Shown here piece after piece: positions 1-64,000 of a stretch of 64,000 nt of DNA (its first letter is position 1; every line of letters starts with the position of its first letter). Under the pieces are notes generated by a model. That model saw only the letters and a program-made list of their open reading frames with translations. It was not told where the DNA came from and did no database searches. The DNA is from Stappia sp. TSB10P1A (lineage in GTDB: Bacteria > Pseudomonadota > Alphaproteobacteria > Rhizobiales > Stappiaceae): the NCBI RefSeq assembly GCF_900185725.1, contig NZ_FYAU01000016.1, positions 62,001-126,000 on the forward strand, in the 5' to 3' direction. Position numbers and translations under genes: made by a program.

Positions 1-1
1 G

Positions 2-436
2 CCGGCACGGTTCGTGGCGCTGCAGGACGTCGAGATCGAGACGACGCCGGAGGCGCTGGCGGGACGCAAGATCTCCGTCATCGCCGGCACGGTGCACGAG
101 CGCTTTCTGCGCGCCTATTTCTCCGATGCGCAGATCCTCCCGTTCGACAGCGCAACGGAAGCGCGCGCGGCGCTCGGCACCGAGGAAGCGGTGGTGCATT
201 TCGGCGACGGGCTGTCGCTGTCGTTCTGGCTGAACGGCAAGACCTCGGGAGACTGCTGCGCCTTCGTCGGCGAGCCGTGGATCGAGCCGGGCTATTTCGA
301 CCGCGGCATGACCATCGCCTTCCGCAAGGAGGACGCGCTGCGGCAGGAGGCGGTGAACCACGCGCTCTACCGGCTGCAAGTGAAGGGCGTCTATGGCGAG
401 CTGTACCTGCGCTACTTCCCCGTCAGCTTCTACTGA
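2..436 (+). CDS. Family 3 periplasmic solute-binding protein, C-terminal part (partial)
   Basis: The frame is open to the left edge, so the signal peptide and first lobe lie outside the window; 144 residues are visible. The remaining part resembles the second lobe of amino-acid-type (SBP_bac_3) binding proteins of ABC importers: a strand-helix unit ISVIAGTVHERFLRAYF, a hinge-like segment with HFGDG, and a closing helix where the domain usually ends (EAVNHALYRLQVKGVYGELY). Such proteins bind a small solute in the periplasm and hand it to a membrane permease. The substrate cannot be read from this part. A GTG at position 14 is in frame but would give a truncated domain, so it is unlikely to be the true start. 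The stop overlaps the end of the convergent gene by 7 bases. Confidence 0.7.
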   Translation, partial: PARFVALQDVEIETTPEALAGRKISVIAGTVHERFLRAYFSDAQILPFDSATEARAALGTEEAVVHFGDGLSLSFWLNGKTSGDCCAFVGEPWIEPGYFDRGMTIAFRKEDALRQEAVNHALYRLQVKGVYGELYLRYFPVSFY

Positions 437-1305
437 GCGGCATCGCGGGGCGGCGCCTCGCGGCACGGTTCGGGCTCCGCCGCCGGCCGGGATATCCGGG
501 GCCGCAGGCCGCTGTCGGGATAAAGCCGCGTGAACGGCAGGGCGAGCGACCACAGATAGCGGGTCGGCCCGTCGTGCTGGTATTCGTCGAGACCAATCAC
601 CATCGCCTCGTGCCCGTCGGCCGGCTGGTCGACATAGGTGCGGAACAGCCGATCCCAGACGGACAGGTTGAAGCCATAGTTGGAATCCGTCTCGGTCCGG
701 ATCACCGAATGGTGGACCCGGTGCATGTCCGGCGTGACGACCAGCAGCCGCAACCAGCGGTCCAGCGCCAGCGGCAGGCGAACATTGGCGTGGTTGAACA
801 TGGCCGCGCCGTTCAGCACCACCTCGAAGACCAGCACGGCAACCGCCGGAATGCCGAAGACGAGGACGATCGCCGCCTTCCACAGCATCGAGAGGATGAT
901 TTCCAGCGGATGGAAACGCAGCGCCGTGGTCACGTCGAAATCGCGATCGGCATGATGCATCCGGTGGAGGCGCCACAGCAGCGGGACCTTGTGCGAGGCC
1001 CAATGCGCGGCCCAGACGGCGAAGTCCAGCAGGATGAAGCCGAGCAGACCGGCGAGCCACAGCGGCAGGCCGAGCGCGGGAAAGAGCCCGAGTTCACGCT
1101 CGCCCGCCCACAGCGCCACGCCGACGGCGGCCATCGGAAAGACGATGCGCAGGACGAGCGTGTCGGTGGCGACGATGGCAAGGTTGGTGGTCCAGCGGCG
1201 GGCCCGCGAGAACAGCCGCTTGCGGCGCGGCAACACCAGTTCGATCCCCGCCATGACGGCGAAGACGCCGAGAAACAGCAGCAGCCTGACGGTCGCCTCG
1301 CTCAT
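430..1305 (-). CDS. Sterol desaturase / fatty acid hydroxylase family membrane protein
   Basis: A 291-residue di-iron membrane oxidoreductase of the fatty acid hydroxylase superfamily. The histidine clusters that bind the two irons are visible: HWASHK, HRMHHAD and, later, HRVHHS. Several hydrophobic segments occupy the N-terminal half (from about residue 5, then around 60-110 and 150-190). Members hydroxylate or desaturate lipids such as sterols, carotenoids or fatty acids; the substrate here is unknown. The start was placed at the ATG preceded by GAGGAG 5 bases upstream instead of the longer frame, whose first 24 residues look non-coding. It appears monocistronic. Confidence 0.85.
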   Translation of the reverse strand: MSEATVRLLLFLGVFAVMAGIELVLPRRKRLFSRARRWTTNLAIVATDTLVLRIVFPMAAVGVALWAGERELGLFPALGLPLWLAGLLGFILLDFAVWAAHWASHKVPLLWRLHRMHHADRDFDVTTALRFHPLEIILSMLWKAAIVLVFGIPAVAVLVFEVVLNGAAMFNHANVRLPLALDRWLRLLVVTPDMHRVHHSVIRTETDSNYGFNLSVWDRLFRTYVDQPADGHEAMVIGLDEYQHDGPTRYLWSLALPFTRLYPDSGLRPRISRPAAEPEPCREAPPRDAAQ

Positions 1306-1414
1306 TGGCTCCTCATGGTTCCTCGCCGGTGGAGAACGGCGCTTGCACCTTACTCCATCCCATGAGACAGGAGCCACGGCACCTCAATCAACAGATCGCG
1401 ACCAAAGGCCACGG

Positions 1415-2068
1415 ATGACCGAGCTACTCTGGACCCGCCCGCACGGCGACACACCCGCCGCGGCGACGCTGCTGCTGGCCCATGGCGCCGGTGCGGCGAT
1501 GGATTCCGGCTTCATGAACCGCTTCGCCGGGCATGCGGCGGCGGCCGGCCTTGCCGTCGCCCGCTTCGAGTTCGCCTATATGGCGGCGCGGCGCAACGGC
1601 GGGGCGAAGCGGCCGCCGCCCAAGGCAGATCTGCTCGTCGGCGAATACCAGACCGCGCTGCAGGAGGTGCTGAAGAGCGTCGAGGGCCCGGTTCTGGTCG
1701 GTGGCAAGTCGATGGGCGGGCGCGTCGCCGCGATGCTGGCCGCCGGCGGCTCGCTGCCGAAACGGGTCTTGGGCGTCGTCTGCCTCGGCTATCCCTTCCA
1801 TCCGCAGGGCAAGCCGGACGACTGGCGGATGGCCCCTCTGGAAGGCGCGCGCCGGCCGGTGCTGATCGCGCAGGGCGACCGCGACGGCTTCGGCAATGCC
1901 GCTGAGCTCGCCGAGGTCAGCCTGCCGGCCCATGTCGAGCTTGTCTGGCTGGAGGATGGCAACCACGATCTTGCCCCGCGCGGGGCGTCGCCGGCCACTT
2001 GGGACGGCAATCTGGCGCTCGCCGCGAAAGCGGCTGCCGACTTCGCAGGGCGGATCGCCATCGCGTAG
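1415..2068 (+). CDS. Alpha/beta hydrolase, KANL3/Tex30-like (dienelactone-hydrolase superfamily)
   Basis: A 217-residue cytosolic protein with the alpha/beta-hydrolase layout. An oxyanion-type loop LLAHGAGAAMDS is followed by the nucleophile elbow GGKSMGGR (serine at about residue 96), an aspartate after the sixth strand in AQGDRDGFG, and a histidine in DGNHDL. This matches the small COG3571-type hydrolases, whose substrates are mostly unknown. The longer frame upstream runs through unrelated sequence, so the ATG at the start of MTELLW is chosen. The gene is convergent with the RND permease gene, separated by a 71-base gap that holds an inverted repeat. Confidence 0.8.
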   Translation: MTELLWTRPHGDTPAAATLLLAHGAGAAMDSGFMNRFAGHAAAAGLAVARFEFAYMAARRNGGAKRPPPKADLLVGEYQTALQEVLKSVEGPVLVGGKSMGGRVAAMLAAGGSLPKRVLGVVCLGYPFHPQGKPDDWRMAPLEGARRPVLIAQGDRDGFGNAAELAEVSLPAHVELVWLEDGNHDLAPRGASPATWDGNLALAAKAAADFAGRIAIA

Positions 2069-2089
2069 GGCCGGCGCGCCTTTTTCCCT

Positions 2090-2136
2090 GCCGCATTTTC
2101 ACGATGCGGCGCTGCGCGCCCGCTTGAAAATGCGGC
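2090..2136. terminator. Inverted repeat between convergent genes, possible bidirectional terminator
   Basis: An 11-base perfect inverted repeat (GCCGCATTTTC and GAAAATGCGGC) with a 25-base loop sits between the hydrolase and the RND permease, which end toward each other. There is no clear T-run directly after either arm, so termination is only a guess. Confidence 0.35.
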
Positions 2137-2139
2137 CGC

Positions 2140-5100
2140 CTATTCCGCCGGCACCTGCGCCGGCGGGCCGGAGCGGCCGGGGTCGCCGCCGCCATCGCGA
2201 TGCGGGTCGCGCTGCACGCTGACCATCCGCCGCAAATCGTCGCCGATACCGATCAGCGCCGGCACCAGCACCAGAACGAGAAGCGTGGCGGTGGCCAGGC
2301 CGAAGACGATGGTGATGGTCATCGGCATCAGGAAACGGGCCTGCAGGCTGGTCTCGAACAACAGCGGCGCGAGGCCGCCGATCGTCGTCAGCGAGGTCAG
2401 CAGCACCGCGCGCAGACGGTCCTGGGCGGAGGCGACCGCCGCCTCGGCGATGCTGCGTCCATCCTTGATATGATCCTCGAACCGGTCGACCAGGATGATC
2501 GAGTTGTTGACCAGGATGCCCGACAGGCCGAGCAGACCGACGAAGCTGAGGATGGTCAGGTCGTAGCCCATCAGGTAATGACCCGAGACCGCCCCGACGA
2601 CGCCGAAGGGGATGATCGACATCACCGCCAGCGGCTTGAAATAGCTGGCGAAGATCGCAGCGAGGATCAGATAGATCATCGACAGGGCGGCGACCATGCC
2701 GAGTTGCAGGTCGGAGAAGGCGGCGCGGCGCTCCTCCTCGCGGCCGGAATAGCGGTAGCCGACACCGTGCTTGCCGGCGAGCTCCTGCATCTTGCCGGTC
2801 TCAAGGTCGCGGACGATCTCGATGTTGGAGGTGATATCCGCATCGACATCGGCCGAGACGGAGACGGTGACGCGCCCGTCGCGGCGCTGGATCACCGAGA
2901 AGCTCTCGCGCTCGTCCAGCGTCACCACCTCGCTCAAGGGCACGAACTCGCCGCTGGGGGCCCGCAGCGACAGCTCGCGCAGGGCACCGCCGCCAAGCGC
3001 CACCTCCTGCATGACGCGGATGGTGATCTCCTCCTCGCCACGGGCAAAGCGCCGCGGGATCGAGCCTTCGAGGGCCGAGCGGATCTGGCGGGCTGCGTTC
3101 TCCACGGTGAAGCCGAGCGCCTTGCCGCGCGGGCTGAGCTCGATCACCAGTTCAGGCTTGCCATAGGGCAGGTCGTCGGCGACGCCATCGACGCCCGGAT
3201 AGGAGGTGAGCAGTTCCTGCAGTTCCAGCGAGGCTTCCTTCAGCGCCCGCGTGTCATCGCCGACGAGACGGATGTCGAGATCGCGCCCGGGAGGGCCGCC
3301 GCGCCGTTCGAAGACGGCGACACGCTTGGTGCCGGCGATCTCGGGAATGGCGCGCCGCCAGGCCTGGACGATCTCCGGGGTGCGGGTCGTACGCTGCTCG
3401 GAGGTGGTGAGCTGCACGTCGATGCTGGCGACATTGTTGCCGCGGCTGTTGCCGGACTGGCCGAGCGTTGCATAGGAGGCGACGACCAGCGTCTCGCCAT
3501 TGTCGGCCGTCAGCCGTGTCTCGGCCTCGCGCAGGGCGCCATCGATGCGCAGCAAGGCCTTTTCCGCATCCTCGACGGAAATGCCGGCGACAAAATCGAT
3601 GGTGGCGCGGATGTTTTCCGCCTCGGGCGAGGGGAAGAAGCGGAAGCCGACATGGTTGCCGCGCATCAGGCCGGCGGTCAGCAGCAGCATCGCCACGGCA
3701 ATGGCGACGGTGACATAGCGCCAGCCATAGGCCGAGCGCACGAACGCACGGAACGGCACGTCGCGGAACCAGGCGAAGCCGGCGTCGAAATTGCGGCGGA
3801 ACCAGCCGGGCTGCTCGTCGAAGGTCCGCTGCCTGCGGGCCCGGCGCATCAGCAGCAGCAGGAATTCCAGCGCCGAGGCCACCAGGAACAGCGCCACCAG
3901 CACGGCCACGTCGAAGACGATCTCGCCGAGCGCCTCGCGGCCGCCACGGGCCGGAACGGCGAGCCAGTCGAGCCAGACCGGCACGGTGATGTCCTCGCGC
4001 CCGGCAAGGCCGATGACGAACAGGCCCGGCACGCCGGCCAGCAGCACCACCCGCCACCAGTTCCATGACGGCGGGCGCGCCAGCGAATGGGCAAGATGCC
4101 CCGGCAGGACGAAGAAGCACTCGATGATGCTGGCGGCGATCACCGCAACGACGACCAGCGGCAGCACGCCCATGAGCTGGCCGATCGTGTCGCCCATCAA
4201 GGTGATCGGCATGAACGCGGCGATGGTGGTGGTCGAGGCGGCGATGATCGGCCAGAGCATGCGCCCGGCGCCCTCCTCCGCCGCCAGATAGGGACTGTCG
4301 CCCATGGCGATGCGGGTGGCGGTGTGCTCGCCGACGACGATGGCGTCGTCGACGATGATGCCGAGCGTCATGATCAGCGCGAACAGCGAGAACATGTTGA
4401 TGGTCTGCCCGGACATCCACATGAAGCCGAGCGTTGCCATCATCGCGACCGGAATACCGGCCGCCACCCACAGGGCGATGCGGCCGTTGAGGAACGCGAA
4501 CAGCACGATCACCACGACGAAAAGGCCGGAGATGCCGTTCTGCACCAGGATCATGATGCGGTCGGTGAGCGCCTCGGCGCGGACCTCGTACTTGACCAGT
4601 TCCAGCGAGGCGGGAAGCTGCGGCGCGATCTCGGCCAGGTAGCGGTCGAGAATGGCGTTGACCTTCAACTGGTCGGCGCGGGCCGAGCGCTCGACATTGA
4701 TCTCCACCGCGCGCATGCCGTCGGAATAGCCGATGACCTGGGTGCGGTCATAGCCGCGCGACACCTCGCCGACATCGCGGAGCTGGGTCTTCTCGCCGGT
4801 CGGGAAGGACTTGACGACGATGCGGCTGATCGCCTCCGGCGAGGTGGTGTCGGCGACCGCCCTCACCTGCCGCTCGACCCCGCCCTGCAGGTCGCCGGAC
4901 GGAAGGTCCCGGGTGTTGGCGGCCACGCGCTCGGAAATGTCGGCAAGCGTCATGTCGAGGCGGCGCAGCTCGCGCTCCGGCACCTTGATCACATATTCGG
5001 TGTCGCGAAAGCCGTTGAAGGAGACCTTGTCGATGCCGCGGTCGATCAGATCGTCGCGGATCTGGCGGGCGAAGGCCTTCAGCGCCTCCTCGCTGAACGG

Positions 5101-5553
5101 CCCGCGCAGCGCGACGCGGGCGACCCGGTCGAACCAGTTGGACAGGGAAATCACCGGCCGTTCCGCGTCTTCGGGAAGGGTGGTGACGCCGGCGACTGCC
5201 TGTTCGACGTCCGACATCGCCTTCTGCATGTCGGCGCCTTGGAGGAATTCGAGGCGGATCGTCCCCGAGCCCTCGCGGGCATAGGAGATCATCTCGTCGA
5301 CATTGTCGAGGAAGCGCAGTTCCGGCTCGATGGCCTGGAGGATGTTCTTCTCCACGTCCTCGGCGCTGGCCCCCGGCCAGGAGACGGAGACGGAAATGCG
5401 GTCGATGACGATCTGCGGAAAGAACTCGGCGTTCAGCCGGGCAAGGCCGAAGGCGCCGAACAGGATCATCAGCACCATGACCAGGTTGGCGGCATTGGGA
5501 TGGCGCAGGAAATGGCCGATGATGCCGCGCGGAACGAAGCCGGTGTCACGCAT
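2140..5553 (-). CDS. RND family efflux permease (AcrB/CzcA superfamily)
   Basis: A 1137-residue inner-membrane proton-driven efflux pump. The first transmembrane helix lies near residues 13-35 and a large periplasmic loop follows. The fourth-helix region carries the paired acidic residues expected for proton relay (GIIVDDAIVVGEH), and the C-terminal half repeats the fold (GLSGILVNNSIILVDRFED). Between the normal sixth and seventh helices there is extra sequence with two additional hydrophobic stretches (about residues 500-517 and 541-567), which makes it longer than the usual ~1030-1050. It lies 3 bases downstream of its membrane-fusion partner. No TolC-type outer-membrane gene is adjacent. 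Substrates may be drugs, lipids or other organics; the sequence does not tell. Confidence 0.92.
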   Translation of the reverse strand: MRDTGFVPRGIIGHFLRHPNAANLVMVLMILFGAFGLARLNAEFFPQIVIDRISVSVSWPGASAEDVEKNILQAIEPELRFLDNVDEMISYAREGSGTIRLEFLQGADMQKAMSDVEQAVAGVTTLPEDAERPVISLSNWFDRVARVALRGPFSEEALKAFARQIRDDLIDRGIDKVSFNGFRDTEYVIKVPERELRRLDMTLADISERVAANTRDLPSGDLQGGVERQVRAVADTTSPEAISRIVVKSFPTGEKTQLRDVGEVSRGYDRTQVIGYSDGMRAVEINVERSARADQLKVNAILDRYLAEIAPQLPASLELVKYEVRAEALTDRIMILVQNGISGLFVVVIVLFAFLNGRIALWVAAGIPVAMMATLGFMWMSGQTINMFSLFALIMTLGIIVDDAIVVGEHTATRIAMGDSPYLAAEEGAGRMLWPIIAASTTTIAAFMPITLMGDTIGQLMGVLPLVVVAVIAASIIECFFVLPGHLAHSLARPPSWNWWRVVLLAGVPGLFVIGLAGREDITVPVWLDWLAVPARGGREALGEIVFDVAVLVALFLVASALEFLLLLMRRARRQRTFDEQPGWFRRNFDAGFAWFRDVPFRAFVRSAYGWRYVTVAIAVAMLLLTAGLMRGNHVGFRFFPSPEAENIRATIDFVAGISVEDAEKALLRIDGALREAETRLTADNGETLVVASYATLGQSGNSRGNNVASIDVQLTTSEQRTTRTPEIVQAWRRAIPEIAGTKRVAVFERRGGPPGRDLDIRLVGDDTRALKEASLELQELLTSYPGVDGVADDLPYGKPELVIELSPRGKALGFTVENAARQIRSALEGSIPRRFARGEEEITIRVMQEVALGGGALRELSLRAPSGEFVPLSEVVTLDERESFSVIQRRDGRVTVSVSADVDADITSNIEIVRDLETGKMQELAGKHGVGYRYSGREEERRAAFSDLQLGMVAALSMIYLILAAIFASYFKPLAVMSIIPFGVVGAVSGHYLMGYDLTILSFVGLLGLSGILVNNSIILVDRFEDHIKDGRSIAEAAVASAQDRLRAVLLTSLTTIGGLAPLLFETSLQARFLMPMTITIVFGLATATLLVLVLVPALIGIGDDLRRMVSVQRDPHRDGGGDPGRSGPPAQVPAE

Positions 5554-5556
5554 GGC

Positions 5557-6948
5557 TCAACCGCCCGTGTTGGCGCCGCGCTGGCGCGGTTCGGAAACGA
5601 GAAGCCCCTCGCCCGCCTTGTCGAGCCGGGTCGAGACGAGACGATCGCCGGTGGCAAGCTCGCCGGACACGATCACATGCGTGCCGTCGAAGGCGAGCAG
5701 GCGCACATCGCGGCGGCGGGTGCGGTTGTCGGCATCGACCACGAAGACATGGTCGGTGCCGTAGATGGCGCCTTCGGGAATGCGGGCCGAGGCCGGATAG
5801 GTGCGGTCGGCAAGGCGCAGCTCGACGAAGGCGCCGGGCCGCAGCGCCGGCTGCCCCTCCTCCACCGCGACGCTGGCATAGACGTCGATGCCGCCGCGCG
5901 CCAGCGCCACCTCGGCGCCGACCCGGCGGATCTCGCCGCGATAGGCGACCGGCTCGCCACCGATATACCACAGCACCTCGACGGGACGGCCGACGACGGT
6001 GCCGCTGTCGGCCAGGATGCGGCCATACTGATTGTCGGAGAGAGTGAAGCGAACCTCCAGCGCGTCGCGCGCATAAAGGGTCGCGACCACGTCGTTGACG
6101 CCGACGAGCCGGCCGATCGCGGCATTCTCGGAGCGCACCACGGCGTCGAAGGGTGCCTTCAGCACGGTGTCGGCAAGGTGTTTCTCGGCCTGCGACAGGC
6201 GCCATTGCAGGCGCTCGATGGCGGCCTGCTGCTGCTCGACGCGGGCCTTCTCGACATCCAGCGCATAGCGGCGCTGCTCGAGCGCCTGGCCGCGCTGGGA
6301 CACCAGCAGGCGGCGCTCGTCGACGGCGCGCTCGGTGACGGCGCCCGAGCCCATCAACTGCTCGGCCCGCTGCAGGTCACGCTCGGCGAACTCGAGCTGC
6401 TCGCGGGCGCGCTCGACATTGCCTTCCTCGGTGGAAACGCGGCCCCGCGCCTCGACAAGGGCGGCGCGGGCCTCGGCAAGATTGGCGCGCGCCTCGGTGA
6501 CCGCGCCCTGGTACTGGAAGGGATCGACGGCCACGAGGTCCTCGCCGGCGGAAATGATGGCGCCGGCCTCCAGCGCCGGGTTGACGCGGACGATCTCGCC
6601 CGCCACCAGGGCGCGCAATTCGGCGGTGCGTGCCGCCGTCACCTCGCCATAGAGGGAGAGCATCGGCGCGTGGTCACGCACCTCCACCGGCATGGTCTGG
6701 ACGATATAGGAGGTCTCCCGGGCCGGGCGCACCGGCACCGGGTCCTTGGCGAGGATCAGCCGGTTCATGCCGACATAGGCGGCCAGCAGGATCGCCAGCG
6801 CGATGGCCGCCTGCAACACAAGCTTGACGGCCAGGATGCCGGTGCGGCGGGCCGAGCGGGGGCGGTCTGCCGGGCGCTCGAACGCCACCTCGCCCCTGGG
6901 AGTGCGGTTCGCCTCGTCGACCGATTTCAGCATGACACTCTTTTCCAC
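5557..6948 (-). CDS. RND efflux periplasmic adaptor (HlyD/AcrA-type membrane fusion protein)
   Basis: A 463-residue adaptor that links the RND permease to an outer-membrane channel. After a basic N-terminus, one transmembrane anchor (about residues 43-62) is followed by a split biotinyl-lipoyl domain around a long charged alpha-hairpin rich in E, R, A and Q (about 150-240), then beta-barrel and membrane-proximal domains. The frame can begin at a GTG (6948) or at an ATG 15 bases later (6933); both have weak purine-rich ribosome sites and I cannot decide. It is co-transcribed with the permease gene. Confidence 0.9.
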   Translation of the reverse strand: MEKSVMLKSVDEANRTPRGEVAFERPADRPRSARRTGILAVKLVLQAAIALAILLAAYVGMNRLILAKDPVPVRPARETSYIVQTMPVEVRDHAPMLSLYGEVTAARTAELRALVAGEIVRVNPALEAGAIISAGEDLVAVDPFQYQGAVTEARANLAEARAALVEARGRVSTEEGNVERAREQLEFAERDLQRAEQLMGSGAVTERAVDERRLLVSQRGQALEQRRYALDVEKARVEQQQAAIERLQWRLSQAEKHLADTVLKAPFDAVVRSENAAIGRLVGVNDVVATLYARDALEVRFTLSDNQYGRILADSGTVVGRPVEVLWYIGGEPVAYRGEIRRVGAEVALARGGIDVYASVAVEEGQPALRPGAFVELRLADRTYPASARIPEGAIYGTDHVFVVDADNRTRRRDVRLLAFDGTHVIVSGELATGDRLVSTRLDKAGEGLLVSEPRQRGANTGG

Positions 6949-7255
6949 TCGAATGCTCTCTTGCGCGCGTCCTCATGCCCTATAGGCATTCCGGCGCGGA
7001 CTGGATTGCTTCGCGGACGCAAATACCGCAGGTGCGAACTATTCTAGCGGCGCAACGCGCTTGCAAGATGAAGAGTGTATCAAATTGTGCCCAGGGCGAC
7101 TCCTGCCACAGACGGCGACAGGAGAGCGCGATTTTCGCTCCGTTTCCGCCAATGACGGCAGGCCGGCTTGATGTACGTCAACACCCGCCCGTTCGAGGTG
7201 TGCCACGCTGATCCCGCAATCTTAAGGGGATCTGCAGCAGGGAGTTCAGCCAGTC
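6949..7255. other. Divergent intergenic region, efflux operon / repeat protein
   Basis: About 307 bases separate the efflux operon (minus strand) from the small proline-rich repeat protein (plus strand). The region holds a TTGAN6TCAA-type dyad (listed separately) and no other coding potential I can support. No clear sigma-70 promoter could be picked with confidence. Confidence 0.6.
7168..7181. promoter_or_regulatory. FNR/FixK-type box (TTGATGTACGTCAA)
   Basis: The 14-mer fits the TTGA-N6-TCAA consensus of CRP/FNR-family regulators of low oxygen in alphaproteobacteria (FnrL, FixK) at all eight fixed positions. It lies 75 bases before the small repeat-protein gene and about 250 bases before the efflux operon start. 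Whether it is functional is inference. Confidence 0.45.
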
Positions 7256-7558
7256 ATGACGTCCCAGCCCGACAACGAACCCGGCAACCCGGACACAAGC
7301 ACGCCGCCCGTGATCACTGATACATCCGTACCGGAAGTCGCGCTCGGCTGGATGAATCCGGTCGGTCCCGATCCCATCCTTTACCCGGATCCGCCGCCTC
7401 CTCCCCCGCCGCCACCGGCGAGCGGCACACCCGACATCGGTTCCGGCACGCCCGATATCGGATCCGGCACGCCGGACGTGGGGTCGGGCACGCCCGATGT
7501 CGGCTCCGGTACTGCCGATCTGGCGTCGGGCACTCCGACCGTGCCCAAGGACGACTGA
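7256..7558 (+). CDS. Small proline-rich protein with SGTPD[IV]G heptad repeats, unknown function
   Basis: A 100-residue acidic low-complexity protein that I do not recognise. An N-terminal third rich in P, D and T is followed by nine consecutive prolines and then about five heptads of the form SGTPDIG / SGTPDVG that degenerate toward the C-terminus. There is no signal peptide or membrane segment. The repeats differ widely at synonymous positions (for example GGC/GGT, ACA/ACG/ACT, GAC/GAT), which suggests selection on the protein and not a recent slippage artefact. A GGGAG lies about 12 bases before the ATG. The nine-proline run would probably need EF-P for translation. It is convergent with hslO, 9 bases apart. 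Confidence 0.6.
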   Translation: MTSQPDNEPGNPDTSTPPVITDTSVPEVALGWMNPVGPDPILYPDPPPPPPPPPASGTPDIGSGTPDIGSGTPDVGSGTPDVGSGTADLASGTPTVPKDD

Positions 7559-7567
7559 CGCGAGAGC

Positions 7568-8557
7568 TCAGAACTCGCCGGGGCTGTAGTCGTAGCGGGT
7601 GTTGCAGAAGCGGCAGGTCACCTCGATGCGACCGCCGACGGTCATGTCGTCGCGCTCCTCCAGGGTGAATCCCTTGAGCATGGCCCGGATGCGTTCGTCG
7701 GAGCAGCGGCAGCGGTCGGCGAGCGGCTGCGGCGCGAAGACGCGCACACCGCGCTCGTGGAACAGGCGGAACAGCAGCCGCTCGGCGGTCATATCCGGAT
7801 CGCCGAGTTCGTCGTCGCGCAGGGTCTCGACCAGGGCGCGGGCCTCGCGCCAGGCGTCGTCTTCCTCGAACTCATGTTCCATCGCGCCCTCCGGCGCATC
7901 GCCCGGCGGCAGGTCGGCCTGGCGCATGCGCTCCGGCGCCTCGGGCAGGAACTGGGCCAGCACGCCGCCGGCCAGCCAGGAGTGACGTGGCTTGTCGCCG
8001 GCCCGGCGGTCGAGAACCTCGCCGACGGCAAGGCGCACCACGGTCGGGATCTGCTCCGACTGGGCGAAGTAGCGATGCGCCACCTCCTCCAGCGTGATGC
8101 CGTCCAGCGCGACGATGCCCTGATAGCGATTCATCGCGGCGCCCTGATCGACCGTCATGGCGAGATGGCCATGGCCGAGCAGCGAGGGCGTGTCGGTGCG
8201 CCCGGCCGCCTCCGCCGCCGCCACCGCCTCCGCGTCGAACTGGGCGCAGGCGCGCAAGCCGTCCGGCGTCTGGAAATCGACGACCAGCATGGAAACCGGG
8301 CCGTCGGTGGTGGTCTGCAGGGTGAAGCGGCCGTCGAACTTCAGCGAGGTGCCGAGCAGGGCGACGAGCGTCGCCGCCTCGCCGAGCAGGCGCGAGACCG
8401 ATGCCGGATAGGCATGGCGCTCCAGGATGCGGTCCAGCACCGGGCCGAGCATCACGGCGCGGCCGCGCACGTCCAGCGGCTCCACAGCGAAGGGAAGCAC
8501 GGCGTCCCGCCCGGCCGGGGTGACGCCCAGCCGTTCCAGTTCGTCCTGAACGCTCAT
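7568..8557 (-). CDS. hslO: Hsp33 redox-regulated chaperone
   Basis: A 329-residue cytosolic holdase that is activated by oxidation. The N-terminal domain contains the typical SVSRLLGEAATLVALL and LKFDGRFTLQ segments. The C-terminal zinc switch has its four cysteines as CRC (near residue 280) and CRFC close to the C-terminus, so the redox centre is intact. The start is placed at MSVQDE, since the longer frame adds 20 residues without family character. It lies 7 bases downstream of argF and is the third gene of an argD-argF-hslO operon, an arrangement common in alphaproteobacteria. Confidence 0.95.
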   Translation of the reverse strand: MSVQDELERLGVTPAGRDAVLPFAVEPLDVRGRAVMLGPVLDRILERHAYPASVSRLLGEAATLVALLGTSLKFDGRFTLQTTTDGPVSMLVVDFQTPDGLRACAQFDAEAVAAAEAAGRTDTPSLLGHGHLAMTVDQGAAMNRYQGIVALDGITLEEVAHRYFAQSEQIPTVVRLAVGEVLDRRAGDKPRHSWLAGGVLAQFLPEAPERMRQADLPPGDAPEGAMEHEFEEDDAWREARALVETLRDDELGDPDMTAERLLFRLFHERGVRVFAPQPLADRCRCSDERIRAMLKGFTLEERDDMTVGGRIEVTCRFCNTRYDYSPGEF

Positions 8558-8564
8558 GTCGGTC

Positions 8565-9497
8565 CTATGCGTTCTGCAGGGCCCCAAGACACCAGGCGAG
8601 GATGCCCTTTTGTGCATGGAGCCGGTTTTCCGCCTCGTCGAAGACGACGGACTGCGGGCCGTCCATCACCTGCGACGTCACCTCCTCGCCGCGATGGGCA
8701 GGCAGGCAATGCATGAAAATGGCGTCCCGGTCGGCTTCCGCCATCAGACGCTCGTTGACCTGGTAGGGGCGCAGCAGATTGTGGCGATCGCCGTCGTCGT
8801 CGCCCATGGAGACCCAGCAGTCGGTGACGACGCAGTCGACACCCTTCACCGCCTCGAACGGATCGTCGGTGATGCGGATCTCTGCTCCCGCCTTGCGGGC
8901 GGCGGCGATGAGGTCGGCCGGCGGCGCCAGCTCCGACGGGGTGGCGATGTTGAGGGCGAAGTCGAGCTTCGTCGCCGCATGCACCCAGGAGGCCAGAACG
9001 TTGTTGCTGTCGCCGGTCCAGGCGACGCTGCGCCCGGCGATCTTGCCCTTCTTCTCCTCGAAGGTCAGCACGTCCGCCATGATCTGGCAGGGATGGGTGC
9101 GCTTGGTCAGGCCGTTGATCACCGGGACGGTGGCGTATTCGGCGAGTTCCGTCAGCGCATCATGGTCAAGGATGCGGATCATGATGGCGTCGACATAGCG
9201 CGACAGCACGCGCGCGGTGTCGGCGATCGTCTCGCCGCGGCCGAGCTGCATCTCTGCGCCGGTGAGCATCAACGTCTCGCCGCCAAGCTCGCGCATGCCG
9301 ACATCGAAGGAGATGCGGGTGCGGGTCGAGGGCTGCTCGAACACCATGGCCAGCACGCGGCCGGCGAGCGGCCCGCCGCCGGACACACGCACGGGACCGC
9401 GCGCCTGCTTGATGCGGCGGCTGCCGTCGAGGATGAAGCGCAGCTCGCTGGCGTCGACGTCGGTGAGGTCGAGGAAGTGGCGCGGCTGGATGGTCAT
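8565..9497 (-). CDS. argF: Ornithine carbamoyltransferase
   Basis: Makes citrulline from ornithine and carbamoyl phosphate in arginine biosynthesis. The 310-residue length is normal. The carbamoyl-phosphate loop is present as PSTRTR, and the ornithine-side motif appears as [11 protein letters not shown] near the C-terminus. The ATG overlaps the argD stop in a TGATG junction, indicating translational coupling within argD-argF-hslO. Confidence 0.96.
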
Positions 9498-10696
9498 CAC
9501 TCTGCCGCTCCCCGTTCGAGCCCGGCTTCCATGGCGCCGGCGGCCCGGTCGATGCGGGCCACCGCCTCCTCGATCTCCGCCTCGGTGATGGTCAGCGGCG
9601 GCATGATGCGCAGGACATTGTCGCCCGCGCCCACGGCCAGAACGCCGGCCTCGCGGAAATGCGACAGCAACTCGGTATTGGTGACCCGGCACTTGAGGCC
9701 GAGCATGAGGCCCTTGCCACGGATCTCCTCGAAGATCGCCGGATGGCCGTCGACAACGGCAGCCAGCTTCTGCTTCAGCAGCAGGCCCTTCTTCTGCACG
9801 CTCTCAAGGAAGCCGTCGGCCAGCACCACGTCGAGCACCGCATTGCCCACGGCCATGGCCAGCGGATTGCCGCCATAGGTGGTGCCGTGGGTGCCCGGCT
9901 TCATGCCGGAGGCCGCTTCCTCGGTCGCAAGGCAGGCGCCGAGCGGGAACCCGCCGCCGATGCCCTTGGCAACCGCCATGATGTCCGGCGTGATGCCGGC
10001 CCATTCATGGGCAAAGAGCTTGCCGGTACGCCCGACGCCGGTCTGCACCTCGTCGAGGATCAGCAGGATGCCGTGCTCGTCGCACAGGCGGCGCATCTCG
10101 CGCAGGTACTCGGTCGGCACGGGACGTACGCCGCCCTCGCCCTGGATCGGTTCGATCAACAGGCCGGCGGTGGTGTCGCCGATGGCGGCGAGCAGCGCCT
10201 CATGGTCGCCGAACGGCACCTGGATGAAGCCCGGCGCCTTGGGGCCGAAGCCTTCCAGATACTTCTCCTGGCCGCCGGCGGCGATGGTCGCCAGCGTGCG
10301 GCCATGGAAGGCGCCCTCGAAGGTGATGATGTCGATCCGCTCCGGCTCGCCCTTCGCATAGAAGTAGCGCCGCGCCGTCTTGATCGCGCATTCCAGCGCC
10401 TCGGCGCCGGAATTGGTGCAGAACACGCGGTCGGCGAAGGTCGCCTGCGTCAGCTTGCGCGCGAACGTCTCCTGGCCCTCGATGGCATAGACGTTGGACA
10501 CGTGCCAGAGCTTGTCGGCCTGGTCCTTCAACGCCTTGACGAGACCGGGATGGGAATGGCCGAGCGAGTTGACGGCAATGCCGGCGGCGCAATCGAGAAA
10601 GCGTCGGCCATCGGAAGTCTCCAGCCACACACCCTCGCCACGCACGAACTCCAGGTTCGCGCGGCTGTAGGTCTGATAGAGAGATGAGCCTTCCAT
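9497..10696 (-). CDS. argD: Acetylornithine aminotransferase
   Basis: A 399-residue PLP-dependent class-III aminotransferase that converts N-acetylglutamate semialdehyde to N-acetylornithine. The cofactor-binding region [14 protein letters not shown], the lysine-containing segment [15 protein letters not shown] and [13 protein letters not shown] are all present. An AGGAAGGAC sequence directly precedes the ATG, fixing the start. It is first in the argD-argF-hslO operon and is divergent from gcrA. Enzymes of this type may also act as succinyl-diaminopimelate aminotransferases. Confidence 0.95.
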
Positions 10697-11184
10697 GTCC
10701 TTCCTGCTCCCATTGACCGGTCCCATCGACCGGCGAGATGCCTTGGCGGGCGAACCCGCCCCGAGCCCCGCGCGATGCCTTGCGAACCGCTGCCCTCCCG
10801 CTGCCGCAAAGGGCTGCGAAGGATGCGGACGGCGCTCCCGAAAGCAATTATGCCGCCCACGAGAGGCGGCACGGCGAGGAAGCCCCGTTATACACCGCGC
10901 GGACGCGGAAAAGTCAACGGAATTGGCGGGCGGCATGCGCACCCGCAACGCGGCCGAAAGCGGCCTTTTCTGGGGAAAACCGGATCAATCCCCAGGTGAA
11001 TCGCCCCCTCACCTTGAACCGGAAAGCCGGCATATTGTAGCTTCCCAGTCAAGAAATACGACATCTCGTGTATCCGACTCACAATAGCCTCAAAATCCGG
11101 CGATGAGCGGGGCGCCCCTTACGGTGTGCCGATAACCTTTTATTAACCAGATGTCGGGGCCCGATCCAACACGGAGTTGAGCGC
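10697..11184. other. Divergent promoter region between argD and gcrA
   Basis: 488 bases without a supportable gene. Two GANTC sites (GAATC at 10998 and GACTC at 11076) and a CtrA-like box (listed separately) lie on the gcrA side. I found no convincing attenuator or riboswitch for argD. A short minus-strand frame here lacks a ribosome site. Confidence 0.6.
11132..11150. promoter_or_regulatory. CtrA-like box upstream of gcrA (ATAA-N7-TTAACCAG)
   Basis: Matches the CtrA consensus TTAA-N7-TTAA with one mismatch, and the second half extends as TTAACC. It is centred about 45 bases before the gcrA start. In Caulobacter CtrA represses gcrA, so the position is biologically sensible; binding here is inference. 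Confidence 0.5.
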
Positions 11185-11727
11185 ATGTCCTGGACAAGCG
11201 AACGCGTCGACCTTCTCAAGAAGCTCTGGACCGATGGACTGAGCGCCAGCCAGATCGCAGCGGAGCTCGGCGGCGTCACCCGCAATGCGGTGATCGGCAA
11301 GGTGCATCGCCTCGGCCTGTCAGGCCGCGCCAAGGCGCCGGCGGCCGCCCAGAAGGCGCGCAGCAAGCCGGCCCGGAGCGGCGCCGAGGAGGCGGCCGCG
11401 TCGGCGGCGCAGCAGCAGGGCGGCGGCGCCCCGTCCGCACCGCAGACCATCGGCGCCACCGCGCTGAAGATCGAGGCCGCGCCGGTGGCCGCCCCCGCGC
11501 CGGAAGCCAAGCCCGTCGCCGAACTGGTGCCGATCGCCAAGCGGGCAACGATCCTGACGCTGACCGAGCGGACCTGCAAATGGCCGATCGGCGACCCCAC
11601 CAAGGAAGACTTCTACTTCTGCGGCCACCCGTCGAACCCGGGCGTGCCCTACTGCCCCTATCACTGCCGCATCGCCTACCAGCCGGCGAGCGATCGCCGC
11701 CGCGACCGCAACGTCGCCAACGGCTGA
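11185..11727 (+). CDS. gcrA: GcrA cell cycle regulator
   Basis: A 180-residue DNA-binding co-activator that works with sigma-70 at promoters with methylated GANTC sites. The hallmark N-terminus MSWTSERVDLLKKLW is followed by a helix-turn-helix (SASQIAAELGGVTRNAVIGK, residues about 21-40), then an alanine/proline-rich linker (about 50-120) and a cysteine-containing C-terminal domain (RTCKWPIGDP, FCGHP, YCPYHC) that in GcrA binds RNA polymerase. GGAG lies 9 bases before the ATG. The gene is single and ends in a strong terminator. Confidence 0.96.
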   Translation: MSWTSERVDLLKKLWTDGLSASQIAAELGGVTRNAVIGKVHRLGLSGRAKAPAAAQKARSKPARSGAEEAAASAAQQQGGGAPSAPQTIGATALKIEAAPVAAPAPEAKPVAELVPIAKRATILTLTERTCKWPIGDPTKEDFYFCGHPSNPGVPYCPYHCRIAYQPASDRRRDRNVANG

Positions 11728-11762
11728 GACAGCGTCCCCCTCCAGGGGGCGGCTCTGACGAG

Positions 11763-11797
11763 AAAGGCCCGCCAGCGGTTTCCGCGGCGGGCCTTTT
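11763..11797 (+). terminator. Intrinsic terminator after gcrA
   Basis: Nested perfect stems: AAAGGCCCGCC pairs with GGCGGGCCTTT, and inside them GCGG pairs with CCGC around a TTT loop, followed by TTTT. On the minus strand the stem is followed by TTTCTCG, so it may also weakly terminate phoB. Confidence 0.85.
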
Positions 11798-11883
11798 CGC
11801 GTCTGCATCGGTGGAGCGTCCGCGACGGGGATCGCCGGAGCGCCGTGCCAGGCACTCCGGCTCCTTCCATATCGGTGGCCGCC

Positions 11884-12582
11884 TCAGGAGGCGACGGCGA
11901 ACTGGTCGTTGAAGGCGTAGCCGGCACCACGCACGGTGCGGATCGGGTCCTGCACCTTGCCGCGATTGATCGCCTTGCGCAGGCGGCCGACATGGACGTC
12001 GACCGTCCGCTCGTCGACATAGACATCGTGGCCCCAGACCCCGTCGAGCAGTTGTTCGCGCGAGAAGACGCGGCCGGGCGAGGTCATCAGGAATTCGAGC
12101 AGTCGGAACTCGGTCGGGCCGAGATGAACCTCGCGGCCGGAGCGGCGCACCCGGTGGGTCTCGCGGTCGAGTTCCAGATCACCGGCGCGCAGCAGCGAGG
12201 ACACGACCTCGGGCTTTGCCCGGCGCAGCATGGCGCGCACCCGCGCCATCAGCTCGGGGATCGAGAACGGCTTGACCACATAGTCGTCGGCGCCGGTGGC
12301 AAGGCCCCGGATGCGCTCCTGCTCCTCGCCGCGGGCGGTGAGCATGATCACCGGCAGGCGCTCGGTCTCGGCGCGCGAGCGCAGACGGCGGCACAGTTCG
12401 ATGCCGGACAGGCCCGGCAACATCCAGTCGAGAAGCAGCAGGTCCGGCTGGCTTTCGCGCAGCAGCAGGTCGGCCTCGTCGCCGCGCATGCAGGTCTCGA
12501 CCGTGTAGCCCTCGGCCTCGAGATTGTAGCGCAGCATCATGATGAGAGGCTCTTCGTCCTCCACTATCAGGACCTTCGGCAT
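11884..12582 (-). CDS. phoB: Phosphate regulon response regulator PhoB
   Basis: A 232-residue OmpR-type regulator. The receiver domain (about 1-120) has the acidic pocket EDEE, the phospho-accepting aspartate in LLLLDWMLPG, the threonine in MLTARG and the lysine in VVKPFS. The winged-helix domain (about 130-228) contains LGPTEFRLLEFLM and RTVDVHVGRLRKAI. It activates Pho-box promoters when phosphorylated by PhoR under phosphate limitation. It is last in the phoR-pst-phoU-phoB block, 133 bases after phoU. Confidence 0.96.
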   Translation of the reverse strand: MPKVLIVEDEEPLIMMLRYNLEAEGYTVETCMRGDEADLLLRESQPDLLLLDWMLPGLSGIELCRRLRSRAETERLPVIMLTARGEEQERIRGLATGADDYVVKPFSIPELMARVRAMLRRAKPEVVSSLLRAGDLELDRETHRVRRSGREVHLGPTEFRLLEFLMTSPGRVFSREQLLDGVWGHDVYVDERTVDVHVGRLRKAINRGKVQDPIRTVRGAGYAFNDQFAVAS

Positions 12583-12715
12583 GATGTTTACCCTTGTCCT
12601 ATCGACCCGGCCGGAAGGCCTTGGTGCGGCTTTTCACTCGCACCGCCTTGCCGGCTTTCGTTGTCAGCAGCAGCGGGCGATCCGATCGCCCGCGCAAGTC
12701 TCGATCGCAGCCGCG

Positions 12716-13426
12716 TCAGGGCACGATGTCGGTTTCGACGCCGGTCTCGTCGACCTTCTGGCGCTCGTCGGTCGGCAGAACGCCAGTCGACATGTAGATG
12801 ACGTTCTCGGCGATGTTGGTGGCGTGATCGCCGATCCGCTCGATGTTCTTGGCGCAGAACAGCAGATGGGCGCAGACCGAAATCTGGCGCGGATCCTCCA
12901 TCATATAGGTGAGGAGTTCGCGGAAGATCGAGGTGTAGAGCGCGTCGACCTCGTCGTCACGGTCGCGCACCGCGGCCGCCGCCTCGCTGTCGCGGCTGGC
13001 ATAGGCGTCCAGCACGTCCTTCAACTGCGCCTGGGCCAGTTCGGTCATGTGCTCGACGCCGAGGGCGAACTTCTTGGAATCGAAGGTTCCCTCGATGGCG
13101 ATGACACGCTTGGCGATGTTCTTGGCAAGATCGCCAACGCGCTCCAGGTCGTTGGAGATGCGCATCGCCGAGATGACGTCGCGCAGGTCGCTGGCCACCG
13201 GCTGGCGGCGGGCGATGATCAGGATCGCCTGCTCCTCGATCTCGAACTGCAGGACGTCGACCCGCTTGTCCTGGCCGATGACCCGGCGGGCGAGGTCCTT
13301 GTCCATGCGCACCAGCGCCGACACGGCATCGCTCAGCATGACCTCGGCAAGGCCGCCCATCTCCGACACGCGGCCGGCGATCTCCTTCAGTTCCTCGTCG
13401 AAGGAGGATACGGTATGTTCGCTCAT
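12716..13426 (-). CDS. phoU: PhoU phosphate signalling regulator
   Basis: A 236-residue protein of two similar three-helix bundles. Acidic metal-binding motifs occur twice, as NDLERVGDLAKNI (about residue 90) and KNIERIGDHATNI (near 195). PhoU restrains PhoR signalling when phosphate is plentiful and acts through the PstB/PhoR complex at the membrane. It lies between pstB (91-base gap) and phoB (133-base gap). The second gap holds a hairpin around GGGCGAT/ATCGCCC with no T-run. Confidence 0.96.
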   Translation of the reverse strand: MSEHTVSSFDEELKEIAGRVSEMGGLAEVMLSDAVSALVRMDKDLARRVIGQDKRVDVLQFEIEEQAILIIARRQPVASDLRDVISAMRISNDLERVGDLAKNIAKRVIAIEGTFDSKKFALGVEHMTELAQAQLKDVLDAYASRDSEAAAAVRDRDDEVDALYTSIFRELLTYMMEDPRQISVCAHLLFCAKNIERIGDHATNIAENVIYMSTGVLPTDERQKVDETGVETDIVP

Positions 13427-13517
13427 GTCTCGTCTCCATCCGGGGCGGCGGTCGCCCCACCCGGCGGGGTGCGCCGCATAGGACGCAGCCTCCCGCCCGT
13501 TCTCGACCAGATCCAGA

Positions 13518-14315
13518 TTAGCCGAAGCGGCCGGTGATGTAGTCCTGGGTGCGCTTGTCCACGGGATTTGTGAAAATGTCTTTCGTCGCCCCTTCCTCGA
13601 CGAGATTGCCGAGGTGGAAGAAGGCCGTGCGCTGCGACACGCGGGCGGCCTGCTGCATGGAGTGGGTGACGATGACGATCGTGTAGTTCTCGCGCAACTC
13701 GTCGATCAGTTCCTCCACCTTGGCGGTGGCGATGGGATCGAGCGCCGAACAGGGCTCGTCCATCAGGATGACCTCGGGGCTGACCGCGATGGCGCGGGCA
13801 ATGCACAGGCGCTGCTGCTGGCCGCCGGACAGGCCGGTGCCCGGCTCGTCGAGACGGTCCTTCACCTCGTTCCACAGGCCGGCCTTCTGCAGGCTGGAGG
13901 CTACGATCTCCTCCAGCGCCGCCTTGTTGCGGGCAAGCCCGTGAATGCGCGGACCGTAGGCGATGTTGTCGAAGATCGACTTGGGGAACGGGTTCGGCTT
14001 CTGGAACACCATGCCGACTTTGGCGCGCAACTGCACCGGATCGACCTTGGGGTCGTAGATGTCCTCGCCGTCGATCAGGATCTGCCCCTCGACACGGCAG
14101 ATGTCGATCGTGTCGTTCATCCGGTTGAGGCAGCGAAGGAAGGTGGACTTGCCGCAACCCGACGGGCCGATGAAGGCCGTCACGGTCTTTTCCTCGATGC
14201 GGATGGTGACATCCTTGATGGCGTGGGTATCGCCATAGAAGACCTGAACCTTCTCGGCTTCAATCTTGGCGTCATTCATGGCGGCGACTTTCTCGGGATT
14301 GGTCAATTGGTTCAT
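13518..14315 (-). CDS. pstB: Phosphate ABC transporter ATP-binding protein PstB
   Basis: A 265-residue ATPase of the high-affinity phosphate importer. It has Walker [10 protein letters not shown], a Q-loop in [13 protein letters not shown], the ABC signature LSGGQQQR, Walker [13 protein letters not shown] and the switch histidine in VTHSM. An alternative in-frame ATG 36 bases downstream (MNDAKIEA) would still give a full domain. It begins 16 bases after pstA. Confidence 0.97.
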
Positions 14316-14331
14316 GGCTCAGAAAGCCCCC

Positions 14332-15684
14332 TTACCAGCGGCGTTCGAAACGACGGCGCAGGATGATCGCGACGATGTTCATGGTCATCAGGAAGAACAG
14401 GAGGACGATGATGCCGCCCCATGCTCTCTCGTAGAAGGCAGGGTCGGCCCGTTTGGCCCATTCGTAGATCTGCGCAGGCATTGCCGAGTTCGGATCGAAG
14501 AAGCCGGAGGCGATGCCGCTCGGATAGTTGGAGGCGATGAAGCCGACCATGCCGATGAGCAGCAGCGGCGCGGTTTCGCCGAGCGCCTGGGCAAGGCCGA
14601 TGATCGTACCGGTCAAGATACCGGGCATTGCCAGCGGCAGGACATGGTGGAACACCGACTGCATCTTCGAGGCGCCGACGCCGAGTGCGGCATCGCGGAT
14701 CGACGGCGGTACGGCCTTCAGCGAGGCGCGGGTCGAGATGATGATGGTCGGCAGGGTCATCAGCGTCAGCACCAGGCCGCCGACGATGGGAGCGGACTGC
14801 GGCAGATGGGCAAACTGGATGAAAGCCGCAAGGCCGAGGATGCCGAAGACGATGGACGGCACCGCTGCAAGGTTGGAGATGTTGACCTCGATCAGGTCGG
14901 TGAAGCGGTTCTTGGGAGCGAACTCCTCAAGGTAAATCGAGGCGGCGACTCCGATCGGTAGCGACAGGAACAGCACCACCAGCATCATGTAGAGCGAGCC
15001 GAGCATAGACACACCGATGCCCGCCTGCTCGGGCCGGGAGTCGGAAGCATCCGACCCGGTGATGAAGTCCATGTTGAACCGCTTCTCGACAATGCCCTTG
15101 GTCTGCATTTCATCGACCAGGTCGAGATGGGCCGCATCGAGGTTCCGATCATTGACCAGCGCCTCACGGGTGACGCGACCCTTGAGATAGCCATCGACAC
15201 GGGACGAAGCCAGCAGGTCGAATGTCACCGTCTGACCGACCCGGCCGGGATTGGCGAGGACGAAGCTGCGGATCTGCGCAGCGGCGCCGGACGAAAGCAT
15301 CTTGCGCAGATCGGCGGGGCGCATGTCAGTGGCGATGCCCGCACGATCGAGTTCGGCGACGAGCGCCGCATCGATCATTGCGTTGTACCCCGATGTCTTC
15401 ACGACCGAGGCCTCGGCCTTTTCCACCGCTTCCCGGTCCAGCGTCACCGGAATGGAGACAAAGGTCTGGTTGAAGGCGGTGAGGCCGTTGCTGAAAATCG
15501 CGTAGAGCAGCGCCACCAGGAAGAACAGGCCGATCAGAATGGCAACGACGCCATAGATCTTGAACCGGGTCTCGGCGGCGTTGCGGCGGCGGGTTAAGGC
15601 GTCCGTCTTGAGCAGCGAGGTTTTCCGGCGGACAGCCTGCCCGGTCTCCTTGCCCGAGGGATAGGTCGTGGCCGTCTCGGTCAT
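14332..15684 (-). CDS. pstA: Phosphate ABC transporter permease PstA
   Basis: A 450-residue membrane permease. One transmembrane helix near residues 43-65 precedes a long periplasmic segment (about 66-210), as in the DUF3333-containing PstA proteins of alphaproteobacteria, which are longer than the ~300-residue enterobacterial form. The C-terminal half carries the permease helices and the coupling loop (IRDAALGVGASKMQSVFHHV). Its start overlaps the pstC stop by 4 bases, so the two are translationally coupled. Confidence 0.95.
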   Translation of the reverse strand: MTETATTYPSGKETGQAVRRKTSLLKTDALTRRRNAAETRFKIYGVVAILIGLFFLVALLYAIFSNGLTAFNQTFVSIPVTLDREAVEKAEASVVKTSGYNAMIDAALVAELDRAGIATDMRPADLRKMLSSGAAAQIRSFVLANPGRVGQTVTFDLLASSRVDGYLKGRVTREALVNDRNLDAAHLDLVDEMQTKGIVEKRFNMDFITGSDASDSRPEQAGIGVSMLGSLYMMLVVLFLSLPIGVAASIYLEEFAPKNRFTDLIEVNISNLAAVPSIVFGILGLAAFIQFAHLPQSAPIVGGLVLTLMTLPTIIISTRASLKAVPPSIRDAALGVGASKMQSVFHHVLPLAMPGILTGTIIGLAQALGETAPLLLIGMVGFIASNYPSGIASGFFDPNSAMPAQIYEWAKRADPAFYERAWGGIIVLLFFLMTMNIVAIILRRRFERRW

Positions 15685-17150
15685 TCGTACTGCTCCCGAT
15701 ATTTGCGCACGATGTAGAGCGCGAAGATGTTCAGCCCCAAGGTGACCACGAACAGGGTCATACCGAGCGAGAAGGCGACCAGCGCCTCGGGCGAGGCGAA
15801 GTCGGCGTCGCCGGTGAGCTGGCTGACGATCTTGGCGGTGACGGTGGTCATCGCCTCGAAGGGATTAAGGCTGAGCTTGGCGGCGGCACCGGCGCCGAGC
15901 ACCACGATCATGGTCTCGCCGATCGCCCGCGAGGCCGCCAGCAGGATGGCTCCGACGATGCCCGGCAGAGCCGCCGGCAGGATCACCTGCTTGACTGTCT
16001 CCGAATGGGTGGCGCCGAGACCGAGGGAGCCGTCGCGCATGGCCTGCGGTACGGCGTTGATGATGTCGTCCGACAGCGAGCTGACGAAGGGAATGAGCAT
16101 GATGCCCATAACCAGTCCGGCGGTTATGACCGCAGTGCCGCCCGCCATCCAGTTAACACCAAGCAGGCCACCGTTTCCGAAGAAGCTGACCAGCAGCGGT
16201 CCGACGGTGAGAAGCGCGAACAGACCGTAGACGATGGTCGGAATGCCGGCGAGCACCTCAAGCAGCGGCTTGGCCACTGCGCGCACGGCCGGGCTGGCAT
16301 ATTCGGAGAGATAGACCGCGGCGAACAGGCCGATCGGCACGGACACCGCCAGCGCGATCAGGGAGATGTAGAGGGTCGCCCAGATCAGCGGCACGATGCC
16401 GAGTTGCGACCCGCCGCCGAAGCTCGGGCTCCAGGTCAGTCCGAAGAAGAAGTCGGCTGCCGGATAGAGGCGAAAGAACTCATAGGTGTTGAACACCAGA
16501 GACAGCACGATACCGAGCGTCGTCAGGATGGCGATGGAGGCGGCGGCGATGAGAATCCAGCGCACCACCCGCTCCACGGAGTTGCGCGCCCGGAAGTCCT
16601 TGCCGGAGCGGCTCCAGGCGAAGGCGGCGCCAAGAACGGCAAGGCCGATGACGACGATGGCTCGACCGAGATCACCGGTCGCGGACAGTTCGCGATAGCG
16701 TTGCGCGGCACGCAAGGTCTCGGACGTGACCGCGGAGCCGAGAGCGACGCCGAACCGGCCAAGACGTTCACGCACGTCGGTGAACTCGGTGCGGATCGAA
16801 TCGGCCTGCTCGGCGGAAAGCGCGCCAGCGGCAACGGCGGTATCGAGGCCGCGGGCAACGCGGCGCACGTCGCTCATCACCAGGCTCAGAGAACTCTTGC
16901 TGATCGCGTCCGGGGAGATCATCGACGAGACCTGGCCGTTGATGACCATGGGCTGGATGGCGAGCCACAGGACGAGAACCAGGAGCGAGGGGATCATCGC
17001 GGCCAACGCGACGTTCCATCCGTAGTAGCCCGGCAGGGAGTGCAGCAGGCGGATGTCGCCGCCGGCGCTGGCCATCGCACGGGCACGTCCCAGGATGAAA
17101 CCGGCCGCCGCAAGGGCGAATATCACAAGAACAATCAGCGGCAAGGACAT
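15681..17150 (-). CDS. pstC: Phosphate ABC transporter permease PstC
   Basis: A 489-residue membrane permease that pairs with PstA. As in other alphaproteobacterial PstC proteins the N-terminal third is enlarged: helices near residues 1-20 and 45-65 flank a charged periplasmic region before the canonical permease core. The coupling loop is MRDGSLGLGATHSETVKQVI. It is separated from pstS by 83 bases that contain an intrinsic terminator, which probably lets pstS be made in excess of the membrane parts. Confidence 0.95.
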   Translation of the reverse strand: MSLPLIVLVIFALAAAGFILGRARAMASAGGDIRLLHSLPGYYGWNVALAAMIPSLLVLVLWLAIQPMVINGQVSSMISPDAISKSSLSLVMSDVRRVARGLDTAVAAGALSAEQADSIRTEFTDVRERLGRFGVALGSAVTSETLRAAQRYRELSATGDLGRAIVVIGLAVLGAAFAWSRSGKDFRARNSVERVVRWILIAAASIAILTTLGIVLSLVFNTYEFFRLYPAADFFFGLTWSPSFGGGSQLGIVPLIWATLYISLIALAVSVPIGLFAAVYLSEYASPAVRAVAKPLLEVLAGIPTIVYGLFALLTVGPLLVSFFGNGGLLGVNWMAGGTAVITAGLVMGIMLIPFVSSLSDDIINAVPQAMRDGSLGLGATHSETVKQVILPAALPGIVGAILLAASRAIGETMIVVLGAGAAAKLSLNPFEAMTTVTAKIVSQLTGDADFASPEALVAFSLGMTLFVVTLGLNIFALYIVRKYREQYE

Positions 17151-17177
17151 GAGACTGAAATCCGGACCTCGGGGAAG

Positions 17178-17217
17178 AAAAAAGGGGCGGCGCAGCCGTG
17201 ACTGTTCGCCGCCCCTT
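17178..17217 (-). terminator. Intrinsic terminator between pstS and pstC
   Basis: On the minus strand an 11-base perfect stem (AAGGGGCGGCG with CGCCGCCCCTT, 14-base loop) is followed by six T. It lies just after pstS. Partial termination here would raise binding protein relative to permease, a usual feature of such operons. Confidence 0.8.
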
Positions 17218-17233
17218 CGCTAGTCCGACCGGC

Positions 17234-18265
17234 TCAGTGCGTGAGCGTGGTCTCGGCAGCAACCGCTTCCTGGACCTTGGCCAGCTCCGGATCGGAAACC
17301 AGGCCGTACTGGGCCAGCGGGCCGTCCGGACCAGCCAGTTCGTCGGAGACGAAGAACTGGGCGAACTCCTTCAGGCCAGGAACCACGCCGATGTGGGCCT
17401 TCTTGACGTAGAAGAACAGCGGACGGGACACCGGATACTCGCCGGAAGCAATGGTCTCGGTCGACGGGGTCACGCCCGACATGGTCGCAACCTTGAGCTT
17501 GTCGGTGTTGTTCTCATAGAAGGCGAGGCCGAACACGCCGATACCGGCCTTGTTGGCATCGAGACGGGCGAGGGTCTCGGTGTAGTCGCCGTCGATGTCG
17601 ACCGAACGACCGTCGGTGCGCAGCACCAAGCACTTCTTGGCGGCATCCTTCTTGTCCATGCCGCCATCGACCATGGCCTTCAGCGCGCCGCTGTCCTCGC
17701 AGCCGTGCATCATGACCTTCTCTTCGAACACTTCACGGGTGCCGTGCTTGGTGCCCGGAACGAAGGCCTGGATCTGCTGGTTCGGCAGCGCGTCGTTCAC
17801 CTGGTTCCAGGTGGTCGCGGTGTTCGGAACCAGCTTGCCGTCGACGACGACCTCGGCGGCGAGCGCCTTGTACCAGTCGGTCGGGGTGAAGACGAAATCA
17901 GCGCCGTTGATGTCGGAGGCGAAGACGATGCCGTCGTAACCGATCCGAACCTCGATGATGTCGGTCACGCCGGCGTCGGCGCAAGCCTTGATCTCGCCCT
18001 CGCGGATCGGACGCGAAGAATTGGCGATGTCGATCGTATTCTCGCCGACACCGTCGCAGAACTTCTTGAGACCGGCGGACGAACCACCCGACTCAACCAC
18101 CGGGGTCGGGAAATCGGTGTTCTCGCCAAACGCCTCGGCGACGATCGAGGAGTAGGGAAGAACCGTCGAGGAGCCGGCGATCTGGATCTGGTCGCGAGCG
18201 ATGGCGGCGCCAGTGAAGGCGACCGAAGCGACCGCGGTCGCGCTGAGAAGAGCTTTGATGTTCAC
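17234..18265 (-). CDS. pstS: Phosphate-binding periplasmic protein PstS
   Basis: A 343-residue binding protein of the PstSCAB importer. A Sec signal peptide occupies about residues 1-23 (cleavage after AIA). The mature protein starts with the family motif QIQIAGSSTVLPY, followed by ESGGSSAGLKKFC, where serines and backbone contact phosphate, and a later GTREVFEE. The gene has its own candidate Pho box and -10 element upstream. Confidence 0.95.
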   Translation of the reverse strand: MNIKALLSATAVASVAFTGAAIARDQIQIAGSSTVLPYSSIVAEAFGENTDFPTPVVESGGSSAGLKKFCDGVGENTIDIANSSRPIREGEIKACADAGVTDIIEVRIGYDGIVFASDINGADFVFTPTDWYKALAAEVVVDGKLVPNTATTWNQVNDALPNQQIQAFVPGTKHGTREVFEEKVMMHGCEDSGALKAMVDGGMDKKDAAKKCLVLRTDGRSVDIDGDYTETLARLDANKAGIGVFGLAFYENNTDKLKVATMSGVTPSTETIASGEYPVSRPLFFYVKKAHIGVVPGLKEFAQFFVSDELAGPDGPLAQYGLVSDPELAKVQEAVAAETTLTH

Positions 18266-18355
18266 CTGACCTCTCCCTGGATTTCAGGATTTCTCACGTT
18301 ACCCCGCAGACTTATTCCCGCGAGGTCGAGGGCACCCTAGTCCTGGCCCGTGATG

Positions 18356-18361
18356 CTTATA
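18356..18361 (-). promoter_or_regulatory. Candidate -10 element for pstS (TATAAG)
   Basis: TATAAG on the minus strand lies exactly 10 bases downstream of the candidate Pho box, the spacing seen at PhoB-activated promoters that lack a -35. It predicts a leader of roughly 80-85 bases. Confidence 0.5.
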
Positions 18362-18371
18362 TGAAGATCAG

Positions 18372-18389
18372 GTATCACTTTTGTGACAA
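18372..18389 (-). promoter_or_regulatory. Candidate Pho box for pstS, overlapping the phoR 3' end
   Basis: On the minus strand TTGTCAC-AAAA-GTGATAC fits the 7-4-7 layout of PhoB sites. The first half matches CTGTCAC at 6 of 7 positions; the second is weaker (4 of 7). It overlaps the last codons and the stop of phoR. Confidence 0.55.
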
Positions 18390-19787
18390 TTCAAGACCTT
18401 GACTTAAAACGTCTTTTTTCTCGAAAACAGTCAAAGCGGCGTCTTTTGCGACAGGAAACCTAACGGTGAAGGTCGCGCCCTCGCCCGGGGTGCTGTCGAT
18501 CTCGAGCCGCGCCTTGTGCCGGGTCAGGATGTGCTTGACGATGGCAAGGCCGAGGCCCGTACCCCTGGTTTCCCGGCTACGCGACGCATCCACCCGATAG
18601 AAGCGCTCGGTCAGGCGCGGCAGGTGCTCCGCCGCGATGCCGGGACCGAAGTCGCGCACGCTGAGGACAAAGGTTCCAGGCCCGCGCGACGCCTCCCCGC
18701 CCGCCGGCGGGACCGGCACCAGGCGGATTTCCACCCGCTTGCCGCTGGCGCCATACTTGATGGCGTTCTCGACGAGATTCTCGATCACCTCGATCAGTTC
18801 GTCCCGATCCGCCCGGACCAGGCAAGGTGCCGGCGGCGTCTCGATGTCGAGACCGACGCCGGCCTCATCGGCAACAGGCTTCAAGGCGTCGCAGGCATGG
18901 CGCAACAGGGGAACGAGGTCGAGCACGGTCTCCGGCTGGAGGTGGGCCTTCAGTTCGATGCGCGACAGCGACAGGAGGTCGTCGATCAGCCGGCGCATGC
19001 GGTCGCCCTGCTGCAGCATGATGCCGAGGAACCGATCACGGGCGACCGGATCATCGCGCGCCGGGCCCTGCAGCGTCTCGACGAAGCCGGTAAGCGAGGC
19101 GAGCGGTGTGCGCAGCTCATGGCTGGCATTGGCGACGAAGTCGGCACGCATTCGCTCCAGCCGGCGTTGCTCGGTCAGGTCCTGCAAGGTGACGAGAACG
19201 AAGCGCCCGGCTCCACCGGCGGCGCCGGCACGCGGCGCCTCGCCGGGCGCCGCCGCCGGCTCGGCGATCGGCGTCACATAGGCCTCGAGCCAGCTTTCCG
19301 TCGGAACCCGCTCGCTCCACTCGATCCGCTGGGCCGGGCCGCCGGCCATGACCTTGTCGAGCGCTTCCAGCAGCACCGGCACGCGCAGGCGCAGCGACAG
19401 CGGATCGCCCGGCAGCGGGTCGCCGAAGCGCACCCTTGCAGCGCGGTTGACATAGCGGGTGATGCCGCGCCGGTCGACGATGAAGCACGGGTTCGGCAGC
19501 GCGTCGGCGAGCTGCTTCATGCCGGTCTCGGGCCAGGGGGTCAGCGCTCGGGCTTCCCTCCGGCGACGGGTGACGAGCAGGCGGCGGGTGGGGGGAATGA
19601 GGGCCGCAAGGAGAACCGGAATCGCCCCGGCGGCGACCATCAGCGCCGGCACCCCGGCCACGAGGACGGCGAGCAGCGCCACCGCGACGACGGCGAACAA
19701 CACCCAGCGCTGCTCGGCGACGCGCTCGCGAAGCCGGCTGCGCAGGCCCGGACGCGCCGCAGGGCGCTCTGTGGTGTCGTCGCTCAT
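18375..19787 (-). CDS. phoR: Phosphate regulon sensor histidine kinase PhoR
   Basis: A 470-residue membrane kinase that phosphorylates PhoB. A hydrophobic hairpin (about residues 27-62) anchors it. A PAS domain (about 90-190, starting PNPCFIVDRRGITRYVNRAA) is followed by the phosphoacceptor histidine in FVANASHELRTPLASL (about residue 224) and the ATPase domain with N-box NLVENAIKYG, DFGPGI and GTGLGLAI. The start MSDDTT is preferred to a 60-residue longer frame that runs through repetitive sequence. No large periplasmic sensor domain is present, as is normal for PhoR. Confidence 0.93.
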   Translation of the reverse strand: MSDDTTERPAARPGLRSRLRERVAEQRWVLFAVVAVALLAVLVAGVPALMVAAGAIPVLLAALIPPTRRLLVTRRRREARALTPWPETGMKQLADALPNPCFIVDRRGITRYVNRAARVRFGDPLPGDPLSLRLRVPVLLEALDKVMAGGPAQRIEWSERVPTESWLEAYVTPIAEPAAAPGEAPRAGAAGGAGRFVLVTLQDLTEQRRLERMRADFVANASHELRTPLASLTGFVETLQGPARDDPVARDRFLGIMLQQGDRMRRLIDDLLSLSRIELKAHLQPETVLDLVPLLRHACDALKPVADEAGVGLDIETPPAPCLVRADRDELIEVIENLVENAIKYGASGKRVEIRLVPVPPAGGEASRGPGTFVLSVRDFGPGIAAEHLPRLTERFYRVDASRSRETRGTGLGLAIVKHILTRHKARLEIDSTPGEGATFTVRFPVAKDAALTVFEKKDVLSQGLELSQK

Positions 19788-19925
19788 TCCTGTCGCCGTC
19801 GATCCTGTCGGGTTTCCCAACGGCCTGTCCGTCCGCGGGGCGGCGCGGCAGACGCGGAGCGGAAAGGCCGGGAAAGCGGGAGGACTTCCATAGCATGGCC
19901 CATATGACAGGCCCAAGACGGAAAC

Positions 19926-19956
19926 CGAAGCCAGAAATCGAAGCCAGAAATCGAAG
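19926..19956. repeat. Short tandem repeat, 13-bp unit CGAAGCCAGAAAT, about 2.4 copies
   Basis: Perfect tandem copies in the 279-base gap between the divergent phoR and TPR genes. Nothing suggests a function. Confidence 0.7.
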
Positions 19957-20066
19957 ACGGGAAACAATCGCAGCCGGCCGCTTCACGGACACCGGCAGGA
20001 ATGCTATCTGCCTGGATGCAGGCAGACGCGCCGACGGATGGCGCGATGCGCGAGGGAGGCTTTGCC

Positions 20067-20681
20067 ATGACCCCGGCTCAGGCGGCTGAACGGCTGCCCC
20101 AGGCACTGGCGATGCAGGACTGGGAGACGGCCCGCAAGGCGCTCAAGCGCCTGGTGCGGGCGGATCCGGGCAATGCCTCGCTGCATTACAACCTGGGCCT
20201 CGTCCTGCGCCGGCTCGGCGATCCGGATGCCGCCGACGATGCCTTCGGCGCGGCGCTGAAGCTCTCTCCCGGCCATCTCAACGCCCTGTTCGAGCGAGCG
20301 GCGGCGGCGATGGATGCCGGCCGCCGGGAGGCGGCGGAGGCCGGCTTTTCCGCCTATCTGGAGAAGGCGCCGGACGATGCCGACGGCTGGCTGAACCTTG
20401 CCCGGCTGCGCCTGCGCCGCGACGCGGCCGGCGAGGCGGAAGCGGCCTTCGCCAAGGTCCTTGCCCTGCGCCCCGGCGACCGCGACGCGGAGATCGGCCT
20501 GGCGGAGGCGGGACTGCGCCAGGGACGGGCGGAGGCTGCGGCGAAACTCAGAACCCTCTTCGCCGAACTGCCGGCCGAGCGACCGCGCCTGCTCAAGGCG
20601 ATGAGCCAGGGACCACGCGGCAAAATTCCGCTGTCGGGCCTTGCCCTGACGGGGAGGGCGCGCGACGTGGGAGCCGGCTGA
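20067..20681 (+). CDS. Tetratricopeptide repeat protein
   Basis: A 204-residue helical-repeat protein with about four TPR units. The clearest runs are from about residue 36 (ADPGNASLHYNLGLVLRRLG), 70 (LSPGHLNALFERAAAAMDAG) and 104 (KAPDDADGWLNLARLRLRRD). There is no signal peptide, so it is probably cytosolic and binds partner proteins. The start MTPAQA has GAGGGAGG 8 bases upstream; the longer frame is rejected. It is divergent from phoR. Confidence 0.8.
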   Translation: MTPAQAAERLPQALAMQDWETARKALKRLVRADPGNASLHYNLGLVLRRLGDPDAADDAFGAALKLSPGHLNALFERAAAAMDAGRREAAEAGFSAYLEKAPDDADGWLNLARLRLRRDAAGEAEAAFAKVLALRPGDRDAEIGLAEAGLRQGRAEAAAKLRTLFAELPAERPRLLKAMSQGPRGKIPLSGLALTGRARDVGAG

Positions 20682-20686
20682 GCCCC

Positions 20687-21397
20687 TCACCTGTCGCGCG
20701 GGGCGCGGAAACTCTTGCGATAGAGACCCGGATCATCCTGAAGCCCGTCCTGCACCTGCATGTGCCGGTCAAGCTCGCTCCGGTCCATGGCGCGGATGTC
20801 GAGGTCCAGCGCCTCCCGGCGGATCGGGAAGGCCTGGGCCACCGGCGTGCCGGCAGGCAGGCATCCGGAAAAGCCGGTATCGCGCCAGATCGCCGGGAAA
20901 TGCACGAAGCCGTCCCGGTAGCGGTCGCAGTCGACAAGACCGGCAAGAGTGCGGAAAGGCAGGTCCTCGCGGTTGAGCGGATGGGTGAAGAGCAGGGAGA
21001 CGCCCTCGGGCGCTTCGACCGTCCAGAAATTCGTGAACTTCACCACGAATTGCCCGTCCGGCAGACCGAAGGGCACGCCCGTGGCCTGTTCCGGCACATG
21101 CAGGCCGATGGGCGAGCGGGTCTGGCGCGCCCCTTCCGCGACGGGGGGCGACCAGTCCCATGAGATCTCGCCGTCAGCGACGTGGAGATCGGCGGCCAGG
21201 CGGAACATCACCCCCAGCGCCAGCGCATCGATCAGCGGCGGACAGTGCTTGAGGGTGCGGACCTGCGCCCCGCCGAGAAACTCGCTCGCGACCACGGACG
21301 GCACCGCCTTCAGCCAGTCGGGAAAGCCGGCGCGCGCCGGCACCGGCTCCGGCACATGGCCGACCAGTTCCGGCAGACAGCGGAACGAGAGCCTCAT
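20687..21397 (-). CDS. Conserved hypothetical protein of unknown function
   Basis: A 236-residue soluble protein that I cannot assign. It has a DWLKAVP segment near residue 27, LKHCPPLIDALALGVMFRL (about 49-67), a tryptophan-rich ISWDWSPP and a strand-rich middle (FVVKFTNFWTVEAPEG). The CPP-x-IDA-x(3)-G pattern resembles uncharacterised proteins I associate with phages and alphaproteobacteria, but this is an impression. Its ATG overlaps the stop of the SRPBCC gene by 4 bases, so the pair is coupled. Confidence 0.6.
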   Translation of the reverse strand: MRLSFRCLPELVGHVPEPVPARAGFPDWLKAVPSVVASEFLGGAQVRTLKHCPPLIDALALGVMFRLAADLHVADGEISWDWSPPVAEGARQTRSPIGLHVPEQATGVPFGLPDGQFVVKFTNFWTVEAPEGVSLLFTHPLNREDLPFRTLAGLVDCDRYRDGFVHFPAIWRDTGFSGCLPAGTPVAQAFPIRREALDLDIRAMDRSELDRHMQVQDGLQDDPGLYRKSFRAPRDR

Positions 21398-21879
21398 CGC
21401 CGCGCCGGACGGTTTCGGGCGGCGGCCTCCAGCGCGTCGAGACAGGCGGGCCAGCCTTCGGGTGACGCCATCGCCTCGCGATAGGCGATGCCGGCCTCGC
21501 CATGGCGCAGGAAGTCGCCATGGGTCAGTTCGATGCGGGTGCCCTCGGCCGCCTGGCGAAACTCGATCATCACGCGGCTGGCAGCGGCGGGATCCGCCAC
21601 CGGCTCGCCGTCCGGCGAAATCTGCCAGGCGAGACGCAGATAGAGCGGCGGCTCGATCGACAGGACCGTGCCCCAGACCCGGCGCGGACCGCCGGGCGTC
21701 TGCTCGGTGCAGGCACCGCCCGCCATCGGCTCGATCGAAAGGTCGGCCGCCGGATCGCGGGAAAATGTGCGCTGCCAGGGCCACCACTCGCCGATGCGGT
21801 CGACAAGCAGATCGAAGGCCGCCTCGCGTGCCAGCGGCAGCGTGCGAACGAAGACGATGGAACCGTCCGTTTCGGACAT
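21394..21879 (-). CDS. SRPBCC (AHSA1/START-like) domain protein
   Basis: A 161-residue single-domain protein of the START/Bet v1-like fold, seen from its beta-strand pattern: IVFVRTLPLAREAAFDLLVD, then EWWPW, GGACTEQTPGGPRRVWGTVLS, LRLAWQISPDG, SRVMIEFRQA and GTRIELTHGDF. Such proteins hold hydrophobic ligands or act as co-chaperones; no ligand can be named. It lies 63 bases after the polyamine-type permease gene and is followed by the coupled hypothetical gene. Confidence 0.75.
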   Translation of the reverse strand: MSETDGSIVFVRTLPLAREAAFDLLVDRIGEWWPWQRTFSRDPAADLSIEPMAGGACTEQTPGGPRRVWGTVLSIEPPLYLRLAWQISPDGEPVADPAAASRVMIEFRQAAEGTRIELTHGDFLRHGEAGIAYREAMASPEGWPACLDALEAAARNRPARR

Positions 21880-21942
21880 GTCAGCTCCCGAATCAGTCGC
21901 CGGAACGAAGACCCTGAAGGTCGCAGCCGACCGGCCGGGCCG

Positions 21943-22788
21943 TCAACCGTTGCCGCCGCGACGCCTCGCCAGAACCCAGATGGTGGCCGATACGACGGTG
22001 ATGACGACGAAGATCACGCCGATGACGTTGATCATCGGCGACAGGCCGAAGCGCATGCGCGCGCCGATCTCGGTGACGAGCGTCCAACTGGAACCGATCG
22101 CGAAGAAGGTGGTGTTGTAGTTCTCGATCGACTGCAGGAAGGAGATCAGCGCCGCCGTCAGCATCGTCGGCATGAGGAACGGCAGCGTGATGCGGCGGAA
22201 GACGAAGACCGAGGAGGCGCCGAGGTCGAGCGCCGCTTCCTCCAGCGCGCGGTCCTGCCGCTGCAGGCGCGCCATGAACATCAGCATGCAATAGGAGGCG
22301 ATGAAGGCGGCCTGCGCGATGGCCGCAGTGAACAGCCCCGCCTCCATGCCGAAAGCATCGCGCCAGAAGATCATGGTGGTGGCGCCAAGCACGATGCCGG
22401 GGGTGAGGATCGGCGAGACCAGCACCGTGTAGAGCAGGGTCGAGGCCCGCGACTGCAGCCGCGTCAGGATCAGCGCGCCGGCAAGGCCGAGCGGAATCGA
22501 GATGACGATGACGCCGCCGGCGATCGCCAGCGAGTGCAGCAGTCCTTGCACGAACCGGGCGTCACGCGGCAGCGCCTGAAACCACTTCAGCGTGAAGCCC
22601 TGCCAGTCGGTGACGGAGGGGGTCGGGTTGGCGTTGAACGCGGCCGCGACCATGAACATCAGCGGCAGGAACATATAGGCGAAGAACAGCAGCAGGTAGC
22701 CGGAGAGCACCGCGTCGGACCAGTCCCGGATCCGGCGCCGGCGCGGGGCGGCACCCGCTGCGATCTGCTCTGCGGTGATGACCGTCAT
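21943..22788 (-). CDS. ABC transporter permease, spermidine/putrescine type (PotC-like)
   Basis: A 281-residue inner-membrane permease with about six transmembrane helices. The coupling loop is LEEAALDLGASSVFVFRRITLP in its usual position. It is the second permease of a four-gene importer (PotD-PotA-PotB-PotC order). Its ATG overlaps the preceding permease stop by 4 bases. Polyamine import is the family average; other substrates are possible. Confidence 0.88.
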   Translation of the reverse strand: MTVITAEQIAAGAAPRRRRIRDWSDAVLSGYLLLFFAYMFLPLMFMVAAAFNANPTPSVTDWQGFTLKWFQALPRDARFVQGLLHSLAIAGGVIVISIPLGLAGALILTRLQSRASTLLYTVLVSPILTPGIVLGATTMIFWRDAFGMEAGLFTAAIAQAAFIASYCMLMFMARLQRQDRALEEAALDLGASSVFVFRRITLPFLMPTMLTAALISFLQSIENYNTTFFAIGSSWTLVTEIGARMRFGLSPMINVIGVIFVVITVVSATIWVLARRRGGNG

Positions 22789-24080
22789 TTCGCGATATCC
22801 CTGATGCCGACGCGGAAGACGGCCATGTTGACGAGGATGAAGGCGATACAGGCGACGAGCAGGGCCAGCGAATAGGCCGCACCCTCGTTCCACGAGCCCG
22901 CCTCGAAGAAGCGGCGGTAGATCACCTGCGCGAACCAGTCCGGATGCAGGCCGCGACCGACGATCTCCGGCACGGCGATCGATCCGGCGGACAGCATGAA
23001 GGTCATGATCGCGCCGACGGCGATGCCGGGCTTGGCATGGGGCAGCACCACGCGCCAGTGGATGCGCCAGGTGGAACTGCCAAGATCCCGCGCCGCCTCG
23101 ATCTGGTTCTTGTCCAGCGTTTCGATGGTGTTGTAGATCGGGAACACCATGAAGAGCACATAGGCATAGACCATCACGGTGAAGACGGCGCCGTTGGAGG
23201 CGACGAAGCGGATGCCCTCTCCCGCCTGCATGTCGATCAGGCCGAGGGCATCGAGAACGCCGTTGAGGATGCCCTGCTTCTCCAGGATCATCACCCAGGA
23301 GAAGATCCGCAGCAGTTCGTTGATCGCGTAAGGAATGATGAGGCCGAGCATCATCAGCGCCACCTTGTTGGCGCTTTTCGCCGTCGCGGCCGCATAGGCG
23401 ACCGGATAGCACACGACGAAGGAGAGCAGCGTCACGCAGAGCGCGTAAAAGATCGTCGAGAGAAAGATGCGAAAGTGCAGCTCGCTCATATTGGTGAAGT
23501 TCTTGGCCGAATAGCTCTCGCTGATGCCAGCCGTCTTGGTCGTCTCGGCCTCGATCGCCTCCAGTTCGGCAATGCGCCCCTGCAGGCCGGCCTTCTCCTC
23601 CTCCAGCGCGACAATGCGGCCCTCGACCTCCTCAAGCGGCAGCGCAGCCTGTTGCGGCGGCGCGAAGGGGCTCGGGGCGACGCCTGGTGACGGCGCCGCG
23701 GGCGAGGGTAGCGAGGGAGACGGCGTCAGCGAGGGTGAGGGCGTCAGAGAGGGAGACGGGGTCAGGGATGGCGAGGGAACCAGCGACGGCGATGGCAGAC
23801 CGCCTGCCGGAGCTCCGCCCGCCGCCTGTCCAGCCTCTTGTCCAGCCTGAAGCTGGGCCCGCAGATCGCGCAGATCCGTGTCGATGTCGAAGACGCGGGT
23901 ATAGGCACGGTCGATCTCCAGCGACAGGGTCGCCGCATCGCCCGACCGGTCGACATAGGTGAAGGCGCGCTCGATCATGCGCGCCTGCGGCAGCACGATC
24001 AGCAGGGCGATCCAAACGGCGGTGAGCGCCAGGAAGATCCCGGTCAGGCCTTTGCCATAGCTCTTGACCAGACTATTCAC
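22785..24080 (-). CDS. ABC transporter permease, spermidine/putrescine type (PotB-like) with repeat and coiled-coil insertion
   Basis: A 431-residue permease, about 130-150 residues longer than usual. After the first transmembrane helix (about 11-31) there is a periplasmic insertion with a glutamine-rich helix, about five hexapeptides of the form PSPSLT (about 114-150) and a charged coiled coil (LEEVEGRIVALEEEKAGLQG, about 175-200). The normal permease core follows, with the coupling loop EAARDLGSSTWRIHWRVVLP. It starts at a GTG, with 8 bases of overlap with the ATPase gene. The repeat codons vary, so this is not fresh slippage. Confidence 0.87.
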   Translation of the reverse strand: MNSLVKSYGKGLTGIFLALTAVWIALLIVLPQARMIERAFTYVDRSGDAATLSLEIDRAYTRVFDIDTDLRDLRAQLQAGQEAGQAAGGAPAGGLPSPSLVPSPSLTPSPSLTPSPSLTPSPSLPSPAAPSPGVAPSPFAPPQQAALPLEEVEGRIVALEEEKAGLQGRIAELEAIEAETTKTAGISESYSAKNFTNMSELHFRIFLSTIFYALCVTLLSFVVCYPVAYAAATAKSANKVALMMLGLIIPYAINELLRIFSWVMILEKQGILNGVLDALGLIDMQAGEGIRFVASNGAVFTVMVYAYVLFMVFPIYNTIETLDKNQIEAARDLGSSTWRIHWRVVLPHAKPGIAVGAIMTFMLSAGSIAVPEIVGRGLHPDWFAQVIYRRFFEAGSWNEGAAYSLALLVACIAFILVNMAVFRVGIRDIAK

Positions 24081-25170
24081 GGGCGAGATCCCCCACCGGC
24101 ATGACGATCGCGTCCGAGGGCCGGAAGGCAAGATCCGTCTCGCCGGATGCCAGCGAAGAGGCCGTGTCGCCCGAATTCGGCAGATGCACCGTCACCGGCG
24201 CGTCGCCGGCACGGCAATGCAGGTTGACGAAAGGCCCTTCCAGATCGCGGCGCTCGATGGTGGCGCGCAGTCGGTTGCGCGGCGCATCGTCGGTCCCGGT
24301 ACCGCCAAGGCCCACCCGCTCGGGGCGCACGAAGATCATGACCTCGTCGCCGACACCGGCGCGCCCGCGCAGACGCGCCAGCATCTCGCCCTGCGGCGTG
24401 TCGACCCGGGCAATCTCGCCGTCGAGCCCGGAAAGCTTGCCACGGAAGACGTTCTGTTCCCCGACGAAGCTGGCGACGAAGGGCGTTCCCGGCTGATTGT
24501 AGATCTCGTCTGAGGAGGCGACCTGCTCGACCACGCCGCGGTTCATCACCGCCACCCGGTCGGACATGGTGAGCGCCTCGCCCTGGTCATGGGTGATGTA
24601 GATGAAGGTGACGCCGGTCTTGCGCTGCAGGTCCTTGAGCTCGCTGCGCATGTGCTGGCGCAGCTTGAGATCGAGAGCGGACAGCGGTTCGTCGAGCAGC
24701 AGCACCGCCGGCTCGACCGCCAGCGCACGGGCAATCGCGACGCGCTGGCGCTGGCCGCCGGACAGCTCCGTCGGCTTCTTCTCGCCCTGGCCGGTGAGCG
24801 CGACCATGGCCAGCAATTCCTCGGCCCGCTGGCGACGGACCTTCTTCGGCACGCCTCGCGCCTCCAGGCCGAAGGCGACGTTCTCCCACACGCTCATAAG
24901 GGGGAAGAGCGCAAGGTTCTGGAAGATCAGCGCGGTCGGCCGGGCGTTGGGGCGGATGCCGGCCATGCTCGTCCCGCCGATGCGCACGTCGCCGGCCGAA
25001 GGGTCGAGAAAGCCGGAGATCATCCGCAGGATCGTGGTCTTGCCGCAACCCGAGGGGCCGAGAATGGAGAAGAACTCCCCGGCATTGATCGTCAGGTCGG
25101 TCGGCTGAACGGCGGTAAAATCGCCGAAGCGCATCGATACCCCGTCAAGGACGACGTCTTGTCCGTGCAT
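24073..25170 (-). CDS. ABC transporter ATP-binding protein, spermidine/putrescine type (PotA-like)
   Basis: A 365-residue ATPase with Walker A GPSGCGKTT (about residue 40), signature LSGGQRQR, Walker B LLLDEPLSALD and switch histidine in YITHDQ. A C-terminal TOBE-type domain (about 260-360) contains FVRPERVGL. GAGGGGCAA directly precedes the chosen ATG, so the 63-residue longer frame is rejected. It drives the adjacent PotB/PotC-like permeases. Confidence 0.93.
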   Translation of the reverse strand: MHGQDVVLDGVSMRFGDFTAVQPTDLTINAGEFFSILGPSGCGKTTILRMISGFLDPSAGDVRIGGTSMAGIRPNARPTALIFQNLALFPLMSVWENVAFGLEARGVPKKVRRQRAEELLAMVALTGQGEKKPTELSGGQRQRVAIARALAVEPAVLLLDEPLSALDLKLRQHMRSELKDLQRKTGVTFIYITHDQGEALTMSDRVAVMNRGVVEQVASSDEIYNQPGTPFVASFVGEQNVFRGKLSGLDGEIARVDTPQGEMLARLRGRAGVGDEVMIFVRPERVGLGGTGTDDAPRNRLRATIERRDLEGPFVNLHCRAGDAPVTVHLPNSGDTASSLASGETDLAFRPSDAIVMPVGDLARE

Positions 25171-25261
25171 TTGCCCCTCATCTGGCACGCGATCCGGCAG
25201 CGTTCGGCCGGAAAGAAAAGCGGATCGCGGCACGCGCCGCGATCCGCCGGGTCCAAACGCC

Positions 25262-26380
25262 TCAGGCGTTGGTGATCTTGTCCACATACTCCTCACGCAG
25301 CGTGGCGAACCACGGCGTGTCGGCCTGCCACCACCACAGGTTGGCCAGGTTCTCGGCATTGTAGACGTCGGCGAACTGGGCCTTGTAGTTGTCGCCCGCG
25401 TAGTCGGCAGCGCCGGTCACGGCAGAGTTGTAGCCGGTGTTGCCTGCCAGAAGGCCGGCCATCTCCGGGTCCAGCATGGCGTTGAGGAAGGCGTAGGCCT
25501 GCTCCAGGTTCTCGGAGCCCGACGGAATGCCCATGGAGTCCATCCAGGTGATGCCGCCTTCCTTCGGCATGCGGTACTTCCACTTGGCGTCTTCCCGGTT
25601 CAGCAGGAGACCGGTGGTGTCCCAGGTCTGGCCGATGGTGGCGCCGGCCTGCTTGAAGGCGTTCGTCGCCTCGGTGGCATTGTTCCAGAACGCGGCGATG
25701 TTGGCCTTGCGCTCGATGATGAACTTGGCGCAGGCATCCCACACGCGGCGGGCCTCATCCTCGGTCTTGTAGACGTCGAGCATGCGGTCGGACTTCACCT
25801 CGCCGATCGCGTCGAGATAGAGGCCGACACCCATGATCACCGACTTCTGGCGGAAGGCGGCCTTGCCGGCGGCTTCCGGCGACCACATGGTGCCGTAGGA
25901 CACGTCGTCGGCATTGAACTGGGTGCTGTCGAGGGTGATCGCCTCGGTGCCCCAGTTGAACGGCAGCAGCATGCGCTTGCCGCGATAGGTGCCGCCGAGC
26001 TGGACGCTGTCACGCAGCATGGACGGGATCAGCTTGTCGAGCTCGAGCTTGCTCTCGTCGAGCGGCTGCAGCAGGCCGTCCGGATAGTAGTTGTTGCCGT
26101 TGGTGATCGACGGGAAGATGACGTCGAAGCCCTTGCCGCCGGCGGCGCGCAGCTTCTGCTCCGCCTCGTCGTTGGAGCCATAGGTCGACAGGTTCACCTT
26201 GATGCCGGTGTCGCCCTGGAACTTGTCGATCATGTTCTGCTGGATGTAGTCGCCCCAGGCGAAGACGTTCACCTGGCCGGACGAGGCCAGCGCGTCGCCG
26301 GCCTTGAGGATGGCCGGGGCGGCAAGCAGGGTCGATGCGGCTGCGGAGCCCTTGAGCACCGAACGGCGGGAAATGGACAT
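25262..26380 (-). CDS. Periplasmic polyamine-type substrate-binding protein (PotD/PotF-like)
   Basis: A 372-residue binding protein with a twin-arginine signal (SRRSVLKG followed by an alanine-rich stretch to about residue 32), which is uncommon for PotD and implies export in a folded state. The mature part begins VNVFAWGDYIQQNMIDKFQ, typical of spermidine/putrescine-binding proteins (SBP_bac_8 type). GFDVIFPSITNGN lies near the ligand cleft. It heads the operon; 91 bases separate it from the ATPase gene. Confidence 0.9.
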   Translation of the reverse strand: MSISRRSVLKGSAAASTLLAAPAILKAGDALASSGQVNVFAWGDYIQQNMIDKFQGDTGIKVNLSTYGSNDEAEQKLRAAGGKGFDVIFPSITNGNNYYPDGLLQPLDESKLELDKLIPSMLRDSVQLGGTYRGKRMLLPFNWGTEAITLDSTQFNADDVSYGTMWSPEAAGKAAFRQKSVIMGVGLYLDAIGEVKSDRMLDVYKTEDEARRVWDACAKFIIERKANIAAFWNNATEATNAFKQAGATIGQTWDTTGLLLNREDAKWKYRMPKEGGITWMDSMGIPSGSENLEQAYAFLNAMLDPEMAGLLAGNTGYNSAVTGAADYAGDNYKAQFADVYNAENLANLWWWQADTPWFATLREEYVDKITNA

Positions 26381-26725
26381 GTCGGACCTCTCCGTTACAT
26401 TGGTCTTGCGAGCGGCGACGGATCGGCGGGTCTCCTCCCCGCATCGCTCGCTCGGCCATAGGTCAGTTTGACAACGTTAGTATGACACGGAAGGGTACGG
26501 CATCCGCCGGCTGGCCGGCGCGACAGGACCGGAACGGCCTCCCCTCGCGGCAATCTCCAGCAAGAGCGTCCCTCGCATGTAAGGCAGACGTTATTGGTGC
26601 GGATATGATCTTTCAACCGAAAGATTAGCCGGCTGTGGAGCAATGGCGAAGCAGCGGCCCACTTGCGGCTTGCCGGCCTTTTCGTATAGGCAAATCCGAA
26701 AGTCAGAAGCGGAGCCTGAAAAGCG
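26381..26725. other. Divergent region between the polyamine importer and an MBL hydrolase
   Basis: 345 bases with no gene. It contains an inverted repeat (listed separately) about 100 bases before the hydrolase gene. On the minus strand TTGTCA at about 26475 could be a -35 for the importer, but no good -10 follows. Confidence 0.5.
26608..26625. repeat. Inverted repeat ATCTTTC-AACC-GAAAGAT, possible operator
   Basis: Perfect 7-base arms around AACC in the divergent region. It could be an operator for either neighbour; no regulator is encoded nearby. Confidence 0.35.
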
Positions 26726-27646
26726 ATGGTTTCCCTGCGACACGACCGGAATTTCGATCCGCGACATGGCGAAATCGTCGAGATATCGTCGGCTGTGCGA
26801 CGCGCGACCGCGCCCAATCGCGGTCCTTTCACCTGGCACGGAACGAATACCTACCTTATCGGGCGCGACGAGGTGGCAGTGCTCGATCCCGGCCCCGTCG
26901 ACCCCACTCACGCGAGGCTGCTTCTCAACGCCGTCGGCAAGGACAGGCTCGCCGCCATCCTGGTGTCGCACACCCATGTCGACCATTCCCCCGGCGCAAG
27001 GCTGCTGCAGGAGATGACCGGGGCGCCGATCATCGGCTGCGGTCGGCACCGAGCAGCGCGCGCGCTCCAGCCGGGCGAGACCAATCCGCTCGACGCCAGC
27101 GCCGATGCCGACCACGTCCCCGACCGCGAATTGCGCGATGGCGACAGCCTCACCACTGACGGCCTGACCCTGACCGCGGTGGAAACGCCCGGCCATACGG
27201 CCAACCATCTCGCCTTTGCGCTCAACGACGGCAACGTGCTCTTCTCCGCCGATCACGTCATGGCGTGGTCGACCTCGATCGTCGCGCCGCCGGACGGCTC
27301 GATGAGCGCCTACATGGCCTCGCTGGCGCGGCTTTCGCAGCGGGACGACAGCGTCTATCTGCCGGGGCATGGCGGAGCCGTGACCGCTCCGGCAGAGTAT
27401 ATCGCGGGGCTCATCGCCCATCGGCAGGCGCGGGAGACGGCGATCCTCGACCGGCTCACCGCCGGCGACCGGACGATCCCGGAGATGGTGGCGAGGATCT
27501 ATGCCGATGTCGACCGCGCGCTGCACGGGGCGGCGGCGCTGTCGGTGCTCGCCCAGGTCGAATGGCTGATCGAGCGCGGGCTGGTCGGCCTGGCGCCCGG
27601 CCAAAGTCCGACCTTGACGCTGGCAAGCCGCCTGGAACTCGCCTGA
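26726..27646 (+). CDS. MBL-fold metallo-hydrolase (LACTB2-like)
   Basis: A 306-residue metallo-beta-lactamase-fold hydrolase. The zinc motif is SHTHVDHSPG (HxHxDH, about residue 77), with a third histidine in ETPGHTANH and an aspartate in FSADHVM. The C-terminal helical domain (about 215-306), with a winged-helix-like end, is typical of the LACTB2 branch, whose human member cleaves RNA; others hydrolyse small esters. The substrate is unresolved. Confidence 0.85.
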   Translation: MVSLRHDRNFDPRHGEIVEISSAVRRATAPNRGPFTWHGTNTYLIGRDEVAVLDPGPVDPTHARLLLNAVGKDRLAAILVSHTHVDHSPGARLLQEMTGAPIIGCGRHRAARALQPGETNPLDASADADHVPDRELRDGDSLTTDGLTLTAVETPGHTANHLAFALNDGNVLFSADHVMAWSTSIVAPPDGSMSAYMASLARLSQRDDSVYLPGHGGAVTAPAEYIAGLIAHRQARETAILDRLTAGDRTIPEMVARIYADVDRALHGAAALSVLAQVEWLIERGLVGLAPGQSPTLTLASRLELA

Positions 27647-27767
27647 CGAACATCCGAAACGGGTGCCACGCGCCATCTCCTTTGACGGGCAGCCGGGAAC
27701 ATGGCATGTGACGGCGAAACGCGGGCCGGCGCCCGCCCGACACCTTCCACCGGACGAGACCCCCCGC

Positions 27768-28475
27768 ATGCGCATCAAGGCCGTATTGTTCGACCGCGAC
27801 GGCACGTTGACCGACTTCGACAGGACCTGGGGCCCCGCGATCGCCCTGGTGCTGCAGGATCTGGCGCGCGGCGACGGGGCCCTGCTGGAAACGCTGGAAG
27901 ACCTCGCCATGTTCGACGTGGCGCAGGCCCGCTTCACCGGTCCGTCGATCCTCAAGGTGCAGTCGCCGAAGGACTATTCCACCGGCTGGGCCGAGGTGAT
28001 CGGCGAACCCGACCCCCAGGCGATGCTGGAGCGCATCGAGACGATCCTGCTGGAGCATTGCGACCGCACGGTCACCCCATTCGACAGCGTGGTGGAGACG
28101 CTGACCACGCTGAAGGCAAGCGGCCTGCCGCTCGGCATCGCCACCAACGGCACCGAAGCCTCGGCGCGCAAGCAGATGCAGGCGCTCGGCCTCGCGGGCG
28201 CCTTCGGCTTCCTCGCCGGCTACGACAGTGGTCACGGGTCGAAGCCCGAGCCCGGCCAATTGCTCGCCTTCGCCCGCCACACGGGCCTTGAGCCGGGGGA
28301 GATCGCCATGGTCGGCGACAGTCTGCACGACATGCATGCGGCGAAGGCGGCCGGCATGATGCGCATCGCCGTGACCACTGGTGCAATCCCGCGCGAGCGG
28401 CTGGTGGACGAGGCGGATCTCGTGATCGAACGCATGTCGGACCTGCTGCCCGTGGCGCTAGGCAGGGCGGCCTGA
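27768..28475 (+). CDS. HAD family phosphatase, first of a tandem pair
   Basis: A 235-residue HAD hydrolase. Motif I is LFDRDGTLTDFD (nucleophile Asp near residue 8), motif II is IATNG, the lysine is in GHGSKPEPG and motif IV is MVGDSLHDMHAAKAAG. The layout resembles phosphoglycolate phosphatases and related small-molecule phosphatases with a helical cap. The chosen ATG avoids 35 extra residues without conservation to its sister. Only 2 bases separate it from the second HAD gene. Confidence 0.85.
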   Translation: MRIKAVLFDRDGTLTDFDRTWGPAIALVLQDLARGDGALLETLEDLAMFDVAQARFTGPSILKVQSPKDYSTGWAEVIGEPDPQAMLERIETILLEHCDRTVTPFDSVVETLTTLKASGLPLGIATNGTEASARKQMQALGLAGAFGFLAGYDSGHGSKPEPGQLLAFARHTGLEPGEIAMVGDSLHDMHAAKAAGMMRIAVTTGAIPRERLVDEADLVIERMSDLLPVALGRAA

Positions 28476-28477
28476 CC

Positions 28478-29194
28478 ATGGGCACCGTGCGCGCTGTGCT
28501 GTTCGACAAGGACGGCACGCTGATCGACTTCCAGAACACCTGGGCGCCGACCTTCCACACCTTGATGAGCGAGCTTGCGGCCGGCGACAGGCTGACAGCG
28601 GAGCGGCTGGCCGCGGCCGCCGGCTTCGACCTTGCCAGCGTGCGCTTCGCCCCGGACTCGGTGCTGGTCGCCGGCTCCAATGACGACATCGTCGATGCCT
28701 TCGCCGAGATCCTCGGCCTTGCCGATCCGCAGGCGCTGGCAGAGGATATCAACGCCCGCATCGGGGCGATGAGCCTGCCGCATCTCGCACCGTTCGACGA
28801 CCTTGTCCCCGCGCTCGACCGGCTGGCCGGGCATGGGCTGATGCTCGGCATCGCCACCAACGACGCGGAAGCCTCGGCGCTGGCGCAACTCGACGCGCTC
28901 GGCCTGACGCAGCGCTTTGCCGCGGTGATCGGCTTCGACAGCGGCCACGGGGCAAAGCCCTCGCCGGGCATGGTCTCCGGCTTCTGTGCGGCGCTCGGCC
29001 TTGCGCCGCAGGAGGTGGTGATGGTGGGAGACAGCCTGCACGACATGCATGCCGGCCAGGCCGCAGGAACGCGCACGCTCGCCGTGACCACCGGTGTCGT
29101 CGGCGCGGATGTGCTGGCGCCGCATGCCGACCATGTCGCCGCCTCGCTGAGCGAGGCGATCGACTGGATCGAGACGCTCCTCGCCCGAACCTGA
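28478..29194 (+). CDS. HAD family phosphatase, second of a tandem pair
   Basis: A 238-residue paralogue of the preceding protein. Motif I is LFDKDGTLIDFQNTW, motif II is IATND, the lysine is in GHGAKPSPG and motif IV is VMVGDSLHDMHAGQAAG. The two proteins share the same motif spacing and a VTTG before the C-terminus, pointing to an old tandem duplication. They diverge most in the cap region (about residues 20-90), so they may have different substrates. Confidence 0.85.
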   Translation: MGTVRAVLFDKDGTLIDFQNTWAPTFHTLMSELAAGDRLTAERLAAAAGFDLASVRFAPDSVLVAGSNDDIVDAFAEILGLADPQALAEDINARIGAMSLPHLAPFDDLVPALDRLAGHGLMLGIATNDAEASALAQLDALGLTQRFAAVIGFDSGHGAKPSPGMVSGFCAALGLAPQEVVMVGDSLHDMHAGQAAGTRTLAVTTGVVGADVLAPHADHVAASLSEAIDWIETLLART

Positions 29195-29352
29195 CCGGCC
29201 CCTGCCACGGGTCGGTGCGACGGCCCTTGCGGCCGCCGCTGCCAAGCCCACGGCACGCCCGGCGGCGCAAGGAGGTTCGCATTCGCCGACGGTCGTGGTA
29301 AGCGGTTGGAACGAAACGCGGTCTCAGTCACAGGGAAGTTTCCGCCCGCCGC

Positions 29353-30324
29353 ATGCGCAAGATCCTGCCCCTCTCCCGGTCGCGCCTCGCGGCGGCAAGC
29401 CTCCAGTTCGGGCGGCTGGCCCTGCCTGTTCTGGTGATCTCGGCGCTGATCCACCGGGCGGATATCGTCACGACGCCGCAATTCCTGGTTCTTCTGACCC
29501 TCGGCCTGCTGCTGGCCGCCGCCGCCTGCGGAACAGCGCTGATCGCGGGGCTCGTCCTGTGGCGGCGCGGCGGCACCGGCTGGGCGCTGGCGGTGCGCGG
29601 CTTTTTCTACGGTGTCGTGGCGCTGACGCCTGCCCTCTTCGCGCTCTACGCCTTCGCGATCTATCCGCAACTCGCCGATGTCAGCACCGACACGGAAAAC
29701 CCGCCGCAGATTGCCAGCGGCCTCCCCTTCACCGGGGCTTCGAGACAAGCGGAGAGCTATCCCGACCTGGTGTCGCGACGTTTCCGCATCGCCCCGCCGG
29801 AGCTGCACAGGGCGGCCCTGCAGGTCGCGGCGCGCAACCGCTGGACGATCACCGCCGAGTTGCCGCCCGGCATGCCCGACGAGCCGACACGCTTCCAGGC
29901 CGTAGCGACAACGCTTGTCTTCGCCTTTCGCGACGACATCGCCGTGCGCATCCTGCCGGATCCGGTCGGCGCAAGGCTCGACATCCGCTCCGCCTCGCGC
30001 TTCGGCCGGCATGATTTCGGTGCCAATGCCAACCGGGTTCGCGGCTTCTTCGAGGACCTCGACGCCGTCCTGGTCGCAGCCTATGGCATCCTCGACCCGG
30101 TCGAAGAGGACGAGGACCTGCCGGCCGACCTGCCCTTGCTGGATGCTGACGCACCGGAGCGCGAAGACGGGCAGACGCCTCTGCCCGGCGCCAAGCCCGA
30201 TCCCGAGGCTTCCGGCGCACAGAGTTCGGCGACGACCCCGGCACCTCTGCCGCTGGAGCCACTGCCCGACGATCTTTCGGAAATCTATGAAGAGGACGTC
30301 CCGGGCGGAACGCCGGCGAGGTGA
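29353..30324 (+). CDS. DUF1499 family membrane protein
   Basis: A 323-residue protein of unknown role. Three hydrophobic segments lie in the N-terminal third (about residues 20-40, 45-70 and 80-103). The DUF1499 domain follows (about 135-245), ending in the characteristic RSASRFGRHDFGANANRVRG. An acidic proline-rich tail (about 250-323) is probably unstructured. It may act at the envelope. It stands alone, 158 bases after the HAD pair. Confidence 0.85.
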   Translation: MRKILPLSRSRLAAASLQFGRLALPVLVISALIHRADIVTTPQFLVLLTLGLLLAAAACGTALIAGLVLWRRGGTGWALAVRGFFYGVVALTPALFALYAFAIYPQLADVSTDTENPPQIASGLPFTGASRQAESYPDLVSRRFRIAPPELHRAALQVAARNRWTITAELPPGMPDEPTRFQAVATTLVFAFRDDIAVRILPDPVGARLDIRSASRFGRHDFGANANRVRGFFEDLDAVLVAAYGILDPVEEDEDLPADLPLLDADAPEREDGQTPLPGAKPDPEASGAQSSATTPAPLPLEPLPDDLSEIYEEDVPGGTPAR

Positions 30325-30569
30325 CGCCTTTCCGGCTTCGTCACCCTCTTGATTCCGCTTCGCGTTTCCCGATCCGGCAAGGGGCCGGCACCGCTCTGCG
30401 GAAGGTTCGTCCCCTTTCTCGGAATCGCAAAAGGTTACAAGGTGTTAAGAAGAGTGACTGGCGCCACCATGTTTCCTTGCGTCATCCTTAGTTTTGACCA
30501 AATCGGAGACGATTTGTGCGCATCGCCGACAGGATGTTCCCCGGCGCAACCAACGACCCGGACCCAGAC

Positions 30570-30716
30570 ATGACTTCCAAGTCCCCCCAAGCCGCCGCTC
30601 CCGCTCCGCGACCGAGCCTTGCCTCTCTGTACAAGCCGGTCGGCATCGGTGCCGTGACCGCGGCTAACATCTGCAAGACCGGGATGGTCAAGGCGTCGCA
30701 GCCCAAGGCCAAGTGA
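30570..30716 (+). CDS. Possible small protein, 48 residues, unknown function
   Basis: Not recognised. From the ATG the product is an alanine/proline-rich start and then SLASLYKPVGIGAVTAANICK and a basic end; the LYKPVGIGAV part looks protein-like and not random. A GTG 54 bases upstream (30516) has a GGAG at good distance and would add 18 residues, so the start is uncertain. The rest of the 525-base gap between DUF1499 and CorA genes is non-coding and contains several GANTC sites. Confidence 0.4.
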   Translation: MTSKSPQAAAPAPRPSLASLYKPVGIGAVTAANICKTGMVKASQPKAK

Positions 30717-30849
30717 CGCCGAGCGCCGCAGGCACGGAGCAGGAAACGGCGCCGGCACGGCGCCTCCTGCACCGCGTTGCGGAAAATCCGTCAAGAAAAC
30801 GCTATAGGGTTCCCGAATCGCACGCGATTTCATCGGGAGCCTTTTTTGC

Positions 30850-31824
30850 ATGATCACCGCCTATACGCTCGATGCCGGCGCCATCGTCGAGATTCGCTGC
30901 TCGGCCGAGACCCGAATTCCCGATCTGGCCCTGTGGGTCGACCTTGCGTCTCCCACACCCGAGGAGCGGGCGATGGCGGAGCTCTGGATCGGAACTGAAA
31001 TTCCCACCCGCGAGGAGATGGCCGCGATCGAAACATCCGAGCGGCTGTACGAGGTGCAGAACACGCTGGTGATGACGGCGGTGATGCCCTTGGTCGTCCG
31101 CGAGCCCGATTTGAAATCGGCAGCGATGACCCTGGTGGTGACGAAGGAGCGGCTGGTCTCGCTCCGCCACGGCGAACCGACCTCCGTCGCCGCCGCCGTC
31201 CGGCGGATCCAGCATGACGGCGTTCCGATCCGCACCGCGAGCGATATTCTCTTCGTCCTGCTGGACGCCATTGCCGACCGGGCCGCCGATGTGGTGGAAG
31301 AATGCTCCAGCGCGTTCGATACTGTTGCCAGTGATGTGTTCGGCCGCGGAATCGACAGCCGCAAGAGCGCGCAGTACAAGGCCACCATCCAGAAGATCGG
31401 CCAGATCGGCCTGAAGATCGCCCGCATGCACGATGCCTGCGCCAGTCTGGAACGGCTGTTCCTGTTTCTCTCGCTGCATGCCAAGACCCTGGGCCTGAAC
31501 GGACAGCAGAAGTCCGCCGCCAAGACGCTGGGCCGCGATATCCGCTCGATCCGCGAACATGCGACCGGCCTCGATGCCCGGCTCAACTTCCTGCTCGACG
31601 CGACGGTCGGTCTCGTGAACCTCGAGCAGAACCAGATCATCAAGATCTTCTCGGTGCTCGCCGTCGTGTTCCTGCCGCCGACACTGATCGCCTCGATCTA
31701 CGGCATGAACTTCGAGTTCATGCCGGAACTCAATTGGGCGTATGGCTATCTGTTCTCGATCGGCATCATGTTCATGTCGGTCGCCATCACTTTCCTTTAT
31801 TTCAGATGGAAGAAGCTGCTTTGA
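30850..31824 (+). CDS. CorA-family divalent cation transporter
   Basis: A 324-residue Mg2+/Co2+/Ni2+-type channel protein. A large cytosolic domain (about 1-255) is followed by two C-terminal transmembrane helices. Between them is the signature YGMNFEFMPEL, containing the GMN filter. The protein ends in basic residues (RWKKLL) as usual. The acidic patches of the cytosolic domain could sense metal. GGGAG precedes the ATG by about 10 bases. Confidence 0.93.
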   Translation: MITAYTLDAGAIVEIRCSAETRIPDLALWVDLASPTPEERAMAELWIGTEIPTREEMAAIETSERLYEVQNTLVMTAVMPLVVREPDLKSAAMTLVVTKERLVSLRHGEPTSVAAAVRRIQHDGVPIRTASDILFVLLDAIADRAADVVEECSSAFDTVASDVFGRGIDSRKSAQYKATIQKIGQIGLKIARMHDACASLERLFLFLSLHAKTLGLNGQQKSAAKTLGRDIRSIREHATGLDARLNFLLDATVGLVNLEQNQIIKIFSVLAVVFLPPTLIASIYGMNFEFMPELNWAYGYLFSIGIMFMSVAITFLYFRWKKLL

Positions 31825-31885
31825 GCCTGCCCGCGTCTGCCCTAGTTTGCCTGACCATGCCGCAGTCAGGACCAGAACCCACCCG

Positions 31886-32887
31886 ATGACGAGCCTCGCC
31901 GCAAAACTCGCCGGGGCCCTGCGCCGCGGCCGCCGCCGGCCGCCGGCGGCGCGTCGGCCGCAGCGCACCGGAACGTGGTCGCAAGAGGCCGTGCTGCAGC
32001 GGATCGCTCCCCTGCCGCTACGGGACCGGTTCCTTGCCGAGTTCGATCCCGACTACTACCGCGCGCTCTATCCGGACCTTGTGGAACTCGAGAACGAGGC
32101 GCTCGCCGCCCATTACCGCGACAGCGGCCGGATGGAGGGGCGGGTCGCCTCGCCGCTCGCCGCGCGCGGCTATTTCGTCGATGCCTTGCAGGGCAACGAA
32201 CGCTCGCTGGAACTCGGTGCCTTCCACCGGCCACTGATGCGGGGCGCCCATACCAAGCATTTCGACGTCCTGCCGAGAGCGCAACTTGTCGAGCGGGCCA
32301 AGGCCATTGGCGAGAACCCCGACGGGATTCCCAATATCGATTTCGTGTCGCCGTCCGGCGACCTTGCGGTGGTGGACGAGCAGTTCGACATGGTCGTCTC
32401 CTCGCATGTGATCGAGCATCAGCCCAACCTGGTCGCGCATCTTGCCCATGTCGAGCGGATCCTCGACGCGGGCGGCGTCTACGCGATGATCATCCCGGAT
32501 TGCCGCTTCTGCTTCGATCATTTCATCCCGCCCTCCACCCTCGGTCAGGTGATCGAGGCGCATCGCCAGAACCCGAAAGTGCACACCCTGCGCAGCGTCA
32601 TCGAGATGCGGGCGCTGACCACCCACAACGATGCCGCTCGCCACTGGAAGGGCGATCATGGCACGCTGGAGCACACGGTGGCGCGCACGCGCAACGCCAT
32701 CCAGGAATGGGAGCAGAGCAAGGGCGCCTATATCGACGTGCATGCCTGGCGCTTCACGCCCGAAAGTTTCACACAGATCATCACCACCCTGAACGGGCTG
32801 GGTCTGATCGGCCTCGTTCCCTACCGGGTCTACCCAACCCCCTATCTGGTCAGCGAATTCTGCGCCGTGCTCGGCAAGGCGACATGA
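31886..32887 (+). CDS. SAM-dependent methyltransferase domain protein
   Basis: A 333-residue protein. The N-terminal part is basic, followed by a segment found in cell-surface polysaccharide enzymes (FDPDYYRALYPDLV, about 55-68). A class I methyltransferase core follows: NIDFVSPSGDL, then FDMVVSSHVIEHQPN (about 170-184) and ILDAGGVYAMIIPD. The glycine-rich SAM loop is poorly conserved, so activity is not certain. The substrate may be a glycan. It starts 62 bases after corA. Confidence 0.7.
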   Translation: MTSLAAKLAGALRRGRRRPPAARRPQRTGTWSQEAVLQRIAPLPLRDRFLAEFDPDYYRALYPDLVELENEALAAHYRDSGRMEGRVASPLAARGYFVDALQGNERSLELGAFHRPLMRGAHTKHFDVLPRAQLVERAKAIGENPDGIPNIDFVSPSGDLAVVDEQFDMVVSSHVIEHQPNLVAHLAHVERILDAGGVYAMIIPDCRFCFDHFIPPSTLGQVIEAHRQNPKVHTLRSVIEMRALTTHNDAARHWKGDHGTLEHTVARTRNAIQEWEQSKGAYIDVHAWRFTPESFTQIITTLNGLGLIGLVPYRVYPTPYLVSEFCAVLGKAT

Positions 32888-33062
32888 CGATTCGCTCCGA
32901 CTGTGCTCCGCACCTCATCGCCAAGCCCCTGCCCTAAAAGTGGAAACGGGATCGCTGGAGGATCCGGCTTACCATTTGTTAATCGCTTTCTTTCATCCTG
33001 TTGCAAAGGCGCAACAACCTCGCCACGCGAGACCGCGCATCGAGCTTCGGGACGGTAACGCC

Positions 33063-33569
33063 ATGACATCCATACGGGTCACCGCGACATCCGCCGAAAA
33101 GGATGGAGCAGCCGCCAACCGCTATCGGGCGGGCGCGCTGGCATTCGCCCTGGTTCTGCCGCTCGTGGCTGCCGGTTGCGGCAGCATTTCCATGCCGATC
33201 GGCAGCGCCGATCCGGAAGTGCCGCTGGATCTGACCGGATCCATCGATTCGCAGCAGAATGCTGCGGATGTCGACATCAGTTCGCAGGACCGTGCGATCA
33301 TCGCCCGCGCCATTGCCACCGCTCATGAAAGCGGCAAAGCGGATCCGCCCTTCTCCTGGAACAATCCGATCAGCGGCAATTCGGGCACCATCGTCGCGAT
33401 CAAGGACGACACCCAGCCCGGCGGCACCGGCTGCACCCGCTTCGAGACGACCGCCAACACCATCGGCGGCGTGCGCGCCTATCTCGGCACCGCCTGCCGC
33501 GATGTCATGCAGGACTGGGCGATCATCGAACTGGCCGTGAAGAACCCGAAGCCGGAGACGGCAGGCTGA
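33063..33569 (+). CDS. RT0821/Lpp0805-like surface lipoprotein
   Basis: A 168-residue protein with an N-terminal hydrophobic segment ending in LPLVAAGCGS, consistent with a lipobox, so it is probably a lipid-anchored envelope protein. The C-terminal domain (SWNNPISGNSGTI, then RAYLGTACRDVMQDWAIIELAV) matches the 17-kDa-antigen-like surface proteins of alphaproteobacteria. The first part of the frame, upstream of MTSIRV, is considered non-coding. Function is not known. Confidence 0.7.
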   Translation: MTSIRVTATSAEKDGAAANRYRAGALAFALVLPLVAAGCGSISMPIGSADPEVPLDLTGSIDSQQNAADVDISSQDRAIIARAIATAHESGKADPPFSWNNPISGNSGTIVAIKDDTQPGGTGCTRFETTANTIGGVRAYLGTACRDVMQDWAIIELAVKNPKPETAG

Positions 33570-33717
33570 CGTCACGGCCGGGGCTGATATCCGCCTGCAA
33601 AGGCGGCCACGGTGGGCGAGGCTCGCCACTGGATTTTATTCCTATCAACAACCATATGGTTCCCGAGCAAGGCGCGGGTGTATACCCGTTGCACCACACA
33701 CCATCGCGGTCTGAACC

Positions 33718-34713
33718 ATGCGTGATCCCTATTCCGTTCTCGGCGTCGCAAAATCGGCGAGCGAGGCCGACATCAAGCGGGCTTTCCGGAAGCTTGCGAA
33801 AAAGTATCACCCGGACCAGAACGCCGACGATCCGAAGGCGAAGGAACACTTTGCCGAGGCGAACCAGGCCTATGAGATCCTGGGCGACAAGGAGAAGCGG
33901 GGCCAGTTCGATCGGGGCGAGATCGACGCCGAAGGCAAGCCGCGCTTTCAGGCGCATGGGTTCGGCGGCGGCTTCGACGAGTCCGACCTGTTTCGCCAGA
34001 CACGCGGCCAGTCTTCGGGCTTTGGACGGGGCGGCGGCTTCGACGACATCCTGAACGACATTCTCGGCGGCCTCGGCGGACGCGCCCGTGGCGGCGCGGG
34101 GTTTGCCGGTGACGGCGGCTTTGCCGGCGCAGGCCCCGGACCGGGCGGCCAGGCCGGGCCCCGTCCGCGGCCGACCCGGCGCGGCAGCGATGCCAACGTC
34201 ACCGCACGGGTGACGCTGGAGCAGCTCGTCCATGATCGCAAGGTGCGCGTCGCCCTGCCCTCCGGCAAGACGCTGGACGTGAAGCTGCCCGACGGCACGG
34301 TGGACGGCGAGAAGATCCGCCTGCGCGGCCAGGGCGAGCCGGGGGAAAACGGCGGTCCGGCCGGCGATGCCATCATCGAGGTGCGCCTTGCCCGGCATCC
34401 GATCTTCACCCCCTCCGGCGACGACCTGCGGCTCGACCTGCCGATCACCCTCTATGAGGCGGTGCTGGGTGCAAAGGTGCGCGTGCCGACCCTTGATGGC
34501 GCGGTCAACCTGACCGTCGCGCCTAACGCCCAGGCCGGCAAGACCATGCGGCTCAAGGGCAAGGGCCTGCCGAACCGCACCGGAGGCCGGGGCGATTTGC
34601 TGGTGACCCTGCGCATCGTGCTCCCCGAGGAGGGCGACGAAGAACTGACGACCCTGATGCGGGCCTGGAAGGAACTGCGGCCCTACCGCGCCCGCGGGCC
34701 TGAATTCGACTGA
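33718..34713 (+). CDS. DnaJ C-terminal domain protein (CbpA-like co-chaperone)
   Basis: A 331-residue class II J-protein. The J domain (about 1-65) has the HPD motif in KYHPDQNAD. A glycine/phenylalanine-rich linker (about 78-150, FGGGFDESDLF, GFGRGGGFDD) follows, then two substrate-binding barrels (about 160-320) with GDLLVTLRIVLP near the end. It lacks the cysteine-rich zinc domain of true DnaJ. It stimulates DnaK-type ATPases. Confidence 0.92.
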   Translation: MRDPYSVLGVAKSASEADIKRAFRKLAKKYHPDQNADDPKAKEHFAEANQAYEILGDKEKRGQFDRGEIDAEGKPRFQAHGFGGGFDESDLFRQTRGQSSGFGRGGGFDDILNDILGGLGGRARGGAGFAGDGGFAGAGPGPGGQAGPRPRPTRRGSDANVTARVTLEQLVHDRKVRVALPSGKTLDVKLPDGTVDGEKIRLRGQGEPGENGGPAGDAIIEVRLARHPIFTPSGDDLRLDLPITLYEAVLGAKVRVPTLDGAVNLTVAPNAQAGKTMRLKGKGLPNRTGGRGDLLVTLRIVLPEEGDEELTTLMRAWKELRPYRARGPEFD

Positions 34714-34720
34714 GCCCGGC

Positions 34721-34852
34721 ATGGGCGAGGAGCACGGCAGGAAACGACGCCCACCGCGCAAGGACGACAATCCCGTCCTGCGATGGGTTCTTTTCGCGCT
34801 TTGCGCCAGCGCAGTCCTAGGCGGGCTCCTCTGGAAGGCGATGGGCTGGTAG
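34721..34852 (+). CDS. Small single-span membrane protein, 43 residues
   Basis: An ORF too short for usual gene finders, beginning 7 bases after the dnaJ-like stop. It encodes a highly basic N-terminus (GEEHGRKRRPPRKDD), one hydrophobic helix (about residues 19-37, VLRWVLFALCASAVLGGLL) and a WKAMGW end, the classic make-up of a small inner-membrane protein with the positive end inside. Its stop codon falls in a 10-base perfect hairpin. I do not know its function; the location suggests co-expression with the J-protein. Confidence 0.5.
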   Translation: MGEEHGRKRRPPRKDDNPVLRWVLFALCASAVLGGLLWKAMGW

Positions 34853-34860
34853 CCCATCGC
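34838..34860. terminator. Hairpin GCGATGGGCT-GGT-AGCCCATCGC between convergent genes
   Basis: A perfect 10-base stem with a 3-base loop, followed by GTCCTCTTCC on the plus strand. It overlaps the end of the 43-residue ORF and lies 11 bases from the end of the SDR gene. The T-run is weak, so terminator status is moderate. Confidence 0.5.
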
Positions 34861-34870
34861 GTCCTCTTCC

Positions 34871-35734
34871 TCAGTCCCGCAGCGGCGCGAGGGAGGCCGG
34901 CGGAAGGCTGTCCTCCGGCACGAAGAAATCGGGCATCAGGGCGCAGGACGGATCGACCCGATACCTGTCGAAATCGGTGATGCCGCGCGATGCCAGGAAG
35001 CTGTCGTCGATGAGGAAGTTGCCGGTGAAATCCTTGGCGGGACTGGTGAAAATTTCCCAGGCGGCATCTGCCAGGATCTCGGGCGTGCGGCTCGAGCGCA
35101 TCATCTCGTCGCCGCCGATCAGGTTGCGCACCGCCGCGGTGGCAATGGTGGTGCGCGGCCACAGTGCGTTGACCGCAATTCCCTTGTCTCGCAGTTCTCC
35201 GGCCAGGCCGAGCACTGCAAGGCTCATTCCATATTTGGCGATGGCGTAGGGAGTGAACGGCGCAAACCACTTCTCCTGCATGTCGAGGGGCGGCGACAGC
35301 ATCAGGATATGCGGATTGTCGCTGTTCTCCAGCCAGGGCAGCGCGTGTTTCGCACAGACCAGGGTGCCGCGTGTGTTGATCTGATGCATCAGATCGAAGC
35401 GCTTCATGTCGGTCTGCGACAAGGGCGTCAACTGGATGGCGCTGGCATTGTTGACGAGGATGTCTATGCCGCCGAAGGTCTGCGCCCCCTGCGCCAGCGC
35501 ATCGGCCACCGCCGCCTCGTCGCGCACATCGACGACAAGCGGCAGCGCCCGGCCGCCGGCTGCCTCGATCTCCTCCGCCGCGCTGTAGATGGTGCCCTCC
35601 AGCTTCGCATGCGGCGCGGCGGTCTTGGCGGCAACGATCACATTGGCGCCGTCGCGCGCGGCGCGCAGGGCGATCGCCTTGCCGATGCCCCGTGACGCAC
35701 CGGTGATGAAAAGCGTTCGGTTCTTGAGCGACAT
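34871..35734 (-). CDS. Short-chain dehydrogenase/reductase (HSDL2-like)
   Basis: A 287-residue NAD(P)-dependent oxidoreductase. The cofactor loop is ITGASRGIGKAIA, the NNAS motif follows, and the catalytic pair lies in YAIAKYGMS (Tyr-x3-Lys, about residue 165). The C-terminal IDDSFLASRGITDFDRYRVD resembles the HSDL2 branch, which is linked to fatty acid metabolism. It is the third gene of an operon with acyl-CoA dehydrogenase and enoyl-CoA hydratase, 27 bases after the hydratase. Confidence 0.88.
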   Translation of the reverse strand: MSLKNRTLFITGASRGIGKAIALRAARDGANVIVAAKTAAPHAKLEGTIYSAAEEIEAAGGRALPLVVDVRDEAAVADALAQGAQTFGGIDILVNNASAIQLTPLSQTDMKRFDLMHQINTRGTLVCAKHALPWLENSDNPHILMLSPPLDMQEKWFAPFTPYAIAKYGMSLAVLGLAGELRDKGIAVNALWPRTTIATAAVRNLIGGDEMMRSSRTPEILADAAWEIFTSPAKDFTGNFLIDDSFLASRGITDFDRYRVDPSCALMPDFFVPEDSLPPASLAPLRD

Positions 35735-35761
35735 GCGTTCCTCCCAACAGCGGTCGCGACC

Positions 35762-36508
35762 TCAGTCGCTCCCGCGCGACCTATCCATGAATGCGGTGAA
35801 GGCGGCGCGCGCCTCCTTCGAGGCCAGGCACTCCGCAAACAGGCGGATTTCTTCCTCCATGCGGGCCCGCAAGTCCGCACGCTCACCCCACAGCAGGGCG
35901 CGGGACAGGCGCATCGCCTCGGCCGGCTTGGCGGCGATCGCCCTGGCGGCGGCAAGCGCGCGCGCCTCGACCTCCTCCTCCGCCACAACGTGATTGATGA
36001 AGCCGGCGGACAGTGCCGCCGCCGCATCGAAAGGCTCGCCCAGGCACAACAGTTCGAAGGCCCGGGCATGGCCCATGACGCGCGGGGCGAGCAGGCTGGC
36101 GCCGGCCTCGGGCACGAGGCCAAGATCCAGGAACGGCGTGCGGAACAGCGCCCGCTCGCTGGCGAAGACCATGTCGCAGTGGAACAGCATCGTCGTGCCG
36201 ACGCCGATCGCGAGACCGTCGACGGCAGCGACAATCGGGATCTCGCAGGCCGCAAGCGCGCGCAGGAACCGCACCACCGGCGCGTCCTGGATGCCCACAG
36301 TGCCGGCCATGGCAAGGAAGTCGGCGATGTCGTTGCCGGCGGTGAAGGCTCCCGGCACGCCGCACAGGAGATGCGCCCGGATGTCCGCGTCCCGCTGTTC
36401 CAGCGCCTCGGCAAGAGCCGAGTACATCTCGCCGGTGAGGGCGTTCTTCTTGTCCGGCCGGTTCATCCGGATGCGCTGGACGGCCCCGTCCCGCTCGATC
36501 TCGATCAT
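35762..36508 (-). CDS. Enoyl-CoA hydratase/isomerase family protein
   Basis: A 248-residue crotonase-fold enzyme. Oxyanion-hole segments are CGVPGAFTAGNDI (about 50-62) and GLAIGVGTTML (about 98-108), and an acidic residue is present in LDLGLVPEAGAS. Members hydrate, isomerise or otherwise handle acyl-CoA esters. It is placed between the acyl-CoA dehydrogenase (21-base gap) and the SDR gene, so a beta-oxidation-like step is probable. Confidence 0.88.
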   Translation of the reverse strand: MIEIERDGAVQRIRMNRPDKKNALTGEMYSALAEALEQRDADIRAHLLCGVPGAFTAGNDIADFLAMAGTVGIQDAPVVRFLRALAACEIPIVAAVDGLAIGVGTTMLFHCDMVFASERALFRTPFLDLGLVPEAGASLLAPRVMGHARAFELLCLGEPFDAAAALSAGFINHVVAEEEVEARALAAARAIAAKPAEAMRLSRALLWGERADLRARMEEEIRLFAECLASKEARAAFTAFMDRSRGSD

Positions 36509-36529
36509 CGCGTCCTCCCCAATACCGCC

Positions 36530-38299
36530 TCAGGCCAGCGGATCGTAATCCAGCACCGCCGAGGCGACGGAGACCACCTGCTCCTTCAGCGCGGCCGTCT
36601 CGGCGAGACGCGCGGAGGCGAAATAGCGGGCCAGCAGCAGCCGGCGCGCGGCCTCCGGCGCGGCATCGCCGCTGCTCGCGAGCGCGCCCTTCAGCAGCAT
36701 GGCGCCGCCATAGGCAAGGCCGAACAGCCGCAGGAACGGCGTGGCGCCGGCGAGCGCTTCCTGTTGCCGACCGCCCGCAAGCGCGGTCAGCATCCAATCC
36801 GTGGCGCCGGAGAGATTGGCCAGGGCGCTCTCAAGCCGCGCCGCGATATCGGCAAAGTCCGGGCCGGCCCCGCTTGCCTTCGCCGCGATGGCAGAGAGTT
36901 CCTCGACCAGGCCGCGAAACTGCGCCCCGCCTGACAGGGGCAGCTTGCGTGTGACCAGATCGATGGCCTGGATGCCGTTGGTGCCCTCGTAGATCGGCGC
37001 GATACGCGCATCGCGATAGTGCTGCGCTGCTCCGGTCTCCTCGATGAAGCCCATGCCGCCATGCACCTGCACGCCGAGCGAGGCGACCTCGACGCCGATA
37101 TCGGTGGCGAAGGACTTGGCAAGCGGGGTCAGGGTTGCCGCGCGCTCGCTCCAGTGGGTGCGCGCCGCGTCGTCCCCCGCCAGTCGCGCCATGTCGATGG
37201 CATGGGCATTGGCGTAACAGATCGCCCGGGCGACCTGCGTCCAGGCCTGCATGTCGAGCAGCGTGCGGCGGATGTCGGGATGTGCGGCAATCGGGCTCAT
37301 GCCCTCACCGCTCTGACCCGGCACCCGGCCCTGCCGCCGCTCCAGCGCATAGGCCAGCGCCTGCTGGGTGGCCCGCTCGGCGATGCCCAGCCCCTGGATG
37401 CCGACCGCAAGGCGGGCGTTGTTCATCATCGTGAACATGCAGGCAAGGCCGCGATTTTCCTCGCCGATCAGCCAGCCGATGGCGCCGCCCTCGTCGCCAT
37501 AGATCATGGTGCAGGTCGGCGAGGCGTGGATGCCGAGCTTGTGCTCGATGCCGGCACAGCGAACATCGTTGCGCGCGCCCAGCGATCCGTCCGGGTTGAC
37601 CAGGAACTTCGGCACCAGGAACAGCGAGATGCCGCGCGTGCCGGCCGGTGCGTCCGGCAGGCGGGCCAGCACCAGATGGACGATGTTGTCGGTGAAATCG
37701 TGCTCGCCATAGGTGATGAAGATCTTCTGCCCGAAGATGCGGTAGGTGCCGTCGCCGGCGCGTTCGGCCCGGGCGCGCAGGGCGTTGAGATCGGACCCGG
37801 CCTGCGGCTCGGTCAGGTTCATCGTGCCCATCCACTCGCCGGAGACGAGCTTGGCGAGATACGTCTCCTGCAGGTCCTTGCTTGCGTGCTTTTCAAGCGC
37901 CTCGACCGCCCCCGTGGTCAGGGTCGGGCCAAGGGCGAAGGCCATGGAGGCGGAGTTCCACATCTCCAGCGCCGCAGCGTGCAGCATCGCCGGCAGATCC
38001 TGCCCGCCGAACTCCGGCGCGCCGGTCAGTGCGTTCCAGCCGCCCTCGATCCAGGCCCGGTAAACCGCGCGCCACCCGTCAGGCATGGTCACGGTCCCGT
38101 TCTCCAGACGCGCGCCCTGCCGGTCCCCAACGCTGTTGAGCGGGGCTATTTCCTCGGCGGCGAAACGACCGGCCTCCTGCAGGATTGCGTCCACCAGGTC
38201 ATCGGTGACCTCGCTATGCCGCGAATGGGCAAGGACCTCACCCAGTCCCGCCACCTGCTTCAGCGTGAAGGCGATCTCCGATACGGGGGCACGGTACAT
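36530..38299 (-). CDS. Acyl-CoA dehydrogenase, 590-residue type
   Basis: A 589-residue FAD-dependent dehydrogenase. The substrate/FAD signature is present (MNLTEPQAGSDL and KIFITYGEHDF), and YEGTNGIQAID lies near residue 435. A C-terminal extension (about 460-589) typical of DmdC-like and related long acyl-CoA dehydrogenases is present. DmdC acts on methylmercaptopropionyl-CoA, but the family also includes ordinary fatty acyl dehydrogenases, so I do not assign the substrate. It is the first gene of the three-gene operon and has a dyad upstream. Confidence 0.92.
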   Translation of the reverse strand: MYRAPVSEIAFTLKQVAGLGEVLAHSRHSEVTDDLVDAILQEAGRFAAEEIAPLNSVGDRQGARLENGTVTMPDGWRAVYRAWIEGGWNALTGAPEFGGQDLPAMLHAAALEMWNSASMAFALGPTLTTGAVEALEKHASKDLQETYLAKLVSGEWMGTMNLTEPQAGSDLNALRARAERAGDGTYRIFGQKIFITYGEHDFTDNIVHLVLARLPDAPAGTRGISLFLVPKFLVNPDGSLGARNDVRCAGIEHKLGIHASPTCTMIYGDEGGAIGWLIGEENRGLACMFTMMNNARLAVGIQGLGIAERATQQALAYALERRQGRVPGQSGEGMSPIAAHPDIRRTLLDMQAWTQVARAICYANAHAIDMARLAGDDAARTHWSERAATLTPLAKSFATDIGVEVASLGVQVHGGMGFIEETGAAQHYRDARIAPIYEGTNGIQAIDLVTRKLPLSGGAQFRGLVEELSAIAAKASGAGPDFADIAARLESALANLSGATDWMLTALAGGRQQEALAGATPFLRLFGLAYGGAMLLKGALASSGDAAPEAARRLLLARYFASARLAETAALKEQVVSVASAVLDYDPLA

Positions 38300-38391
38300 G
38301 TCTCACTCCCTTGACAGGCCGGTGCTTGACGAACGGCGACAGAGGCCGCAGAACCGCCCGGCATCATTTCGGGCGCGAGGATGGCTGCGGC

Positions 38392-38405
38392 TGACGTAAA
38401 CGTCA
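38392..38405. promoter_or_regulatory. Dyad TGACGT-AA-ACGTCA upstream of the acyl-CoA operon
   Basis: A perfect 6-2-6 inverted repeat about 93 bases before the dehydrogenase start, with a further TGACGT 5 bases on. It resembles TNACGTNNACGTNA sites of MerR-type regulators of acyl-CoA catabolism such as LiuR. The regulator is not in the window. Confidence 0.4.
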
Positions 38406-38465
38406 ACATGTGACGTGACGGAACCACGCAACCATCCGCCAGCGGACAGGACACGAGGGCAAGCC

Positions 38466-39458
38466 ATGCGGCGCTGGCGGATCGACCCGCAGGAGACGGG
38501 CTGGCGCGACACGCCGGAGTTCGAGGCGGCGGTGGCGGACATTCTCGCCGGACGCCTGGTGGCGGTGCCGACGGAAACCGTCTACGGGCTCGCTGCCGAC
38601 GCCACGAACCCGCTTGCCTGCGCGGCGATCTACGCGGCCAAGGGACGGCCGAGCTTCAACCCGCTGATCGCCCATGTCGCCTCCACCGAGCAGGCCCACC
38701 GGCACGGCATCCTCGACGAGCGTGCAAGACGGCTGGCCGACGCCTTCTGGCCCGGACCGCTGACGATGGTGGTCGCCAAGCGACCGGACAGCCCGGTCTG
38801 CGATCTGGCGACGGCGGGGCTTGAAACGATTGCGCTGAGGGTACCGGCAGCGGCGATCATGCGTGAACTTTCGTCGGCGAGTGGGCGGCCGATTGCCGCC
38901 CCTAGTGCCAATCGCTCCGGCCGCATCAGCGGCACCACGGCGGATGCGGTGGCGGGCGACCTTGGCGAGCACCTTGCCCTGCTGATCGATGCCGGGCCGA
39001 CCCCGGTGGGCGTGGAATCGACCATCGTCGGTCTAGCCGGGGAGCGGCCGACGCTGCTGCGGCCCGGCGGCGTGTCACGCGCGGAGATCGAGGCGGTGCT
39101 GGGCGAGGCTCTTGCCGCCCCCTCCCTCTCCTGCGAAACCGCGCCGGAGGCCCCCGGTATGCTGACCTCCCACTATGCCCCGCGCGCCGGGATGCGGCTG
39201 AATGCCGAGCGGATCGAGCCAGGAGAAGCGCTTCTCGCCTTCGGAACGCCGCTGCCTCCCGGCTCCGAGCACGCCGCGGCCGTGGTCCAACTGAGTGAGG
39301 ATGCCGATCTTCGGCAGGCGGCCGCCCACCTGTTCACCGCCATGCGGCGCCTCGACGCCAGCGGGGCAGAGCGCATCGCCGTCATGCCGGTCCCGGAGAC
39401 CGGGCTGGGCGAGGCGATCAACGATCGCCTGCGCCGCGCCGCCGCTCCACGGGACTGA
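38466..39458 (+). CDS. Threonylcarbamoyl-AMP synthase (Sua5/TsaC2 type)
   Basis: A 330-residue enzyme making threonylcarbamoyl-AMP for the t6A37 tRNA modification. The YrdC domain (about 15-200) contains PTETVYGLAADA, KGRPSFNPLIAH, WPGPLTMVV and PSANRSGRIS. The additional C-terminal Sua5 domain (about 225-330) follows the linker SHYAPRAGM. Start ATG at MRRWRI has GAGGG 7 bases before it. It is divergent from the acyl-CoA dehydrogenase. Confidence 0.93.
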   Translation: MRRWRIDPQETGWRDTPEFEAAVADILAGRLVAVPTETVYGLAADATNPLACAAIYAAKGRPSFNPLIAHVASTEQAHRHGILDERARRLADAFWPGPLTMVVAKRPDSPVCDLATAGLETIALRVPAAAIMRELSSASGRPIAAPSANRSGRISGTTADAVAGDLGEHLALLIDAGPTPVGVESTIVGLAGERPTLLRPGGVSRAEIEAVLGEALAAPSLSCETAPEAPGMLTSHYAPRAGMRLNAERIEPGEALLAFGTPLPPGSEHAAAVVQLSEDADLRQAAAHLFTAMRRLDASGAERIAVMPVPETGLGEAINDRLRRAAAPRD

Positions 39459-39683
39459 GCCGCGAAAGGCGGTCGCGTCCGGGCACCGCAAGACGCATCC
39501 ACCCGCTCGATCTGACGCAGGGGCACACCAAGATGTTGCCCCGCACAACTTGGGCATCGGGATTTTTTACAGTGAAAAATAAATCCTGATTTTACCAAAT
39601 TCGATCATTTCATGCTCGAAAACGCCGCCTCTCGCAAATTCCTCCTTCTGAAAGGGGTGCGAATCAATTAGTATTATCATTAC

Positions 39684-39776
39684 CTTCACAGGTGATGCAG
39701 CGGACCTCCCCTACGGGCCCTAGACTGCCCGCACCTCTTCCGGGGCCGGCGTTTCAAGCCGCCCCGGTTTTCTTTT
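39684..39776 (+). ncRNA. Candidate small RNA, about 90 nt
   Basis: TATTAT at 39672-39677 could be a -10 element, giving a start near 39684. The interval then holds AGGTGATGCA, a palindrome-like CTACGGGCCCTAG, and ends at a GC-rich terminator with TTTTCTTTT. It also contains ACCTCCCC, an anti-Shine-Dalgarno-like string typical of trans-acting RNAs. It starts more than 220 bases after the upstream gene, with no ORF. Evidence is structural only. Confidence 0.4.
39740..39776 (+). terminator. Intrinsic terminator of the candidate RNA
   Basis: CCGGGGCCGGC pairs with GCCGCCCCGG with one bulged C and a 7-base loop, followed by TTTTCTTTT. Very stable and oriented on the plus strand. Confidence 0.8.
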
Positions 39777-39903
39777 GCCCAGAGCCTCAAATTTGCGATT
39801 GCCTTCCGCGATCCCCTTGCCTTTGGCTCATTGACAGGGTCTGCCATGGCCGGTCAGATGAGGCACCAAGCGCCCGAAAACGGCCCAAGCTAAGGAAACG
39901 CTC

Positions 39904-40833
39904 TTGGCAACCCTCTACCTGCACCACTCCGCCTATCTCGATCATCTGACCCCTGTCGGTCATCCCGAACGCCCCGACCGGATCCGCGCCATCGACCGGA
40001 TCCTGGAGCATGAGCGGTTCCAGACGCTGCAACGGGAGACGGCGCCGATGGGGCGGATCCAGGATATCGCCCGGGTCCACCCCTCCTCCTATATCGACAT
40101 GCTTCACAGGATGGCGCCGCAGGACGGTCTGGTGCGTGTCGACGCCGACACGACCATGTCGCCGGGAAGCTGGGAGGCGGCGATGCGCGGGGTCGGCGGC
40201 GCCTGCCAGGCGGTCGACGAAGTGATGACCGGCAAGGTCGGCAATGCCTTCTGCGCCTCGCGGCCGCCGGGACACCATGCGGAAGCGGCCAGGGCCATGG
40301 GCTTCTGCCTCTTCAACAATGCCGCGGTGGCCGCCCGCCACGCCCAGCGGGAACATGGCGCCGATCGCGTCGCGATCATCGATTTCGACGTCCATCACGG
40401 CAACGGCACCCAGGACATCTTCTGGGCCGACCCGACGGTGATGTACTGCTCGACGCATCAGATGCCGCTCTATCCGGGCTCCGGCGCGGCGAGCGAACGG
40501 GGCGAGGCCGACACGATCGTCAACGCGCCGCTTTCGGCCGGCGACGGCGGTGAGGAATTCCGCGAGGCGATGGAGGTGGCGATCCTGCCGCGCATCGAGA
40601 CCTTCCAACCCGACCTGGTGATCATCTCCGCCGGCTTCGATGCCCATGCCCGCGACCCGCTCGGCGGCCTCAATCTGGTCGAGGCGGACTTTGCCTGGAT
40701 CACGATGCGGCTGATGGACATTGCCGACCGCAAATGCGGCGGTCGTGTCGTGTCGCTGCTCGAGGGGGGATACGACCTGGAAGGCCTCGCGCGCTCGGCC
40801 GCTGCCCATATCATGACCCTGATGAAGTCCTGA
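39904..40833 (+). CDS. Histone-deacetylase superfamily hydrolase (acetoin utilisation/APAH-like)
   Basis: A 309-residue zinc-dependent deacetylase-fold enzyme. The paired catalytic histidines are in RPPGHHAE, the metal ligands in [11 protein letters not shown], and [12 protein letters not shown] completes the site. Bacterial members deacetylate acetoin-enzyme, polyamines or amides; the substrate is unknown. The start is a TTG with AAGGA seven bases before it; no ATG nearby gives the conserved ATLYLHH start. xseB follows, 107 bases after. Confidence 0.9.
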
Positions 40834-40940
40834 TCCCGCCCGTCCACAGGCAAGGCGGAAGGCCGGACGGCTTGCCTTGCCCGGTGGCGGGGCGGCTTGT
40901 AGGTTGGCACTCCATCGAGGCAGCAAGCAGGAGCAGGCGT

Positions 40941-41195
40941 GTGACCCGAGACGACACCGACCCGGCGATCGAGGCGCTCGCCTTCGAGGTCGCCCTCAAG
41001 GAACTCGAGGAGATCGTCGGCCGGCTCGAACGCGGCGACGTTCCGCTGGAGGAGAGCATCAAGCTCTACTCGCGCGGCGATCTGCTGCGCCGACACTGCG
41101 ACAAGCTGCTGAAGGCGGCCGAAGCCAAGGTTGAGCGTATCCAGCTTGCCGAGGACGGCAGCGCAACCGGAACGGCCCCGCTCGACGTCGACTGA
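40941..41195 (+). CDS. xseB: Exodeoxyribonuclease VII small subunit
   Basis: An 84-residue helical protein that joins XseA to form exonuclease VII. The family signature [19 protein letters not shown] is present, followed by [20 protein letters not shown]. It starts at a GTG with AGGAG 7 bases before; the longer frame is rejected because it is upstream non-coding sequence. xseA is not in the window. Confidence 0.93.
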
Positions 41196-41204
41196 CGCGT
41201 TCAC

Positions 41205-42335
41205 CTACTCCTTGAGGTACAGCGCGACGCGCGACAGGAACGCCGTCGACAAGTCCGCGCGGCGCAGGCCGCCGGCGCCGAACAGCGCGTCGAGATCCTC
41301 TTTCAGATAGCCGCGATAATAGGGCTCGTGGAAGAGGTCCGGGAACAGCTCCAGCAGTCCGTCGTTTTCCGGCAGATCGCCGTGCTGCAGGCTGTCGATG
41401 AAGATCAGACGCCCCCCCGGCTTCAGCACACGGCCGAGCTCGCGGGCGACCACCCGGCGGATCTTCGGCGGCAGTTCGTGGAAGAGGTAGACGCAGGAGA
41501 TCGCGTCGAGACTGGCATCCGCGAAAGGCAAGCGCTCGGCATTGGCATTGACGAAGCCGACGCGGCGCTGCCGGGCAGGCGGCAGAGCCTCGCGCGCATG
41601 TTGCAGATAGGGTAGCGAGAGGTCGACGCCGATGCCGCGAAGCCGCGGGAAGGCGGCAAGGGCCGGGGCCAGCAGGCCGCCCGTGCCGCAGGCGATATCG
41701 GCATAGGCGAGCCGTCGCTGGTCGGTCTCGCGCACGAGGCGCGACAGGTGCACCAGGCCCTGCCGCCGCATGGCCGCCGTCGCCCCCTTGAACAGGACCT
41801 CGACCTGGAAGTCGTAGATGCGGGCACTGTCGCGCGACAGCCAGCCCTCGGTCTGGAAATGGAAATTCTGCCGGTAGTAGCGCGGCAGGCCGGAGGATGC
41901 CTCGCGCGTTGCCTCGAAGACCTCCTGATGTCCACCGGTCACGCGCCGCCGGGCCACCTTCGGCACGTCGGCGAGAAAGCGTCGGCTGAGATCGAGAAAG
42001 CCGCGCGGGCCGCCGAACTCGCCCTCCGGCATCGGGTAGTGCCCCGCCTCGACATTGGCGAGATCACGGGCGAACAGCGCTGCGATCTGGGAAAACAGGC
42101 GCCGGAGATCGGGTGTCGATATCGACCGGCGCGGCTCTCGGCGCCCGTCTTCGCGATCCTCCGGCTGGGAGGCCGCCTCGCCACCGGCGCGCGCGGCGCG
42201 CGCGATCCGGCGGGAGATCGCCTGGGCGATCTCGCCATGCACGGCGAACCAGGCGACACGGCTCCCCTGCCGGGCGGCATAGCGCGCCCTGCGGCCCCAG
42301 GTGAAGGCACGTCCGGCAAAGCTCGTTTCCGCCAT
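41205..42335 (-). CDS. Class I SAM-dependent methyltransferase
   Basis: A 376-residue protein. An unusual N-terminal ~190-residue extension, basic and rich in arginine with a predicted helix, precedes the methyltransferase core. The SAM loop is YADIACGTGGLLAPAL (about 214-229), then GIGVDLSLPYLQHA and LDAISCVYLFHELPP. The final part resembles UbiE-like enzymes. Substrate unknown. It is convergent with xseB, 9 bases apart, and 41 bases after rlmD-like on the minus strand. Confidence 0.8.
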   Translation of the reverse strand: MAETSFAGRAFTWGRRARYAARQGSRVAWFAVHGEIAQAISRRIARAARAGGEAASQPEDREDGRREPRRSISTPDLRRLFSQIAALFARDLANVEAGHYPMPEGEFGGPRGFLDLSRRFLADVPKVARRRVTGGHQEVFEATREASSGLPRYYRQNFHFQTEGWLSRDSARIYDFQVEVLFKGATAAMRRQGLVHLSRLVRETDQRRLAYADIACGTGGLLAPALAAFPRLRGIGVDLSLPYLQHAREALPPARQRRVGFVNANAERLPFADASLDAISCVYLFHELPPKIRRVVARELGRVLKPGGRLIFIDSLQHGDLPENDGLLELFPDLFHEPYYRGYLKEDLDALFGAGGLRRADLSTAFLSRVALYLKE

Positions 42336-42376
42336 GGCGTTCTCCCGTCTTTCGACCCGGACCGCCGCGGCAGCTC

Positions 42377-43636
42377 TCAGCCGCGCGACAGAACCGCAAC
42401 ACCCTCAATATGGGGCGAATAGCGGAACTGATCCACCGGCAGGATCGACGAGATCCGGTAGCCTCCATCGACCAGGATGCGCAGGTCGCGGGCAAGCGTC
42501 GCCGGATTGCACGAGACCGCCACCACCGTCGGCACCTTCGAGCGGGCAAGCTCCCGTGCCTGCGCCTCGGCGCCGGCGCGCGGCGGATCGAAGACGACCG
42601 CCTCCATCCCGCGTCCATACTCGTCGAGTTCCACCGCGGTCAGCGGGTTTCGGGAAAGATCACGCCGCTCGGCCCTGATCTCCCTGAGCGCCCCCGCCCC
42701 GGTTCTCATCGCCCGGTCCAGCGCGGCGAGGGCGGCAGCCTCGCCTTCGACCGCCCGTACCGTTGCCTGCCGGGCAAGGCGCAGGGCAAAGGTGCCCGAC
42801 CCGCAGAAGAGATCGGCGACCTTGCGTGCCTTGCCGACACCGGCCAGGACGCGGGCGGCCAGCGCCTCCTCCCCTGCTTCCGTCGCCTGGACAAACGCGC
42901 CGGGCGGCGGCACCAGCGGTATGCCCCCCATGTCGAGGGTCGGGGCGCGGGCCTCGACCAGCACCTCGCCGTTGAGCGAGAGGCGGGCAATGCCGGCGGC
43001 CATCGCCTCCTCGATTAGCGCGGCGCCCCCGCGCGGCTCGACCCTTGCCGAGGACACGAGCGCAAGATCGACGCCGGTGGGCGTGGCAAGGACGTTGAGC
43101 GTCACCTCGCCCTTGCGCGGCATCACCCGCGCGGCGAGTTCCTTCAGCGCGGGCAGCAGGGCGACGATCTCCGGCACCAGCACCGGACAGCGGACGACAT
43201 CGACGAGGCGGTGGCTCGCGCGCTCGTGAAAGCCAAGCAGAATACGGGCTCCGGCCCGCGTCGCGGCGAAGACCGCCCGGCGGCGACCACGCCCGCCCGC
43301 GTCCGCCGTCGGCTCGACCAGCGGCTCCACCTCGGCGAGCCCGCGTGCGGCAAGCGCGGCGACGAGTTGCTGGCGCTTCCAGTCGAGGATCGCCGCTTGA
43401 TCCATATGCTGCAGCACGCAGCCGCCGCAGGTGCCGAAATGCGGGCAGACGGGCTCCACCCGCAGGGGCGAGGGCGTCAGCACCTCCAGCAGACGCGCCC
43501 GCGTGCCCTCGCGGCGGACGCGAACGGTCTCCCCCGGCAGCGCGAAGGGAACGTGGACGGGACCTTCAGCGGTCTCCGCCCTGCCTTCGCCCTTGTGGGC
43601 AAGGGCGGCGATTTCGAGTGTGACGTCCTGGCTCAT
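42377..43636 (-). CDS. 23S rRNA (uracil-5)-methyltransferase family (RlmD/RumA-like)
   Basis: A 419-residue RNA m5U methyltransferase. A TRAM-like N-terminus is followed by an iron-sulfur cysteine set CPHFGTCGGCVLQ plus a further cysteine in VRCPV. The SAM motif is ADLFCGSGTFALRLA, and the catalytic core holds FDPPRAGAEAQAREL and the nucleophile cysteine in SCNPATLARDL. It may methylate 23S U1939 or a tRNA. A GTG 6 bases upstream is an alternative start. Confidence 0.9.
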   Translation of the reverse strand: MSQDVTLEIAALAHKGEGRAETAEGPVHVPFALPGETVRVRREGTRARLLEVLTPSPLRVEPVCPHFGTCGGCVLQHMDQAAILDWKRQQLVAALAARGLAEVEPLVEPTADAGGRGRRRAVFAATRAGARILLGFHERASHRLVDVVRCPVLVPEIVALLPALKELAARVMPRKGEVTLNVLATPTGVDLALVSSARVEPRGGAALIEEAMAAGIARLSLNGEVLVEARAPTLDMGGIPLVPPPGAFVQATEAGEEALAARVLAGVGKARKVADLFCGSGTFALRLARQATVRAVEGEAAALAALDRAMRTGAGALREIRAERRDLSRNPLTAVELDEYGRGMEAVVFDPPRAGAEAQARELARSKVPTVVAVSCNPATLARDLRILVDGGYRISSILPVDQFRYSPHIEGVAVLSRG

Positions 43637-43704
43637 GCGCACCGGTTACTCCGCCGCCGGGACACAGGCAAGCCGCATGCGGCAGAAACCGGCAAGACCG
43701 GCGA

Positions 43705-44448
43705 TCAGCCGTCCTTGACCGCCGCCAGCAGCCACTCGCGGTTGCCGTCTCCGCCGGTGATCGGCGAGGGTTCAAGGCCGAGCACGGACCAGCCCGGCTG
43801 ACCGGCGAGCCAGCCGGCGAGATCCCTCACCACACCCTCTCCGATTTCGGCGGCGACCAGCCCGCCCTTGCCGACCGCCTCGCGGCCGGCTTCGAATTGC
43901 GGCTTCACCAGGAACAGGCCGCAAGCCCCCGGCGCGGCAAGCCCAAGCGCGGGAGGCAGCGCAAGGCGCAGGGAAATGAAGCTCATGTCGGAGACGACAA
44001 CGCCGGGGTGCTCACCGCCGAGATCGTCGAGCGTCAGGGCGCGGGCGTTGACCCCGTCGCGGCGCAGCACGCGCAGGTCTCCCGCGACCGACGGGTGCAT
44101 CTGCCCGTGGCCGACATCGATCGCATGGACCTTGAGCGCGCCGGCCTCCAGCAGCACCTGGGTGAAGCCGCCGGTGGACGCGCCGAGATCAAGGGCAATG
44201 CGCCCGGCAACATCGAAAGAAAAGCGCTCGAGCCCGGCCTTGAGCTTCAGGGCCGCGCGCGAGACATAGCCGCCCGCCGGGTCCTCGACGTCGAGCCTGG
44301 CCGCAATCGCCACCTTCTGCCCCGGCTTGTCGACGGCCACGCCATCGACCCGGACATGGCCGCGCAGAATGGCATCGCGCGCGCGGGCACGGCTTTCGAC
44401 AAGCCCGCGCGCCACCAGAAGCTGGTCAAGCCGCTCACGCTCCGCCAT
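43705..44448 (-). CDS. tlyA: TlyA-family rRNA (cytidine-2'-O)-methyltransferase
   Basis: A 247-residue protein with an N-terminal S4 RNA-binding domain (about 1-60, RLDQLLVARGLVESRARARD) and a FtsJ-type methyltransferase domain. The K-D-K-E-type residues are seen in SRAALKLKAGL, DLGASTGGFTQVLLEAGA, DMSFISLRLALP and VKPQFEAGRE. It likely methylates 16S/23S rRNA. It is preceded by a 44-residue ORF with a 3-base gap and by a SCO gene. Confidence 0.93.
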   Translation of the reverse strand: MAERERLDQLLVARGLVESRARARDAILRGHVRVDGVAVDKPGQKVAIAARLDVEDPAGGYVSRAALKLKAGLERFSFDVAGRIALDLGASTGGFTQVLLEAGALKVHAIDVGHGQMHPSVAGDLRVLRRDGVNARALTLDDLGGEHPGVVVSDMSFISLRLALPPALGLAAPGACGLFLVKPQFEAGREAVGKGGLVAAEIGEGVVRDLAGWLAGQPGWSVLGLEPSPITGGDGNREWLLAAVKDG

Positions 44449-44451
44449 GGC

Positions 44452-44586
44452 TCAGAAGCAATTGGCGATGCCGGTGAGCAACCGGTCGACATAGATGCGC
44501 TCGCCGTAGACCCACCACAGGACCCCCGTCGCAGCGAAAGCCGCCGCGAAGAACAGTCCGGCAGGAAGGAGCAGATCAGAGCGCAT
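44452..44586 (-). CDS. Small membrane protein, 44 residues, between SCO and tlyA genes
   Basis: An ORF below the usual cut-off. It encodes a hydrophobic start (LLLPAGLFFAAAFAATGVLWW, residues about 5-25) followed by VYGERIYVDRLLTGIANCF. The gap to the tlyA ATG is 3 bases and to the SCO stop 25 bases, so it fits the operon. One transmembrane helix and a C-terminal cysteine near the end are visible. I do not recognise a family. Confidence 0.5.
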   Translation of the reverse strand: MRSDLLLPAGLFFAAAFAATGVLWWVYGERIYVDRLLTGIANCF

Positions 44587-44611
44587 GTCGACAGGTCCGG
44601 TTCAGGTCGCC

Positions 44612-45229
44612 TCAGGACGCATTATCGATGAGGCGACGCAGTTTGGCCATGGCGTTTTCCGGGGCCTCGTCATAGGCGATGGTCCCGACGAAGCGGTTGT
44701 CCTTGTCCATCAGGAACACCGCAGCCGAGTGGTCCATCGTATAATCGCCATCGTCGAGCGGCACCCGGCGGGCATAGACGCGATAGGCCTTGATCATCTG
44801 CTCCGCCTGCTCGGGCGTGCCGGTGAGCGGCCGGATGCGCTTGTCGAAGGCGGCGACATAGTCCCGCATGACCTCCGGCGTATCTCGCTCCGGATCGACG
44901 GAGACGAAGGCGAAATTCATCTTGTCCGCATCCGGGCCGAGTTGCTCGATCCACATCTGGGTTTCGGCCAGCGTGGTCGGGCAAACATCCGGGCAGAAGG
45001 TGAAACCGAAGAAATAGGCCGCCGGCTTGCCGCGGAAGTCGGCGTCGGTGACGATCGTCCCGGTCGACGCATCGGTCATCGTGAAGGGGCCGCCAATGCT
45101 GGCGACCGGCGAGATCAGCCCCTCGCCTTCCGGCGCGACATATTGCTGATAGCCGACATAGCCCATGGCGCCGAGCAGCGCGATCACCGCTGCCCAGGCG
45201 ACATAGCGCAGGATCTTCAGTGCGGACAT
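44612..45229 (-). CDS. SCO1/SenC/PrrC-family copper chaperone
   Basis: A 205-residue thioredoxin-fold protein with an N-terminal transmembrane helix (about 8-28). The copper ligands are the CxxxC of FCPDVCPTTL and the histidine in MDHSAAVFLMD. SCO proteins deliver copper to the CuA site of cytochrome c oxidase and may act as thiol reductants. It follows the PCuAC gene by 6 bases, making a copper-delivery pair. Confidence 0.93.
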   Translation of the reverse strand: MSALKILRYVAWAAVIALLGAMGYVGYQQYVAPEGEGLISPVASIGGPFTMTDASTGTIVTDADFRGKPAAYFFGFTFCPDVCPTTLAETQMWIEQLGPDADKMNFAFVSVDPERDTPEVMRDYVAAFDKRIRPLTGTPEQAEQMIKAYRVYARRVPLDDGDYTMDHSAAVFLMDKDNRFVGTIAYDEAPENAMAKLRRLIDNAS

Positions 45230-45235
45230 GCTGGC

Positions 45236-45754
45236 TTACTCCTTCACGCCCTGCTTGCCGTGGCCGGGCATCCCATGCCCCGGCATGGCCTTGGCGCCCA
45301 TCTTCTCCACCGTGAACGTGACCTCGACCTCGCCGGCTTTTTCAAAGGTCAGCGTCGCGGTAACGGTTTCGCCTTCCTTCAGCGGCTCGACGATATCCAT
45401 GAACATCACATGATAGCTGCCCGGCTTCAGTTCCAGCGTTCCACCGGCCGGAACCTCGACGCCGTCCGCCATCTCGCGCATTTTCATGACGCCGTCCACC
45501 ACCGCCATCTCATGGATCTCGGTGCGGCTGGAGACCGGCGACACGGCTGCGACGAGACGATCGGCCTCGCCGGAATTGGTGATTGTGAGAAAACCGCCAC
45601 CGGCACGCGCCTGGGGCGGCGTGGCGCGGGTCCAGGCGCCCGACAGGGTGAGGGCGCCGACGGTCACGTCCTGCGCAAGTGCCGACAGAGTGGCTGCCGG
45701 CAGGGTCGCGGTGGCGAGAAGGGCGGCAAGGGCAAGCTTGGAAAAGTAGGTCAT
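45236..45754 (-). CDS. Periplasmic copper chaperone PCu(A)C
   Basis: A 172-residue periplasmic protein with a signal peptide (cleavage near LSALA, about residue 27). The copper-binding pattern is seen as EIHEMAVVDGVMKMREM and, 20 residues on, YHVMFM, agreeing with the H(M)x10Mx21HxM class. The C-terminal tail is rich in His and Met (KAMPGHGMPGHGKQG), which is longer than minimal. It supplies copper with SCO to cytochrome c oxidase. Confidence 0.92.
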   Translation of the reverse strand: MTYFSKLALAALLATATLPAATLSALAQDVTVGALTLSGAWTRATPPQARAGGGFLTITNSGEADRLVAAVSPVSSRTEIHEMAVVDGVMKMREMADGVEVPAGGTLELKPGSYHVMFMDIVEPLKEGETVTATLTFEKAGEVEVTFTVEKMGAKAMPGHGMPGHGKQGVKE

Positions 45755-45873
45755 TTTCGTCTCCCGAAAATCGATATCTAACAGCTCAGTCCCGTGGCGA
45801 CATCGACAAGGCGCAAAGACGGGACATGGCGCAGGACGGCAGGCGGGGTGTGAAGTGTTCGCGCGCTGCCGGG

Positions 45874-46284
45874 TCAGATCCTGGCGGGAGGCGGTGCCCG
45901 AATGGCTCCGGCACGGATGGTCAGACCGACGAGAGGCGCCTCGCGGCGAGAGCCCAGCGGGACCAGCAGGCTCGTCCGATACGGGGGCTCGGCGGTCGCA
46001 ACAGATACTGCCGCGAGGGCCGTGAACACCGAGGCGGAATGCGGGCACACCGGCCCGCAGGGGCACAGACCCGGGATATGGTGCAAGGGGCCGGAACCAG
46101 GTTCCTCCTCTGCGGCGGTACTGCCAAGACAAAGGGAGGACAGGGCCTGCGCCTGGTCCTCCCCGACCTGTGCCAGCGTCATCGGCACGGCAGCCAGTTG
46201 CAGCAGCAGAGCCAGCGCGCATGCCAGCGCAAGCGGCAAGGCTTCGCGGCGCAGAAGACCGAACAGGGTCGTTCGCTGGATCAT
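45874..46284 (-). CDS. DUF2946-like cysteine-containing envelope protein
   Basis: A 136-residue protein with an N-terminal hydrophobic helix (about 15-38) and cysteines/histidines in the middle (LCLG, then HHIPGLCPCGPVCPHS). The pattern fits DUF2946, small envelope proteins often coded near copper genes. It lies 119 bases upstream of PCuAC and SCO on the same strand, so a part in copper handling is likely but unproven. The start at MIQRTT is preferred to a 39-residue longer frame. Confidence 0.6.
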   Translation of the reverse strand: MIQRTTLFGLLRREALPLALACALALLLQLAAVPMTLAQVGEDQAQALSSLCLGSTAAEEEPGSGPLHHIPGLCPCGPVCPHSASVFTALAAVSVATAEPPYRTSLLVPLGSRREAPLVGLTIRAGAIRAPPPARI

Positions 46285-46357
46285 CGTGCGACAATGCCCC
46301 AACCTGCCCGCCCGGTCGAGAGATGAGATGCCGCAGGCCCGAACGCCACGGTCATGG

Positions 46358-47785
46358 TCAATCCGCCCGCGTCTCGGCAGCCGGCGCGCCACGCTCCGCA
46401 ATGCGCGCCTCCGGGCCAGCGGAACTCTCTGCCGCGGATTCCGCCGACATGGCGGGCGTCAGATATTCCTCGCCTATGGCCGCGGCCGCCGCTCCCGTCA
46501 GATCGTCGGAGACATGGTCATAGGCCGGGAACTCCTCCGGCGGGATGACCGAGGGATCCTCCAGGTCCAGCGGCTCGGGGCTCAGGACCGTGCCCACCTG
46601 CGCCGAGGCCGCGTAGTCGAAGTCGGTCTTTTCCTCGATCGAGGGCGCCGCGCGCTGGAAAAGGCGCGACAGGATATAGAGCCCCATCAGCGCCTGGATC
46701 ACCGCCACCTGGAGGAACAGGCCCCAGGAGCCGACGGACTGCATCAGATAGGCGGCCGTGAGCGGGCCGAAGGACGAGCCGATGCCGAACGCGAGGTTCA
46801 TGCCCGACGACGTCTCGACATAGTCGCTGCGATCCGCGTGATCGAAGGCATGCGAGGCCGCGATCGCATAGGCCGGCTGCGTGGCGATGCCGGCAAGCAG
46901 CACCAGCGCGATGGCCATGGCGAAACCGTTGATCGGCACGGTCATGAACACGATGCTGACGACGACGGCGGAGGCGGCTAGGCCCAGCAGCACGAGGCGG
47001 CGGTCCAGCCTGTCGGACAGGCGGCCGATCGGCCATTGCGAGAGCGCGCCAGCGCCGACGAAGGCGGCGGCGAAATAGGCCGCCTGGCTGGTGGTCAAGC
47101 CGATCTGGATGGCATAGAGCGGCGTCAGCATCCACAGTGCACCCTGGGTGATGCCGATCATCAGAACCGCGACCAGCGCAGTCGGAGAGTTGCGATAGAG
47201 CTTCACCGGCCGGAACCGTACGACGGTGATCGGCGCGGGCTGGTTGGCCGTGGTCAGCGAAACGGGAATCACCGCGAGACTGACCGTCACCGACGCAATC
47301 GCGAAGGGGATGAATGTGGCGATATCCATCACCGTCAGCGACAGTTGCCCGGCGGTCATCGCCGCGTAGACCAGCACGATATAGATCGACATGATCGTGC
47401 CGCGGTTCTCGTTCGAAGCCTGCTCGTTGAGCCAGCTTTCGACGATCATGTAGAAACCGGCGAGGCAGAAGCCGGAGATGACGCGGATGGCGCTCCAGGC
47501 CAAGGGCTCGACCATGATCGGATGCAGGATGGCGGCGGCGGACATCAGCGACACCAGGGCGGCGAACGCACGGATGTGCCCGGCGCGCATGATCACGTAA
47601 GGCGCGCCAAGACAGCCGAGAACCAGGCCAATGAAATAGCTCGACGACACCAGGCCGATCTCGAGATCGGAAAAACCGGCCTGGGAGCCGGCCAGCGGGA
47701 TCAGCGTGCTCTGCAGTCCGTGACCGGTGACGAGCAGTGCGATCGCGATCAGAAGGGCCGATACCGGGGCCAGCGCCTGCGCCAT
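46358..47785 (-). CDS. Major facilitator superfamily transporter (YcaD/UMF2-like)
   Basis: A 475-residue inner-membrane transporter with 12 predicted helices. Family motif in the loop between helices 8 and 9, SQWPIGRLSDRLDRR, is typical of MFS. The C-terminal cytoplasmic tail (about 390-475), acidic and alanine-rich, is unusual. Substrate unknown. AAAGGG 6 bases before the second in-frame start (ATG) fixes the choice; a GTG 18 bases upstream is possible. It has 242 bases of upstream region. Confidence 0.85.
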   Translation of the reverse strand: MAQALAPVSALLIAIALLVTGHGLQSTLIPLAGSQAGFSDLEIGLVSSSYFIGLVLGCLGAPYVIMRAGHIRAFAALVSLMSAAAILHPIMVEPLAWSAIRVISGFCLAGFYMIVESWLNEQASNENRGTIMSIYIVLVYAAMTAGQLSLTVMDIATFIPFAIASVTVSLAVIPVSLTTANQPAPITVVRFRPVKLYRNSPTALVAVLMIGITQGALWMLTPLYAIQIGLTTSQAAYFAAAFVGAGALSQWPIGRLSDRLDRRLVLLGLAASAVVVSIVFMTVPINGFAMAIALVLLAGIATQPAYAIAASHAFDHADRSDYVETSSGMNLAFGIGSSFGPLTAAYLMQSVGSWGLFLQVAVIQALMGLYILSRLFQRAAPSIEEKTDFDYAASAQVGTVLSPEPLDLEDPSVIPPEEFPAYDHVSDDLTGAAAAAIGEEYLTPAMSAESAAESSAGPEARIAERGAPAAETRAD

Positions 47786-48027
47786 GTCGCGCCCTTTCCT
47801 CACAGATGCGGGCCGGTGTCCCGGCCGGGGTGGTTGCGCGGAAGGTTGAGGCAGTGCGGCCCGGCGCTGCCCGACACATCCCGACGCGATGACTGCGGCG
47901 CGCGCGGGCGCACACGTGACGTCGCCGGGACCGTTTCAATATTCGCGTGCCGGTGTCAATGCACGCAAGGCGCATGGCGCTGCCCGGGCAGGGCATGGGT
48001 CATGCGGGCGCCACCCAGGCGGCGGCG

Positions 48028-49947
48028 TCACGCCAGGAGCGCGGCCGTCTCGCTCCCGCGCCCGAGCGCCGAGAACACCGTGTGCAGGATGCCGCGGACA
48101 TCGAGGCCGGCCTCGGCATACATGCGCTCCGGCTTGTCGTGTTCGATGAAGCGGTCGGGCAGGCACATCGGCCGGACCTTGAGACCGGCATCCAGCGCGC
48201 CGCGCTCGGCCAGAAGCTGCAGCACATGCGAGCCGAAGCCGCCGACGGAGCCTTCCTCGACCAGCACCAGGACCTCGTGCTCGCGGGCCAGCCGCAGCAC
48301 CATGTCCTCGTCGAGCGGCTTTGCGAAACGGGCATCGGCAACGGTCGTCGACAGGCCGGCCGCGTCGAGCTCATCCGCCGCCAGCAGGCACTCGCGCAGC
48401 CTTGTGCCGAAGGACAGCAGCGCGACCTTGCTCCCTTCCCGCACGATCCGGCCCTTGCCGATTTCCAGAACCTGTCCGCGCTGCGGCAGGTCGATGCCGA
48501 CGCCCTCGCCGCGCGGATAGCGGAAGGAGATCGGCCCCTGGTCATAGGCTGCGGCCGTCGCCACCATGTGGCGAAGCTCCGCCTCGTCGGCCGCCGCCAT
48601 GACGACGAACCCGGGCAGGCAGGCGAGATAGGCCGTGTCGAAACTGCCGGCATGGGTCGGGCCGTCGGCACCGACCAGGCCGGCCCGGTCGATCGGGAAG
48701 CGCACCGGCAGGCCCTGGATGGCGACATCGTGCACCACCTGGTCGTAACCGCGCTGCAGGAAGGTCGAATAGATCGCGCAGAACGGCTTGTAGCCTTCCG
48801 TCGCCATGCCGGCGGCGAAGGTCACCGCATGCTGCTCGGCGATGCCGACATCGAAGGTCCGCTCCGGGAAGACCTCGCCGAAGAGATCGAGACCCGTACC
48901 GTCCGGCATCGCCGCCGTGACCGCCACGATGCGCTCGTCGTGGCGCGCCTCCTCGACGAGGCTCTCGGCGAAGACGCGGGTGTAGCTCGGCGCGTTGGCC
49001 TTGGGCTTGGACTGTTCGCCGGTGATGACGTCGAACTTGGCGACGCCATGATACTTGTCGGCGGAATTCTCGGCCGGCGCATAGCCCTTGCCCTTGCGGG
49101 TCACGACATGAATCAGCACGGGCCCCTGATGCGTGTCGCGAACGTTCTTCAGCACGGGCAGCAGGTGGTCGAGATTGTGACCGTCGACCGGGCCGACATA
49201 ATAGAAGCCCAGTTCCTCGAACATGGTGCCGCCGGTCCAGAAGCCGCGGGCATATTCCTCGGCCCTGGCGGCCTTCTGCTGCAGGTGCCGCGGCAGGGCC
49301 TTGGCGAGCTGCTTGGCGGCATCGCGCAAGGTCAGATAGGTGCGCCCCGACACCAGGCGGGCAAGATAGGCGCTCATCGCGCCGACGGGCGGGGCGATCG
49401 ACATGTCGTTGTCGTTGAGAATGACGATCAGCCGCGAATGCTGGGCACCCGCGTTGTTCATGGCCTCATAGGCCATGCCCGCCGACATGGCACCGTCGCC
49501 GATCACCGCGATGATGTTGTTGGAGCGCCCGTCGAGATCGCGGGCCACCGCCATGCCGAGGCCGGCGGAAATCGAGGTCGAGGAATGCGCCGCGCCGAAA
49601 GGATCATATTCGCTTTCGGAGCGCTTGGTGAAGCCGGACAGTCCGCCGCCCTGGCGCAGGGTGCGGATCCGCTCGCGCCGTCCGGTCAGGATCTTGTGTG
49701 GATAGCACTGATGGCCGACGTCCCAGATCAACCGGTCGTCCGGCGTGTTGAAGACGTAGTGAATCGCCGTCGTCAGTTCGACAACGCCAAGTCCCGCCCC
49801 CAGATGACCGCCTGTGACCGAAACCGCGTCGATCACCTCTGCGCGCAGTTCGTCCGCAAGCTGGCGCAGGTCGCGCTCGGAGAGTTGGCGCAGGTCGCTC
49901 GGCGAACGGACAGTGTCGAGCAGCGGCGTTTCGGGGCGATTGTACAC
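48028..49947 (-). CDS. dxs: 1-deoxy-D-xylulose-5-phosphate synthase
   Basis: A 639-residue TPP-dependent enzyme that condenses pyruvate and glyceraldehyde 3-phosphate, the first step of the MEP isoprenoid pathway. Motifs: [15 protein letters not shown] (substrate), [19 protein letters not shown] (TPP), FVVMAAADE and [18 protein letters not shown] (transketolase-like). The GTG start at 49947 gives the usual length; an earlier GTG (50004) adds 19 residues that lack family similarity. A good promoter lies upstream. Confidence 0.95.
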
Positions 49948-50126
49948 GGAAGCGATCCCAGGAGTTCGACGCGAGACGGCGGAAGCGGCACATGCTCCCG
50001 TCACCCTGTGGCGGCCAGGCTATGACGGCCAAGGTCGCTCAATACCACCATGTAGACATAGGGCGCAAATCCACTGCTCGCATCCCCCCGCAATCGCGCC
50101 GAAAATGCGGCAACCGTGCGGGGAGA

Positions 50127-50155
50127 ATATCACTATTCGAGCCGGGGGAATGCAA
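50127..50155 (-). promoter_or_regulatory. Candidate sigma-70 promoter for dxs
   Basis: On the minus strand TTGCAT (-35) and TGATAT (-10) are 17 bases apart, the optimal spacing. A start near 50120 gives a leader of about 120-170 bases. Confidence 0.55.
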
Positions 50156-50224
50156 CCCTGGGTAAATCAATACCTGTCGAAACTTCTGATATAGCGGGAA
50201 AATTCTGGTTTTACCCACCCATTT

Positions 50225-50330
50225 AGGTGATGCAAGAGGCATGAAAAGCTACTAAATACAGGTTGTGGTCGATGGGGCCACGTGCACAGTGATCGACTTG
50301 AGGCCGTGCCTTTGGCACGGCCTCCTTTTT
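50225..50330 (+). ncRNA. Candidate structured small RNA, about 100 nt
   Basis: The interval contains AGGTGATGCA at its 5' side, a potential stem GTCGAT...ATCGAC enclosing CCACGTGCAC, and a perfect terminator hairpin with TTTTT. No ORF on this strand explains a plus-strand transcript, and both flanking genes are on the minus strand. No promoter could be chosen with confidence, so the start is a guess. Confidence 0.4.
50300..50330 (+). terminator. Intrinsic terminator, plus strand
   Basis: GAGGCCGTGCC pairs perfectly with GGCACGGCCTC (loop TTT), then CTTTTT. The stem on the minus strand is not followed by T, so it is a plus-strand terminator and does not serve the riboflavin gene. Confidence 0.85.
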
Positions 50331-50403
50331 GTGCAGGTGCCCGTTTGCGCGCCCTCTCCGTGCCCGGCCTGCGCGGTTCCGCCGCAGGCCGGGGGCGCCG
50401 CAA

Positions 50404-51723
50404 TCACACCTCGCGGATCTCCGTCGTCTCGATGACGATGCCGAAACCCTCAAGCCCCACATAGCGGCGCTGTCGGGAAGCCAGCAGGGTGATCGAGTTG
50501 ACGCCGAGATCCTTGAGGATCTGGGCACCGAGGCCGATTTCCCGCCAGTGCTCCTCGCGCGCCTGGGCCGACTGATGCTCTTCGGCCTCGGCGGCGGCAA
50601 GGTCGGTGCGCGCGCGGCGCGCCTGGCGGGCAACGCCGACGGAGCCTTCGCGCAGGTAGACGACGATGCCGCGGCCACGCGCCGCGAAATCCCGCATCAC
50701 GTCGTCCATGACCCGCGCATCGCCGAACACATCGTCGAGCACCGATTCCAGTTGCAGGCGCACCGGCACATTGCGGCCGTCGAGAATGTCGCCGAAGACC
50801 ACCGCCACGTGATGCATCGGGTCGTAGGGCGTCGAATAGGTCACCGCATAGGCCGGGCCGGCGATGGTTTCGATCGGCTGCTCCGCGACCCGCTCGACCA
50901 GCCGCTCCATCCGCTGACGCCAGGCGATGAGATCGGCGACGGACACCATCTTGAGATTGTGGCGGGCGGCGAATTCGGCCACTTCCGGCCCGCGCTTGAC
51001 CGTTCCGTCGTCGTTGACGAGTTCGGAGATCACCCCCACCTCCGGCAGACCGGCAAGACGGCAGAGATCGACCGCCGCCTCGGTATGGCCGGAGCGCATC
51101 AGCACGCCGCCCTCGCGGGCGACCAGCGGAAAGATGTGGCCCGGGCGGGCAAAATCGGCGGCCCCGGCATTGGGATTGGCGAGCCCGCGGACGGTCGAGC
51201 AGCGCTCCTCGGCGGAAATGCCGGTGGTCAGGCCATGGCGATAGTCGACCGAGATGGTGAAGGCCGTCGACAGCGGCGCGTCGTTGTCGGCAACCATCGG
51301 GTCGAGGCGCAGGCGGCGAGCGTTTTCGCGCGTCATCGGCGCGCAGACGATGCCGGAGGTGTGGCGGACCATGAAGGCCATCTGTTCCGGCGTGATCAGC
51401 GAGGCGGCAACGATCAGGTCGCCCTCGTTCTCCCGGTCGTCGTCGTCGGTAACCACAAGCATTTCGCCGCGTTCGAAGGCGCGCAGCGCCTCCGCAACGC
51501 GTGTCTGGGACATGTCCACGTTTGAAGATCCTTTCAAGCCAAGCAGGTCGTTCGGGGTCACGGCGCCACCGGTGGCGGCGGCGATCCGTTCCGCGCTTTC
51601 GCGCGAGACCCAGACGCCCGGATCGTTGCACAGGGCGGTCACAGCCGCCGGCGACAGGCCGGCGCGGCGGGCAAAGGCCGACCGGGTTTCCTTGTTGAGG
51701 GTAAGCCAAGCATCCAGACGCAT
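50404..51723 (-). CDS. ribB: HTH-RibB-RibA-like fusion (3,4-dihydroxy-2-butanone-4-phosphate synthase with DNA-binding domain)
   Basis: A 439-residue fusion. Residues 1-65 form a Cro-like helix-turn-helix (RSAFARRAGLSPAAVTALCN, then WVSRESAERIAAATGGAVTP). Residues about 71-280 are a full RibB domain: VTDDDDRENEGDLI binds magnesium and substrate, with RHTSGIVCAPM and RSGHTEAAVDLCRLAGL. Residues about 285-439 resemble RibA (GTP cyclohydrolase II) but the zinc motif CxxGDxFxxxxCxC is replaced by SVLDDVFGDARVMDD, with no cysteine, so this half is probably inactive (a RibX-like domain). An in-frame ATG at 51513 would start RibB alone, but its ribosome site is poor. Two dyads lie upstream. Confidence 0.9.
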   Translation of the reverse strand: MRLDAWLTLNKETRSAFARRAGLSPAAVTALCNDPGVWVSRESAERIAAATGGAVTPNDLLGLKGSSNVDMSQTRVAEALRAFERGEMLVVTDDDDRENEGDLIVAASLITPEQMAFMVRHTSGIVCAPMTRENARRLRLDPMVADNDAPLSTAFTISVDYRHGLTTGISAEERCSTVRGLANPNAGAADFARPGHIFPLVAREGGVLMRSGHTEAAVDLCRLAGLPEVGVISELVNDDGTVKRGPEVAEFAARHNLKMVSVADLIAWRQRMERLVERVAEQPIETIAGPAYAVTYSTPYDPMHHVAVVFGDILDGRNVPVRLQLESVLDDVFGDARVMDDVMRDFAARGRGIVVYLREGSVGVARQARRARTDLAAAEAEEHQSAQAREEHWREIGLGAQILKDLGVNSITLLASRQRRYVGLEGFGIVIETTEIREV

Positions 51724-51747
51724 GCCCGGATGCTAGTCTCGGACAAT

Positions 51748-51762
51748 TTCAGTTACAATGAA
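51748..51762. promoter_or_regulatory. 15-bp dyad, copy 1 (TTCAGTTACAATGAA)
   Basis: Imperfect palindrome matching copy 2 at 12 of 15 bases (TTCAGTNANANTGAA). It lies 24 bases upstream of the riboflavin fusion gene, in the likely promoter. Confidence 0.5.
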
Positions 51763-51775
51763 AAATATCGAGAAA

Positions 51776-51790
51776 TTCAGTGATACTGAA
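51776..51790. promoter_or_regulatory. 15-bp dyad, copy 2 (TTCAGTGATACTGAA)
   Basis: Core of a 19-base perfect inverted repeat (AATTCAGT-GAT-ACTGAATT, 51774-51792). Centre-to-centre distance to copy 1 is 28 bases. It touches the aroC stop codon. Confidence 0.55.
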
Positions 51791-51791
51791 T

Positions 51792-52877
51792 TTATCCGAC
51801 CTGCCCGCGGTGGCGCAGATAGTGATCGGCGATGACGCAGGCCAGCATCGCCTCGCCCACCGGCACGGCGCGGATGCCGACGCAGGGGTCATGCCGCCCC
51901 TTGGTCCGCACATCCACTTCCTCGCCCGACCGGGTCACCGAACGGCGCGGGGTCAGGATCGACGAGGTCGGCTTGACGGCAAAGCGCGCGACGACCGGCT
52001 CGCCGGAGGAAATGCCGCCGAGAATGCCGCCGGCATGGTTGGTGAGGAACACCGGGCGCCCATCGGCGCCGATCCGCATTTCGTCGGCATTTTCCTCGCC
52101 GGTCAGGGAAGCCGCTTCGAAGCCATTGCCGATCTCCACACCCTTGACCGCGTTGATCGACATCAGGGCGGCGGCGATCTCCTGATCGAGCTTGCCGTAG
52201 AGCGGTGCGCCGAGACCGGCCGGCACGCCCTCGGCCACCACCTCGACCACGGCGCCGACGGAAGAGCCGTCCTTGCGGATCTGGTCGAGATAGTCCGACC
52301 AGCGCGCGGCCGTCGTCGCATCGGGACAGAAGAACGGATTGTTGCCGATCTCGTCCCAGTTCCAGCGGCTGCGGTCGACCTTGTGCGGCCCGACCTGCAC
52401 CAGTGCGCCGCGCACCACGAGCCCCGGCACCACTTTGCGGGCGATGCCGCCGGCGGCAACGCGCGCCGCCGTCTCACGCGCGGATGAGCGCCCGCCGCCG
52501 CGATAGTCCCGGATGCCGTATTTGGCGTCATAGGTGAAATCGGCATGGCCGGGGCGGTAGCTCTCACGGATCTCGGAATAGTCCTTCGAGCGCTGGTCGG
52601 TGTTCTCGATCATCAGCGAGATCGGCGTCCCGGTGGTGCGCTGAACGCCGTGGTCGTCGCTCATCACGCCGGAAAGGATGCGCACCGCGTCCGCCTCGCG
52701 CCGCTGGGTCGTGTATTTCGACTGGCCGGGCTTCCGCTTGTCGAGAAAGGTCTGGATCTCGGCTTCGGTCAGTTCGATGCGCGGCGGACAGCCGTCGACG
52801 ACGCAGCCAAGCGCCGGGCCATGGCTCTCGCCCCAGGTGGTGACACGGAAAAGATGGCCGAAGGTATTGTGCGACAT
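51792..52877 (-). CDS. aroC: Chorismate synthase
   Basis: A 361-residue enzyme that makes chorismate, the last step of the shikimate pathway, requiring reduced FMN. Motifs: [14 protein letters not shown] (N-terminus), [11 protein letters not shown] (about 125-135) and RSVT near the C-terminus are typical. FMN dependence fits its position just upstream of the riboflavin gene, 68 bases apart. Start ATG at MSHNTF. Confidence 0.96.
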
Positions 52878-52970
52878 CTGGGGATCCGGAACATGACCGA
52901 CAAACGGACTGGCACAGGTCTTCTAAAGCGCCCGGCCGCGCAGGGAAACCGCAAAAGCGACAAGGAGCTT

Positions 52971-54167
52971 TCAGGCGGCAGCGCCGGACGATTGCTCTGC
53001 CAGCCGCTGCTTGAAATCCTGCGCGGCGCGCGCATAGCCGCCATCGGCTCCATCGATGAAATGGATATGGCGGTTTTCCTCAAGACTGAAGACAAGGCAG
53101 GTCATCAGCGCCTCGTCGGAGAGATGCAGGCCGTAGACCAGATGCCCCGCCGCCTCTCCCTTTTGCAGATAGGCGGTAAGAGCCTCCAGTTCGCGCCCGT
53201 CGAGGTCGAGCACGAGGCGCAGCATGTCGTCGAACTTGCGAAAGTCGGTGTTGAGCGCGAGCTGATGCAGATAGTGCTCCGGTTCGAACGGGCCGATGCG
53301 CCGGCCAGTGGCAACGCTGACGACGACGGCGACGCATGCAGCCAGCCCGGCCAGGTAGGCGCGCCACCGGCTGCGGCGCCAGCCAACCATCCGCGCCTCG
53401 ATCTTCAGCCCCGCAGGGGGAAAACGGAACTTCAGCGAACTGCGGCGCACCGGAGCGCTCGCGGGGTCTGCTCCCGTCAGATCGATGCCGAGCATGCCGC
53501 GAAGATCGTCGAGAATCCCGCTCAACTCCTCCATGCGGCCGCTGGCGGGCCGCAGGAGCAGCGTCGCGATCCTGCCACGGCGCGCCGGCAGCGGCTCCCA
53601 GCGACAGGACAGGCCGTCGAGCGGCGCGGGCTCCACGACATCCGGCTCGACGAGCCGGTAGGGGGCGACGCGCGCCTCGTCCTTGAGAATCGTCTCCGCA
53701 AGCTCGATGCCGCCGCCCGAGAACATGGCCAGGTTGTTGCCCCGGCTGAGTTCGAACTTCGCGACCCGCAGATCGGCCCCCTCTGCCCGCAGGGAGACGA
53801 CCGGAATGGCCGCGACCCGCAGATCGAGGCTGGCCGTCTCCCGCGCCATCGCGCGAACGGAGACGAGCGCACGACCGGCCTCCTCGGCAAGCGCCGGAGG
53901 CACCGCCACCAGCGCGCCGTCACCGCCGAACACGAACGGAAGCTCGATGCGCCCCGCCACGTTCAACACCGCAGAAACGACTGCCGCCGCAACCATATTG
54001 ACATGTTTGTAGCGCCCGGCGGCGATGGCATCGCGCGAGCGGACGATGTCCGAGGCCAGAAGGATCCAGTCATCGGGAAGCGGCTCGAAGGCGGCCGCAT
54101 CGCTCACTTTCGCGAACTCGCTGAACACCGGTAAGGCTTGGTAGAAGTGTCCGGTTCCCTCGGTCAT
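52971..54167 (-). CDS. DUF3095 family protein
   Basis: A 398-residue protein of unknown function with the features of DUF3095: FYQALPVFSEFAKVSD start, DWILLASDIVRSRDAIAAGRYK, VFGGDGALVAVP and a later GIDL/KFRFPPAGLKIEARMV region. The N-terminal half has a nucleotide-cyclase-like strand/helix order. A weak hydrophobic segment (about 295-312) is the only possible membrane part. The start MTEGTG is preferred to a frame with 23 extra cysteine-rich residues. It is 93 bases upstream of aroC on the same strand. Confidence 0.75.
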   Translation of the reverse strand: MTEGTGHFYQALPVFSEFAKVSDAAAFEPLPDDWILLASDIVRSRDAIAAGRYKHVNMVAAAVVSAVLNVAGRIELPFVFGGDGALVAVPPALAEEAGRALVSVRAMARETASLDLRVAAIPVVSLRAEGADLRVAKFELSRGNNLAMFSGGGIELAETILKDEARVAPYRLVEPDVVEPAPLDGLSCRWEPLPARRGRIATLLLRPASGRMEELSGILDDLRGMLGIDLTGADPASAPVRRSSLKFRFPPAGLKIEARMVGWRRSRWRAYLAGLAACVAVVVSVATGRRIGPFEPEHYLHQLALNTDFRKFDDMLRLVLDLDGRELEALTAYLQKGEAAGHLVYGLHLSDEALMTCLVFSLEENRHIHFIDGADGGYARAAQDFKQRLAEQSSGAAA

Positions 54168-54301
54168 ATCGCTCACGACACCATCCTTCCGCCTCACGCG
54201 GCAGTGTCCGCCACCGCTGCACCGCAGGCAAGGCATTCCGCCCTGCCAGTTGCCGATATCAGGAGCGGATCGAATCTCTTCAAGAACGGATATGGGCGCC
54301 G

Positions 54302-54790
54302 TCAGGCCTCCAGCAGACGCTTCCGCAAAGCGTGCAGACGCCGGGAGAGATCCCTCACCTCCTCCGGGTCGAGTCCGACGGCGGCCGCGATGCAGTCGGG
54401 CACCGCGCCCGCCGCCTGCTCGAGATCGCGCCCTTTGGGCGTCAGATGAACCCGCACGACCCGCTCGTCCTCGGCGTCCCGCGTGCGCCGGATCAGCCCG
54501 AGGCTTTCAAGCCGCTTGAGCAGCGGCGTCAGCGTGTTGGACTCCAGGTCCATGTGCCGGCCGATGTCCTTCACCATGCGGTTGTCCGCCTGCCACAGCA
54601 GCAGCATCACCAGATACTGCGGATAGGTCAGGCCGATATCGGCCAGCGCCTGGCGGTAGAGATGGTTGAAGGCGTGGGATGCCGCGTAGACGGAAAAGCA
54701 CAGAAGCTCTTGCGGCAGACCGCGGGTCGCCCCGTCATCGTCAAGCATGTTGGGGTCAAGCATGTTGGGGTCGGGCGTATCGGGCACCAT
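54302..54790 (-). CDS. MarR-family regulator, OhrR-like
   Basis: A 162-residue winged-helix regulator. The segment LLCFSVYAASHAFNHLYR contains the cysteine (about residue 31) that senses organic hydroperoxides in OhrR, followed by LTYPQYLVMLLLWQ and a wing RTRDAEDERVVRVHLTPKG. The start has TAGGAG 8 bases upstream. The N-terminus holds a DPNML duplication. No ohr gene lies beside it. A 16-base palindrome precedes it. Confidence 0.8.
   Translation of the reverse strand: MVPDTPDPNMLDPNMLDDDGATRGLPQELLCFSVYAASHAFNHLYRQALADIGLTYPQYLVMLLLWQADNRMVKDIGRHMDLESNTLTPLLKRLESLGLIRRTRDAEDERVVRVHLTPKGRDLEQAAGAVPDCIAAAVGLDPEEVRDLSRRLHALRKRLLEA
54741..54770. repeat. 15-bp tandem duplication inside the OhrR-like gene
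   Basis: TCAAGCATGTTGGGG occurs twice head to tail, giving DPNMLDPNML in the protein. Exactly identical, hence recent. Confidence 0.9.
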
Positions 54791-55152
54791 GTCGGATCTC
54801 CTATGAGCTGGATATAGATCGCGCGCGATCTTTTATCAAGCCCCTGTTCCCGGCCATGCAAAGCCGCCGCGGCCGACGCCCTTCGCCGGCTGGCGACCCG
54901 GTCGATGCGGCGACCGGCGCCATCGAAACGCCATGCTTGACTGGCAGACTGAAAGACGTGTGGACATTGCGTCCGGGCAGGAGGCGTAGCCGCCGATCAC
55001 ATCGGCGAAGCAGTCACAACTGGCACCCCGCTTCAAAGCGCCGATGAACCGGCGACGTCCATTCGCGCTTCTGCCGATCCCCACTTGACGCCAGAGCCGA
55101 GGTTTTGTTCGATCCCGCCCCGGACCATAAGGGCGGGTCCACGGAGAACACG
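54791..55152. other. Intergenic region OhrR-like / DUF1344
   Basis: 362 bases. It holds the palindrome at 54816 and the promoter area of the DUF1344 gene; I see no other gene. Confidence 0.6.
54816..54831. promoter_or_regulatory. Palindrome AGATCGCGCGCGATCT, possible OhrR operator
   Basis: A perfect 16-base palindrome 26 bases before the regulator start. MarR-family regulators often bind such a dyad at their own promoter. Confidence 0.5.
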
Positions 55153-55413
55153 ATGAAACGCATGCTGCAGATGATCCTTGCCGCCGTCATGCTGACGCTT
55201 GCCGGAACGGCCGCGTCCCTGGCCGGCGAAGTCGAGGCGACCATTGTCGAGATTCGTCCCGACGCATCGGTGATGGTGCTGTCGGACGGCCAGACCTATG
55301 CCATCCCGGTCGACTTCTTCGTCGACGACCTGAAGACCGGCATGCGGGTGCTGGTGTTCTACGACGAGACGACCAGCAACCGCATGCTGACCGACGTCCA
55401 GATCCTCGACTGA
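55153..55413 (+). CDS. DUF1344 family small periplasmic protein
   Basis: An 86-residue protein with a signal peptide (about 1-24, ending in SLAGE) and a small beta domain (VEATIVEIRPDASVMVLSDG, then YAIPVDFFVDDLKTGMRVLV). DUF1344 proteins are alphaproteobacterial, of unknown function. GGAGA 6 bases before the ATG. It is convergent with the phosphatase gene, 13 bases apart. Confidence 0.8.
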   Translation: MKRMLQMILAAVMLTLAGTAASLAGEVEATIVEIRPDASVMVLSDGQTYAIPVDFFVDDLKTGMRVLVFYDETTSNRMLTDVQILD

Positions 55414-55426
55414 CCGCCTCCGGCGG

Positions 55427-56065
55427 TCAGACCCACTCTATCTCCCCGTCCTTCCAGACGAGAAACCGATCCTGCGGGATGTCGAGCGTCGGGATGTCCT
55501 GAGGCGGCATCGGCAGCAGGCGGCCTTGCAGCACGCGCATCACTCCGCCGTGGGAGACCACCACGGCGGGGTGCGTGATCGTGGCGAGCCAAGCGTCGAT
55601 CCGGCTCGACAGCATCCGGTAGCTTTCGCCCTCCGGCGGCACGAACCCCCACTTGTCGGCCTTTCTGGCCGCGGCCTGTTCCGGGGAGCGCGCGGCGATC
55701 TCGGGAATTGTATAGCCTTCCCAGGCGCCGAAGGTGATCTCCCGCAGCCGTTCATCGCGCTGGTAGAGATCCGTCGGCAGGTCGAGTTCGCCAAAGATCA
55801 GATCCATGGTTTCGACCGCCCGCGACAGGGGCGAGACGAAATAGGACAGGTCCTGCAGCGAGATGTCCTGTTCCTTCAGGTAGTCCCGCAGGGCGGCGCC
55901 ATTGCGCCTGGCCTGGTCGCGTCCCGTGTCGTTGAGCGGGATGTCGCGCTGCCCCTGCATCCGGCCTTCGGCATTCCAGTCCGTCTGCCCGTGGCGGATG
56001 AAGATCATGAAGGGGGGAGCGAAGCGGGCCGCACCCGCCCCGGAATTGTTCCCGGACTTGTTCAT
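55427..56065 (-). CDS. Histidine phosphatase (phosphoglycerate mutase-like) family protein
   Basis: A 212-residue enzyme with the catalytic RHGQTDWN (about 24-31), an arginine in SPLSRAVET and a second histidine in VVSHGGVMR. The acidic residue is in REITFGAWEG. These enzymes dephosphorylate small molecules; the substrate is unknown. It lies 93 bases after fabI. Confidence 0.9.
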   Translation of the reverse strand: MNKSGNNSGAGAARFAPPFMIFIRHGQTDWNAEGRMQGQRDIPLNDTGRDQARRNGAALRDYLKEQDISLQDLSYFVSPLSRAVETMDLIFGELDLPTDLYQRDERLREITFGAWEGYTIPEIAARSPEQAAARKADKWGFVPPEGESYRMLSSRIDAWLATITHPAVVVSHGGVMRVLQGRLLPMPPQDIPTLDIPQDRFLVWKDGEIEWV

Positions 56066-56158
56066 TGCACCTCCGAAGACGCGCCATCGCGGCCGACGCT
56101 CACCCGCCCTTGCGGACAGGGGGACCGCTGTTCGGCGCTCTTGCCATTTCGGGAAAGG

Positions 56159-56977
56159 TCAGTCCTTGACCACCGAGATGTCGGGAGCATCGACTGCCTT
56201 CATGCCGACAATGTGGTAGCCGCAATCGACGTGCTGGATTTCGCCGGTGACACCGCGCCCAAGGTCCGACAGCAGGAACAGGGCGGCATCGCCCACCTCC
56301 TCGATCGTGACCGTGCGGCGCAGCGGGGCGTTGTACTCGTTCCACTTGAGGATGTAGCGGAAGTCGCCGATGCCCGAGGCGGCGAGCGTCTTGATCGGGC
56401 CGGCCGAGATCGCGTTGACGCGGATCGCGCCCTTGCCGAGGTCCGCCGCGAGATAACGCACGCTCGCCTCAAGCGCCGCCTTGGCGACGCCCATGACGTT
56501 GTAATGCGGCATCACCTTCTCGGCGCCGTAATAGGTGAGCGTCAGCATCGAGCCGCCGTCGGTCATCAGCTTCTCGGCGCGCTGCGCGACGGACGTGAAG
56601 GAGTAGCAGGAGATCTGCATCGTGTTGCGGAAGTTCTCCGCCGAAGTATCGACATAGCGACCGGTCAGTTCGTCCTTGTCGGAGAAGGCGACCGCGTGCA
56701 CGAGAAAGTCGATCTTTCCCCACATCTCTTCGAGGCGGGCGAAGACGGCATCGATGGTGGTCTCGTCCAGCACATCGCAATGACCGACCACCTGTGCGCC
56801 CAGTTCGGCGGCCAGCGGCTCCACCCGCTTGCGCAGCGCATCGCCCTGATAGGTCAACGCGATCTCCGCGCCGGCATCGGCGAGCGCCTTGGCGATCCCC
56901 CAAGCGATGGACCGATTGTTCGCGACACCCATAATAAGGCCGCGCTTCCCAGCCATCAGTCCCTGCGTCATCGCCAT
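56159..56977 (-). CDS. fabI: Enoyl-ACP reductase (NADH)
   Basis: A 272-residue SDR-type reductase for the last step of fatty-acid elongation. It has the GLIMGVANNRSIAWGIAKAL cofactor loop and the FabI catalytic pair Y-x6-K (TYYGAEKVMPHYNVMGVAKAALE). Triclosan-type inhibitors act on it. GGAG lies before the chosen ATG; the longer frame adds 19 residues without similarity. Confidence 0.96.
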   Translation of the reverse strand: MAMTQGLMAGKRGLIMGVANNRSIAWGIAKALADAGAEIALTYQGDALRKRVEPLAAELGAQVVGHCDVLDETTIDAVFARLEEMWGKIDFLVHAVAFSDKDELTGRYVDTSAENFRNTMQISCYSFTSVAQRAEKLMTDGGSMLTLTYYGAEKVMPHYNVMGVAKAALEASVRYLAADLGKGAIRVNAISAGPIKTLAASGIGDFRYILKWNEYNAPLRRTVTIEEVGDAALFLLSDLGRGVTGEIQHVDCGYHIVGMKAVDAPDISVVKD

Positions 56978-57198
56978 GCTCAAGTCTCCAGCAAGTCCAT
57001 ACACGCGGCGTTCGCCATACGGGCCGAACGCCAACCGCCCCGCACCGCAACCGGCAGTCCGGGACGGTTCCTATGGCACAGCCCCCCCACCGCTTCAAGC
57101 CATCGCCAGCCGCCTGTCCCACATCGACTGCTTCGTAAAATGTGATATGCGTGACCCTCCACGCTCCCTGTCCTCGTTTTCCAGATCCCGGTCCAGCC

Positions 57199-58623
57199 AT
57201 GTCCGACGCCAGCCTCCTCGCCCCGCTCATCGACATTGTCGGGCCGCGCAACGCCCTGACCGACCCTGCCGATACAGCCCCCTATCTGCGGGAATGGCGC
57301 GATCTCTATCAGGGGCGCACACCGGTCGTGCTGCGGCCGGGCTCGCGCGAGGAAGTGTCGGCGATCCTTGCCCATGCCGACAGGACAGGCCTGAAGATCG
57401 TGCCGCAGGGCGGCAATACCGGGCTCGTCGGCGGGCAAATTCCCGATGATTCCGCTACGGAAATCGTGCTCAGCCTCGGCCGACTGAACCGCATCCGCGA
57501 TGTCGATGCGCAGGGCTATACGATGACCGTGGAGGCCGGGTGCACGCTGCAGGCGATCCATGACGCAGCCGGAGAGGTCGACCGCTTCTTCCCGCTGACG
57601 CTCGGCTCGCAAGGCTCCTGCCAGATCGGCGGCAACATCGCGACGAATGCCGGCGGCACCGCGGTCCTTGCCTATGGCAATACCCGCGACCTCGTTCTCG
57701 GACTGGAGGTCGTGCTCGCCGACGGCCGTGTCGTCGACGGTCTCCGGGGCCTGCGCAAGGACAATACCGGTTACGATCTGAAACAATTATTTATCGGCTC
57801 GGAAGGCACGCTCGGCATCCTCACGGCGGCGGTCCTGAAGCTCTATCCGCGCCCGCGCGCGCAGGATGTCGCCTTCGTCGGACTGGCCTCGCCGCAGGAC
57901 GCGCTGGAGCTGTTCACCCGCGCCAGGGCCCGCGCCGGTGCCATGCTGACCGGGTTCGAACTGATGCCGCGCGTCGGGCTGGAGTTTTCCGTCCGCCACC
58001 TTGCCGGTGCGCGCGACCCGCTGCAGGCCCCCTCGCCCTGGTACGTGCTGATGGAGCTTTCCTCCGGCACGGACGGCGAGGAAGGCGAAAACCCGACCCG
58101 CATCCTGATGGAGACCATTCTCGGCGAGGCTTATGAAGCCGGACTGGTCGAAGATGCCGCCCTTGCCGAATCGGTCGCCCAAGCCTCCGCCTTCTGGCAT
58201 TTGCGGCACGGCATGTCGGAGGTGCAGCGCGAAGAAGGCGGCTCGATCAAGCACGACGTCTCCGTCCCCGTCGCCAGCGTTCCGGCCTTTCTCGACGAGG
58301 CGATCGCCGCCGTCGAGGCCATGGTGCCCGGCTGCCGGCCGGTGCCGTTCGGCCACATGGGCGATGGCAACATCCACTTCAACGTCAGCCAGCCGGTCGG
58401 CGCCGACAAGGCCGCCTATCTGGCGCGCTGGGACGAGATGAACGACCTCGTTCACGGCATCGTCCTGAAATATGGCGGATCGATCTCGGCCGAACACGGG
58501 ATCGGGCGGCTGAAGCGGGACCTGCTCGCGCAGGTCAAGTCCCCGGTCGAGCTGGAGCTGATGCGCCGGATCAAGGCGGCCTTCGATCCTAACAACACGC
58601 TCAACCCTGGGCGTATTCTCTGA
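57199..58623 (+). CDS. FAD-binding oxidoreductase, D-2-hydroxyacid dehydrogenase type (GlcD/D2HGDH-like)
   Basis: A 474-residue flavoprotein. The PCMH-type FAD domain (about 40-220) contains PQGGNTGLVGGQIPD, SQGSCQIGGNIATNAGG and GYDLKQLFIGSEGTLGI. The C-terminal substrate domain has GHMGDGNIHFN and SAEHGIGRLKRDLL, with histidines for the 2-hydroxyacid. D-lactate, glycolate or D-2-hydroxyglutarate are candidates. It is divergent from fabI. Confidence 0.9.
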   Translation: MSDASLLAPLIDIVGPRNALTDPADTAPYLREWRDLYQGRTPVVLRPGSREEVSAILAHADRTGLKIVPQGGNTGLVGGQIPDDSATEIVLSLGRLNRIRDVDAQGYTMTVEAGCTLQAIHDAAGEVDRFFPLTLGSQGSCQIGGNIATNAGGTAVLAYGNTRDLVLGLEVVLADGRVVDGLRGLRKDNTGYDLKQLFIGSEGTLGILTAAVLKLYPRPRAQDVAFVGLASPQDALELFTRARARAGAMLTGFELMPRVGLEFSVRHLAGARDPLQAPSPWYVLMELSSGTDGEEGENPTRILMETILGEAYEAGLVEDAALAESVAQASAFWHLRHGMSEVQREEGGSIKHDVSVPVASVPAFLDEAIAAVEAMVPGCRPVPFGHMGDGNIHFNVSQPVGADKAAYLARWDEMNDLVHGIVLKYGGSISAEHGIGRLKRDLLAQVKSPVELELMRRIKAAFDPNNTLNPGRIL

Positions 58624-58626
58624 CCG

Positions 58627-59415
58627 TCAGAACAGGTCGAGCTGGCCGGCCGCGGGTCCGGCCGGCTGCTCCTTCGCTGTCTTTCCGACCGATGCCTCGC
58701 GCGACGACGGCGCCGGTCCGCCTGGCGTCTTCTCAAGGGTGATCGGCGCGGTCAGGGCTTCGTCGTCATCGCGGGCCGAATTGACCCTCCGCGACACCGG
58801 AACGGCCTCGAAGAAATCGTCCGGCGCCGGTTTGAGCAAGGCGACCGCCTCCTTGACCGGCGTGCCGCCGACATCGAGCCAGGCGTCGAAGTCCGGTCGC
58901 GCGATCACGGCCGGCATCCGGTGATGGATCGGCGCCAGCGCGCCGTTCGCCGGAACGGTCAGCAAGGCCCCGGTCTCGATCTCGCCGCCATCCGGATCGC
59001 ACCACTCTTCCCAAAGACCGGCCAGGGCGACGAGGCCTCCCTGACGGGGCCGTATGTACCAGGGTTGCTTGGAGCCATCCTCGGCAAGGTGCCATTCGTA
59101 ATAGCCGCTGGCCGGCACGAGGCAGCGGCGATGGCGAATAGCCGCGCGGAACGAGGGCTTGTCCGCAACCGTCTCCGCCCTTGCATTGACCAGCAGCGAG
59201 AAGGTCGAGGGATCCTTCACCCATCCCGGCACCAGCCCCCAGCGCACCAGGGCAAAGCGTCTCGCCCCATGGGCCTGGCGGATGGTCGCGATAGGCTGGG
59301 TCGGCGCGATGTTGAAGCGCGGGGGCATGCCCTCGGCGCCCGGCGCGGCGCCGAGATAGTCGAAGACGCTGCGCAACTCCTCCGAAGAGGCCTTGAGGGC
59401 AAAACGGCCGCACAT
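58627..59415 (-). CDS. SOS response-associated peptidase (YedK/HMCES family)
   Basis: A 262-residue protein starting MCGRF; Cys2 forms a thiazolidine crosslink with abasic DNA in YedK/HMCES. NARAET, SGYYEWH and IHHRMP complete the active site. It protects abasic sites in single-stranded DNA. The longer frame with 56 extra residues would hide the catalytic cysteine, so the ATG at MCGRF is used. No alphaproteobacterial LexA box (GTTC-N7-GTTC) was found upstream. Confidence 0.93.
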   Translation of the reverse strand: MCGRFALKASSEELRSVFDYLGAAPGAEGMPPRFNIAPTQPIATIRQAHGARRFALVRWGLVPGWVKDPSTFSLLVNARAETVADKPSFRAAIRHRRCLVPASGYYEWHLAEDGSKQPWYIRPRQGGLVALAGLWEEWCDPDGGEIETGALLTVPANGALAPIHHRMPAVIARPDFDAWLDVGGTPVKEAVALLKPAPDDFFEAVPVSRRVNSARDDDEALTAPITLEKTPGGPAPSSREASVGKTAKEQPAGPAAGQLDLF

Positions 59416-59547
59416 GAGATCCCGATCCTGTTGCCGGTCGCCGCCGGACCATCGTTTCAAGTTGCCAGTTATCGTATTCGCGCAATTAGGCAAATCGAAA
59501 CCCCATGCAGTTAAAACTGCCGAGATGAGTTCGTCAAAGGACGTCAA

Positions 59548-60054
59548 ATGAGCCTCGCGGAACCGACATTGGGAGAAGGGCACCTATCGGCTGAGCGGCT
59601 CCTTGCGGCGAACATCAATCCGCGCACGGGGCTTGCCACCGATTACCTCAATCATTTCAACGAGGTGGTGATGCTGCTCGAGATGCTCCCGGACATGCCG
59701 GAATGCGCCGAGGACGTTCTTGACTGGCAGCCGCTCAGCTATGAGCAGCATTTCGAGGCCTCGAACTTCGCCGAGAAGCATCTGGCGATCGAGGCGTTCC
59801 AGGCGGCCCCTTCCACCGTGCGCAAGGCACTGAAGGACGTTGTCGCGACCCTGGACACCGCCGTGTGCGAGAAGCAGGGCCGTTTGCGCGAAACCGACGA
59901 TATCATGGCGGTGGCGCCGGCCGTCGCCCTGCAGACCGTTGAAGAGATCAAGCCGCTGATCGCCACCGCAAGCGCGATCATTCACGGCCATCTCGATGCG
60001 TCCGATGTTTCCGAGACGGACTCGCAAGCCTCGATCGACGCCCTGTTCGCTTGA
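59548..60054 (+). CDS. Conserved hypothetical protein, 168 residues
   Basis: I cannot assign a function. A soluble, acidic, helical protein: LNHFNEVVMLLEMLPDMPEC (about 35-54), then LDWQPLSYEQHFEASNF and a long helical end. The sequence has alphaproteobacterial character and normal codon use. AAAGGA seven bases before the ATG. The next gene (NUDIX) starts 5 bases after the stop, so they are probably co-transcribed. Confidence 0.7.
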   Translation: MSLAEPTLGEGHLSAERLLAANINPRTGLATDYLNHFNEVVMLLEMLPDMPECAEDVLDWQPLSYEQHFEASNFAEKHLAIEAFQAAPSTVRKALKDVVATLDTAVCEKQGRLRETDDIMAVAPAVALQTVEEIKPLIATASAIIHGHLDASDVSETDSQASIDALFA

Positions 60055-60059
60055 GAGCC

Positions 60060-60485
60060 ATGGGCGGTGCGAATCACCCACGGCTCGGGGTCAGCATTCT
60101 CCTGCAACAGCGGGACGAGGTGCTGCTGATCAAGCGTGGCAAGCCCCCCTTTGCCGGCCACTGGAGCCTGCCGGGCGGGACGGTCGAGTTCGGAGAGCGG
60201 CTGCGCGAGGCGGCGGCGCGCGAACTCTTCGAAGAGACCGGGCTGTCGGCGCAACTGGAGCCGGTACCGGTCGAGATCGTCGAACTGGTGCCCGACACCG
60301 CCACCGGGACACGCCATTTCGTCATCGCCATCTTCCTCGCCCGCCAGCCGGAAGGCAGGCTGCGGCCCGGCGACGACGCCGCGGATGCCGCCTTTTTCGG
60401 TGCCGACACCCTCGGCGGGCTCTCCATGACGCCAGGAACCGCCGCGCGGATCCTCCGCCTGATCGGCGGCCTGCGCCCCGAATGA
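60060..60485 (+). CDS. NUDIX hydrolase
   Basis: A 141-residue hydrolase with the Nudix box in its usual form (GGTVEFGERLREAAARELFEE, about 41-61). It acts on nucleoside diphosphates linked to another moiety, such as ADP-sugars or damaged nucleotides. The start is an ATG with GAGAG before; a TTG 9 bases upstream overlapping the preceding stop is an alternative. Confidence 0.88.
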   Translation: MGGANHPRLGVSILLQQRDEVLLIKRGKPPFAGHWSLPGGTVEFGERLREAAARELFEETGLSAQLEPVPVEIVELVPDTATGTRHFVIAIFLARQPEGRLRPGDDAADAAFFGADTLGGLSMTPGTAARILRLIGGLRPE

Positions 60486-60537
60486 GGCGCGCCGCCTCCC
60501 CTTGCGGAACGAACCGGGACAGCGCATCTTGCCGGCC

Positions 60538-60966
60538 ATGACCCGCCGACCCCGTTCCGCTTCCGGCTCCAAGCGCCTGCGAGCACTCGCCCTGCCGCTG
60601 GCCGTCCTGCTCCTTGCCGGGCTGGGGCATCCTGCCCTCGCCCAGGTGCCTCCCCGCACCGACGACCCGCCCTACGAGGCCGATCTGATGCGGCTTTCGG
60701 AGATCCTTGGCGCCCTCCATTACCTTCGCCCGCTCTGCGGGTCCCCGGACGGCAGCGTCTGGCGCGACCAGATGGAGGCGCTGCTGGAGGCGGAAGTGCA
60801 GGATGACGAGCGCAGGCGGCGCTTCATCGAGCGCTTCAACCAGGGTTATCGCGGCTTTTCCTCGGTCTATCTCAAGTGCACGCCAGCGGCCGAAGCCGCA
60901 CTTGCGCGGTATATCGAGGAGGGCAGCGCCCTGACCCGCAATGTCACCACCCGCTACAACCGCTGA
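60538..60966 (+). CDS. TIGR02301 family protein
   Basis: A 142-residue protein with a basic start, a signal peptide (about 12-36, cleavage near ALA) and a mature domain with LSEILGALHYLRPLC and two conserved cysteines (the second in LKCTP). The TIGR02301 family is alphaproteobacterial with unknown role; probably periplasmic. It follows the NUDIX gene by 52 bases. Confidence 0.75.
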   Translation: MTRRPRSASGSKRLRALALPLAVLLLAGLGHPALAQVPPRTDDPPYEADLMRLSEILGALHYLRPLCGSPDGSVWRDQMEALLEAEVQDDERRRRFIERFNQGYRGFSSVYLKCTPAAEAALARYIEEGSALTRNVTTRYNR

Positions 60967-60970
60967 ATTG

Positions 60971-60989
60971 CTAAACCGGCGTTAACCAT
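60971..60989. promoter_or_regulatory. CtrA-like box (CTAA-N7-TTAACCAT)
   Basis: The second half TTAACCAT is the ideal CtrA half-site, and the first deviates at one base. A GANTC site (GACTC, 61041) follows. It lies about 120-140 bases before the 90-residue unknown gene. Confidence 0.5.
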
Positions 60990-61109
60990 ATTCCGCGGAT
61001 TTTAACGAACGAGTTAAGCTTTTCTTTACGGTCCCGCCGCGACTCACGCAAAGTGAGCGCATCAAAATGCCACGCCTTTTCCGGGGCGGAGGCCAGCAGG
61101 CGGGCCGAA

Positions 61110-61382
61110 ATGCGCGACACCGACAACACCGACGCCGAGTTCGACGAGGCGACAGCCACCGACCAGGACATCCGGCGGATGGCGCTCGGCTATATCGACC
61201 ATGCCTTCGCCGAGGCCGTGGCCGACGGTCTCGATTCGGCGGCGGTGGCGCATGCCGCCTTGTTTACAGCCTTTGCCGACCTTGTCATGACCTTTGGCGA
61301 GGAAGCCGTCGCGCAACTGGCGGAAGGCCTGCCGGAGCGGGTCCGGCGCGGCGACTACACCCTGTTCAAGCCCATGCATTGA
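61110..61382 (+). CDS. Hypothetical protein, 90 residues
   Basis: Not recognised. An acidic N-terminus (RDTDNTDAEFDEATATDQD) precedes a helical body (RRMALGYIDHAFAEAVADGL, then ALFTAFADLVMTFGEEAVAQL), so probably a small soluble helical protein. A GTG 57 bases upstream would lengthen it. The upstream region has a CtrA-like box and GANTC, hinting at cell-cycle control. The ribosome site of the ATG is weak. Confidence 0.65.
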   Translation: MRDTDNTDAEFDEATATDQDIRRMALGYIDHAFAEAVADGLDSAAVAHAALFTAFADLVMTFGEEAVAQLAEGLPERVRRGDYTLFKPMH

Positions 61383-61458
61383 TCCGCCGCGCCTTTCGCG
61401 CGGCGCTTGTCGAGACGTCAGGGCAACCCACCTGACCGCCAAACCTTGGGCCCTGCTC

Positions 61459-62085
61459 CTACAGATACAGATGGGCGAAGATCGCGAGGCCGAACAGACA
61501 GAGCGTGCCGCCCGCCACACGGTTGATCCACAGCAGCCAGGTATCGTTCATCCGCTCGCGAAGATAGGACACGAGCGAGGCAAGAACGATCCACCAGCCC
61601 AGCGCCCCGGCCAGCACGCCGGCAACGAGAAACACCGCCCCCATATAGTTTCCCGGATCGGGCGCCCAATCGCCCAGGCTTCCGAAGATCGCCAGAAACC
61701 CCAGAACGACGCCGGGATTGGTGATGGTCATCACGAAGCCGCCGGCGAGCCCCGCCGTGAACCCCTTGGGCGCAGCGGCGCCGGCCTCGAAATGCGGTCT
61801 GGTCATCAGGACGCGAAGGCCGAACAGGATCACGATCAGACCGCCCACCGACTGGATGATCCAGCTCTGCTTCTCCACGAAATCGGACACGACGGTCACG
61901 CCAAACGCCGCAAAGGCCGCATAGAGCCCATCGGCCAGTACAGCCCCCAGGCCTGCGGACAGTCCGGGCAACAGGCCGGATCGGAAAGAGCGCTGGATGA
62001 CAGCAATATTGACGGGACCGACCGGAGCACTGGTGACAATGCCGATGCCGAGGCCGATGATGAAGAAGAAGATTGGTTCCTGCAA
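61459..62085 (-). CDS. LysE family translocator
   Basis: A 208-residue inner-membrane exporter of amino acids or related metabolites (RhtB/LysE). About six helices are predicted; the conserved segment PVGPVNIAVIQRSFRSG (about 21-37) is the family signature, with the basic RPH loop around residue 95. Substrate unknown. Confidence 0.88.
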   Translation of the reverse strand: MQEPIFFFIIGLGIGIVTSAPVGPVNIAVIQRSFRSGLLPGLSAGLGAVLADGLYAAFAAFGVTVVSDFVEKQSWIIQSVGGLIVILFGLRVLMTRPHFEAGAAAPKGFTAGLAGGFVMTITNPGVVLGFLAIFGSLGDWAPDPGNYMGAVFLVAGVLAGALGWWIVLASLVSYLRERMNDTWLLWINRVAGGTLCLFGLAIFAHLYL

Positions 62086-62325
62086 AAGCTACCGACCCTT
62101 TGCCCGCGGATGTGACCGCAGCTTGCCCTGTCGACAATCCCTATCCAAGGGCGCTGGCAAGCTCAACAGTCCGATAGAGACATTCGTGGATAGCCGCTTC
62201 GGGCGGCCGCCCATCCCTCGAAGGGCGTGACAAACCACATACCTTGCCAAGGCGCGATTCCACCGCCAGATCACTTGGTATAGGGTCGAGTTCCACGACC
62301 TCCCCCAACGACAGGAAGGATCGAC

Positions 62326-63012
62326 ATGCACCCTGTTCCCCCGCTCGCTGCCCTCCTGCTCGCCGTCGCTTTCGGCGGCCCGGCGGTCGCGGAGGCCGCA
62401 ACCGTGAAGACGGAACGGATCCAGGTGGCGCCGAGCGAGGACCCCGCAGACGGGACGCGGATCCCGTCCGACGCGCTGGAGACGCCGGCAGCGCCCCCCG
62501 AGCCCGCCACCGACGCGTCCGGCGCGCCGGGCGTGCAGCCCGAGGCCCTGCCCGAGGTGCTCTACGGCGAGGCGGACCTGCCCAAGCCCGTCGCCCGCAC
62601 CCGGGCCCAGTTGCTGGAAGCCGCCTATGCGGGCGACCTCGACCGCCTGCGCATGGTGCTGGAGGCCAACGAGATGATGCCGACGCTGACCTTCGGCGAG
62701 ATGGACGACCCGATCGAGTTTCTCAAGGCCAGTTCCGGCGACGGCGAAGGCCTGGAGGTGATGGCGATCCTCACCGAGATCCTTGAGGCCGGCTATGTCC
62801 ATGTCGACAAGGGCACGGCACAGGAAATGTATGTCTGGCCGTATTTCTCGCGCATCCCGCTGGCCCGGCTGACCCGGGAGCAGAAGGTCGAGATGTACCG
62901 GGTGGTCACGTCCGGGGATCTCGCCGACATGGAAGCCATGGGAGCCTGGACTTTCTATCGGGTCGGCATCGGCCCGGACGGCACCTTGCATTATTTCGTC
63001 GCCGGCGACTGA
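62326..63012 (+). CDS. Conserved hypothetical periplasmic protein
   Basis: A 228-residue protein with a signal peptide (about 1-24, AEA). A proline/alanine-rich linker (about 35-80) leads to a helical C-terminal domain: TRAQLLEAAYAGDLDRLRMV, EMYVWPYFSRIPLARLT and TFYRVGIGPDGTLHYFVAGD. Resembles uncharacterised rhizobial proteins. GGAAGGA lies 6 bases before the ATG. It is convergent with the L,D-transpeptidase gene. Confidence 0.75.
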   Translation: MHPVPPLAALLLAVAFGGPAVAEAATVKTERIQVAPSEDPADGTRIPSDALETPAAPPEPATDASGAPGVQPEALPEVLYGEADLPKPVARTRAQLLEAAYAGDLDRLRMVLEANEMMPTLTFGEMDDPIEFLKASSGDGEGLEVMAILTEILEAGYVHVDKGTAQEMYVWPYFSRIPLARLTREQKVEMYRVVTSGDLADMEAMGAWTFYRVGIGPDGTLHYFVAGD

Positions 63013-63083
63013 GCGAGCGGCGGGCCGCAAGCAAGCGCCGCCCCGCATCGGTCCTGTCGCGGCACGCCCCTCCAGGCGAGCGC

Positions 63084-64000
63084 CTATTGCCGCGTCATCA
63101 CGACGAAATCGGTGCCAAGGCCCGAATGCAGGTTGAACGGCCGGTCGGTCACCATCAGCGACGAGCCGAGCGCCAGGTTCTCCTCGACGAAGGCGCGTGC
63201 CTCGTCGGTCCACTCGATCCGGTCGAGAATGGCGTTGGGTGAACGGCTGCCCGTTTCCTCCGCCGCAACGGTCATCCAGCGCGGCGCGGCGCCCGGTTCG
63301 ACGTCGGCGATGGCCGTGAAGAGATGGGTGCCCAGCGGCTGATCCGCGTCCTTCAGCACCACGTTGCCGGAGTAAACCTCCTTGAAGTTGCGCCGCACAT
63401 AAAGGCGACCGGTGGCAGGCCCCACCTCCCCGGCTTCGGCATAGAGGGCGCGCAGCACCAGGTCGGTCGGATTGCCGGTGATCGGCAGTTCTGCCCCCTC
63501 CTGGAACAGCCGGATGGCGGCACGGGTCTTTTGTCCCAGCACCCCGTCCACCGGTCCGGGACCATAGCCGAGACGGTCGAGCACGCGCTGCATGTCGCGG
63601 ATGCGCTCCTGGGGCGATGCCGGCGTCACCAGGATGCGCAGCGGCTCGGTGGGAAGCTTCAGCCCGACATCGGCGGCACCGACGGACCCGACCGTCGCCG
63701 CATCGCCGTCCGTAACGGCGCCGGGCAGGCCGGGGCGCAGTTTCACGTCAAGGCTCGCGACCGCCATCGCCGGCAGGCGGAAGGCGGGCAAGGCCGAATG
63801 GCTGACCGCGCGCGGCTCGGCGCGTTTGCGGGTGACGATCACATGGGCACCGCGATCCGTCATCGAGAAAAGCTGCTGCGCGAAGCCGCGCGGCATCCGG
63901 ATGCAGCCGTGCGAGGCCGGATAGTTCGGCACCACACCCTCATGCAGGGCAATGCCGGACCAGGTCAGGCGCTGCATGAAGGGCATCGGCGCGTTGTTGT
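63084..64000 (-). CDS. L,D-transpeptidase family protein, C-terminal part (partial)
   Basis: The frame runs off the right edge on the minus strand, so the N-terminus (probably signal peptide) is missing; about 305 residues are seen. The catalytic YkuD motif is NYPASHGCIRMPRGFAQQLF, with the nucleophile cysteine, preceded by a histidine in GIALHEG. A peptidoglycan-binding-like helical region (QRVLDRLGYGPGPVDGVLG) follows. It forms 3-3 cross-links or links lipoproteins to peptidoglycan. The upstream ATG at 63986 is internal, not the start. Confidence 0.88.
   Translation of the reverse strand, partial: NNAPMPFMQRLTWSGIALHEGVVPNYPASHGCIRMPRGFAQQLFSMTDRGAHVIVTRKRAEPRAVSHSALPAFRLPAMAVASLDVKLRPGLPGAVTDGDAATVGSVGAADVGLKLPTEPLRILVTPASPQERIRDMQRVLDRLGYGPGPVDGVLGQKTRAAIRLFQEGAELPITGNPTDLVLRALYAEAGEVGPATGRLYVRRNFKEVYSGNVVLKDADQPLGTHLFTAIADVEPGAAPRWMTVAAEETGSRSPNAILDRIEWTDEARAFVEENLALGSSLMVTDRPFNLHSGLGTDFVVMTRQ

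Follow-up and report, generated by a model that had tools for sequence, protein, structure and literature searches.

A riboflavin-synthesis enzyme with a phage-type Cro head is predicted to repress its own gene in Stappia and related bacteria

The HTH-RibBX protein of Stappia sp. TSB10P1A, a RibB enzyme that carries a Cro-type helix-turn-helix (HTH) domain at its N-terminus, probably represses its own gene through operators that lie just upstream of it. A self-regulating enzyme had been proposed in the original prediction, and the proposal has strong support at the sequence level from putative operators that are conserved, occur together with the HTH, match its recognition helix and lie on the gene's own predicted promoter. 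The features are as follows, numbered within the window, which is the whole 64-kb stretch of DNA that was analysed.

50404 to 51723, minus strand: HTH-ribBX reading frame, 439 amino acids, with its ATG at 51723
51538 to 51723, minus strand: Cro-type HTH domain, residues 1–62, with the recognition helix at residues 25–33 (PAAVTALCN)
50920 to 51492, minus strand: RibB domain, residues 78–268 (Pfam PF00926, TIGR00506)
50428 to 50895, minus strand: RibX, a cysteine-free GTP-cyclohydrolase-II-like domain, residues 277–432 (Pfam PF00925)
51517 to 51519, minus strand: candidate internal start GTG (residue 69), with AAAGGA upstream (−3.8 kcal/mol)
51511 to 51513, minus strand: candidate internal start ATG (residue 71), the alternative start named in the original prediction (−3.1 kcal/mol)
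51730 to 51735, minus strand: predicted −10 box TAGCAT, six bases ahead of the ATG (TAnnnT conserved)
51753 to 51758, minus strand: predicted −35 box TTGTAA, within the proximal operator (TTGnnA conserved)
51748 to 51762, minus strand: predicted proximal operator TTCATTGTAACTGAA, 28 bp from the distal one
51776 to 51790, minus strand: predicted distal operator TTCAGTATCACTGAA, a perfect 6+3+6 palindrome
51792 to 52877, minus strand: aroC-like gene, co-directional and upstream, ending 68 bp from the HTH-ribBX ATG

The RibB domain is complete, as had been proposed. Residues 78–268 match Pfam DHBP_synthase (PF00926) at 281.5 bits (cut-off 26.4), TIGR00506 is matched at 237.9 bits (cut-off 177.45) and RibB structures were also matched by sequence. 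The motifs DDDDRENEGD at residue 93 and GHTE at residue 212 are presumably the catalytic motifs of RibB. Residues 277–432 match GTP_cyclohydro2 (PF00925) at 102.2 bits, and the ribA model TIGR00505 scores 30.3 against a cut-off of 205.85. GTP cyclohydrolase II (RibA) has three zinc-binding cysteines; the four cysteines of HTH-RibBX are at positions 32, 127, 175 and 221, all ahead of RibX with none after 221, and the zinc ligands are therefore absent from this domain, for which 'RibA-like remnant' was a fair description. We take the combination of RibB with a cysteine-free RibA-like domain to be RibBX, a name that comes from Bradyrhizobium ORS285. The AlphaFold2 model of the full-length protein is poor (mean pLDDT 62.9). 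The upstream gene is presumably aroC (chorismate synthase), judged by its sequence.

The 68-bp gap ahead of HTH-ribBX contains two 15-bp palindromes, TTCAGTNNNACTGAA and a one-mismatch copy of it. In the 5.13-Mb genome the distal operator is the only exact match and the proximal operator the only match with one mismatch; a further 24 matches have two mismatches each. A wider regulon was considered and rejected, the sites with 0–1 mismatch being only the two at HTH-ribBX. The number of sites itself says little, as it is near chance: a reversed control pattern gave 20 matches at up to two mismatches versus 26 for the operator, and two at 0–1 mismatch, equal to the operator's two. Each of 41 genomes of the family likewise has at least one operator match at 0–1 mismatch, with counts close to those of the reversed-pattern control. 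Judged from the sequences, it is the placement of both sites in one 68-bp gap, together with their conservation in relatives, that is above chance and carries the weight. An exact TTCAGTNNNACTGAA was also seen distant from ribBX in five genomes of genus g3 (Pannonibacter-like; L301–L305), with no clear promoter at its position.

In relatives, the core pattern TTCA-N7-TGAA precedes the gene at 33 of 40 HTH-RibB loci and at none of 20 HTH-less ribBX loci. Ten of the 70 loci were placed in neither group, nine for another frame, a stop or an unclear start (L026, L042, L044, L045 and L047–L051) and L061 as a duplicate of L027. A larger set, for which 80 loci had been chosen by HTH similarity, comprises 113 distinct HTH-RibB upstream regions, many of them from close relatives (Bosea, Roseibium); the pattern is present in 101, and 49 regions have two sites. 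Elsewhere in the same loci it occurs four times in 620 kb. The larger set retained 179 regions after removal of HTH matches below 40 bits or not spanning model positions 4 to 55, of identical upstream regions and of those with fewer than 90 bases to the locus end; additional long frames in G485, G560:C7 and G338:C14 lie outside the locus set. Palindromicity exceeded that of dinucleotide shuffles (p < 0.05) in 51 of the 113 RibB regions and in one of 20 HTH-less controls. For regions upstream of other genes with the same HTH family, described below, the counts were 0/15 (SucA), 3/9 (CoaBC), 2/3 (MeaB), 0/5 (glutamine synthetase), 0/3 ('other') and 3/31 (standalone). Palindrome strength is thus modest against shuffles and was set aside as a proof in itself; conservation and linkage to the HTH are relied on instead.

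The putative operators also vary with the recognition helix. All 99 upstream regions of proteins with the helix 'TALC' contain TTCA-N7-TGAA. The 14 regions belonging to other helices comprise nine with a different palindrome, two with TTCA-N7-TGAA and three (L037, L158 and L210) with no exact site of any palindrome type tested. In family group f23 the helix '.QGR.SQ' is paired with TTAGC-N3-GCTAA, in f42 'TQFC' is paired with a TTTAGT-type palindrome and in f94 'TQLC' is paired with TTAAGT or TTTAGT...ACTTAA. The match is not one-to-one, as one TQLC and one TGLC locus retain TTCA-N7-TGAA. In family f30, a single locus (L043) has an apparently unrelated XRE-type HTH on RibBX, with its own palindrome GTTGCCAAAATGGCAAC (GTTGCC-AAAAT-GGCAAC) upstream; this is possibly an independent invention.

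A putative promoter overlaps the proximal operator. The alignment kept 59 of 72 non-redundant loci for their fit to the proximal operator (13 were dropped), and the counts that follow are for columns outside this selection criterion. Within the operator, the motif TTGnnA is conserved (second T 59/59, G 48/59, A 48/59) and is followed in the same alignment, after a 17-bp spacer, by TAnnnT (T 48/59, A 48/59, T 44/59). Where the operator site starts at −39, the −10 box is six bases from the ATG. This standard promoter geometry would place the transcript start at or next to the ATG, and the HTH-ribBX transcript is therefore predicted to be leaderless; there is little Shine-Dalgarno pairing at the start codons of the HTH (≤−5 kcal/mol in 3 of 56). 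Since the proximal operator lies on the predicted −35 box, its binding should block RNA polymerase.

RibB enzymes are homodimers, so that the fusion would present two Cro-type HTH heads to a palindrome. In the mechanism that we infer for binding, repression, the start of the transcript and the products made, a dimer of HTH-RibBX would bind the two tandem 15-bp operators of the type TTCAGTNNNACTGAA upstream of its own gene, an arrangement that would permit cooperative binding. Occupation of the proximal operator would exclude RNA polymerase and hold the enzyme at a steady level by negative autoregulation, and dilution of the enzyme would allow transcription to restart, with no ligand required. 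The mRNA would begin at or near the start codon of the HTH and be leaderless. In many relatives an in-frame start at the junction between HTH and RibB, preceded by a strong Shine-Dalgarno sequence, would add a shorter product, an HTH-less RibBX.

The junction start is conserved. Within an 11-codon window at the junction, a start codon is present in 56 of 58 non-redundant loci, versus 784 of 1503 control windows elsewhere in the genes; of the two remaining loci, L023 gave no match to the anchor motif and could not be scored. Anti-Shine-Dalgarno energies of −5 kcal/mol or below were found in 45 of the 56 loci versus 163 of the 784 control windows with a start codon. The ATG at residue 71 corresponds to the junction starts of relatives, and the start is positioned where HTH-less RibBX begins. 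Relatives with a strong signal are predicted to make the second, HTH-less isoform. Alternatively, the junction start could be a mere remnant of the ancestral ribB start, with one full-length protein made, and we give this reading somewhat less than an even chance. It agrees with the start of HTH-less homologues at the corresponding place and with the weak signal in Stappia (−3.8 and −3.1 kcal/mol; the signal is strong in Roseibium), but strong Shine-Dalgarno pairing is retained in the non-redundant loci far more often than in the control windows. The ATG at 51513 may be a second start rather than the sole one.

No match to any Rfam family was found in the window, in keeping with the original prediction that no riboswitch was visible at the gene, and the genome has no FMN riboswitch (RF00050) by a scan that was positive in seven of 14 control genomes. 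None was found in 20 HTH-less and 20 HTH-bearing ribBX loci either, and control of HTH-ribBX by an FMN riboswitch was rejected; a leaderless transcript would in any case have no room for one. A contrast had been drawn with the FMN riboswitches that usually control ribB. The absence at HTH-ribBX stands, but the contrast is weak because HTH-less ribBX loci also lack the riboswitch (0/20).

A ligand that acts on binding through RibB or RibX is possible. In ligand-gated feedback akin to RbkR, the reading of the original prediction, ribulose 5-phosphate, GTP or a flavin would be sensed by the catalytic part, which would then switch DNA binding. This would make sense of a single chain that holds both enzyme and DNA-binding domain, of a cysteine-free GTP-cyclohydrolase-like RibX that could bind without turnover and of a genome without an FMN riboswitch. 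It is nevertheless rather unlikely. RibX occurs in relatives without the HTH, so that sensing was not the reason for its addition, HTH-less ribBX loci do equally without the riboswitch, and an operator found at 0–1 mismatch only at its own gene suffices for the plain control of enzyme level by autorepression that is preferred here. RibX may have another role. It is the genome's only match to PF00925 at E 0.001, and one gene of the creatininase family, that of the formamidase BrbF, is present (G000:C19:35284-36015; L294). The enzyme that opens GTP lacks an assignment in this genome, as does the 'BrbG' step, which is missing in the accessible part of PMC9478397. RibX is a candidate for this enzyme that is worth testing.

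The HTH itself was described in the original prediction as Cro/YdaS-like and placed at residues 1–65. AlphaFold2 folds residues 1–62 into five helices (residues 3–9, 14–21, 25–33, 41–50 and 57–61; mean pLDDT 89.5) with the HTH at helices 2–3, and the Foldseek neighbours, which include the N-terminal domain of CapH, YdaS, 434 Cro and SinR (TM about 0.7), are of the Cro/CI type, with a best E-value of 0.066 and none at or below 0.001. The profile check was less clear: Pfam HTH_26 is matched by residues 1–70 alone at 22.2 bits (cut-off 22) and reaches 18.3 bits in the whole protein, while YdaS (16.9 bits, cut-off 30) and HTH_3 fall under their cut-offs. The enzymes HppE, HEPD and MPnS carry such a fold and are also among the Foldseek neighbours, so that the fold alone is no proof of DNA binding. 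The dN/dS ratios of the HTH codons, 0.014–0.156 against eight Stappia-like loci and 0.173–0.253 against four other loci of the family, indicate that they are under purifying selection, and the refuting outcome named with the original prediction, a lack of codon conservation upstream of 51513, did not occur.

The low profile scores and the shared enzyme fold would both be in line with a different regulator at the palindromes and with a fused HTH that is a structural element or a silent relic, maybe as on other enzymes. This is very improbable, given that the palindromes accompany the HTH (33/40, and 0/20 without it) and change with its own recognition helix, that the genome has no further site at 0–1 mismatch and that the HTH is under purifying selection. 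That the protein truly starts at the internal GTG or ATG and the HTH segment is an untranslated leader is scarcely credible, for although the junction start codon and its Shine-Dalgarno pairing are conserved in relatives, the dN/dS of 0.014–0.156 against Stappia-like loci implies that the segment upstream of 51513 is translated and kept as coding, it folds confidently, and the same HTH also exists in standalone form and at the head of other enzymes.

How many RibB proteins carry the domain was a question raised with the original prediction. A protein survey found the fusion encoded from residue 1 in 12 of 12 genomes of the family, this one included. With the HTH profile A1, matches of at least 110 bits inside a long reading frame were found in 46 of 297 genomes of the order, in six family groups, and a diverged HTH (40–45 bits) was found in six genomes of a seventh, f23. 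A survey of 398 genomes across the phylum scored at most 16 candidates per genome; among the HTH matches listed, all those above 41 bits are from the same class. RibB and RibX also occur together in relatives without the HTH. In a quick tree of 52 RibBX sequences (31 with the HTH, 20 without and one of the XRE type) the HTH label changes six times, and 18 of the 49 inner branches are open; the tree fits one gain followed by losses and several gains alike.

Other alphaproteobacteria carry heads of the same HTH family on CoaBC, SucA, MeaB, glutamine synthetase and a NarJ-like protein, as judged with profile A3, whose 17 members already include CoaBC-linked heads and standalone ones. Fusion partners were assigned with Pfam in ten proteins, one or two per kind of fusion, and by short sequence motifs in the others. 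The fusion to CoaBC, a flavoprotein of coenzyme A synthesis, is present in nine of 30 genomes of f32, with one frame short (L197–L199, L272–L277), and that to SucA, the 2-oxoglutarate dehydrogenase E1, in 15 of 40 genomes of f61, all in one genus (L221, L279–L293). The remaining fusions are to the GTPase MeaB (three loci: L224, L230 and L232), to a glutamine-synthetase-like protein (five loci: L225, L229, L233, L234 and L239) and to the NarJ-like protein (one locus, L222).

Candidate operators of these fusions differ from one enzyme to the next. TTGCC-N5-GGCAA with a second near copy is upstream of 16 of 16 SucA loci (counting L279, which had been classed as 'other' by motif), TTAC-N7-GTAA is at the start in six of nine CoaBC loci and TTAACC-N5-GGTTAA is upstream in three of three MeaB loci. 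None of these three patterns recurs in the rest of the loci concerned (about 46, 34 and 9 kb, respectively), although the patterns were picked after inspection and the loci are closely related. No convincing operator was found for glutamine synthetase (one of five loci) or for the NarJ-like gene (one locus). The SucA fusions gave no sign of a strong junction start, with energies of about −3 to −4.6 kcal/mol.

All 17 members of the HTH profile match phrog_35, 'transcriptional repressor'. A tblastn search of a phage collection with the HTH gave no match at E 0.01, and a near phage source was not found there. One standalone TALC protein, at locus L196, has TTCAGC-TTG-ACTGAA ahead of its start.

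L196, about 3061 to 3333, minus strand: gene in the Cro position, with the TALC helix and operator half-site of HTH-RibBX

Nearby genes encode a divergent XRE-type regulator, a CII-like activator and a phage-type primase. They place the gene in the Cro position of a prophage-like region, so that the HTH and its operator may plausibly have come from a phage. This region is a possible source of the HTH/operator module. A broader conjecture, to which we give rather less credence than doubt, is that phage Cro modules of HTH, operator and promoter were repeatedly captured onto the alphaproteobacterial metabolic genes ribBX, coaBC, sucA, meaB, glutamine synthetase and narJ-like. Each would then form a one-gene homeostat with a private operator; for ribBX, the leaderless start would give the repressor-enzyme and the Shine-Dalgarno start at the junction the plain enzyme, and the ratio of initiation would set the strength of the feedback.

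Several known systems resemble parts of this arrangement. RbkR is an archaeal riboflavin kinase with a DNA-binding domain that regulates the pathway; like HTH-RibBX, it unites an enzyme of the riboflavin pathway with a DNA-binding domain in a single polypeptide. HTH-RibBX differs in having RibB in place of the kinase, with no riboflavin kinase domain among its Pfam matches, a Cro-type HTH and sites at 0–1 mismatch in its genome only at its own gene. PutA, NadR and BirA are self-regulating 'trigger' enzymes under ligand control that repress their own synthesis through their own DNA-binding domain, as is predicted for HTH-RibBX. Unlike them, HTH-RibBX has a small, N-terminal, phage-type Cro domain on a biosynthetic enzyme, a predicted leaderless transcript and a predicted second start that sheds the head. 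With the Cro-type repressors of phages and prophages (YdaS, 434 Cro) it shares the fold and the match to phrog_35, but its HTH is part of a metabolic enzyme encoded on the chromosome and is retained across whole families. RibBX/RibBA of Rhizobiales such as S. meliloti combines RibB with a RibX-like domain as here, one S. meliloti homologue being 65.8% identical from residue 73; in contrast to HTH-RibBX, the S. meliloti matches begin after the HTH. A DNA-binding domain is not mentioned in the accessible part of PMC9478397.

A literature search at the level of titles and abstracts, with most subscription journals outside its coverage, found no description of an HTH-RibB or HTH-CoaBC fusion, and the novelty of the HTH-RibBX fusion is provisional on that basis. 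An enzyme that controls its own gene is of a known kind. The phage-type Cro head, the private operators, the predicted leaderless promoter, the use on several enzymes and the predicted head-free isoform together appear to be a new build.

For alphaproteobacteria that have no FMN riboswitch at ribB, the finding offers an explanation of the gene's control that can be tested directly. It also suggests that phage-type repressor heads may serve more generally as feedback tags on metabolic enzymes, and a private operator for each enzyme would mean little cross-talk. If the pairing of a leaderless start with a Shine-Dalgarno start is true, one gene would supply regulator and enzyme alike, in proportions that depend on the way translation starts. 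The lineage-specific pairs of HTH and operator could serve as a natural set of orthogonal repressors.
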